A program made the translations under genes and the position numbers. The notes beneath the pieces were generated by a model, which was not told where the DNA came from, did not search any database, and saw only the letters and a list, made by a program, of their open reading frames with translations. A DNA stretch of 35,922 nt from a virus. This document shows positions 1 to 35,922 of the stretch, piece by piece (position 1 is the stretch's first letter; each line of letters opens with the position of its first letter). The stretch is from the IMG/VR virus record IMGVR_UViG_3300029448_000159, positions 1-35,922 of that record; one strand, 5' to 3'.

Positions 1-104
1 CAGTTTTCTTATGAAGCACTGTTATTTCCACAGTTTAACAAGGGAAACTTTGAGGGAAAACCTAACGGAGAAAAGCTATGAAACTACGAGATTACATCCG
101 CGAC
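1..104. repeat. Terminal direct repeat, left copy
   Basis: These 104 bases are repeated at the right end of the window (35819-35922). The only difference is base 99, C here and A at 35917, which would change integrase codon 8 from Arg to Ser. The repeat contains the integrase ribosome site (ACGGAG) and its first nine codons. Because it runs into a coding region and begins exactly at the window edge, it reads more like the overlap of a circular assembly than an evolved packaging repeat. A true terminal redundancy is not excluded. Confidence 0.9.
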
Positions 105-950
105 AATGCGCACTTAATTTGGCCCACCAGGCACCACTGCAAGAGATCCATCCAGAAGCTCCAAGAGTTTATGTCTTTTAATGACAACGGCTCCCGCGAT
201 CTGTCTGACTTCAGCGCACGAGACATCAAAACGTACACAAAATGGCTACGCGAAGAGGCCCCTAATGTGCGCTCAAACAAGCGTGGCTTGAGTAAATCGA
301 CAATAAACAAAAGACTAGCGGCAGTCAGCAAAGTATTCGATACCGCCGTTGATGATGGACTGGTGAGCGGCAAGCCTAAAATAAAAAATGAGAACGTACC
401 GACTGAGCGCGGGCGACACTTTACTGAACGCGAGATTGCACTATTGAAGCGTTATTACGCCGACTCAGATTATCCAGAGATGGGTGACTTTTTAGAGCTC
501 TGCATGAACACGGGAATGCGGAATTCAGAGATACTGTCGATAAATAAACGTGAAGCAAGTGCCGATGACGAAGTCGCTGGAAAAATCATTGATAACGGAA
601 CGGCTGTGCGGTTAGAAAACACAAAAAATGGCCGAGGGCGTACAGTGCCGCTTAATCAAAAAGCAAGTCGAGCTTTAAAAAATTTAGGTTACCGCCCCTT
701 TGATTACTACAACCATCATGACTTTTACAACAGTTGGCAAAATGCTAGAAGAAAAATAGCGCCCGGTGATACGTCCTTTGTTTTTTATTGTGCTCGGCAT
801 ACATTTGCGTCATATCTAGCAAACGAGAAGAATATTTCCATCAAGATCATTGCTGATCTGATGGGGCATACAGATATTTCGACAACAGCTAGATATATTC
901 ACACGAAACCATCGCAGGCGTTCGCGATTGTGAGTGCACTAGAGTTATAA
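78..950 (+). CDS. int: Tyrosine recombinase / phage integrase (290 aa)
   Basis: Site-specific recombinase expected to integrate the phage into, and help excise it from, the host chromosome. The N-terminal half (about residues 1-105) has the helical SAM-like core-binding fold with the usual SKSTINKRLAAVSKVF segment. The C-terminal catalytic domain shows Arg148 (TGMRNSEIL), Arg240-His241 (ARHTFASYL), His264 (LMGHTDIS) and nucleophile Tyr273 (TTARYIH). The first residue of the HxxR box is Tyr instead of His, a replacement I recall in other integrases. The start is supported by ACGGAG about 8 nt upstream. A sigma70 promoter sits about 230 bp upstream across the circle join and an intrinsic terminator follows. 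The adjacent tRNA-Leu on the opposite strand suggests tRNA-Leu as the integration target, as described for some cyanobacterial podophages. Length and motifs are complete, so it should be active. Confidence 0.96.
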   Translation: MKLRDYIRDNAHLIWPTRHHCKRSIQKLQEFMSFNDNGSRDLSDFSARDIKTYTKWLREEAPNVRSNKRGLSKSTINKRLAAVSKVFDTAVDDGLVSGKPKIKNENVPTERGRHFTEREIALLKRYYADSDYPEMGDFLELCMNTGMRNSEILSINKREASADDEVAGKIIDNGTAVRLENTKNGRGRTVPLNQKASRALKNLGYRPFDYYNHHDFYNSWQNARRKIAPGDTSFVFYCARHTFASYLANEKNISIKIIADLMGHTDISTTARYIHTKPSQAFAIVSALEL

Positions 951-964
951 ATACTTATGGAATC

Positions 965-995
965 GACTCTCTGAAAGTTTTAAGGGAGTCTTTTT
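965..995 (+). terminator. Intrinsic terminator after integrase
   Basis: A 7-bp stem (GACTCTC at 965-971 with GGGAGTC at 984-990, one G-U pair) is followed by five T (991-995). It begins 15 nt after the int stop, so it would separate int from the RNA polymerase gene or attenuate readthrough. Confidence 0.75.
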
Positions 996-1000
996 CTATT

Positions 1001-1061
1001 GTCGCTACATAAAATAATCATTGTGTCCCCCCATTGAGGGAAGCAGTGATTATTTTGCGAC
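1001..1061. repeat. Long imperfect inverted repeat before the RNA polymerase gene
   Basis: GTCGC (1001-1005) pairs with GCGAC (1057-1061), and AAAATAATCA (1011-1020) pairs perfectly with TGATTATTTT (1047-1056). Only TACAT bulges on the left arm. An inner TCCC/GGGA pairing can form within the apical part. This lies between the int terminator and the start of the RNA polymerase gene. It could be an RNA structure controlling RNAP expression, an RNase III-type processing site or a DNA operator. The sequence alone does not decide. Confidence 0.7.
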
Positions 1062-1094
1062 ATGCGTTACTCACTACGAATTAGGAGAAAACAA

Positions 1095-3584
1095 GTGAAA
1101 AGTGTTCAAGACATTAGCGAGCGTGAGTCAAAAACTTTGGGACTTCAACGACACGCTAAAAAGCAAGCAAAACAATCTCCGCAGTATCGCCAAGCAGAGC
1201 TCATTGTAATATCTGAAGTGCAACAAGACGTTGCAGACTTCATTCGCGCCGAAATAGAGAGTCAAGAGCGCGCATCGGCTGGTAGACGCATGAAGTGGTA
1301 TGACGACCTCAAAGACTTAAACTGTGACGTGCTAGCGTTGCGAGCGCTTCAGTGCGCCGTAAGCGGTGCGATTAATAACAAGCCTTTTGTGGCAGTTATG
1401 GCTGGCATGGGCGAGCACATCTACCAAGAATTCCTTGGGCAGCAATTTGATGACGCTGAAGATATTGATCAGGCGAAGCAAAAGAAGAAACTTTTTGAGA
1501 AAAAAACGTTGTATAGCAGAATAAGATTTGTGCAGGGGCTGCTGATTGAGCACACGAAGTGGAAGACCGAGAGAAAAGTCACAGCAGCAACGCCATTAAT
1601 TAACGCGGTTCTCGCGTCTAAAGTCTTTGAACGGTATGAGCGGACAGTGAAAGTTCATGGTAAATTGAAAACAGAAGTAAGGGTTATTTTTAGTGCGCTT
1701 GGCACAGCAAGCCTTGAGGCGCACAACGAGCGCATAGAGTGGGCAGCAGTAGTGTTTTTACCAATAGCTGGCAAGGATGCGCGGGGTGCTCAACTGAAGC
1801 CGGTGCCATGGACATCAACGAAGTCAGGCGTCTATCACGACCCCAAATTGTCGGCATTAGTACCTCTCATACGCAACGGTGCTGAAGCTCAAAACACGGC
1901 AATTGACGCATTGTGTGCAAAACGCTTGCCGAAATTTATGGAAGCGTTGAATGTACTGCAGAATGTGCCATTTGAGATAAATGAATATGCATTACGTGCT
2001 GTTAAACACGCCTGGGCGAATAACATTGTTTTAGCTAAATTTCCGTCGCAAATGCGCTTGGATTTACCGCAGCCTGCGAAACATTGGGACGACATGAGCC
2101 GTGACGAGCGAGAGCTTTTTAAGCAAGATCGCCAGGCAGTTAAAGAACGCAACTTGCAAATCACAAATGACGTGTGGCAGATGCGCCAAGACACCGACAT
2201 CGCGGACCTTCTGATAGAAAAACAAGAATTTAGACTTGGAGCAAATTGCGATCGACGTGGGCGTGCTTACTTCGTCTCACCCTTTAATTATCAAAGAGGT
2301 GATTATCAAAAAGCTCTTTTTTTGTTAAAAAATAAACAGCCAGTAAGACACAGTTTGAAATGGCTTCTCATTCACGCGGCGAATACTGGCGATTTTGATA
2401 AAATTGCAAAGCGCGAACTCGTCGAGCGGGAAATTTGGGCCACAATGAATTTGGATTGGATCACAGCGTGTGGTAAAGACTTTGAGCTCAACACACAATG
2501 GCATCAAGCCGACAAGCCGTTCCAATTTTTGTCGGCGTGTAGAGAGCTGTATTTATACACACAAGATCCTGATAATTACGAGAGCGGCCTCCCGGTCGCA
2601 ATTGACGCGACGAACAGTGGGGCGCAGCATTACAGCGCAATTACGCGAAGTCAAAAAGATGGTGCGCTCTGCAATCTTGTACCACAAGACAAAATCGCGG
2701 ATCTTTATCAAGTGGTTGCGGATAAAGTCACTGACAGCATTAGCGAAGATTCCAGCGAAAAATATCAAACTCAGCGGCAACAGTGGTTGGCTTATGGAAT
2801 TGGTAGAGGCGATGTGAAGCGGAACGTGATGACGTATTTTTACTCGTCAAAAGCGTGGGGCATGGCACAACAGCTTGTCACTGACACAATGCAGCCGTTG
2901 GAGCGTAAAAGGTTAGCAGACCGAGAGTTTGAGCATCCATTTGGGCGTACCGAGTGGGAGCACAAAAGTGCCGCAATGTACGCCGCGAAACACGTTTTTT
3001 GCGCGGTGGAAAGCACCGTAAGTTCGGCGGCAGAGACTATGTCATATTTGCGCAGTTGCGCGGGTCTGCTTGCGCTCGAAAACAAGCCATTGATATGGAA
3101 AACGCCAAGTGAATTTGTGGCGCATCAATATTACGCTCACAAAGTCGGCAAAAAGCTCAAACTCTGGTTTTTTGAAAATGAATTAAGGCTTCCAACGCAC
3201 AAACGTCGCACTGTAGCGATTGCGGACTTTACGGGTAAATGCGACACACATCGGATGAAAAATGCGTGCGGTGCAAATATTATTCACAGTTTAGACTCTG
3301 CGCACCTTTTGCTGACAGTTCTTGCGTGCCAAGAAAAAGGCATCAATGATTTTTTTGTTATCCACGATTCCTTTGGGAGCACGTCTGCTGACATGGAAAA
3401 AATGTACGCGACTGTGCGTGAAACGTTTATTGACATGTACCAAGATTATTGTATTTTCGATGTGGTAGACAAAAGTGTGCGCGCTGTTTTGTCTGTCCCG
3501 AACCTTGAGAAAATAGAATCAATTCCGACTAAAGGCGATCTTGATTTGAAAGAGATCACAAAAAGTGAGTGGTGCTTTAGCTAA
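1095..3584 (+). CDS. T7-family single-subunit DNA-dependent RNA polymerase (829 aa)
   Basis: Transcribes phage middle and late genes from phage-specific promoters. Motif A is IDATNSGAQHYSA with catalytic Asp504. Motif B is VKRNVMTYFYSSKAWG, with Lys575 and Tyr583 matching T7 Lys631 and Tyr639. Motif C is HDSFGS with Asp758. The C-terminal foot PTKGDLDLKEI...CFS resembles the T7 end. I prefer the GTG at 1095, preceded by TTAGGAG at a good spacing, over the in-frame ATG at 1062, which has no ribosome site and lies partly in the upstream hairpin. The upstream start would give 840 aa. The gene sits second in the early region behind int, an order also known from integrase-bearing marine podophages. 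All catalytic residues are present. Confidence 0.97.
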   Translation: MKSVQDISERESKTLGLQRHAKKQAKQSPQYRQAELIVISEVQQDVADFIRAEIESQERASAGRRMKWYDDLKDLNCDVLALRALQCAVSGAINNKPFVAVMAGMGEHIYQEFLGQQFDDAEDIDQAKQKKKLFEKKTLYSRIRFVQGLLIEHTKWKTERKVTAATPLINAVLASKVFERYERTVKVHGKLKTEVRVIFSALGTASLEAHNERIEWAAVVFLPIAGKDARGAQLKPVPWTSTKSGVYHDPKLSALVPLIRNGAEAQNTAIDALCAKRLPKFMEALNVLQNVPFEINEYALRAVKHAWANNIVLAKFPSQMRLDLPQPAKHWDDMSRDERELFKQDRQAVKERNLQITNDVWQMRQDTDIADLLIEKQEFRLGANCDRRGRAYFVSPFNYQRGDYQKALFLLKNKQPVRHSLKWLLIHAANTGDFDKIAKRELVEREIWATMNLDWITACGKDFELNTQWHQADKPFQFLSACRELYLYTQDPDNYESGLPVAIDATNSGAQHYSAITRSQKDGALCNLVPQDKIADLYQVVADKVTDSISEDSSEKYQTQRQQWLAYGIGRGDVKRNVMTYFYSSKAWGMAQQLVTDTMQPLERKRLADREFEHPFGRTEWEHKSAAMYAAKHVFCAVESTVSSAAETMSYLRSCAGLLALENKPLIWKTPSEFVAHQYYAHKVGKKLKLWFFENELRLPTHKRRTVAIADFTGKCDTHRMKNACGANIIHSLDSAHLLLTVLACQEKGINDFFVIHDSFGSTSADMEKMYATVRETFIDMYQDYCIFDVVDKSVRAVLSVPNLEKIESIPTKGDLDLKEITKSEWCFS

Positions 3585-3603
3585 AGATTCCACGGTTTGC
3601 CCT

Positions 3604-3620
3604 CGCCGCCTACGGGCGGC
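3604..3620. other. GC hairpin with TACG loop downstream of the RNA polymerase gene
   Basis: GCCGCC and GGCGGC form a 6-bp stem around TACG. As + strand RNA this is a C(UACG)G loop, a member of the very stable UNCG class. It is followed only by TTAA, not a T run, so it is a weak terminator at best. The same stem recurs at 4004-4019 with a proper T tract. The stop codon of the minus-strand HTH ORF lies inside it. Confidence 0.55.
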
Positions 3621-3789
3621 TTAACTCGTTAACCAAGTCCACCGTCCGAGCCAGAGAAGCCCCCAACACGATCAGATAAAAGCGCCGTGGGTAATCTACT
3701 GCCCAATTTCGGAGGGTGTTCTCGGGGACTCCAGTGAACTCAGAGAGATCCTTGAGTCCTTTAAAGTCGTGGCGCTTGGCGCATGGCAA
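3610..3789 (-). CDS. Putative small helix-turn-helix protein on the minus strand (up to 59 aa)
   Basis: Apparently the only coding gene on the minus strand. No ATG is available; a TTG at 3787-3789 gives 59 aa, but no ribosome site is visible and an in-frame stop lies just upstream. The translation contains a helix-turn-helix-like stretch: LKDLSEFTGVPENTLRNW, then YPRRFYLIVLGASLART. I recall similar LSE-TGV-TL-NW sequences in small phage DNA-binding proteins, but the match is from memory. The location, between the RNA polymerase gene and the first replication gene and opposite in direction, fits a regulator of the early/middle switch or of lysogeny. It could also be a decayed gene. The protein-like sequence is clear, but the functional status and start are uncertain. 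Confidence 0.5.
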   Translation of the reverse strand: MPCAKRHDFKGLKDLSEFTGVPENTLRNWAVDYPRRFYLIVLGASLARTVDLVNELSRP

Positions 3790-3802
3790 AAAGGTAAATT
3801 AC

Positions 3803-3988
3803 ATGACTGAAGCACAATTTAAAACTCTTTTGTTGCGGTATGACTTTACTTATCCGTTTAGCGACGACCACAGCGCATATAAGCGCGGAGAAGCCCAACA
3901 GCTTGAGATTATTAAAGCAATTAAACAAGACACCACAGGCTCATTAGAAAGCCTCTATCGTTCTTTTATGACACTTCATAGTTTATAA
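3803..3988 (+). CDS. Small conserved-type phage protein, function unknown (61 aa)
   Basis: The start ATG is preceded by AAAAAGG at suitable spacing; an ATG further upstream (3716) would place extra codons across the minus-strand HTH ORF and is not preferred. The protein is soluble, without membrane segments. A central TYPFSDDHSAYKRGEAQQLE stretch resembles the SDDH..(W/Y)..G motif I recall in small unknown proteins of other podophages. It is followed 15 nt later by tandem terminators. It stands alone between RNAP and the replication operon, the position where T7 relatives keep host-takeover genes, but no function can be assigned. Confidence 0.75.
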   Translation: MTEAQFKTLLLRYDFTYPFSDDHSAYKRGEAQQLEIIKAIKQDTTGSLESLYRSFMTLHSL

Positions 3989-4003
3989 ATTTTTCCCTCC
4001 CTT

Positions 4004-4025
4004 GCCGCCTTTGGGCGGCTTTTTT
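4004..4025 (+). terminator. Intrinsic terminator 1 of a tandem pair
   Basis: GCCGCC (4004-4009), loop TTTG, GGCGGC (4014-4019), then six T (4020-4025). It closes the transcript that covers the early genes and the 61-aa gene. Confidence 0.85.
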
Positions 4026-4027
4026 AT

Positions 4028-4052
4028 GCCCCTTTTTGTCAGGGGCTTTTTT
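4028..4052 (+). terminator. Intrinsic terminator 2 of a tandem pair
   Basis: GCCCCT (4028-4033), loop TTTTGTC, AGGGGC (4041-4046), then six T (4047-4052). It is directly behind the first hairpin and just upstream of the SSB ribosome site. The tandem layout suggests an effective early stop for host polymerase ahead of the replication genes. Confidence 0.8.
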
Positions 4053-4088
4053 ATTTCCGTTTCAAAACCACAAAAGGAGAAACACCTC

Positions 4089-4595
4089 ATGACGAAAGAA
4101 AAGAAACTACGCTTTCAAACACCGATAGCTGAGACTAGTTACACGCATTTAACCACCCCGGACTTTGAGTACAACGACGATGGCGTCTATAGCGTTATGC
4201 TGGTCTTTGATCAACGTCCACAGTTTTTCGACGAGATGGAAGCATATGCCGCAGAGACTTTCGGAAAAAAGAAAGTAAGCCTCCCCTTCAAAAAAAACGA
4301 TGAGGATCGCTGGGTTTTTAAAACCAAGTCGAAGTATCGTCCAAAGTTCTTTGATTCGACGGGCAAAGGTATACCCGATGAAGATGTTCGTAACATTTGG
4401 GCGGGATCAGTGGTGCGCGTTGGGGGTACGTATAAAGCGTTTGATAACGCAAGCAAAGGCGTGACAACGTATCCTAGTCGGGTTCAAATTATTAGCTACG
4501 CACAGTCAAACACCGGCTTTGACGCCGTAGACGACGGGTTTGTTCACGAGGCAGTCGCCCAAGACACATTTGACGCCGATGAAGATCAATTCTAA
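4089..4595 (+). CDS. T7 gp2.5-like single-stranded DNA-binding protein (168 aa)
   Basis: Coats single-stranded DNA at the replication fork and contacts the polymerase and helicase. It has an OB-fold-like pattern with YNDDGVYSVMLVFD near residue 25 and IWAGSVVRVGGTYKAF near residue 100. The very acidic tail ends in Phe (DTFDADEDQF), the hallmark of T7 gp2.5, whose terminal Phe docks on partner proteins. Start chosen at 4089 because AAAAGGAG lies about 9 nt upstream; a longer frame from 4002 runs through the terminators. First gene of the replication operon; its end overlaps the endonuclease gene by 17 nt. Confidence 0.85.
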   Translation: MTKEKKLRFQTPIAETSYTHLTTPDFEYNDDGVYSVMLVFDQRPQFFDEMEAYAAETFGKKKVSLPFKKNDEDRWVFKTKSKYRPKFFDSTGKGIPDEDVRNIWAGSVVRVGGTYKAFDNASKGVTTYPSRVQIISYAQSNTGFDAVDDGFVHEAVAQDTFDADEDQF

Positions 4596-5001
4596 ACGGC
4601 GATACCGCTCTGGACTCGAAGAAAAGATCAGTGCGCAGATCACAGCAGCACGACTTTGTGTTGAGTACGAAATGCACAAAATCAATTATTTAGTCCCCGC
4701 GCGTGCTGCTACTTACACACCGGATTTTCGCTTACCAAATGGACGGGGCGGCTTTTTTTTTGTCGAGACGAAAGGACTTTGGGATCTCGAAGATCGCAAG
4801 AAACATTTACTCATCAAAGAGCAATACCCGGAACTTGACATCCGTCTAGTTTTCCAAAACGCCAACGCGCGGATCTACAAAAAATCAAAAACAACATACG
4901 CCATGTTTTGTCATAAAAACGGCTTTATGTTTGCGCACAAAAAGATTCCAGACGATTGGCTTTACCCACAGGAGATATCTGATGCGGCAAACAATTCTTA
5001 A
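4579..5001 (+). CDS. T7 gp3-like endonuclease I, Holliday junction resolvase (140 aa)
   Basis: Cleaves branched DNA and, in T7, also helps degrade host DNA. The match to T7 gp3 is obvious: RSGLEEKIS, YTPDFRLPNG, FVETKGLWD and DRKKHLLIKEQYPELDIRLVF in order. The T7 catalytic residues Glu20, Asp55, Glu65 and Lys67 correspond to Glu14, Asp49, Glu63 and Lys65. The start ATG at 4579 overlaps the SSB end, giving translational coupling. A small GGFFF insertion before the active-site strand is encoded over a run of nine T (4753-4761). Length is close to the family norm of about 150. Confidence 0.94.
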   Translation: MKINSKRRYRSGLEEKISAQITAARLCVEYEMHKINYLVPARAATYTPDFRLPNGRGGFFFVETKGLWDLEDRKKHLLIKEQYPELDIRLVFQNANARIYKKSKTTYAMFCHKNGFMFAHKKIPDDWLYPQEISDAANNS

Positions 5002-5284
5002 TCTTGTTGAAAACGAAAAAGAGCGTAAATTTTTGGAATATCACAGAGACAATCCACACATTTATGAGCTGTTCAAACGTTATGCACTTGTTGCGATTGA
5101 TAGCGGAAGAACGCGATTTGGCGCCAACAGCATCATTGAGCGCATACGCTGGTACTCGTCGGTAGAGTCCAATGAAGATTTCGGATTCAAAATCAATAAC
5201 AACCATGCGCCCTATTATGCGCGCCTTTTTGTCGGCCAGTATCCGCAGCATTCTAAATTTTTCTCACTACGAAATTTGGGGTGA
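4982..5284 (+). CDS. Conserved-type phage protein, function unknown (100 aa)
   Basis: The start is fixed by CAGGAGATATCTG before the ATG; it overlaps the endonuclease gene by 20 nt. The sequence is charged and soluble with NPHIYELFKRYALVAI, FGANSIIERIRW and NNNHAPYYARLFV. I recall small phage proteins with the same N-IFERIRW...NNN..YYAR pattern, but no biochemical role is known to me. It is nested between endonuclease I and DNA polymerase in one operon, so a replication or nucleotide-related role is only inferred from neighbours. Confidence 0.8.
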   Translation: MRQTILNLVENEKERKFLEYHRDNPHIYELFKRYALVAIDSGRTRFGANSIIERIRWYSSVESNEDFGFKINNNHAPYYARLFVGQYPQHSKFFSLRNLG

Positions 5285-5288
5285 TGGC

Positions 5289-7076
5289 GTGCGCATAGCT
5301 TTTGATTTAGAAAGTGACGGACTGCTCCCTGATCTCACTAAAATACATTGTATAGCTTTTCAGTGTCTGAACCTTGAAGGCGCCAAGCCAAAGATTCGGT
5401 ATACGCCAACCGGGCTTGAGGACACTGTGAAATTGTTGAATGAAGCTGACGAAATCATTGGACACAACATTTTAAATTTCGACATTCCAGCGATTCAAAA
5501 AGTTTATACGTGGTTCAAACCGCGGGGGAAGATTACCGATACGCTTGTTCTTTCACGCCTTGTTCGCGCTAATCTTCGCGAAGACGACCTGGTTTTTAGG
5601 GTGAAGAACAAAAAGTCACCGCTCGCTGGATCTAAAATCGGTAGTCATAGTCTGGCGGCATGGGGTATTCGGCTCGATTTTCCGAAAGGCGATTACACCG
5701 GCGGCTGGCAAAAGTTTACGAAAGATATGGCGACGTACTGTATGCGCGACGTTGATGTCACTGTGAAGCTCTATGACTATCTGTTGAAGCAAAAGTTTAG
5801 TGAGCAAAGCATTGCGCTTGAACATAAGATGGCAGTAATTTGTGACGAAATCGGTAGTAACGGTTGGACCTTTAACATTCCAAAAGCTAAATCTCTTTAT
5901 GCTGATTTAGTATCCCGCCGAGCAGTTCTTGCAGATGAACTGAAAAATCTTTTTGAACCCTGGGAGGAGACTGAAACATTCATCCCGAAACGCGACAACA
6001 AAACGCTGGGCTATAAAGCGAATGAGCCGTTTATCAAGCGCCGCACTGTCGAATTTAATCCCAATTCGCGAGCACATATCGCCCGTTGCTTAATTCAAAA
6101 ATATAGTTGGGAGCCAAGGGAATTTACACCAACTAAAGATCCTAAAATTGACGACCTCGTACTTGCCAATCTGCCATATCCAGAAGCGCAAAAGATAGCG
6201 CAAATGTTCTTAATTCAAAAGCGCATCGCGATGCTAGCGGAGGGTACAAAAGCGTGGATGAGTCTCGTTGAAGACGACGGAAAGATCCGCCATCAATTAA
6301 TTGCTAATGGCACAGTGTCTGGTCGCGCATCTTGTCGATCACCAAATCTACAGCAGGTGCCGGGGGTACAATCCAAATACGGTAAAGAGTGCCGAGAGTT
6401 ATTTACAGTCCCCGACGGATGGACGCTCTGCGGTGCGGATCTCTCGGGCATCGAAGTACGTTGTCTGGCGCATTTTTTGTACCCCTGGGACCAAGGCGAA
6501 TACGCGAATATTATTCTGCGCGGCGACATCCACACATACAACCAAAAGGCTGCTGGACTTGCCGAGCGCTCGCAAGCAAAGACAATGCTGTATGCCATGC
6601 TCTTTGGCAGCGGAAACGCACGCCTTGGCGAAATCGTAGGTGGTAAAGCAGAAGATGGAAAAGTCATCAAAGAGCGTTTTAACAAAGCAGTTCCAGCTTT
6701 TGCGAACCTACAAGACAAACTCAGAGAAACGCACGAAAAACGAGGACACCTAATCGGTCTAGACGGGCGAAAACTTTACATACGTTCTGCTCACCGCGCG
6801 CTAAGTCAACTTTTGCAATCTGCCGGCGCAATCATAAGTAAACAGTGGGTAGCCAATATTCACGAGGCGATTGCAACGGACGGCTTATCTAAAGATGCAC
6901 GCATAGTCGGGTGGATACACGACGAAGTGCAAATCGCAACGACAACAGCGGAGGTCGCGGAACATGTCGGTAATTTATCTAGACGAATGGCGAAAAAAAC
7001 GGGCAGAGACTTCAATTTTAAGATTGGAATCGAAGCCGAATATAGCACCGGCAAATCATGGGCCGATACCCATTGA
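5289..7076 (+). CDS. T7-type family A DNA polymerase with 3'-5' exonuclease (595 aa)
   Basis: Replicative polymerase. Exonuclease domain: Asp6/Glu8 in FDLESDG, GHNILNFDIP, DTLVLSRL and YCMRDVDVT. Polymerase motif A: GADLSGIEVRCLAHF with Asp384. O-helix: RSQAKTMLYAMLFGSG with Arg427, Lys431 and Tyr435 (T7 Tyr526 position); Phe439 replaces T7 Tyr530. Motif C: WIHDEVQ with Asp545/Glu546. At 595 aa it is over 100 residues shorter than T7 gp5. Much of the loss falls between the palm and thumb, where T7 carries its thioredoxin-binding loop, which looks about halved here. The GTG start at 5289 has GGGG seven bases upstream and lies 4 nt after the previous stop. The longer frame from 5172 would overlap the upstream gene and is unlikely. 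Confidence 0.95.
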   Translation: MRIAFDLESDGLLPDLTKIHCIAFQCLNLEGAKPKIRYTPTGLEDTVKLLNEADEIIGHNILNFDIPAIQKVYTWFKPRGKITDTLVLSRLVRANLREDDLVFRVKNKKSPLAGSKIGSHSLAAWGIRLDFPKGDYTGGWQKFTKDMATYCMRDVDVTVKLYDYLLKQKFSEQSIALEHKMAVICDEIGSNGWTFNIPKAKSLYADLVSRRAVLADELKNLFEPWEETETFIPKRDNKTLGYKANEPFIKRRTVEFNPNSRAHIARCLIQKYSWEPREFTPTKDPKIDDLVLANLPYPEAQKIAQMFLIQKRIAMLAEGTKAWMSLVEDDGKIRHQLIANGTVSGRASCRSPNLQQVPGVQSKYGKECRELFTVPDGWTLCGADLSGIEVRCLAHFLYPWDQGEYANIILRGDIHTYNQKAAGLAERSQAKTMLYAMLFGSGNARLGEIVGGKAEDGKVIKERFNKAVPAFANLQDKLRETHEKRGHLIGLDGRKLYIRSAHRALSQLLQSAGAIISKQWVANIHEAIATDGLSKDARIVGWIHDEVQIATTTAEVAEHVGNLSRRMAKKTGRDFNFKIGIEAEYSTGKSWADTH

Positions 7077-7344
7077 TAAAACGCTTCTATCAAATGCAAC
7101 TGAGGAAATTCTGGACATCCTAGCAATGCATATGGTTCTTGATATCGCGAATCGGACGCCTTTTACATGCAAATCCAAATTTGCTCGGCAGCACGCAGAA
7201 TGGATAGCCGTGTGCGCAAGCGAAGGATTCCTAACAACGAAAGTCTCTTCCGAAAAATGGGGCAACCGTTGGCGCACCACCAATAATGGTAAGCAACTTT
7301 TAGAGGAGCTCCAGCATGACATTAAAGACTTTCTTGACGAATGA
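6964..7344 (+). CDS. Unknown protein overlapping the 3' end of the DNA polymerase gene (126 aa)
   Basis: Begins inside the polymerase gene and shares 113 nt with it in another frame. The ATG has GGAGG nine bases upstream, and the N-terminus MSVIYLDEWRKKRAE looks like a genuine protein start. The part after the polymerase stop has a winged-helix-like look: LAMHMVLDIANRT, FARQHAEWIAVCASEGFLTT, then WRTTNNGKQLLEEL. No family is recognised. It ends 29 nt inside the exonuclease gene. A shorter product from an internal start cannot be excluded, but no better start after 7076 is visible. A DNA-binding accessory role is a guess from fold impression only. Confidence 0.7.
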   Translation: MSVIYLDEWRKKRAETSILRLESKPNIAPANHGPIPIDKTLLSNATEEILDILAMHMVLDIANRTPFTCKSKFARQHAEWIAVCASEGFLTTKVSSEKWGNRWRTTNNGKQLLEELQHDIKDFLDE

Positions 7345-8083
7345 AAAGTGGACACAGCAGACGAGTTTGTTAATTGACGCGGATCTTTATTTGTTTCGCG
7401 CTTTAATTGCAACTGAGGAAGAAGTCGAATGGACAACCGACTGCTGGAGCTTGTACAGCGATGTAGCCGCCGCAAAGGCATCTTTCAATGCACAAATTTC
7501 GCATTGGAAACAAAAGTGGGAAGTCGAGAGTGTCGTGATGTGTCTCACCGGCCACAACAATTTCCGAAAAACTCTTTGCCCCGATTATAAATCTCACAGA
7601 AAGAAAAGCCGCAAGCCGCTGGGCTACACAGCGTTTGTCGAGTGGTGCAAAGAGAGCTACGCCTACTGCTGCGAGCCTACACTCGAAGCTGACGACATAA
7701 TGGGCATTCTCGCAACCGCGCCAGGTAGCAACACAATCATTGTATCTGACGACAAAGATATGCTGACTATACCTGCGAATCTTTACCGGCCACAACGCGA
7801 AGAGCTCGGTAGCAGCTCAAAAGAACTTGCAGACCGCACTTGGCTTTTCCAGACCCTGGTCGGTGATTCCGCTGACGGCTTCCCAGGGTTGCCGCGAGTA
7901 GGCCCAGTAACAGCCGAGAAAATTCTGGGGCGAGACGGTGGTTGGCCGCAAGTCGTCCAAGCATTTCAAAAGGGCGGGTTTTCGGCCGACGATGCGCTAT
8001 TACAAGCGCGCTTGGCAAGGATCTTGAGATATAACGACTGGGACAACGCAATGTCGGAAGTGCGTCTGTGGGAACCCTCATGA
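7316..8083 (+). CDS. T7 gp6-like 5'-3' exonuclease, PIN/FEN family (255 aa)
   Basis: Removes RNA primers and recesses 5' ends during phage replication. Acidic metal-binding residues are visible in order: LLIDADLYLFRAL, the CPDYKSHRKKSRKPLG helical clamp region, PTLEADDIMGILA, IIVSDDKDMLTIP, and VGDSADGFPGLPRVGPVTAEKIL, which contains the helix-hairpin-helix that follows the last Asp pair. All typical blocks are present and the size is close to T7 gp6 (about 300 aa), slightly shorter. The ATG has AGAGGAG nearby and overlaps the previous gene by 29 nt. The stop overlaps the next start as ATGA. Confidence 0.9.
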   Translation: MTLKTFLTNEKWTQQTSLLIDADLYLFRALIATEEEVEWTTDCWSLYSDVAAAKASFNAQISHWKQKWEVESVVMCLTGHNNFRKTLCPDYKSHRKKSRKPLGYTAFVEWCKESYAYCCEPTLEADDIMGILATAPGSNTIIVSDDKDMLTIPANLYRPQREELGSSSKELADRTWLFQTLVGDSADGFPGLPRVGPVTAEKILGRDGGWPQVVQAFQKGGFSADDALLQARLARILRYNDWDNAMSEVRLWEPS

Positions 8084-8364
8084 AGCTGACAGCGTACGAC
8101 CTCAAGCAACTTGATCTCACCGCACAAGATAAGCACTACGACCACAGCGACATGCGATGGTTGTATGAAACTAAAACTTGGGGCGGCGCTTACGCAGAGA
8201 TGTGCATACACCATAGCGTCATTAACCCCAATCCAAACTGCCTATATTGTAGATATTCACTCACTAAAAAAAGGAAGACAGATAATGGCAACAGCGCACA
8301 CACACCCGTTCGACTCAGTCACATCGACAGACACCATGGAAGTGGCATCCCCGGTATGCCCTGA
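8080..8364 (+). CDS. Unknown small protein with possible zinc-binding Cys/His cluster (94 aa)
   Basis: The start ATG overlaps the exonuclease stop (ATGA), the usual coupling signal. The sequence starts MKLTAYDLKQLDLTAQDKHY and carries CIHHS, then CLYC about ten residues later, a candidate metal-binding cluster. The last 27 codons overlap the DUF3310 gene in another frame. No homologue is recognised. The C-terminal third looks low in secondary structure and may be only tolerated coding. Confidence 0.6.
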   Translation: MKLTAYDLKQLDLTAQDKHYDHSDMRWLYETKTWGGAYAEMCIHHSVINPNPNCLYCRYSLTKKRKTDNGNSAHTPVRLSHIDRHHGSGIPGMP

Positions 8365-8575
8365 TCATTATAAAAGTGGCGGTCTTGAAGCAATAGAAGT
8401 GATGCGCGCATTTTTAAGCCGCGAGCAATTTATCGGATATCTCCGTGGAAACGTCTTGAAATACGAACTGCGGCTCGACAAAAAAGGAAAGGCACTCGAA
8501 GATCAAATGAAAGCATTGAAATATGCGGAGTGGTTAGCCGACGAGCTCGCGATAAACGGCACCAGTGGATGGTGA
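8285..8575 (+). CDS. DUF3310 (SaV-like) protein (96 aa)
   Basis: The motif series PDHYKSGGLEAIEVMRAFLS, FIGYLRGNVLKYELRLDKKG and ALEDQMKALKYAEWLADEL is that of the DUF3310/SaV-like family. A member domain occurs in T7 gp1.7, a nucleotide kinase, but most short members have no proven activity. Start at 8285 with AAAAAAGG about 12 nt upstream; the longer frame from 8111 overlaps its neighbour and lacks a ribosome site. Placement among replication genes fits a role in nucleotide metabolism, which is an inference. Confidence 0.82.
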   Translation: MATAHTHPFDSVTSTDTMEVASPVCPDHYKSGGLEAIEVMRAFLSREQFIGYLRGNVLKYELRLDKKGKALEDQMKALKYAEWLADELAINGTSGW

Positions 8576-8766
8576 CTTACCCTGGCGCAACGAAAGGCGG
8601 CGTGGGTTTAGGAGAAAGCGTAACGCCTAGAAAACCCCCCGCAGGCCAGTCGTTGCACCAGAGCGAGTCATTGAAGAAGGAACAGTGTAGGATTTTGCCT
8701 ACAGTAAAACCAGTAGTTCAATTGAATCTAAACCAATTACACCTAAAACCAATCAAAAAAGGCTAA
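8569..8766 (+). CDS. Small ORF of doubtful status before the helicase gene (65 aa)
   Basis: The ATG at 8569 overlaps the DUF3310 stop (ATGGTGA), which favours coupled translation, and it fills the gap up to the helicase gene exactly. The product is Gly/Pro/Lys-rich (TYPGATKGGVGLGESVTPRK) with no recognisable domain and no clear ribosome site. It may be a real small protein or a chance open frame in a 190-bp spacer. Confidence 0.35.
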   Translation: MVTYPGATKGGVGLGESVTPRKPPAGQSLHQSESLKKEQCRILPTVKPVVQLNLNQLHLKPIKKG

Positions 8767-8771
8767 TGTAA

Positions 8772-10415
8772 ATGGAGACGTACAATAGTGATACGAAGGG
8801 AGTCTTTATTAGACATGTCCCTTGTACTGAATGTGGTAGTAGTGATGCCTGCGCAGAATACTCTGATCATATTTTTTGTTTTGCATGTCAGCATTACCAC
8901 GCTTTAAATGTTGACGAGTCATCTGTTAAACCTAGTGTAAACTCAAATGATAGCGAGGTTCAATCACTAAATACCGCATTTATCACAAACGGTGAGTGTA
9001 AAGCGCTATCAGTGCGCGGCATTCATCAAGAGACTTGCCAACGCTTCCAGTACTTAACCGCTAAAAACAGAAGCGGCACAACAGTGCAAGTCGAGCAGTA
9101 CCTGGATAAAAAAGGTAATTTGGTAGCCCAGAAAACCAGAGATAAAAACAAGCAGTTTTCGATACTTGGCAATAGTAGAAAAATGCCCCTCTTTGCGCAG
9201 TACCGTTACAGCGGCGAAGGCGAATGCTTAGTGATCACCGAAGGCGCCATGGACGCAATGAGCGTAGCACAAGCATTTGGACACAAGCACATCGTCGTTG
9301 TTAGCGTCCCTAACGGCGCGCAGTCTGCTAAAAAATCTATTCTCGATAATCTCGACTTTGTGCTCGGCTACAGCGAAATATGCCTGTTCTTTGACGGTGA
9401 TACGCCAGGCAAAGAAGCCACCAAAAGCTGCATCGAAGTGCTCCCATTAGGTCGAGTGTCAATAGCAACCATGGAAGACTACAAAGACGCGAACGAAGCA
9501 CTCATCGACAAAAACCCGAGAGCAATTATCGATGCAATAATGAATGCAACGAAAGCGCGTCCAGACGGCATTGTATTAGCCGAGGATCTACGAGAAGTCA
9601 TTGCAGTACGTGACGACATGTCTGCCATTAAATACCCGTACACGCGCTTAAATGAGCTCACAATGGGCATCCAGCCGAGCACAATGATAACGCTCTGTGC
9701 CGGCTCTGGCGTCGGTAAATCGACCTTCATTAGAGAGCTAGCGTACACGCTGCATGAAGCGGACCAGGTGCTCGGCATGATCATGCTGGAAGAGACAAAT
9801 AAACGCACATTACAAGGATTAGTAGGCATTCACCTTAGTAAGAACATTATTAACTTCCAGAACGTAGTAACAGATGAGCAAATCGTGCAAGCACACAGCG
9901 ATCTTTTTACTGATCGCCCTCTCTTTTTGTACGACCATATGGGTACTCGGGACATCAAAGTGATTAAAAACCACATTCACTGGATGGTAGCCCACGGAGC
10001 GAAGGTGATTATCTTGGATCACATAAGTATGCTCATCGGCGAAGCCACTAGCAAAGTACAAGACGAGCGCCGGCTCATAGACACTCTGATGACAGACTTC
10101 AGATCGCTAGTGCAAGAATTAGGAATCACACTGTTTCTCATTTCGCACCTCAAAAGACCAACCCACGGCGCACACGAAGATGGCACAGCAAAAATCGATG
10201 CGAGCCAATTGCGAGGCTCCGGGGCAATTGTGCAGCTCAGTGATATCTGCATTGGACTCAGCGTCTGTCCAGACGATGTCTCAACGCTCAGGCAGATAGT
10301 TGTCCTCAAAAACAGACACACCGGGCAAGTTGGGTGCGCCGACAAGCTCTGCTATGACCGACACAGTGGGCGACTAAATGAGGTAACCGAAGAGTTCGAC
10401 GATGTGCCATTTTAA
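8772..10415 (+). CDS. T7 gp4-like bifunctional primase-helicase (547 aa)
   Basis: Synthesises RNA primers and unwinds DNA as a hexamer at the fork. The N-terminal zinc-binding domain has Cys18/Cys21 and Cys36/Cys39. The TOPRIM segment shows CLVITEGAMDAMS and LFFDGDTPGKEA. The RecA-like helicase domain has Walker A GSGVGKST (residues 311-318), Walker B VIILDHISML and the downstream LFLISHLKRP block. The acidic C-terminus ends in Phe (EEFDDVPF), like T7 gp4, where that tail binds the polymerase. Length matches T7 gp4A (566 aa), so both activities are expected. It ends the replication operon and is followed by a 549-bp intergenic stretch. Confidence 0.95.
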   Translation: METYNSDTKGVFIRHVPCTECGSSDACAEYSDHIFCFACQHYHALNVDESSVKPSVNSNDSEVQSLNTAFITNGECKALSVRGIHQETCQRFQYLTAKNRSGTTVQVEQYLDKKGNLVAQKTRDKNKQFSILGNSRKMPLFAQYRYSGEGECLVITEGAMDAMSVAQAFGHKHIVVVSVPNGAQSAKKSILDNLDFVLGYSEICLFFDGDTPGKEATKSCIEVLPLGRVSIATMEDYKDANEALIDKNPRAIIDAIMNATKARPDGIVLAEDLREVIAVRDDMSAIKYPYTRLNELTMGIQPSTMITLCAGSGVGKSTFIRELAYTLHEADQVLGMIMLEETNKRTLQGLVGIHLSKNIINFQNVVTDEQIVQAHSDLFTDRPLFLYDHMGTRDIKVIKNHIHWMVAHGAKVIILDHISMLIGEATSKVQDERRLIDTLMTDFRSLVQELGITLFLISHLKRPTHGAHEDGTAKIDASQLRGSGAIVQLSDICIGLSVCPDDVSTLRQIVVLKNRHTGQVGCADKLCYDRHSGRLNEVTEEFDDVPF

Positions 10416-10422
10416 GTGAATA

Positions 10423-10617
10423 ATGCGTACTAAAAACACCCCAAAACCCCCTAAAATAACCCTCGATTCGCTTTTTGTAAGCTATTGTTTTATATGGGTG
10501 TTTTCTTTGTGTCTTTCTTTAAGAGGAGACGCTAGGTGTACACATAGAGAAGACGAAGAGAAGAAAAAAAATAATAGAGAGACTATAGATGACTCTAAGA
10601 GAGACTATAGTTACTGA
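10423..10617 (+). CDS. Possible small membrane protein, doubtful (64 aa)
   Basis: An ATG eight bases after the helicase stop opens a frame with a basic proline-rich start, one hydrophobic stretch (LFVSYCFIWVFSLCLSL) and a very charged Lys/Glu/Asp/Asn tail. The ribosome site is weak and the tail is encoded by purine-rich repeats. A single-pass membrane protein is possible. The alternative is an untranslated leader with chance coding. Confidence 0.3.
   Translation: MRTKNTPKPPKITLDSLFVSYCFIWVFSLCLSLRGDARCTHREDEEKKKNNRETIDDSKRDYSY
10576..10610 (+). promoter_or_regulatory. Tandem 13-bp repeats, candidate late phage promoters
   Basis: AGAGAGACTATAG occurs at 10576-10588 and again at 10598-10610, exactly 22 bp apart, one or two helical turns in phase. 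The ACTATAG core equals the -6 to +1 part of the T7 promoter, and the site sits between the replication and virion genes where a late promoter for the phage RNA polymerase is expected. ACTATAGG also precedes the gene at 12177. No experimental or statistical support is available here. Confidence 0.35.
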
Positions 10618-10964
10618 AGAGTCGCTGTAGGAGAGACTCAAGTTTATATTATATTTATGTCGGCACATTATAGTGTCGGCAACAGTGCAGCCAAAGTAAC
10701 ACCTAGTGTAACGTAAGTCCCTATTTTTAAAGAAACTTATGTGGGTAGTCCGATATGTTTTTCTTGGGTTAGGTAGTGTTCGCCAAGGGATACCGAATCC
10801 CTTGGCGTCCTAAGTGTATGATATATATGCCAAATGGCCTACAAATCAGGGACTCCCGCCGCGTAATACGCCCCCCATGCGGTCGAAACCAAAGCCAATT
10901 CAAAATGTCAGCTAAAGACCGCTTGTTGTTGTTGTTGTCCGACCTTTTCAAAAGGAGCTCCACA
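10618..10964. other. Intergenic region between replication and late genes
   Basis: No convincing gene. It contains an 8-bp direct repeat TGTCGGCA (10658-10665 and 10674-10681, 16 bp apart) bracketing CATTATAG, a perfect 10-bp hairpin at 10781-10807, and a run of five TTG codons just before the next gene (about 10923-10938). The repeat arrangement is operator-like or promoter-like. A 19-codon frame from the ATG at 10657 has no ribosome site at normal spacing. Confidence 0.6.
10781..10807. other. Perfect 10-bp hairpin without T tract
   Basis: CGCCAAGGGA (10781-10790), loop TACCGAA, TCCCTTGGCG (10798-10807). There is no T run on either side, so it is not a standard intrinsic terminator. A processing site or a terminator for the phage polymerase is possible. 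Confidence 0.7.
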
Positions 10965-11123
10965 GTGAAAACCACAGTTACCAATGACCTTACCCAGGCG
11001 TACACACTCAATTTCCTCCCGGCTCTCGAAGTAATCTGCGAGCGCCGAACTTTCGGTTACCGCATTCGTGCGCTCCGTGTCAGCTTCATGTCCCACTCGA
11101 TCTGGTTTGAAAGTGATCGCTAG
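10965..11123 (+). CDS. Small unknown protein at head of late region (52 aa)
   Basis: GTG start with AAAAGGAG ideally spaced upstream. An in-frame ATG at 10905 would add 20 residues over the TTG repeat, but it has no ribosome site. The protein is mixed alpha/beta in appearance with ALEVICERRTFGYRIRALRVSF and no membrane segment. The stop TAG overlaps the GTG start of the next gene (TAGTG). No family recognised. Confidence 0.65.
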   Translation: MKTTVTNDLTQAYTLNFLPALEVICERRTFGYRIRALRVSFMSHSIWFESDR

Positions 11124-11305
11124 TGGCTACTCCACGGCGTGGCAACGCATTACCCAACATTGCCGCGAAGAAAAAACGAATAGCATCTGGATCTGGTGAG
11201 CGTATGCGCTCAAAGGGCAGCAAGGGAGCACCAACTGATGCTAACTTCGTTGCTGCTGCGAAGACTGTCAGAAAACCCACTCGTAAAACTGCTAGGAGTA
11301 CATGA
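11123..11305 (+). CDS. Small very basic protein (60 aa)
   Basis: The GTG start shares its G with the preceding TAG stop, an arrangement seen again at 14088 and 34643. The sequence is rich in Lys, Arg, Ala and Gly (NIAAKKKRIASGSGERMRSK), has no acidic patch and probably binds nucleic acid or is a DNA-associated virion component. No homologue is recalled with confidence. It overlaps the next start at one base (TGATG). Confidence 0.65.
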   Translation: MATPRRGNALPNIAAKKKRIASGSGERMRSKGSKGAPTDANFVAAAKTVRKPTRKTARST

Positions 11306-11436
11306 TGCCATCAGGAAAAGGAACCTACGGCTCTCGCGTAGGACGACCACCCGCAAAGAAGACGACCAACAAAACGGCTAACATCAAGTTTAAAAAAGGC
11401 CAGACAGTTTCGTCGGTAAAAAAAGGAAATAGCTAA
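11305..11436 (+). CDS. Small basic protein of the MPSGKGTYGSRVGRPP type (43 aa)
   Basis: ATG at 11305 with TAGGAG six bases upstream; an adjacent ATG at 11302 is too close to that site. The start MPSGKGTYGSRVGRPPAKK resembles short unnamed proteins I recall from marine podophages. About a quarter of residues are Lys or Arg. The TAA overlaps the next ATG (TAATG), so the three small genes 10965-11436 and the tail gene form one coupled chain. Confidence 0.7.
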   Translation: MPSGKGTYGSRVGRPPAKKTTNKTANIKFKKGQTVSSVKKGNS

Positions 11437-12164
11437 TGGGACTCGAAAGTGCTTCGTACATCAGTTCGCTCAATGTAGCTAACCCATCGGCACAAGATGC
11501 ATTGAGCCAAGCGGATGATCATTTACGGTTAATAAAGACGGCGGTTCAACAGTCCTTTCCAAATATTAATTCTGCTGTAACGGCAACGCCTGCGGTGCTC
11601 AACACAGTTACTGCAATGACTTCAGATGGTAGCACTCCAAGCCTCAACACTGGAATTACGGGTGCCGAAGTCAAGACGCTAATAGGTGTTGTTGAGCCTG
11701 CGATTGCTATCAGTGGTTCGACGGTATCTCTCGATAGTGGCACTGATGCTAGCGCTGTGTGGAGTTTGCTAAAGACTGAAGCCTTCAAGACCATTTATCC
11801 AGTCGGAGCAATCTATACGTCCATCACTGCGACGGACCCTGGTACGCTTTTCGGCGGTACTTGGACAGCATTTGGCGCAGGTAGAGTGCTCGTCGGTCTT
11901 AGCAGTAGCGACGGTGATTTTGATACGGTTGAGGCTACCGGGGGCAATAAAACGCATACATTAACTGTCGATGAGATGCCAGCGCACACTCACGATATTT
12001 TATACCAGGAGCTCGATGATGTAGGCGTCACTACGCACCCTGCTGGTACACAACCTGGTGATCCGACGGCCACAATTGCCACTCAATCTACGGGCGGTGG
12101 TCAAGCGCACAGCATTCTACAGCCATATATTGTGGTTTATATGTGGAAGCGTACACAACTATAG
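11436..12164 (+). CDS. Tail protein with tail-collar / gp10 C-terminal-like domain (242 aa)
   Basis: Virion protein, probably a short fibre or baseplate-type appendage. The N-terminal part (ALSQADDHLRLIKTAVQQSFPNI) is a helical trimerisation-like segment frequent in such proteins. From about residue 120 the typical fold appears: YPVGAIYTSITATDPGTLFGG, WTAFGAGRVLVGLSS, a THTLTVDEMPAHTH histidine block, and GGGQAHSILQPYIVVYMWKRT at the end. This matches the T4 gp10-C/tail-collar group. It opens the tail gene cluster. Confidence 0.88.
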   Translation: MGLESASYISSLNVANPSAQDALSQADDHLRLIKTAVQQSFPNINSAVTATPAVLNTVTAMTSDGSTPSLNTGITGAEVKTLIGVVEPAIAISGSTVSLDSGTDASAVWSLLKTEAFKTIYPVGAIYTSITATDPGTLFGGTWTAFGAGRVLVGLSSSDGDFDTVEATGGNKTHTLTVDEMPAHTHDILYQELDDVGVTTHPAGTQPGDPTATIATQSTGGGQAHSILQPYIVVYMWKRTQL

Positions 12165-12176
12165 GAGAGACTCGAC

Positions 12177-13808
12177 ATGCCGAATGCTTCTCTCACTAAT
12201 ATGTCAGAAATAGGTGTCATTACCGATATCGAGCCTGCGAACTTGCCAGTGAACGCCTTCACGCGAGCAAAGAATGTGCGATTCGACGAAGGATCAGTGC
12301 AGCGCGCCCCGTTGTTTTATGTAGTACAAAACTCGCTGTCAGTAGCTCCCGCGTTCTGCTTCGGAATCACCACCACGACGGGCGGTTTTTCAACAGTCGT
12401 TTTAGTGTCAGACACTTATGATATCGATGAGTTTGCAAATGGGAGCGTGAGTAACAAGAACAGCTTTACTGTTAGCGCGACCACTGAGCCTTTCACTGGC
12501 ACTTCGTTGGCAAACGTTACGTACATCAATCGTGTTGATCGAGCGCCGGTCTTTAGACTGAACGGCAGTAATAATGACTTTGTGGATTTAACTAACTGGC
12601 CGTCGAACTACCGAACAAACTCTCTGCGCACTTTCGGTGACTTTTTGTTGGCTCTCAACACAACCGAGGCTGGTGCTACGTTTCCAACTCGGGTTCGATG
12701 GTCGAACTTAGCGCTATCTAATGCCGTGCCAGACTCATGGGACGCAACGGATCTCACTAAAAGCGCAGGCTTTAATGATCTCGTGCAAATGCGTACACCC
12801 ATAGTTGACGGGCTGCCACTCGCTAGCAACTTTATTATTTACAGCAGCGACCAAGTTTGGCTGGCTGATTTCGTCGGTGGCACTTTTGTATTTAGCTTCC
12901 GTAAACTATTTGGTGACTGCGGCGTCATCAATCAAAATTGCATAACGGAGGTTGCTGGTAAGCATTATGTTTTCGGCACAGACGACATATTTGTTCATGA
13001 CGCTAATTCAAAGAACTCTATCGCTGATCAAAAAATTAAAAAGTATGTTTTTTCAACAATTGACACTGGTAAAACTTCACTGTGCTTTACCCAGCATAAC
13101 CCAAAGTTAAATGAGATTTATTTTTGCTACAGATCCAATGACGACATGTCGGTTCAAGATGTCGGTGCCGACAAGTGCAACCGCGCTGCGGTTTACAACT
13201 ATGCGAATGGTACCTGGTCTTTTATGGATCTTCCAAATGTAACCAGCGCGACTACGGCAGCAATTTCGACGATTATCACTTCGTATGCGAACGCAAGTTC
13301 TCTCGACTACAGCATCGGCGGCTCATATGCGTCGCAAGAAGCTGGACAAGATCAGCACGTAGTTTTTGTCGGCAATCAAGCGCTCGACGCAGCGGGCAAT
13401 GCGGCTATTCCATCGACTAACCGAATATACGGCCTCGACGATGCGGACGGCGGCACGTTAACGGCCCCTTTTGATACTGAGTCTTATGAGTACATTAAGC
13501 TCGAACGCACAGGAATTGATCTCGATCAAATGGCGTCTTTGAATGGCTACAAAGTTATTACCAAAGTTACGCCGCAAATATCGGGGACACAGGCACGAGG
13601 TACTTTTAATTTTGCGTTTGCCGGCAATGATCTTATGAGTGACGCTCCCGATTTTTCTAATGTAGTAAATTTTGATCCTCTCACAGAGCACAAAATTGAT
13701 GTCCGAGCATCTGGCCGTTATCTCTCTTATTCACTGACTTACACGGCAATCATGGATTTTAACTTTGTCGGATTTGATGCCGAAATTAAGGTCACCGGGA
13801 GACGTTAA
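12177..13808 (+). CDS. Virion protein, putative tail nozzle or stabilisation protein (543 aa)
   Basis: Large beta-rich protein. The start LTNMSEIGVITDIEPANLPVNAFTRAKNVRF is of a type I recall in podophage tail/neck proteins. Inner regions have repeated beta-strand patterns and a GKHYVFGTDDIFVHDA stretch typical of propeller-like tubes. T7 gp12 and P22 gp10 are functional analogues by size and place, not demonstrated homologues. ATAGGAGAGACTCGAC before the ATG gives a strong ribosome site and also contains ACTATAGG, a possible phage promoter core. Confidence 0.7.
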   Translation: MPNASLTNMSEIGVITDIEPANLPVNAFTRAKNVRFDEGSVQRAPLFYVVQNSLSVAPAFCFGITTTTGGFSTVVLVSDTYDIDEFANGSVSNKNSFTVSATTEPFTGTSLANVTYINRVDRAPVFRLNGSNNDFVDLTNWPSNYRTNSLRTFGDFLLALNTTEAGATFPTRVRWSNLALSNAVPDSWDATDLTKSAGFNDLVQMRTPIVDGLPLASNFIIYSSDQVWLADFVGGTFVFSFRKLFGDCGVINQNCITEVAGKHYVFGTDDIFVHDANSKNSIADQKIKKYVFSTIDTGKTSLCFTQHNPKLNEIYFCYRSNDDMSVQDVGADKCNRAAVYNYANGTWSFMDLPNVTSATTAAISTIITSYANASSLDYSIGGSYASQEAGQDQHVVFVGNQALDAAGNAAIPSTNRIYGLDDADGGTLTAPFDTESYEYIKLERTGIDLDQMASLNGYKVITKVTPQISGTQARGTFNFAFAGNDLMSDAPDFSNVVNFDPLTEHKIDVRASGRYLSYSLTYTAIMDFNFVGFDAEIKVTGRR

Positions 13809-13809
13809 A

Positions 13810-14088
13810 ATGGCAATCAACGAGAAAGTCGATCTGGTACTACAGAGGTACGTTAGACAGCCTTTTCCGACGATTCCAGAGGCGCTAGCTAGATATGTAC
13901 AAGATGAATTGAGACGCCTTGAGACGGCCATACAGGGCCTCTCAGAGGCATCCATACAAGCCGCAGATGAACCCCCCGCCAATCCACGCAAAGGCACTGT
14001 ACGATTCGCGCTGTCGCCCTGGGACCCACTCGGTAATGGCACGCTAGGGCTTGTAGTTTACAACGGGACCGCTTGGGTTGCTGTGTAG
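13810..14088 (+). CDS. Small virion-associated protein (92 aa)
   Basis: ATG at 13810 one base after the previous stop, with GGGAGA upstream. The first half is helical (VLQRYVRQPFPTIPEALARYVQDELRRLETAI). The second is a compact beta segment (GTVRFALSPWDPLGNG...LVVYNGTAWVAV) of the kind found at fibre or spike tips. Likely a structural or tail-attached protein; no named family. Its stop TAG overlaps the next GTG. Confidence 0.65.
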   Translation: MAINEKVDLVLQRYVRQPFPTIPEALARYVQDELRRLETAIQGLSEASIQAADEPPANPRKGTVRFALSPWDPLGNGTLGLVVYNGTAWVAV

Positions 14089-14396
14089 TGAATACTGCAG
14101 TTTTACTTATTGAAAACGACGAGTTTGAGGCGCATTTGCAGCAATTTGGTGAGCGTACATTTGTTCATTGTGCTGTCCTCGTCCCGTGGACTAAATCTCT
14201 GAGATTCACAATAAAAGAACATTTAAATCAAATAATGGCGTGGCGTAAAGATCCGCTTTTTGCTTTGCACAATGTTGGCGACAAAAAGCATTCCACGTTT
14301 TTAAGAATCATGGAATTCACTTTCGATCATCACATTGCAGACACCCCAGATAATGTACCTCGGGTGGTCTACAAGCGCATCAAAAAAAAGAGGTAA
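14088..14396 (+). CDS. Unknown protein in the tail cluster (102 aa)
   Basis: GTG start nested in TAGTG with the upstream gene; the ATG at 14073 lies inside that gene and is less likely. The sequence is mixed with TAVLLIENDEFEAHLQQFGERTF, HCAVLVPWTKSLRF and a basic end VVYKRIKKKR. There are no membrane segments or recognised motifs. Its place before the ejection-type proteins suggests a virion or assembly role, from context only. Confidence 0.6.
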   Translation: MNTAVLLIENDEFEAHLQQFGERTFVHCAVLVPWTKSLRFTIKEHLNQIMAWRKDPLFALHNVGDKKHSTFLRIMEFTFDHHIADTPDNVPRVVYKRIKKKR

Positions 14397-14400
14397 TAAA

Positions 14401-15366
14401 ATGGGATTCGATCCGGTAACAATGGCACTCATGGCGAGCAGTACAGCTCTAGGATACAAAGGTGAGTATGACGCCCGAAAAGAACAGCGCCGTCAGTCTG
14501 ATTTACAGGCCGCTGGGTACAACTTTTCGGCGCCGTACATCGAGCGCAGCTACGACCGTGCGGAAGCTGCTCTTAACGACTCGCTAGAGCAAGGTACGTA
14601 CCAGGGACAAACTTATGCAGACATGAATCCGTTCTTGAATGAGGGACTTCGTTTCGGCGGTCAAGCGGGCGCACAAATCGGAATGAGCGGTGCGGAAATG
14701 GCCGATACTGCCCGTGGGTTTGCAGGCAATTACAACGATCTGTATTCGCGGGCTAACCAAGACCGCATCGGCAGCGCAATGGATTATGCGACGGCAAATA
14801 GCTCGCCACTCATTCAAGCCGCGATGCGTAATGACTTTCGTAATTTGAGCGAAAACACGATCCCTGGGATTAATGTAAGCGCCTCTGGCGGTGCGAATAT
14901 GAATTCTAGCCGCGCTGGGGTAGCTGAAGCCGTAGCAAATCGGGCATTTGATGACCGAATGGCAGACACGAGCGCTAGCATTAATGACTCACTCATGTCG
15001 CGCTATTTGTCGGATGATCAACAGCAATTTAACAATGCAATGAATGCAAATAGAGCGTTGGGTGGCGTGTACAACACTGGTCTGCAAAATATCTCTCAGG
15101 GCGCAAACATGATGAGTGCCGCCGGTCGCGGTTACATGGATTACGACCAAGGCGCGCTTACTGATGCTTATAGGAGATTTAATGAAGCTCGTGATTTCCC
15201 ACTTCAGCAGAACATTGAGTATCAGCGGGGTATTCTTAACAACGCCGTCTATGAATCACCTAGGAACCCTAGTGCAGTGACTGCAAGCCCGCTGAGTGGT
15301 GCTATTGGCGGCGCAATGCAGGGGTTTGGCTATTCTCCGGCACCTGGGAATCCGCCCCCTTTCTAG
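14401..15366 (+). CDS. Putative internal virion / DNA ejection protein (321 aa)
   Basis: Start at 14401 with AGAGGTAATAAA upstream. The N-terminus has a short hydrophobic stretch (PVTMALMASSTALGYKG), followed by long Ala/Gly/Asn/Gln-rich helical sequence with many Arg-Asp pairs, ending GGAMQGFGYSPAPG. Such composition and placement match the T7 gp14-like small ejection proteins that form a channel in the cell envelope. Homology to gp14 itself is not visible. It lies directly upstream of another ejection-type protein. Confidence 0.6.
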   Translation: MGFDPVTMALMASSTALGYKGEYDARKEQRRQSDLQAAGYNFSAPYIERSYDRAEAALNDSLEQGTYQGQTYADMNPFLNEGLRFGGQAGAQIGMSGAEMADTARGFAGNYNDLYSRANQDRIGSAMDYATANSSPLIQAAMRNDFRNLSENTIPGINVSASGGANMNSSRAGVAEAVANRAFDDRMADTSASINDSLMSRYLSDDQQQFNNAMNANRALGGVYNTGLQNISQGANMMSAAGRGYMDYDQGALTDAYRRFNEARDFPLQQNIEYQRGILNNAVYESPRNPSAVTASPLSGAIGGAMQGFGYSPAPGNPPPF

Positions 15367-15408
15367 CAATCATAAACAAAACATCTTTAAAGATGGAGTT
15401 TTTCTAAA

Positions 15409-16566
15409 ATGATGAACAATTTACCAGCTTATGTTCCAAATATTGGTGTACCCGATCAGCGTTTTTTCGATGCAAATACAAATGAAATCGTGTCGATAAT
15501 GGGTGGCGCGCCCCCGCTCTACACTGGCAATCCACAAAGTGTGTTTAATAATCCCGCGCTGCCTGCATTGGCGAGTAACAATGCTCCAATGCCTGCTGCT
15601 TTATCGAGCAATCTTGTAAATACCAATGTTTCTCCAATGTCAGCCGCGCCAGGTTCACCCAATTCGGCAGGGCCGATGCCGCCGATGCCGTCAGCATATA
15701 CTGTGACTGTTGATAATGAGCAAGACTATCAGCGACTCGTGGACCAATTAAACGCGCCCAGTGTTTCAGAACCTGCGCCTGTCACGAGCCAACGTCGCAA
15801 CAATACTCGCGTGCAGATACCGCCAGATCAGCAAATTGGCAACAGAGAGCGTCTTCTTAGGATGGGTACGGCAGTACTTGCCAGTGGAGGTTACCAGGGT
15901 GGTGGTTTGACCGAAGGTTTGGCGGCTGCGGGTGGTGCTTATGCTAATGTTAATCAAGCGAATCGTACAGCAGCACTTAAGGAATACGAAAGAGCTCAAG
16001 AAGCTGAAAAAATAGCCATGCAAGAGCAGCAAACTCAGCTCGAAAGAATGCGAAAACGCGAACGAGAAGCCCGCTCAGTTGGATATGAGGCTACTAAATT
16101 AGAAAATCTTTATAAAACACTTGGAAACGCAGGGGATACCGTCACTGGACCGATCCAAGGCACTTTCGGTGATTTGCTAGATCGTATGTCAAGAACATAT
16201 GGAGATCCAGCTATCGCCGATCTTAGAAACCAGTTGAAAGAATATAAAGTTGACGAGACGCTAAAACGTATTGCACTCACGAAGGGAGCAGTCAGCGACA
16301 GGGAGATGGCTATATTTGAAAGTCCATTTCCAAAAATGACGGATAGTGAAGAAGTTTGGCTACTAAATATCAATAGAAAACGTCAAATCGCGCAAAAAAT
16401 ACACGAGAGAATGCTTAACGATATACAAGTCGCGCGGGATTATGAGCCTAATTATTTACCGAGTAATTCAATAATACAAACTCAAGGAACTCAACAGCCG
16501 ACCACTCAACCAACTCCAGCGCCTCTATCTCCCGAAGACGAGTCCCTTTTTGAAAACATTCAATAA
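15409..16566 (+). CDS. Putative internal virion protein with coiled coil (385 aa)
   Basis: The N-terminal 100 residues are Pro/Asn/Ala-rich and probably disordered. A Gly-Ala segment (GTAVLASGGYQGGGLTEGLAAAGGAYANV) could insert in membranes. A coiled coil follows (EYERAQEAEKIAMQEQQTQLERMRKRERE), then a helical domain (KGAVSDREMAIFESPFP) that I recall in ejection proteins of other podophages. The tail is Thr/Gln/Pro-rich. It pairs with the large protein at 19442; the methyltransferase cargo separates the two. Role inferred from composition and order. Confidence 0.6.
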   Translation: MMNNLPAYVPNIGVPDQRFFDANTNEIVSIMGGAPPLYTGNPQSVFNNPALPALASNNAPMPAALSSNLVNTNVSPMSAAPGSPNSAGPMPPMPSAYTVTVDNEQDYQRLVDQLNAPSVSEPAPVTSQRRNNTRVQIPPDQQIGNRERLLRMGTAVLASGGYQGGGLTEGLAAAGGAYANVNQANRTAALKEYERAQEAEKIAMQEQQTQLERMRKREREARSVGYEATKLENLYKTLGNAGDTVTGPIQGTFGDLLDRMSRTYGDPAIADLRNQLKEYKVDETLKRIALTKGAVSDREMAIFESPFPKMTDSEEVWLLNINRKRQIAQKIHERMLNDIQVARDYEPNYLPSNSIIQTQGTQQPTTQPTPAPLSPEDESLFENIQ

Positions 16567-16852
16567 AGTGGAGCCGGTCTACTCAAAACAAAACTATTCT
16601 TAGTCACCTTGAAAGTAGCTTAGAAAGATTAAGCGTTTTTTATCATTACCAAATTAATAACCCTCACTTGCAGTCTGTAGGTTGCTCAATGCGATCACAT
16701 GATCGATACAGAATGTTTTTAGATTTTGCGAAAAGAAAACTGCATGACCACGGGGTTGCAACTTACGAAAAATGCAATTCAAAAATTAAATTCCCCCACT
16801 CCTAGGTTTGGCTTTAGGGAAAACATTACAAAACTTACTAAAAGACTGAGCA
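16567..16852. pseudogene. Spacer with possible gene remnant before methyltransferase 1
   Basis: No gene with a start and ribosome site. A + strand frame without a usable start stays open to the TAG at 16803. It reads like protein (LESSLERLSVFYHYQINN, then SMRSHDRYRMFLDFAKRKL). An inverted repeat CGATCA-CA-TGATCG lies at 16692-16705. It may be the end of a lost cargo gene left by the insertion. An open frame of this length can also occur by chance, so the remnant reading is tentative. Confidence 0.35.
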
Positions 16853-18058
16853 ATGCTTAACACTATCGATTTGTTCGCAGGATGTGGCGGTTTAACCGAA
16901 GGCTTTAAGCAATCTGGCCACTTTAAAATGCTTGCAGCAGTGGAATGGGATAAAGATGCGCTTGCCACTCTGTGTGATCGATTAATGCATGCCCATGGCT
17001 ACAAAGATGCGGCCAAGCGATGTATTTTGGCTGATATTCAGGATACGAAATCCTTAATTCATGGAAAGGATGCTGATGATGAATTCCCCTCTCACGAAGG
17101 TTTAGATGCTTTAGTTAATGATAAAAAAGTGGATGTCATTATTGGCGGTCCTCCATGCCAGGCATACTCTGTTGCAGGCCGCATAAGAGACGAAAATGGC
17201 ATGCATGAAGATTATAGAAATTACTTGTTTGAATCTTACATGGCAGTAGTCAATCACTTCAAGCCAGCAGCATGTATCTTTGAAAATGTTCCAGGTATGC
17301 TCAGCGCAGCACCTCTAGGCATCTCAATCATAGAAAGGATAAGTGCTGCTTTTAAAAAATCTGGTTACGAAATATCCTCAAATCTTAAAGGACAAGCCAC
17401 ACTAGATGTTTCTGAATTTGGCGTCCCACAAAAGAGGAAAAGAGTAATTATTGCTGCTTTTCGCAGGGACCTCCATGAAAATCCAAAAAATGTAGTTGAT
17501 CAGTTTTACCTCAACTTATCATCAGAAAAAACTTCTGCAGTTATCACAGTTAAAGAAGCTATTGGAGGGCTACCTAAACTTTATCCAATTAAAGGGGCTA
17601 ATGGTAAGAAGTCTCATACCGAAGATGAACTGAACTTTGTAGCCGATCATGAGCCTCGCTTCCATAGTCAGCGAGATATTGAGATATTCGAAATGTTAGC
17701 GGAGGATATATCGTCAGGTCGAAATAGATATACCTCTTCAGATGCACTGAAGGCTCTTTATACTGAAAAAACTGGAAAGAAATCTGCTGTACATAAGTAT
17801 TATGTACTTAGGGATAGCATGCGTAGCAATACAATTCCGGCGCATCTTTATAAGGACGGTTTGCGACATATACATCCCGACCCCAAGCAAGCTCGCAGCA
17901 TAACTGTTAGAGAAGCAGCATGCCTTCAAAGTTTTGATCTGGATTTTATTTTCAAAGGGCCAAATGGTTCTAAATACAAAATGATTGGGAATGCAGTGCC
18001 CCCAACGTTTGCAAAGAAAATCGCTATCTCACTTCGACAAACTATTGCTCAAACATAA
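16853..18058 (+). CDS. DNA (cytosine-5-)-methyltransferase 1 (401 aa)
   Basis: Transfers methyl from S-adenosylmethionine to C5 of cytosine in a specific site. Motif I is IDLFAGCGGLTEGF at residues 5-18. Motif IV is GGPPCQAYSVAGR with nucleophile Cys102, motif VI FENVPG with Glu144, motif VIII FGVPQKRKRVIIAAF, and motif X MIGNAVPPTFAKKIA. The target-recognition region lies between VIII and IX, with RSITVREAACLQSF before motif X. All motifs are intact and the length is normal. No restriction endonuclease is adjacent, so it is an orphan, most simply protecting phage DNA from host restriction. The ATG has a weak upstream site (GACTGAGCA), unlike the strong sites of the virion genes, suggesting separate origin. 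Confidence 0.95.
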   Translation: MLNTIDLFAGCGGLTEGFKQSGHFKMLAAVEWDKDALATLCDRLMHAHGYKDAAKRCILADIQDTKSLIHGKDADDEFPSHEGLDALVNDKKVDVIIGGPPCQAYSVAGRIRDENGMHEDYRNYLFESYMAVVNHFKPAACIFENVPGMLSAAPLGISIIERISAAFKKSGYEISSNLKGQATLDVSEFGVPQKRKRVIIAAFRRDLHENPKNVVDQFYLNLSSEKTSAVITVKEAIGGLPKLYPIKGANGKKSHTEDELNFVADHEPRFHSQRDIEIFEMLAEDISSGRNRYTSSDALKALYTEKTGKKSAVHKYYVLRDSMRSNTIPAHLYKDGLRHIHPDPKQARSITVREAACLQSFDLDFIFKGPNGSKYKMIGNAVPPTFAKKIAISLRQTIAQT

Positions 18059-18248
18059 TATAAAAATTCTTAGTAATTAAACTACTCTGTTCGAGATGGA
18101 ACGATTATAAAAAAGTGGTTTAGAACATTTGCAAAAACTGGGAAAACTAATTGGAATAATTTTCCTGATACAAAGATGAGCGGCACTCTGAGCGAAGCGG
18201 GTTTTCAAAGACATATTTCTAAATACTTGGCGGCACATAAATAAGAAA
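18059..18248. pseudogene. Gene remnant between the two methyltransferases
   Basis: A + strand frame open from 18077 to the TAA at 18242-18244 (55 codons) reads like a protein C-terminus: IIKKWFRTFAKTGKTNW, then [20 protein letters not shown]. It has no start near its head and no ribosome site for the internal ATG at about 18176. Likely the tail of a truncated gene carried with the methyltransferases. The family is not recognised. Confidence 0.4.
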
Positions 18249-19439
18249 ATGAAAACACTATCATTCTTCAGCGGGTGTCTCGGACTGGACTTGGGTTTGG
18301 AACAATCCGGCGCCAAAACACTGCTTTATTGCGAAAATGACCCGCACGCTTCAAAGACAATTCAACTTAACAGACCAAATACGCCATTAATTCGGGACAT
18401 TCTCGACCACGATGCTGCTTCAATATTAGATGCTGCGAATGTGAAAAATCGAGAAGAGATTGATTTAATTGTTGGTGGTCCTCCATGTCAGGCATTTTCG
18501 ACAGCAGGGAAGAGAGCGAGTTTCACAGACCCTAGGGGGAATGTATTTCTTCATTTCATACAAATCATTACAGAAATAAAACCAAAATATTTTGTAATCG
18601 AAAATGTCCGTGGTCTTCTCTCTGCGGCGCTAGAACATCGTCCTCACAATCAGAGGGGGAGTGGTTTTCCTCCTTTGTCAGAAAGAGAGGAGAGCGGTGG
18701 TGCTCTTAAATTAGTCATTCAGATGCTTGAAAGTGCTGGTTATGAGATAACCTTCAATCTCTATAATACCGCTAATTATGGCGTGCCTCAAAAACGAGAG
18801 AGACTCATTATTTTGGGTTCACTTTCAGTAAAAGTCCCGTTCCTTACTCCAACTCATTCTTCGGAGGATAGTTGGGGACTAGATAGTTGGGTGACTTTCT
18901 CGGATGTGGCAAAAGATTTAGTTGATATAGAACACGAGCATGTAAAATTTTCTGAAAAACGAATAAAATTTTACCGTTTGTTGGAGGGGGGGCAGTATTG
19001 GAAGGACCTTCCTGAGGAGGTTCAACCCGAAGCGATGGGGAAAAGTTATTTCTCGGGAGGTGGTAAAACTGGGTTTTATCGAAGAATTTCTTGGGACAAA
19101 CCAAGTCCTACTCTGGTAACTCATCCCGCAATGCCGGCGACTGATTTGTGTCATCCAACGGCACTAAGACCCCTTTCGGTAGAAGAATACAAACGAATAC
19201 AACAATTCCCTGACGATTATGAAATTTCGGGAACAACTCTTCAAAAGTATCGGCAATTGGGAAACGCAGTGCCAGTAGGTTTTGGGAGAGTAATCGGGGA
19301 AACGATTCGAGACTGCATAAGCGGGCGAAACTTTGATATTGAAGAATTCAAAGGTTTTCCATACTCAAGATACAAGAAAACTGACCATGAAAATTGGAAG
19401 TTCGGGAAACAGAAATTAGATTTCAATCAAAAGGAGTAA
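18249..19439 (+). CDS. DNA (cytosine-5-)-methyltransferase 2 (396 aa)
   Basis: Second C5-cytosine methyltransferase, clearly different in sequence from its neighbour. Motif I is [18 protein letters not shown] (Leu replaces the usual second Gly). Motif IV is [14 protein letters not shown] with nucleophile Cys80, motif [13 protein letters not shown], motif [19 protein letters not shown], and motif [18 protein letters not shown]. The recognition region about residues 210-300 differs from that of enzyme 1, so a different target site is expected. The gene is complete, runs in the same direction, and ends two bases before the ATG of the ejection protein, whose AAAAGGAG site lies in its last codons. 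No nuclease partner is seen. Confidence 0.95.
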
Positions 19440-19441
19440 TC

Positions 19442-22400
19442 ATGACGACACAGACACGACTCCCGGAAGATTTCAAAGCGGCTTATGAGTACCACAAATC
19501 GAACGGTGATTACACCAAGGCAAAGCGCGTAGCGGATTTATATCGCCAACAATTGTCAGGACAGCAGCCGCCCACTCAACAGCAGCCGCCCACTCAACAG
19601 CAGACAACTGTCTCGCCTGTTGCAGTCGCTGACCGTGACAATGCGTTGCAGTTTAGCGTTGATCAGCTTCAAAAAACGACAGGAAACCTGCTTGAGTTTG
19701 CTGGTCGCGCCACAAGTATGGGAGGCATTGAGCAATACGGACGCGATGTGATTGAACAACAGAAAACTGACATTGCGGAAGGTGGGTACCAATCAAGCTA
19801 TGCCGATCCCTTGAAAGATTATATACAGCGCGGCGATTATGGAACGTTTGCAAAAGCTCTAGGGACCAAGATGGCGGAAAATGCCGCATCTGTGGGAGTT
19901 GCGCCGGCAACCGTTGCCACAGCTACCGCTGCCGCTGCGTATGGTGCGCCTGCGGCAGTCATTGCAGGATTGTCGGTGCTCGGCACAGCCGCAACTGTTG
20001 GATTAGGCATTGGCGAAGCAGTCGGCGAGCAAAAAGATAAGTTGGGTGACTTCAATACCGCTACGGCGGGTGCAACGGGCTTACTTATTGGTCTACTAGA
20101 CCGCGTGGGTGCCAAAGGTATTTTAAAGCCCGATACGCTTGCAAATATGTCACTCAAAGACATTGCAAAGGTGCTAAAAGAAAAGGGACCAGCAGGCAGT
20201 GCCAAAAAATTCTTACGTGCTTTTCGAGACGAGTTTTTAACTGAGGGTGCGCAAGAATCTACGCTGATTGGAGCTACCGCGCTTCAAGGCGGGCAATACA
20301 CGGGCGACGAAGTTTTAGGGCGTGTGTCGGATGCTGCACTTATTGGCGGCGCTACTGGTGGGAGCATTCGCGGCACAGTGGAAGCAGCAAATGCCGCAAA
20401 ATCTGGACTTAGCAGTGTGCTGCAAAAAGCGCAAAAAGTTCAAGATTTAGGTGAAATCACAGAAGCAGAATTCATTGAGACACCTGCTGTTGGCAGAGGG
20501 CGCGATCAAAAGATTGCAACTGAAGCTAGCTTCCCCGGTATTGAAAGAGAAAAAGCTGCAACGGCTCGCGGTGCAAAGGGCGCAATGGCTCGACGATTAA
20601 TTGATAAAGTTGTGATCGACGAGTACGACTTAACCGACGTTGCTATTGCGTCTACTTCTGGAGCTCGCGCAGCGATTGACTCTATACACAAAGATTTAGT
20701 TTCAGCGCTTAAATTAAGTGCTTCAAACATTAAAAAAACTTACAAGGGCATTCTAGAAAAAGATGAATTATCAGTGCTTGAAAAAGTTGCATCGAAAGCG
20801 CAGAACAAAACTAAAAACGTTGTTGACAATAGCGACATCAGTGCGGTGCTTGATATTTTGGGCAATACGCCAGAAGCTGTGGATTTTATAAACTTGGCGT
20901 TACAACTCAATGAAGTAACTATTTTACACAACGCCGGGTATATTGGCGGTGTCAGTAAATTAACTGATCAATTTTTGCCATTCACGGATGTCACTGGCAT
21001 AAACTACAACCCTCAAAGACAAACCCCAACGGTTACAAATACAGCAGCTCAATTTGTTACCGCGCCCATTGGGATCACTGGTCGAGCAATTGATAAAATT
21101 ACTGGAAGACGCTTTCCGCTTCAGAGATATATGGAGAGAAACAAAAGTGCGCCAGGATTACCTTTGCCAGAACGCGGCGGTAAAGTTGCTATGGCAATAG
21201 CAGCGCAAGAACGCGAAAACCAACAAACAGATAGATTCAATCGCGCTACTGACAGTTTGCTCGCAGAGCAGCTCAGTTCAGATGATGCGATAATGGGATC
21301 GCCGCGTGATATTTTTGGTCGAGGCACGGGACTGAGGTTGCCCGACATAATTTCAACACTCGAAAATTTAAGTGCTGAAGCGACAGATGCTGATGTAAAA
21401 GCACTGTTTGAGGCAAATATTGCAGCGCTGCAGACGGGAACAGAATCTGCACCGAACATGAGTGCTGTTATCGCAGAGGTGCGCCGCCGTATCGCTCAAG
21501 ACCCTGAATTGCAAGCTCTTCAAATTGCGCCAGCCGAAGCAACGGGTGCTCGTGCAAATCTACAACAAAATCAACAAGTAGGCCAAGTCCTGACGAGCCA
21601 AGCAAATGTTAATTATGAGCGCGGTGTTCAAGCTAACCGCGATCGCGCTAAAGCGCTCCAAGAACAATTGATGGCAGATACAGCGATCTCTGCTAGCGAC
21701 AAAGCGCTAATTGGTGCGAAGTTGGATGAGCTGCAATATGGTAATTTAGGCGTACGCCCATTGGAGGCTTTAAATTCGATGTTGCGGAGTTTGAAAGAGA
21801 GCAACGTGTCGATTGAAGCCGTCGATAATTACTTTATGCCAGCGGCAATGGCTATTGGAAAACAGCAAAGGAATGCACCGAAGCCTGCCGATGATTCAGA
21901 GTTAGCACTTTCTTATACGCCGCCAAAACGTTCTAAAAGTGGAAAATACATTGGCGCCCCTACACCCCGCGCACCTCCGAGCATTCCAAAGCCCACCGTC
22001 GGTGAAGTGAAAGAGCAACTTCCAGAAGCCGACGCTAAGTTCTCGATTGGAAAAAAGGGTTCCAAATATGAGAACGGACTGCCATCTTTTGATGCCGCAA
22101 AAAGATTCATTAGCGAGCTAGGTTATAGTTTGAATCTTTATCAAAACTTTGATGCTTTTAACCGCGATATGAAAGCTATGTCTGGCGAAGAACGCGACCG
22201 AATGACAACAAAAGGCTCTTTTGCACGGCGCACTGGTACGATTTTAATTAATCCAACCCAAGGCAATTTAGAGCGCTTTTTGACGGTTTTGCATGAAACC
22301 GGGCATGGGCTTGGCAAAACAAACATAAACAGTAATTTATTTATGCCGATGCTCGAAGAAGGATCTTTTGAATCGCTAGTAGAAAGTAACGCCAAGATTC

Positions 22401-22846
22401 AAAACGAGATGGCCGCGATTCAGCGCGATGAGTATCGGAGAGAATTATCGGATGGCCGAACCGTGCGCCAAGACGTACGCTCTGGCATAGACATGACTGT
22501 GTCGGGCAGTATGACTATTGAAGAAGCCATGCAATTAAGCGATTATCAAGAATATGCTGCAACGAATACTGAGCGCGTTGCAGACGCATTTGCGTTTTAT
22601 CTTTTTGATCCAAAGCGGATGAAATCAAACTATCCCGCGACGGCTAAAGCAATCCAAAACTACTTTAAAAGACTTCAAAAGCGCGATCCATCAATATCAG
22701 TCACTTTCCAAGCAAATCCGTTGACGGTTATTTTGGCAGCAGTCATGGCAGGTGTTGCACAAATGGCTGCACAAGATGACGAAGAAAAAGAGAATCGCCC
22801 ACAGCGTGGCGTACTCACCCCCACTGTCGGCGCACTGTCGAGTTAA
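19442..22846 (+). CDS. Large internal virion / ejection protein with HExxH peptidase motif (1134 aa)
   Basis: Probably an internal core protein injected with the DNA. The N-terminus LPEDFKAAYEYHKSNGDYTKAKRVADLY is followed by a Gln/Pro repeat (QQPPTQ twice). Next come a Gly/Ala-rich hydrophobic region (about residues 155-230) suited to membrane insertion and long helical regions. Near the C-terminus FLTVLHETGHGLGKT gives His951-Glu952-xx-His955, and NTERVADAFAFYLF supplies Glu1044, a likely third zinc ligand or support residue. That suggests a metallopeptidase-like domain, unusual in place of the transglycosylase of T7 gp16. Start at 19442 is set by AAAAGGAG. The methyltransferase cargo lies immediately upstream. 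Confidence 0.75.
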   Translation: MTTQTRLPEDFKAAYEYHKSNGDYTKAKRVADLYRQQLSGQQPPTQQQPPTQQQTTVSPVAVADRDNALQFSVDQLQKTTGNLLEFAGRATSMGGIEQYGRDVIEQQKTDIAEGGYQSSYADPLKDYIQRGDYGTFAKALGTKMAENAASVGVAPATVATATAAAAYGAPAAVIAGLSVLGTAATVGLGIGEAVGEQKDKLGDFNTATAGATGLLIGLLDRVGAKGILKPDTLANMSLKDIAKVLKEKGPAGSAKKFLRAFRDEFLTEGAQESTLIGATALQGGQYTGDEVLGRVSDAALIGGATGGSIRGTVEAANAAKSGLSSVLQKAQKVQDLGEITEAEFIETPAVGRGRDQKIATEASFPGIEREKAATARGAKGAMARRLIDKVVIDEYDLTDVAIASTSGARAAIDSIHKDLVSALKLSASNIKKTYKGILEKDELSVLEKVASKAQNKTKNVVDNSDISAVLDILGNTPEAVDFINLALQLNEVTILHNAGYIGGVSKLTDQFLPFTDVTGINYNPQRQTPTVTNTAAQFVTAPIGITGRAIDKITGRRFPLQRYMERNKSAPGLPLPERGGKVAMAIAAQERENQQTDRFNRATDSLLAEQLSSDDAIMGSPRDIFGRGTGLRLPDIISTLENLSAEATDADVKALFEANIAALQTGTESAPNMSAVIAEVRRRIAQDPELQALQIAPAEATGARANLQQNQQVGQVLTSQANVNYERGVQANRDRAKALQEQLMADTAISASDKALIGAKLDELQYGNLGVRPLEALNSMLRSLKESNVSIEAVDNYFMPAAMAIGKQQRNAPKPADDSELALSYTPPKRSKSGKYIGAPTPRAPPSIPKPTVGEVKEQLPEADAKFSIGKKGSKYENGLPSFDAAKRFISELGYSLNLYQNFDAFNRDMKAMSGEERDRMTTKGSFARRTGTILINPTQGNLERFLTVLHETGHGLGKTNINSNLFMPMLEEGSFESLVESNAKIQNEMAAIQRDEYRRELSDGRTVRQDVRSGIDMTVSGSMTIEEAMQLSDYQEYAATNTERVADAFAFYLFDPKRMKSNYPATAKAIQNYFKRLQKRDPSISVTFQANPLTVILAAVMAGVAQMAAQDDEEKENRPQRGVLTPTVGALSS

Positions 22847-22862
22847 AAAAAGGAGATATAAT

Positions 22863-23129
22863 GTGAATTATACCGCAGCAGATTTTGTGCAAATCCTTTC
22901 GCGTATCGAAAACGTGATGGACAGCACATTATTAAATACCGCGCAACAACACACAATATTTACTGAAATGCTTACAGCACTGCCGGCAACGTTTTATTGC
23001 ACGCAATCTCAGCAAACAAGAAAGATTGTAAGTTCAATTTTAGAGGACAAAATTAATGCAAGAAACAAACGAGCAACCCGTAGCTCCGCTAAAAAAGCAA
23101 CGCAAAAGGTCGCCCCCGATACCGATTAA
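22863..23129 (+). CDS. Unknown protein upstream of the small terminase (88 aa)
   Basis: GTG start following AAAGGAGATATAAT; the ATG one codon position earlier reads ATG TGA and cannot be used. The sequence has a helical N-terminal domain (ADFVQILSRIENVMDSTLLN) and a basic tail (NARNKRATRSSAKKATQK). Its last 74 nt overlap the small terminase gene. It could be a packaging or assembly accessory factor, judging only from place and basic tail. Confidence 0.65.
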   Translation: MNYTAADFVQILSRIENVMDSTLLNTAQQHTIFTEMLTALPATFYCTQSQQTRKIVSSILEDKINARNKRATRSSAKKATQKVAPDTD

Positions 23130-23583
23130 GGACATTACAAAAAGTCGCGCTGGTCCCGATCATTATTTTTCTAATTTAATGAAAACTCCAGAAGGCCGAG
23201 CTCTTCGCAAAGAGTGGTCCACAAAGCCCAAAAAAAATGCGGGTCGCCCACTCGGTGTGCCAGACGGACACCGCGCACATACAATTAAGCCCAAGCGTAC
23301 TGCCGCTAAAAGGTACGCCACCCGAATGGTAAATATCATGATTAAACAAGGTTACGACTTAGACGATGAATACCAACGCGAAGCACTGCGGACTGCTGTC
23401 GAAGTAATGCGCATCGACGGTGCTTCTCGTGAAAAACTACAAGCTGCCAGGCTGGTTTTAGATTTTACAAAGAGTAAACCTGCCGCGAAATCCGATGTAA
23501 CGATAAACGCTGCCGAAGATTTTTTAGCTGCGGTTCTTGCCGAGGAAAAAACAAATGGAGCCAGCGCTCAGAAAAATCCGTAA
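23056..23583 (+). CDS. Putative small terminase subunit (175 aa)
   Basis: Would recognise phage DNA for packaging. The N-terminal half is basic and includes AGRPLGVPDGHRAHTIKPKRTAAKR. The C-terminal helical part (EALRTAVEVMRIDGASREKLQAARLVLDF, then TKSKPAAKSDV) is the pattern I associate with small terminases of this podophage type. It directly precedes and overlaps by 29 nt the large terminase gene, the usual order. The ATG is preceded by AGAGG. Confidence 0.78.
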   Translation: MQETNEQPVAPLKKQRKRSPPIPIKDITKSRAGPDHYFSNLMKTPEGRALRKEWSTKPKKNAGRPLGVPDGHRAHTIKPKRTAAKRYATRMVNIMIKQGYDLDDEYQREALRTAVEVMRIDGASREKLQAARLVLDFTKSKPAAKSDVTINAAEDFLAAVLAEEKTNGASAQKNP

Positions 23584-25126
23584 GCGCCTGAGAAATGAGT
23601 TTGCGTTGTACGCAAAAAGCGCGCTCAAAATAAGAACTAAAATAGGCGATATCTCACCGCTCAATCTTAATACAGCACAAAAGATACTTGATAAAGCCGT
23701 GACTGACCAACTCAAAAACGAAGGTAAAATCCGCATAATCATTTTAAAGGCGCGTCAGCAGGGCTTATCGACGCATGTCGGCGGCTATCTGTATTTTTCT
23801 GTGAGTCAGCGTAGTGCGCAAAAAGCAATGGTTGTGACGCATCACGCAGATTCTACTCGCGCTCTTTTTGACATGACGAAGCGCTTCCACGACAACTGCC
23901 CGGCGATTCTCAAGCCTCACACCAAGTACAGTTCTCGCCGCGAAATGAACTTTGATGTTTTAGATTCGTCTTTTGTCGTATCGACTGCGGGGGGCGAGTC
24001 AATTGGCCGCGGTGAGACACTTACACATTGTCACGCCTCCGAGCTTGCGTTTTGGGCAAAGTCATCAGCACGCGACAATTGGAATGGACTTACGCAAGCC
24101 GTACCCAATCAGAAAGGCACTGCTATTTTTGTCGAAAGTACCGCTAACGGTGTGTCGGGTGTTTTCTACGATCTCTGGAAAGGTGCGGTCGCTGGTAAAA
24201 ATGGCTATGTTCCAGTTTTTATTCCGTGGTTTATCGATGAAAGTTATCGCGAGCCAGTACCCGTAAATTTTGAGCGTACCCCGGAGGAAGAAACTCTGGT
24301 TAAAGAATATGCGCTCGACGATGAACAGCTTATGTTTCGGCGCAAAAAAATTGCACAGAACGGGATAGATTTGTTCCGTCAGGAGTACCCCGCAGAAGCC
24401 GATGAAGCCTTTTTAACGACTGGTCGCCCAGTGTTCAACCCGGATGCGCTGCAACGAATGCTTAAAACAGCACCCGATGTGCAAGAGCGATTGGCGCTCG
24501 AAGGCAACGAATGGAACCATCATTCAAAGGGTGAGCTGACAACATATCTCAAGCATGATCCGGGCGAGCAATACATCATTGGGGCCGACGTTGCGATGGG
24601 CGTGCGCGGTGGCGATTACTCTGTGGCACAAATTCTTGACAGTAAAAAACGTCAAGTAGCAACCTGGCGCGCCCACGTACATCCAGACTTTTTCGCAGAA
24701 ATTCTTTATGCGCTTGGCGAGTATTACAACATGGCGTACATCATCGTGGAGAATAACTCACACGGCATCTTAACGTGTACGAGACTTGGCAAAGACATGG
24801 CATACCCTCATTTTTTTACAGATATTGCTGTAGACAAATTGACTGAAAATCAAACGGTCAAACTTGGATTTACTACGACCGCAAAAACCAAGCCGCTAAT
24901 CATTGACGAGCTTCGTGCGGCTGTCCGTGACGGAGAAATCCAAATTAATGACAAAGTGACGCTGCGCGAAATGCTGACTTACATTGTGACGGAATCTGGT
25001 GCGATGCAAGCAGAGCCGCAGTGTTTTGACGATTGTGTAATGGCTCTCGCGTTTGCTAATCACATACATGAAGACGCCTGGGAGCCAATTCATGTAGACG
25101 ACGAATTTTATTTAGAGGCGGTATAA
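23555..25126 (+). CDS. Large terminase subunit, ATPase-nuclease (523 aa)
   Basis: Motor that packages DNA into proheads and cuts it. The ATPase domain has a variant Walker A KARQQGLST (from residue 65) and an acidic Walker B-like HCHASELAFW, followed by the coupling segment FVESTANGV. The nuclease domain has GADVAMGVRGGDYSVAQI, IIVENNSHG and a final FDDCVMALAFA with the expected Asp residues. Start at 23555 follows GAGGAAAAAACAA; a TTG at 23537 is possible but less likely. Length is typical for non-T7 podophage terminases. It is followed within 3 nt by the portal gene. Confidence 0.92.
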   Translation: MEPALRKIRKRLRNEFALYAKSALKIRTKIGDISPLNLNTAQKILDKAVTDQLKNEGKIRIIILKARQQGLSTHVGGYLYFSVSQRSAQKAMVVTHHADSTRALFDMTKRFHDNCPAILKPHTKYSSRREMNFDVLDSSFVVSTAGGESIGRGETLTHCHASELAFWAKSSARDNWNGLTQAVPNQKGTAIFVESTANGVSGVFYDLWKGAVAGKNGYVPVFIPWFIDESYREPVPVNFERTPEEETLVKEYALDDEQLMFRRKKIAQNGIDLFRQEYPAEADEAFLTTGRPVFNPDALQRMLKTAPDVQERLALEGNEWNHHSKGELTTYLKHDPGEQYIIGADVAMGVRGGDYSVAQILDSKKRQVATWRAHVHPDFFAEILYALGEYYNMAYIIVENNSHGILTCTRLGKDMAYPHFFTDIAVDKLTENQTVKLGFTTTAKTKPLIIDELRAAVRDGEIQINDKVTLREMLTYIVTESGAMQAEPQCFDDCVMALAFANHIHEDAWEPIHVDDEFYLEAV

Positions 25127-25128
25127 AC

Positions 25129-27156
25129 ATGGCTACAGATTACGAAGCGCTGGACGATGATCAGATCGTGACGAAGCTGGATGATTGCATAAGTCGAAGC
25201 GTCGGCTACTACGATTCTGAAATTTCGCAGGAGCGTCAGAAAGTGCTCGAATATTACACAGGCGCTCTTCCAAAGCCAGCGCATGATGGGAATAGTAAGT
25301 ACGTGAGCTTAGACGTGTATGACACCGTTGAGTGCATGAAAGCGACACTTCTCGAAACGTTCAGTGCAGGGGAAGGCACCGTCAAATTTGTACCGCAAAA
25401 TGCTGACGATGTTGAAATGGCGGCGTTATGCACGGCTTATACTGATTATGTTGCTCACCGCCAAAATGATATTTTCAACGTCATGCAAACGGCTATTCAC
25501 GACGGCTTGTTAGCACGAGTCGGGATCTGTAAAGCGTACTGGCGGGAGAGCGAAGACTTTCACATCGAGTATTTTGATGATGTCACTGAGTCAGAACTGG
25601 ACATGCTGCTTTCACAAGAGAACGTGGAGCTTGAAGATAGCGAAGAAGACGAACTCGGACTTACTAGCGGTTCTGTGTATGTATACCGGGATACCAGCCA
25701 GGTTGCCATTGAAAACATTGCGCCAGAAGAGTTTCTAATTGAGCCGCAGGCTAAAAGTTTAGATGACATAGGCTTTTGTGCGCATCGGACCACAAAGACG
25801 GTTAGCGAGTTAATAGAAGAGGGTTACGACGAAGATTTACTTGAAAAGATTGGGCCGCATTCTGACGTTGACATGGAAACCGACCCAGAAGTTCTTTCGC
25901 GGCATGAAAACGTGTCAAGCGTGCGGGGCTTCAATAGCTTTGGCTATCAAGATCAAGTGCGCTCAGTCACCGTTCACGAATGCTACATCGATTTAGATAT
26001 TGAGGGCGACGGCATTGCAGAGCTGTATAAGGTAATTAAAGCTGGCAATATTCTGCTATATAAAGAAAAAGTTAACCGCCGTCCATTTGTTACTTTCTGT
26101 CCGATTCCAATGCCACATGCTTTTTTCGGCAGTAATTTTGCTGACAAAGTAATCCCAACACAAAACGCTCGCACCGTGCTTACTCGCAGCATTTTAGATC
26201 ACGCAATGATTACAAATAATCCGCGCTACATCGTCACGAAAGGCGGTCTTACCAATCCGAAGGAGCTTATCGACAACCGCGTCGGTGGAATTGTCAACGC
26301 GACACGTCCAGATGCCATTGTGCCAATGCAGCAAGCGAGCCTTAACCCTTTCATTTTTCAGACCATTAAACTGCTAGATGAGCAGCTTGAGGATACGTCG
26401 GGTGTCAGCCGCATTTCGCAAGGCACCAATAAAGATGCAATATCCAAGCAAAACAGTGCGGCAATGATCGAGCAACTGCAAACAATGTCGCAGGGGCGCC
26501 AGAAAATAATAGCTCGTAATTTCGCTAATCAATTTGTCAAGCCGCTCTACAAAATGATCTATCAGCTTGTTATTGAAAACGAACAAGACGACAAACTAGT
26601 TGAGCTAGCAGGCAACTACGTTCGCGTCTCACCAAGTAAATGGGCAGATCGACGCGATGTGAGTATTTCGCTCCATTTAGGATATGGGGAGCGCGAGCGC
26701 GAATCACAAAAATATCTTGCGATGCATCAACTGTTTTCGACTGACGAAACACTGAGCACGATGTATGCGCCCGAAAACAAATATGCACTGATTTCAAAAA
26801 TAATGGATCTTGGCGGTATCAAGAATGTGTCGGAATATCTAACAGATCCGACTCAGTTACAGCCGCAAGATCCATCGCCGTCTGAGCAATTACGCCTTGA
26901 AATGCTGCAAAAGCAAATTGAAGTAACTGAGCGTCAGACTCAGATTGCAGAGATGAAAGTACAAATGCAAGCGCAGAATCAAGCGCTTCAGTTGCAGCTG
27001 GATACTTTGAAGGCTGAGACTGAATTCGCTTTGAAATCCGATACGATGGATCTAAAAGAAGCTCAACTCGCGCACAAAGTGAAGATTGATGAAGCTGAAC
27101 TTGAGCTGACACAACAGGCCGACACAATTACGGCTATTGCAAGCCCACGAGGCTAA
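25129..27156 (+). CDS. Portal protein, P22-like group (675 aa)
   Basis: Forms the dodecameric ring at the head vertex through which DNA passes. Family features: early EYYTGALPK and YVSLDVYDTVECMKATLLETF, the central QVAIENIAPEEFLIEPQA block, and IPMPHAFFGSNFADKVIPTQN with TRSILDHAMITNNPRYIV. The last 90 residues are a Gln-rich coiled coil (LRLEMLQKQIEVTERQTQIAEM) like the barrel helix of P22-type portals. This differs from the T7 portal in size and sequence. Confidence 0.9.
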   Translation: MATDYEALDDDQIVTKLDDCISRSVGYYDSEISQERQKVLEYYTGALPKPAHDGNSKYVSLDVYDTVECMKATLLETFSAGEGTVKFVPQNADDVEMAALCTAYTDYVAHRQNDIFNVMQTAIHDGLLARVGICKAYWRESEDFHIEYFDDVTESELDMLLSQENVELEDSEEDELGLTSGSVYVYRDTSQVAIENIAPEEFLIEPQAKSLDDIGFCAHRTTKTVSELIEEGYDEDLLEKIGPHSDVDMETDPEVLSRHENVSSVRGFNSFGYQDQVRSVTVHECYIDLDIEGDGIAELYKVIKAGNILLYKEKVNRRPFVTFCPIPMPHAFFGSNFADKVIPTQNARTVLTRSILDHAMITNNPRYIVTKGGLTNPKELIDNRVGGIVNATRPDAIVPMQQASLNPFIFQTIKLLDEQLEDTSGVSRISQGTNKDAISKQNSAAMIEQLQTMSQGRQKIIARNFANQFVKPLYKMIYQLVIENEQDDKLVELAGNYVRVSPSKWADRRDVSISLHLGYGERERESQKYLAMHQLFSTDETLSTMYAPENKYALISKIMDLGGIKNVSEYLTDPTQLQPQDPSPSEQLRLEMLQKQIEVTERQTQIAEMKVQMQAQNQALQLQLDTLKAETEFALKSDTMDLKEAQLAHKVKIDEAELELTQQADTITAIASPRG

Positions 27157-27183
27157 TTATTTTTAACGAAGCAAGGAGACACC

Positions 27184-27441
27184 ATGGACCCCAAAAAAGA
27201 TGAGCTGATTGAACTCGGTAATAATTCAGAAGTTTTACTAAGTAATCCGACGTTCATTCTGACAACCAACCAACTGATCGAAGCCACTTTTTCAAACTTT
27301 GTCAATACGAAAGCTGACGAGACGCAAAAACGTGAATCAAGTTATTACCACCACCGCGCATTAATGGATATCGTCGCAACTCTTCAGCAACGAGTTGCCG
27401 TGCGCGATCAAATGTTAAACGAAACAGAAACAGAGGAGTAG
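27184..27441 (+). CDS. Small protein between portal and scaffold (85 aa)
   Basis: Strong ribosome site (AAGGAGACACC) before the ATG. Helical protein with ELGNNSEVLLSNPTFILTTNQLIEATFSNF and a conserved-looking KRESSYYHHRALMDIVATL. I recall similar short genes at this position in many tailed phages, without known function. A head-assembly role is inferred from context. Confidence 0.75.
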   Translation: MDPKKDELIELGNNSEVLLSNPTFILTTNQLIEATFSNFVNTKADETQKRESSYYHHRALMDIVATLQQRVAVRDQMLNETETEE

Positions 27442-27445
27442 CACT

Positions 27446-28444
27446 ATGGCTAATGCTAACGTGCAAGACACTCGCCCGGCGCTTGATGATTTAGATAGCG
27501 CCGCTGACGCCCTATTATCGCGATGGAAAGACGCTCCAGAAGAGGAGCTATCGGAAAATCAAGAACAGGCAACTGATGAGTCATCTGAAATTGAGACAGA
27601 TGACGAATTAGAAGAAGAGACAGTAGAAGACGTAGACACTGAAGATGACGATTCTGACCCCGCTGAGGATGCAGAACCCGATGAACATGAAGAGCTAACA
27701 ATCGACGATGGTATGCTCGTCGAAATAGCTGTTGACGGTGAGCATAAGCAGGTATCAGTCAAGGATCTGAAGCGTCTCTACGGCCAAGAAGCTAGTCTCA
27801 CTCGAAAGTCTCAAGAACTCGCATCCCAGCGCAAACAAGCCGATGAAAACATCCAGCGCACTTCAGCGCAATTGCAGCGAATGATCGAAAAAGCACAAGA
27901 GCGATATAAGCCTTATTCTGAGGTTGACATGCTCATTGCCTCGCGCCAAATGGACGCACAAGATTTCGCACAATTGAGAAAAGAAGCTGCGGAGGCTGAA
28001 GCCGACGTTAAATTTTTGACTCAGGAAGCAGATCAATTTTTCAGCCAAATACAAGCACAACATTCTGAGCAGCAAAAGACTGCTGCGAAAGAAGCTGTGA
28101 AAGTGCTCGAAAAGAGTATGCCAGGTTGGAATGACTCTCTGTACAACGATATTCGTACATATGCCATTTCAGCGGGCTTACCCGAGCAAGCTGTTAATAG
28201 CTTTACCGATCCTAATGTCATCATGCTTTTAAACAAAGCGCGATTATTTGATCAAAGCAAAAGGGTCGCTACTGTGAAAAAATCAAAAGTTGCAACAAAG
28301 GTTCTTCGTTCTAAAAAAGCGCCCCCCACCAAAGTGGACAAATCAAAGAGTCGCCAAAAAGCGGCAATTGATTCGCTTCGGTCGGGCGACGCCAATGATT
28401 TGGACGTTATTTCAAACGCTTTGTTATCGCGATGGGAGCAATAA
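27446..28444 (+). CDS. Capsid scaffolding protein (332 aa)
   Basis: Directs prohead assembly and leaves before DNA filling. The composition is that of a scaffold: very acidic residues 30-95, then a long charged coiled-coil region (about residues 110-230) and a basic C-terminal part (KKSKVATKVLRSKKAPPTKV). Located just before the capsid gene. Unusual: the hexapeptide ALLSRW occurs near both ends (residues 22-27 and 325-330), each after a Leu-Asp-rich helix. This suggests two equivalent contact motifs. Confidence 0.85.
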   Translation: MANANVQDTRPALDDLDSAADALLSRWKDAPEEELSENQEQATDESSEIETDDELEEETVEDVDTEDDDSDPAEDAEPDEHEELTIDDGMLVEIAVDGEHKQVSVKDLKRLYGQEASLTRKSQELASQRKQADENIQRTSAQLQRMIEKAQERYKPYSEVDMLIASRQMDAQDFAQLRKEAAEAEADVKFLTQEADQFFSQIQAQHSEQQKTAAKEAVKVLEKSMPGWNDSLYNDIRTYAISAGLPEQAVNSFTDPNVIMLLNKARLFDQSKRVATVKKSKVATKVLRSKKAPPTKVDKSKSRQKAAIDSLRSGDANDLDVISNALLSRWEQ

Positions 28445-28462
28445 AAAATGAGGTAAAATCAC

Positions 28463-29347
28463 ATGGCTACTTATACTTCTTATGATGTTGTTGGTCAAAA
28501 AGAGTCAGTCGCCGATATAATTACAGATATCAGCCCTACTGACACCCCCGCGTTTACGCTTTTCAAAACTGAAAAGATATCAGCGCGAATCCATTCCTGG
28601 CTCGAAGATGATCTTGCAGCAGCCGGCGTTAATGCCGCTGTAGAAGGAGCTAACTTCAGCGCAGGGTCTTTGAATCAAGCTACAACGCGCACCAATAACA
28701 CCCAAATCTTAACCAAGACATTTGCGGTAACAGCCACGCAAGACACAGTCGCAACATATGGGCGTGCGAAAGAAACAGCGTACCAGCTTGGAAAAGCACT
28801 CAAAGAAATCAAGCGTGATTTAGAGCTCGCGATTGTGGGTGTTGACCAGGCAGCCGTAACTGGCAGCGCAAGCGCAGCACGTAAGTTTGCATCGATGAGT
28901 CAGCAAATCTCAACTTCTGTAGACGCGGGCGGGAACAGTACAGATCCGCTTACAGAAGCTAAGATTCTCGACCTCGGCCAGACTTTGTACACAGCCGGCA
29001 GCGAGCCATCAGTGCTTATGATAAAACCCGCCGACAGCACTATCGTCGCAGGTTTTGCTGCAAGCTCAAATCGACAACGCGATCTAGCAGAAGCCACAAC
29101 GCTAGTGAATGTCATAGATGTGCTCGTGACGCCCTTTGGTCAATACCGCACGGTGCTCAATCGTCATCAGCTTTCAACGCACGCTTTCTTGATCGATCCG
29201 GCGATGTTCAAGACGCTTGTGTTGCGCCCGTTTTTCCGGGTGAAAAATGCCACGGTTGGCGATGCTGAGACTCACAGTGTTGTCGGAGAGTACAGCTTGA
29301 AGCACATGAATTTCGCTGATTCAGGAATGATCACCGGACTTTCATAA
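28463..29347 (+). CDS. Major capsid protein, SU10/DUF5309-like (294 aa)
   Basis: Shell-forming protein. The sequence follows the SU10 major capsid family: TSYDVVGQKESVADIITDISPTDTPAF, HSWLEDDLAAAGVNAAVEG, TRTNNTQILTKTFAVTATQDTV, YGRAKETAYQLGKALKEIKRDLE and a C-terminal SVVGEYSLKHMN. The length is short but usual for this group. The gene is followed by a strong terminator, as the capsid gene is in T7, consistent with very high expression of upstream genes. Confidence 0.92.
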   Translation: MATYTSYDVVGQKESVADIITDISPTDTPAFTLFKTEKISARIHSWLEDDLAAAGVNAAVEGANFSAGSLNQATTRTNNTQILTKTFAVTATQDTVATYGRAKETAYQLGKALKEIKRDLELAIVGVDQAAVTGSASAARKFASMSQQISTSVDAGGNSTDPLTEAKILDLGQTLYTAGSEPSVLMIKPADSTIVAGFAASSNRQRDLAEATTLVNVIDVLVTPFGQYRTVLNRHQLSTHAFLIDPAMFKTLVLRPFFRVKNATVGDAETHSVVGEYSLKHMNFADSGMITGLS

Positions 29348-29369
29348 GTTCTAGCGCAAAATGAAAATT

Positions 29370-29426
29370 GATCGGGCCGCTCGATAATGGGGCTGTCTCC
29401 TCCCCTAGGGTGGTCCGGTCTTTTTT
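29370..29426 (+). terminator. Strong terminator downstream of the capsid gene
   Basis: GATCGGGCC (29370-29378) pairs with GGTCCGGTC (29412-29420) with a few G-U pairs, and an inner GGGG/CCCC pairing is possible. Six T follow (29421-29426), then another T-rich run. Its place right after the capsid gene mirrors the T7 late terminator. Confidence 0.85.
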
Positions 29427-29455
29427 CTTTGTTTTTTTACAGGAGATAACTAAGC

Positions 29456-29743
29456 ATGAAAAATATAGAAACAGAATATCTTGATGGCGGCGATAACAGC
29501 GTCATCCGAAAACACACTCAGGATATACCGCAAACTTATCTTGATTCGCTGAAAATACAGCGCGAAGACTCACTGAGCCACCGTGAGAATGAATTTATGC
29601 GTGTTGCCAGCGTACCAGTTGTCGTTCATGAACAATGGCTCCGAGAGGGCTTCGACATGATGAAAGAACATCCCTCAGCGATTCTCAAGCGTCTTCGTAA
29701 TCACAATCTTGATGCTTTCATAACGACTAAAAAGAGGGTGTAA
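29456..29743 (+). CDS. Small head-associated protein, unknown function (95 aa)
   Basis: Good ribosome site (AGGAGATAACTAAGC). Charged helical protein with SLSHRENEFMRVASVPVVVHEQWLREGFD and a final LRNHNLDAFITTKKRV, a pattern I recall in short genes following capsid genes of related podophages. Not a known enzyme. A head completion or assembly role is inferred from its place between capsid and adaptor. Confidence 0.75.
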   Translation: MKNIETEYLDGGDNSVIRKHTQDIPQTYLDSLKIQREDSLSHRENEFMRVASVPVVVHEQWLREGFDMMKEHPSAILKRLRNHNLDAFITTKKRV

Positions 29744-29745
29744 CA

Positions 29746-30354
29746 ATGAATCTTGGCGACCTACGGACCCACTTCAAAGCTCTTTTAAATCGTACAGACG
29801 TTTCGAGCCAGCTCATTAGTACTTTTCTGGATCAATCGCAGACAAGAATCATGCGAACTCTGCGCGTTCCGAACATGGAAAATCAACATACTTACACAAT
29901 CAGCGCATCCACAAGCTCTGTCGTATTACCAGCAGATTTTTTAGAAGCTATCGATCTTTATTTTGACGATTATCTACTCCGAAGAATACCTATGCGCGAG
30001 ATGCTGCTGCGTCGAAAGAGTGGAGAGTCTGGAAATCCACACTTTTTTGCGCGCGAAAATGCAACATTCCTACTTTTCCCTGCGCCTTCGTCTGGGACAC
30101 TTACGCTAAATTACTACGCCACGTTTGCCACCATGAGCGCTGACAGCGATGAGAACGGACTCGCGCAGATGGCAAGCGATGTGCTTTTGTACGGCGCTTT
30201 GGTGTTCGCAGCAGATTATTACTTAGACGACCGTCTGCCGCAATTTGAAATGCGTTTTGGACAGCTGCTGAACGAGATTCAACTCTTTGCGGACGACGCG
30301 GAGCTCGCTGGACAGCTCACATCGATTCGGCCAAATACTTTTTATGATGACTAA
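29746..30354 (+). CDS. Head-tail adaptor protein (202 aa)
   Basis: Likely connects portal and tail. Features of phage adaptors: an N-terminal helical part (FLDQSQTRIMRTLRVPNME), the SSVVLPADFLEAIDLYFDD turn, LLFPAPSSGTLTLNYYATFATMS, and a C-terminal helix bundle (DVLLYGALVFAADYYLDDRLPQFEMRFGQ). Size and position fit P22 gp4-like or T7 gp11-like adaptors. The exact relationship is not decided. The gap to the upstream gene is only 2 nt. Confidence 0.8.
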   Translation: MNLGDLRTHFKALLNRTDVSSQLISTFLDQSQTRIMRTLRVPNMENQHTYTISASTSSVVLPADFLEAIDLYFDDYLLRRIPMREMLLRRKSGESGNPHFFARENATFLLFPAPSSGTLTLNYYATFATMSADSDENGLAQMASDVLLYGALVFAADYYLDDRLPQFEMRFGQLLNEIQLFADDAELAGQLTSIRPNTFYDD

Positions 30355-30376
30355 AAATTGAAACTGAGGGAATCAC

Positions 30377-33300
30377 ATGGCTACTAGCTTTTACAGTGGG
30401 TCTGGCGTTACTACAACAAACACCACTGCGATCGAGTCTGTAAAAACACAGGCAGAAAATAGTGCAACTGCCGCTGCTACGAGTGCAACTGCCGCTGCTA
30501 CGAGTGCAACTGCCGCTGCTACGAGTGCAACCGCTGCTGCCGCTACGGCTGCGGCAATGGCGACGGTCCTTGACGAAGATGACTTTGCAAGCGACAGTGC
30601 GTCTGCGGTGCCAAGCCAGCAGTCAACCAAAGCGTACATTGTTAGTCAAGCAACAACCTCTTCGCAAGCACGCGCTTTGGTAGAAAGTGCGACAGATTCC
30701 AATGTATTTACCGATGCCGACCACACTAAGCTAGATGCGATTGAGGCATCTGCTACTGCGGATCAAACAGCAGCCGAAATAAGGACTCTCGTAGAAAGTG
30801 CGACAGATTCCAATGTATTTACCGATGCCGACCACACTAAGCTAGATGCGATTGAGGCATCTGCTAATGCATATACCTTGCCGTCTGCAACTGAAACAGC
30901 ATTGGGCGGCGTGGAGCTTTTCAGTGACACTGTTCAAACCGTTGCCGCGAATTCTGTCACTGTTGGATCTTCAAGAACTTATGGTATACAACTGAATACG
31001 GCTGGACAAGCCGTAGTGAATATACCGTGGACTGACACTGTTGGCGTTCCGACAGTGAAAGCGAATCAAGATGGCACTACGACAACACCGACGAGTAATG
31101 CTATTCAATTAATCGCTGGAAATAACATAACGATAGCTGAAGTGGGGTTGCCAGGTAACTTCAATTTTGCAGCAACGGGTTTGCTACCAACAGCAGGCGG
31201 CACGATTACAACTGACAATAAAATCAAATTTAGAGATGATGCAATTCACATTAGTTCGAGTGCTGATGGTCAGTTAGATATTGTCGCAGACACAGAAGTG
31301 CAAATCGACACTGGTACTCTAGATGTAAATGCTAATATATATTTAAGCGGATTTATCTCTTCGGCAAGTTCAATTGACTGTGCGGCGCTCGGAACTAATA
31401 GCAACGCAAATATTGGTGGTAATTTAGATGTGTCTGGCGACGCAACATTCAGCGACGACCTGTCTTTAGACTCAGATGCCGCAGTTTTAAACTTTGGTGC
31501 TAATTCAGAAATCAAAGTAATACATGTCCATGATTCTGGTCTTAACTTTAAGCACACGGCTACAGCCGACGATAAGCCTTTTACTCTGACTTTACAAACT
31601 GGTGAGACAGACATAGCGGCTGATGATGTTTTAGGTGTAATTAACTTCCAAGCCCCAGATGAAGGAACAGGCACAGACGCAATATTAGTAGCCGCAGGTA
31701 TCGCCGCTGTATCTGAAGGTGACTTCAGTGCCTCTAATAATGCCACGAAATTGAGCTTTAGAACTGGTGCTTCTGAGACTGCTACGGAAAAAATGAGTTT
31801 ATCTTCTGGTGGTAATCTAAGTTTTCCTGACAATGGTAAGGTTATCTTTGGTGCAAGTGATGATCTACAGATTTATCATGATGGTAATAGTTATATAAAA
31901 GATGCAGGAACTGGATCAATTAGAATACTTGGTGATGATGTCAGAATCTACAATGCAGCAGGAAATAAAATAGGCGCTCAATTTATACAAGATGGTGAAG
32001 CAAGGTTAAAGTTTGACAATAGCACTAAGTTAGCCACTAAATCAGGTGGAATAGAGGTTACAGGCACAATATCCACCCCAACCGCAGGAACCTCTAACGT
32101 CCGCTTTGGTGTCAACGCAGGTAACAGCATTACAAGCGGTGGTAATTATAATGTTGTCGTAGGCGATGAAGCGGGTACTGCGATTACTACTGGTGATAAC
32201 AATGTTGCTGTTGGATACAACGCGCTCACGGCAAACACTACAGCGAGCAACAACACCGCAGTTGGTTATGAGTCTTTACAAGTAAATACTACAGGTACGA
32301 ATAACGCCGCATTGGGTATGCGTTCACTAAATGGTAATACCACTGGGGGTCAAAATACTGCTGTTGGTAAGCAGGCCATGAACACAAGTAGTACGGGAAG
32401 CAATAATGCATCCGTTGGTTATCAATCTTTGTACGCAAACACCACAGGTTCAAGTAATACAGCAGTTGGAGCGCAATCCCTTGATGCAAATACTACAGCC
32501 AGTAATAATACGTCTATTGGTTATCAATCTCTAACTACAAATACCACAGGGGCTTCAAACACTGCGGTAGGACAATCTGCTTTAAGCACTAATAGCACTG
32601 GAAGTAGCAACACTGCGATGGGTCGTCAAGCGTTGCTAGCTAACACTACAGCTTCAGAAAATACCGCAGTAGGTTATCAAGCTCTGTACGCTAATACGAC
32701 AGGTGATGGAAATACTGCAATCGGTGTGAAAGCAATGGATGCCAATACTGTTGGCGATAGAAACGTGGCAGTTGGTGCTGATGCTTTAGGTAGTATGAAT
32801 CCTGATAGTAACGCTGATACTTACAATACTGCTGTAGGATACAACGCAGGATACGCAGTAACCACAGGCATAAACAACACCCTCATCGGTGGTCTCGCAG
32901 GGGATGCTCTTACTACTGGAAACTACAATGTAATTGTTGGAAGTCAAAGCGATTCAACTGCTATTGATTCTGAAAAAGCACAAGGCTTTGGGTTTAACCT
33001 CGATTGTGCGGCAGGTTATACAACAATAGGTTCAGGTTCCGACGACATTAGAGCCGCACACGGTAACGTCACATGGGCAACAGTATCTGACGAACGCTAC
33101 AAAAAAGACATTGCAGACTCTACAGCAGGTTTAAGTTTCATCAATGCTCTTCAGCCTCGTACCTTTAAGTACAAGACCCTTGGCGAACTTCCTGAAACCT
33201 TTAGCGCCTATGAAGCTGACTCAACTGAAGTCTTTAAAAACTCTGACACCAATCACGGCTTTATAGCCCAAGAAGTCAAAGCGGCTATAGATGCTGACAC

Positions 33301-33457
33301 TAGCATTAAAGATGGCTTTAGACTTTGGGACGATAGAGATGATGGCTCTCAGGAAGTAGCAGAGGCCGCATTGATACCTGTACTAACCAAAGCAATTCAA
33401 GAACTGTCTGCACAAGTAGACGCATTAACCGCAAGAATTGAAACCTTAGAGGGATAA
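30377..33457 (+). CDS. Tail fibre / spike with repeats and S74 chaperone domain (1026 aa)
   Basis: Probable host-receptor-binding trimer. Regions: an Ala-Thr-Ser repeat near residues 28-58; two identical ESATDSNVFTDADHTKLDAI-type segments (about residues 102-163); beta-rich shaft; then from about residue 575 to 855 many repeats of the TTGxNNTAVGYQSL kind, as in YadA-like heads; last, the S74 intramolecular chaperone, starting SDERYKKDI with Ser904 and Lys909/Lys910 as likely catalytic dyad. That domain normally assists trimerisation and then cuts itself off. The final 20 residues are a coiled coil (QELSAQVDALTARIETLE). Confidence 0.92.
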   Translation: MATSFYSGSGVTTTNTTAIESVKTQAENSATAAATSATAAATSATAAATSATAAAATAAAMATVLDEDDFASDSASAVPSQQSTKAYIVSQATTSSQARALVESATDSNVFTDADHTKLDAIEASATADQTAAEIRTLVESATDSNVFTDADHTKLDAIEASANAYTLPSATETALGGVELFSDTVQTVAANSVTVGSSRTYGIQLNTAGQAVVNIPWTDTVGVPTVKANQDGTTTTPTSNAIQLIAGNNITIAEVGLPGNFNFAATGLLPTAGGTITTDNKIKFRDDAIHISSSADGQLDIVADTEVQIDTGTLDVNANIYLSGFISSASSIDCAALGTNSNANIGGNLDVSGDATFSDDLSLDSDAAVLNFGANSEIKVIHVHDSGLNFKHTATADDKPFTLTLQTGETDIAADDVLGVINFQAPDEGTGTDAILVAAGIAAVSEGDFSASNNATKLSFRTGASETATEKMSLSSGGNLSFPDNGKVIFGASDDLQIYHDGNSYIKDAGTGSIRILGDDVRIYNAAGNKIGAQFIQDGEARLKFDNSTKLATKSGGIEVTGTISTPTAGTSNVRFGVNAGNSITSGGNYNVVVGDEAGTAITTGDNNVAVGYNALTANTTASNNTAVGYESLQVNTTGTNNAALGMRSLNGNTTGGQNTAVGKQAMNTSSTGSNNASVGYQSLYANTTGSSNTAVGAQSLDANTTASNNTSIGYQSLTTNTTGASNTAVGQSALSTNSTGSSNTAMGRQALLANTTASENTAVGYQALYANTTGDGNTAIGVKAMDANTVGDRNVAVGADALGSMNPDSNADTYNTAVGYNAGYAVTTGINNTLIGGLAGDALTTGNYNVIVGSQSDSTAIDSEKAQGFGFNLDCAAGYTTIGSGSDDIRAAHGNVTWATVSDERYKKDIADSTAGLSFINALQPRTFKYKTLGELPETFSAYEADSTEVFKNSDTNHGFIAQEVKAAIDADTSIKDGFRLWDDRDDGSQEVAEAALIPVLTKAIQELSAQVDALTARIETLEG
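30461..30540 (+). repeat. Tandem 21-bp repeats in the fibre gene
   Basis: AGTGCAACTGCCGCTGCTAC plus G is repeated at 30461-30481, 30482-30502 and 30503-30523, with a degenerate fourth unit. It encodes SATAAAT. Copy number could vary by slippage and change the length of the fibre neck. Confidence 0.9.
30680..30866 (+). repeat. Exact 76-bp direct repeat in the fibre gene
   Basis: 30680-30755 and 30791-30866 are identical, 111 bp apart (37 codons). Both encode the VESATDSNVFTDADHTKLDA segment. Lack of even synonymous differences indicates a recent duplication or gene conversion. Confidence 0.9.
32100..32940 (+). repeat. Degenerate NTAVGYQSL-type repeats in the fibre gene
   Basis: Roughly a dozen units of about 72 bp (24 residues), with cores such as NNTAVGYESL, NTAVGKQAM, NASVGYQSL, NTSIGYQSL and NTAMGRQAL. 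They are diverged at the DNA level, unlike the upstream exact repeat. They probably stack as turns of a beta-helix. Confidence 0.85.
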
Positions 33458-33463
33458 ATAATT

Positions 33464-33721
33464 ATGAGTGAAGAAACAGTAGAACGAACAGCAGAAGAAT
33501 GTGCAGCAGACTTCACCGCAATGGGTCACAGCATTAGTCTAATTACAGACATAATTGCGGGTGACGTTATGGCAGATGAAAAAGCCGCAGACCGTCAAGA
33601 CTGTGTTGACAGAAATGTAGCCCACCTTGAACTTATGAAAGCTAAAGATGATTGGGGTAGCGAAAGTTTTACAGCTACTGACGCAGCGATTAGCGCCGGA
33701 AAAGGATACACAGCATCATGA
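33464..33721 (+). CDS. Fibre-associated small protein, paralogue A (85 aa)
   Basis: Acidic small protein. It shares with the next gene an ERTxEE start, a SxSxIT stretch, and the DDWGSE motif near the C-terminus followed by a TxxAAI helix. The pair therefore arose by tandem duplication. Position right after the S74 fibre suggests a fibre chaperone or tip accessory, not shown by any motif. It ends with ATGA overlap to its paralogue. Confidence 0.75.
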   Translation: MSEETVERTAEECAADFTAMGHSISLITDIIAGDVMADEKAADRQDCVDRNVAHLELMKAKDDWGSESFTATDAAISAGKGYTAS

Positions 33722-33966
33722 GCGAAATAGAACGAACCGATGAAGAAAAAGCGCAGATGTATAGCGCAATGCTTGGCAGTGTAAGCGTCATTACAAACGC
33801 CCTAGATTCAGACAACGATTTCTGTTCTAACATGACAGACGAAGAAGTTAAAGAGCGTGTTATGCGAAGTTCAGGATACCTATCAGCAGGTGTAGCAATG
33901 GATGATTGGGGCAGTGAAGATATGTCCACCATCAATGCCGCTATTGCCGCCGCAGAAGCCGCTTAA
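33718..33966 (+). CDS. Fibre-associated small protein, paralogue B (82 aa)
   Basis: Second copy of the pair, starting in the ATGA overlap at the end of copy A. Similar layout (MSEIERTDEEKAQMYSAM, then VSVITNALDSD, then AMDDWGSEDMSTINAAIAA) but the middle has diverged strongly, so the duplication is old or under different selection. No known domain. Strong negative charge suggests a binding partner, possibly the fibre. Confidence 0.75.
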   Translation: MSEIERTDEEKAQMYSAMLGSVSVITNALDSDNDFCSNMTDEEVKERVMRSSGYLSAGVAMDDWGSEDMSTINAAIAAAEAA

Positions 33967-33977
33967 GGAGATAAATC

Positions 33978-34322
33978 ATGGCTATAACAACAACTTGGTC
34001 GGTGACCGACATGACACACGTTGACGCTGACGGTGGCGTTATTAAAGCATACTGGAGCTGTGCAGCGGTATCTGACACTACCCCATCGTACACAGCGGTT
34101 GAAGGCGGAAAGCTACTATGCACATACGATGCTTTTAGCAGCTCGTACATACCATATGACGATCTCCAAGAGTCTGACGTTTTGGGTTGGATTTGGACTA
34201 GTCTTATTAAAGATGAAGAGACAGCGGAAGAAGCCAAAGCCCGCATTGAAGCTAACCGCACCGCTCGCGTCCAGAATCAAATTGATCGTGCCGCTACACA
34301 AACGACTGGCTTACCTTGGTAA
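33978..34322 (+). CDS. DUF7936-like fibre-region protein (114 aa)
   Basis: Ribosome site AAGGAGATAAATC. The start AITTTWSVTDMTHVDADGGVI, the PYDDLQESDVLGWIWTSL centre and the LPW end match the DUF7936 pattern I recall from marine phage genomes, where members follow fibre genes. Probably a beta-domain plus helices; function unknown. It forms a block with the fibre and the two paralogues. Confidence 0.75.
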   Translation: MAITTTWSVTDMTHVDADGGVIKAYWSCAAVSDTTPSYTAVEGGKLLCTYDAFSSSYIPYDDLQESDVLGWIWTSLIKDEETAEEAKARIEANRTARVQNQIDRAATQTTGLPW

Positions 34323-34361
34323 ACTTTTAAAACCATTGTTAATTTTTAAGGAACAAAAACG

Positions 34362-34643
34362 ATGAACGTAGACATCAAAACGCTTATCTCTATGCTGCCA
34401 CTAGGCACTGTCATAATTGCATCTATTATTAGTTGGTCGCAGGTCACACTCTCGACTGAACTCAATGAAAAAAATATTGCAGAAAATGAAGCTCAAATTA
34501 AAGACAACGCTGAAAGTATTCAAGATTTGGACAAAAAAGTTTCTATTGTTGAGTTAAAAATAGACAGCATGCAGGACGATATTAGAGGGGCTAGAGCAGA
34601 CACTACGTTAATCATTAACATGCTTAGAGAGAGTAATAAATAG
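34362..34643 (+). CDS. Membrane-anchored coiled-coil protein, possible spanin-type lysis protein (93 aa)
   Basis: One N-terminal membrane segment (LISMLPLGTVIIASIISW) is followed by a long charged helix (ENEAQIKDNAESIQDLDKKVSIVELKIDSMQDDI). This layout is that of an inner-membrane spanin or a small membrane-bound holin partner. Located directly upstream of the endolysin, with the TAG stop overlapping its GTG start. No lipoprotein partner is recognised, so the spanin reading is an inference. Confidence 0.6.
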   Translation: MNVDIKTLISMLPLGTVIIASIISWSQVTLSTELNEKNIAENEAQIKDNAESIQDLDKKVSIVELKIDSMQDDIRGARADTTLIINMLRESNK

Positions 34644-35062
34644 TGAACTTTGAACGGCTAAAAGAGAATCTAATTCGGCACGAAGGTACTAGACATCTCA
34701 TTTACGAATGCACAGCGGGGAAACTCACAATTGGCGTCGGACACAACTGTGAAGACAAGCCCTTATCTGATGCTGCAATCTCGCAGATTCTAAGCGACGA
34801 TATCGCTGATGCCATTGCGGACTGCGAGCGGTCAATCGAAAACTTTAAGAGCTTCCCAAGCCCGGTTCAAGAAGCGCTTGTCAATATGAGTTTCCAACTG
34901 GGCATCGCCGGCCTTTTAAAATTCAAAAACACTTTGCGGTATCTATCGAGCGGACACTGGATTGCGGCTGCCGATGAAATGCTTGACAGCGCGTGGCATC
35001 GACAAACAAAAAACCGCAGTCTTGAAGTCAGCGGATGGGTACGGGAGTGCGCGGATGCCTGA
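34643..35062 (+). CDS. Endolysin, T4-type lysozyme GH24 (139 aa)
   Basis: Cleaves the glycan strands of host peptidoglycan at lysis. The catalytic triad fits the E-8aa-C-5aa-T form: Glu14 in IRHEG, Cys23 and Thr29 in YECTAGKLTIGVGHN. Also typical are PSPVQEALVNMSFQLG and the closing NRSLEVSGWVREC. No signal peptide, so export needs the holin. GTG start nested in TAGTG with the upstream gene. Slightly short for the family but complete. Confidence 0.93.
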   Translation: MNFERLKENLIRHEGTRHLIYECTAGKLTIGVGHNCEDKPLSDAAISQILSDDIADAIADCERSIENFKSFPSPVQEALVNMSFQLGIAGLLKFKNTLRYLSSGHWIAAADEMLDSAWHRQTKNRSLEVSGWVRECADA

Positions 35063-35150
35063 TCAGCAGCAAGTGTGTGCAATTTGCGAGACTCTATTTT
35101 TTATATGTACGTCTGTATGTCTGGCTTATTTAATCAACATGCTCCACTGA
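35055..35150 (+). CDS. Mini membrane protein of the lysis cassette, tentative (31 aa)
   Basis: Overlaps the endolysin stop (ATGCCTGA) and has GGGAG about 8 nt upstream. After a short polar start it is one membrane segment (ICETLFFICTSVCLAYLINML) with four Cys in all. Too short for standard gene calling. It could assist holin or be a minimal spanin-like peptide; no family known. Confidence 0.4.
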   Translation: MPDQQQVCAICETLFFICTSVCLAYLINMLH

Positions 35151-35169
35151 ATTTAAAGGAGATTTCCCT

Positions 35170-35514
35170 GTGCTTAAATTACTCATCGGACCCGTCGTCG
35201 ATCTGGTGTCAACAACGTTAAATAATAGAGCGGCGGTAAAACAAGCAGAGCACACAAGAAAGCTACAAGTCATTCAAAATGAGGCGTCTTGGGATGCTAC
35301 ACAGGCTGCTAACGCTCACAACTCAATGAAAGACGAATGGTTTGTTTTTCTGCTATCGATTCCGTTGATTGGTGCATTTATACCAGAGGCTCGTCCATAC
35401 ATCGAAGATGGCTTTTTATGCCTAGACGAAATGCCAGAGTATTATAAAGGCTTTTTGGCTGCGGCTATTGCCGCGAGCTTTGGTATAAAAGGACTTGCAA
35501 AGTTTAAGAAATAA
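35170..35514 (+). CDS. Holin-like protein (114 aa)
   Basis: GTG start with AAAGGAGATTTCCCT upstream. After an amphipathic, charged N-terminal half, it has two membrane segments: EWFVFLLSIPLIGAFIP and YYKGFLAAAIAASFGI. The EMPEYYKGFLAA pattern and basic end LAKFKK resemble the three-TM holin family of gene transfer agents and marine phages as I recall it. It would open the inner membrane for the endolysin. Last gene of the late operon, followed directly by the opposite tRNA. Confidence 0.75.
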   Translation: MLKLLIGPVVDLVSTTLNNRAAVKQAEHTRKLQVIQNEASWDATQAANAHNSMKDEWFVFLLSIPLIGAFIPEARPYIEDGFLCLDEMPEYYKGFLAAAIAASFGIKGLAKFKK

Positions 35515-35517
35515 TTA

Positions 35518-35604
35518 TGGTGCCTGGAGCCGGGATCGCACCGGCACGAGATTTCTCTCGACAGACTTTAAGCCTGTTGCGTCTACCAATTTCGCCACCC
35601 AGGC
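35518..35604 (-). tRNA. tRNA-Leu(UAA), probable attP core
   Basis: Complete 87-nt cloverleaf with encoded CCA: acceptor GCCTGGG/TCCAGGC, D arm with TTGGTAGA, anticodon stem ACAGG/TCTGT around CTTAAAG (anticodon TAA), long variable arm CGAGA/TCTCG, T stem GCCGG/CCGGC. The T loop reads TGCGATC, so the near-universal T-Psi-C has G at position 55. It lies between holin and int. In other integrase-bearing podophages a tRNA-Leu segment is the crossover site, so this likely contains attP. Whether it is also charged and used is open. Confidence 0.88.
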
Positions 35605-35637
35605 ATGTCTTTTAACATTGTGTCTTTCTAAATGCAG

Positions 35638-35666
35638 TTGACGTGGTTTGTGTCGTGGATTATAGT
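35638..35666 (+). promoter_or_regulatory. Sigma70-type early promoter
   Basis: TTGACG at 35638-35643, a 17-bp spacer, and TATAGT at 35661-35666, only two changes from consensus. It points rightward and across the circle join into int and the RNA polymerase gene, as expected for host-driven early transcription. Confidence 0.75.
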
Positions 35667-35678
35667 TACAAGCGTCCC

Positions 35679-35714
35679 AAAGGGAACCTGCAATTTTTGC
35701 ATCCAGATCCCTTT
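35679..35714. other. Nested hairpin in the early leader
   Basis: AAAGGGA (35679-35685) pairs with TCCCTTT (35708-35714) and encloses TGCAA/TTGCA (35689-35693 with 35697-35701). It begins about 13 nt downstream of the -10 box, so it would be near the 5' end of the early transcript, where it may protect or attenuate it. Confidence 0.6.
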
Positions 35715-35818
35715 CGGCGGGGCAAGTTGTGTAAACGACAATGCTTCATAAGATATGCCATTGCTCTCATATTGCACTGCAAGAGACTATTTATCCCCCT
35801 CTTCGAGAGCTTCCGCAG

Positions 35819-35922
35819 CAGTTTTCTTATGAAGCACTGTTATTTCCACAGTTTAACAAGGGAAACTTTGAGGGAAAACCTAACGGAGAAAAGCTATGAA
35901 ACTACGAGATTACATCAGCGAC
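35819..35922. repeat. Terminal direct repeat, right copy
   Basis: Repeats bases 1-104 with one difference at 35917 (A for C at 99). It therefore includes a second copy of the integrase start, with AGC (Ser) in place of CGC (Arg) at codon 8. On a circular genome this is the same locus as the left end. Confidence 0.9.

Follow-up and report, generated by a model that had tools for sequence, protein, structure and literature searches.

Two phage C5-cytosine methyltransferases and the probable remains of two restriction-modification systems

How does a phage acquire methyltransferases that have no nuclease to accompany them? Phage genomes often encode such solitary methyltransferases (143 were counted in 831 genomes; PMC4176335), and it is disputed whether they arise through the decay of whole restriction-modification (RM) systems or are drawn from a circulating, independent gene pool. 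The survey that counted them argued against the breakdown of complete systems as a frequent origin, and favoured the gene pool (PMC4176335). Here, we analysed a virus contig of 35,922 bases (the window), from an integrase-bearing T7-like phage carrying two C5-cytosine methyltransferases, M1 and M2, with virion genes on both sides and no intact nuclease adjoining. Like other phage solitary methyltransferases, M1 and M2 lack a matching nuclease; unlike them, they come from unrelated systems, stand in tandem, have partner fossils that can be identified, and occupy a site that is empty in a relative. A solitary methyltransferase in a phage is a known kind of gene; a preserved decay intermediate is unusual and useful, and this locus keeps the intermediates of two RM systems at once, together with the empty site for comparison.

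An inserted block and its empty site

The window encodes an integrase, a single-subunit RNA polymerase, a DNA polymerase, a primase/helicase and an exonuclease, as well as a portal, scaffold, capsid, tail spike and endolysin. Its RNA polymerase shares only about 25-28% identity with those of the nearest named phages, which include pelagiphages and a roseophage. The ends of the record carry a direct repeat of 104 bp at 99% identity (1-104 and 35819-35922), so the genome is probably complete.

The preliminary description of this DNA had proposed a comparison of the locus with relatives, and an empty site was found in a close relative. Searches with gene B identified IMGVR_UViG_3300017752_000054 and IMGVR_UViG_3300017755_003833, which over the region they share are practically one virus; with these two near-identical relatives, the comparison involves two kinds of phage in all. 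Both aligned with the window up to one edge of the block and again from the other at 85-92% DNA identity, and both lacked the block itself (Table 1). The edges are good to a few bases, and the native stretch aligns to both of them (16-base overlap in the relative). In the relatives, 12 bases containing one Shine-Dalgarno sequence separate the end of gene A from the start of gene B. The gene A protein is 86% identical in IMGVR_UViG_3300017752_000054, where it adjoins the empty site, and gene B is 93% identical over the shared part. M2 ends in native phage sequence: its last codons and its stop come from the stretch that precedes gene B. Gene A alone as a query retrieved no relative, and three of the five pattern matches to the start of gene B (L097, L099 and L101) proved unrelated. 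The block turned up in no other record of the set searched, which may omit near-identical records.

Table 1. Features of the methyltransferase locus, in window coordinates
Feature	Position	Strand	Description
Reciprocal empty site	5278..5285		Occupied by a different C5 methyltransferase in the relative only
Gene A	15409..16566	+	Late virion-region gene (385 aa) bordering the block on the left
Inserted block, about 2.85 kb	16575..19421	+	Alignment to relatives stops at 16574 and resumes at 19422
First-methyltransferase C-terminal relic	16703..16849	+	In-frame stops, broken motif X; ends 3 bases before M1
M1, intact C5-cytosine methyltransferase, 401 aa	16853..18058	+	PF00145 full length, E=1e-56
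SinI-family restriction endonuclease relic, C-terminal 50 residues	18086..18244	+	PF09570 E=7e-16, positions 168-217 of 218
M2, intact C5-cytosine methyltransferase, 396 aa, SinI/TdeIII/EcoO109I-type	18249..19439	+	PF00145 full length, E=5e-64
Right edge, retained Shine-Dalgarno of gene B (AAAAGGAG)	19422..19441	+	Overlaps the end of M2
Gene B	19442..22846	+	Late virion-region gene for a large protein (1134 aa), bordering the block on the right

As read from the sequences, the comparison points to a gain of the block rather than its loss, a direction given mainly by the RM fossils within it. GC content dips across the block (0.38-0.43 versus 0.46 overall), which is only suggestive of a foreign origin; codon usage was rejected as proof of such an origin, the deviation being non-significant for M1 (p=0.07) and M2 (p=0.2). 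M1 and M2 are preceded by weak Shine-Dalgarno matches and the downstream gene by a good one, in agreement with the earlier remark that the ribosome sites of the methyltransferases differ from those of virion genes. No promoter beyond chance was detected in the block. The preliminary description had also placed the methyltransferases between two ejection-type genes. A gene at 14335-15366, one upstream of gene A, matches the PHROG family 'DNA ejection protein' (E=4e-11), whereas genes A and B themselves match no named family; the proposed position between two ejection genes is likely.

Two methyltransferases and the relics beside them

The block contains, in this order, the relic of a first methyltransferase, intact M1, the C-terminal relic of a SinI-type nuclease and intact M2. 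Both enzymes have motifs I, IV, VI, VIII, IX and X in one open frame, those of M1 being read directly as FAGCGG, GGPPCQAYS, FENV, QKRKR, RSITVREAA and GNAVPP. M1 and M2 share 25% identity overall, and their target-recognition regions have no convincing similarity. The preliminary description was thus right that two complete C5-cytosine methyltransferases with differing recognition regions lie here, and right that a restriction nuclease is absent: none is intact in the block.

By homology, M1 is the second methyltransferase of a LlaJI/NgoFVII-like two-methyltransferase system. It is 64% identical to an enzyme from Vibrio chagasii and 62% identical to one from Glaciecola, and the second members of tandem C5 pairs of the LlaJI type (GACGC; PMC1459862) or NgoFVII-like type (GCSGC; PMC4081073), from bacteria and phages, are 47-64% identical to it. 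Of 51 genome homologues of M1 with at least 47% identity, 47 are immediately preceded by a co-oriented first C5 methyltransferase gene; the four exceptions are explained by a split first gene (L021 and L050), a later start call for the M1 homologue (L054) and a contig end (L065). The first methyltransferase is likewise upstream in all 11 viral homologues at or above this identity, split in two frames in one of them. The nucleases adjoining such pairs are LlaJI, NgoFVII (PLD), HNH_2 and other kinds. The nearest relatives of M1 (Vibrio and Glaciecola) have an HNH-type protein beside the pair, so that GACGC and GCSGC are only candidate sites for M1.

Unlike these systems, the window has no matching nuclease gene between gene A and gene B, and only a decayed C-terminus of the first methyltransferase is left upstream of M1. 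The frame ending at 16849 aligned by BLAST with the C-terminus of first methyltransferases. Against a profile built from 52 of these enzymes it scored 10.2 bits, matching model positions 315-355 of 357; the best of 2000 dinucleotide shuffles reached 6.0 bits. Two truncated protein ends had been noticed earlier, one of them in the frame running to 16805; here the relic is in the neighbouring frame, and the frame to 16805 gave only a sub-threshold GRDP-like match and no plasmid match in searches of Pfam, NCBIfam, PADLOC and plasmids.

The other truncated end, at 18077-18244, is indeed the C-terminus of a SinI-family endonuclease. An RE_SinI profile search over the whole window scored 1.5e-16 and indicated that nothing beyond profile positions 168-217 of 218 remains; PADLOC assigned the relic to REase_II (9e-18). 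The relic is 50% identical to the C-terminus of a SinI-family nuclease from a Pseudomonas plasmid, and its stop lies 4 nt before M2. This nuclease family is rare, found in one of 398 genomes sampled from the phylum.

M2 is related to enzymes paired with SinI-family nucleases. In SinI-family type II RM systems (GGWCC; a PF09570 nuclease with a C5 methyltransferase, e.g. on Vibrio plasmid p09022A and in Streptococcus phage YS162), the methyltransferases are 49-58% identical to M2, and the 50-residue relic of the window corresponds to the end of their nuclease. Plasmid relatives at 52-58% identity include enzymes adjoining SinI-family nucleases in Vibrio, Klebsiella, Psychrobacter, Acinetobacter, Pseudomonas and Treponema records, and the enzyme beside the SinI-family nuclease of phage YS162 is 49% identical. 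Other relatives are paired with TdeIII or EcoO109I nucleases; in the tree M2 falls at the base of the SinI/TdeIII/EcoO109I clade, a position that leaves its nuclease partner unplaced. The window differs from the SinI-family systems in that the nuclease is destroyed, no intact copy being found in the whole window; its relic precedes M2 on the strand that both share, and an N-terminal extension of some 60-100 residues, which most relatives have and which to the eye resembles a helix-turn-helix, is missing from M2. M2 shares a start at or near the catalytic core with a Vibrio plasmid enzyme and a viral enzyme of IMGVR_UViG_3300035701_008648. The latter (3947-5116) is 48% identical to M2 and has no recognised nuclease adjoining.

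An assignment of M1 and M2 to one strand-specific pair was ruled out, as they belong to different families with different partners. No close M2-type gene was found in four bacteria with M1-type systems. Collectively, the sequence comparisons support the view that M1 and M2 are survivors of two different RM systems. The earlier proposal of a transferred RM block with only its protective halves remaining is borne out by three independent findings (the empty site, the SinI nuclease fossil and the decayed first methyltransferase), with three amendments: two systems were involved instead of one, the upstream relic is a methyltransferase in another frame and not a nuclease, and in the M1 system one of the two protective enzymes was lost as well.

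Origin and function of the methyltransferases

We consider it likely that the block derives from RM systems whose nucleases were lost, and that M1 and M2 are made late, mark progeny DNA and shield virions from host restriction. A block from two bacterial RM systems would have entered where two late virion genes of the phage meet, at the ribosome-binding site; the evidence fits uptake either of whole systems or of an already damaged island. The nucleases would then have been lost, possibly through one deletion that began shortly behind M1 and ended within the SinI-type nuclease gene. In Glaciecola an HNH-type gene follows the M1 homologue by ~17 nt; a single deletion of this kind could have taken both nucleases at once. 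The first methyltransferase of the M1 system would also have been lost, while M1 and M2 stayed open. Late expression of both is expected, since they lie within the late operon without a promoter of their own beyond chance, and 5mC would be placed on progeny DNA before packaging. Methylated virion DNA would be protected against restriction in the next host, and such a shield is the best inference for the role of M1 and M2.

The sites marked can be predicted. M2 most likely marks GGWCC, as SinI does, and less probably a GGNCC-like site; GGWCC is the best prediction because the product of M.SinI is GGW-5mC-C (PMC2614495). For M1, the probable target is a short site such as two-methyltransferase systems read, marked on one strand; the LlaJI system, for example, reads GACGC/GCGTC and has both methyltransferases alongside its nuclease (PMC1459862). 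Neither candidate site was avoided in the phage (GGWCC, 23 seen versus 20 expected; GACGC/GCGTC, 78 seen versus 87 expected), so the phage has sites that methylation could protect. The protective value of M1 is doubtful because its pair partner is lost, and marking can also carry a cost, as 5mC is attacked by McrBC-like enzymes (PMC2614495). A more specific scenario, that one deletion disarmed two adjacent RM systems inside the phage and that the lone pair member leaves a permanent one-strand mark defeating the matching nuclease, is possible but rather unlikely. With this locus it becomes testable whether a phage can be protected by a lone enzyme from a strand-specific methyltransferase pair.

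A second methyltransferase was found in the relative IMGVR_UViG_3300017752_000054. This different C5 methyltransferase (9445-10555) lies between a small gene and the DNA polymerase gene, just upstream of the latter, at a point where the window has no insert. Within this phage group, therefore, genes of this kind are gained and lost at more than one location. The gene of the relative is split over two frames and may be decaying or mis-assembled; its presence fits selection for this activity.

Could the block simply be recent bacterial debris that decays as a whole, with M1 and M2 merely unbroken so far and of no benefit? Two of its four recognisable genes are already ruined, the ribosome sites are weak, no promoter exceeds chance, and the set searched yielded no second record with the block. 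We nevertheless regard such a neutral passenger as unlikely: M1 and M2 run for about 800 codons without a stop and retain every motif, whereas the fossils next to them are interrupted by stops or reduced to a minor part of their original length. Moreover, M2 adjoins gene B without spoiling its ribosome site, and a sister phage independently keeps another methyltransferase. An assembly artefact, in which bacterial RM debris was joined into a phage contig, would account for the dip in GC content and for the failure to find a second contig with the block. It is nonetheless highly improbable, given that both flanks consist of over 15 kb of co-linear phage sequence in a record with terminal repeats, that the two edges carry diverged versions of a single native stretch rather than a long exact repeat that could mislead an assembler, and that the M2 reading frame closes within phage sequence and is followed by an intact start of gene B.

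The methyltransferases might also serve gene regulation, lysogeny or packaging instead of protection. The phage has an integrase, and solitary methyltransferases are commoner in temperate phages and prophages (PMC4176335). Such a role is hard to reconcile with the location in a late virion operon without an own promoter, with relatives that live without either enzyme at this site, with the recent origin of M1 and M2 from RM systems and with the absence from M2 of the N-terminal extension of most of its relatives; we give it very little credence. Protection of virion DNA by enzymes surviving from RM systems is the explanation we prefer.

Other observations on the phage genome

GGCC, unlike GGWCC, is under-represented, with observed/expected ratios of 0.51 in the window backbone and 0.45 in IMGVR_UViG_3300017752_000054, and so is CCGG (0.64 and 0.59, respectively). 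This scarcity is a hint of host restriction at other sites.

A tRNA-Leu (TAA) gene at 35518-35604 is close to the integrase gene (78-950) across the ends of the record, and is a likely attachment site. Gene B contains a HETGH metallopeptidase-like motif (in the 20.9-23 kb region), and the large virion-region protein that it encodes may be a protease. In the relatives, gene B has an extra in-frame segment of 1.8 kb (about 600 aa, matching DUF7178 / phrog_3842; IMGVR_UViG_3300017752_000054 11574-13358 and relative contig L005 326-2112), which is absent from the window at 21961-21963. Internal repeated segments of the tail-spike gene also vary in copy number between the window (30680-30870) and relatives (L006 8484-9235; L278 1514-2265).
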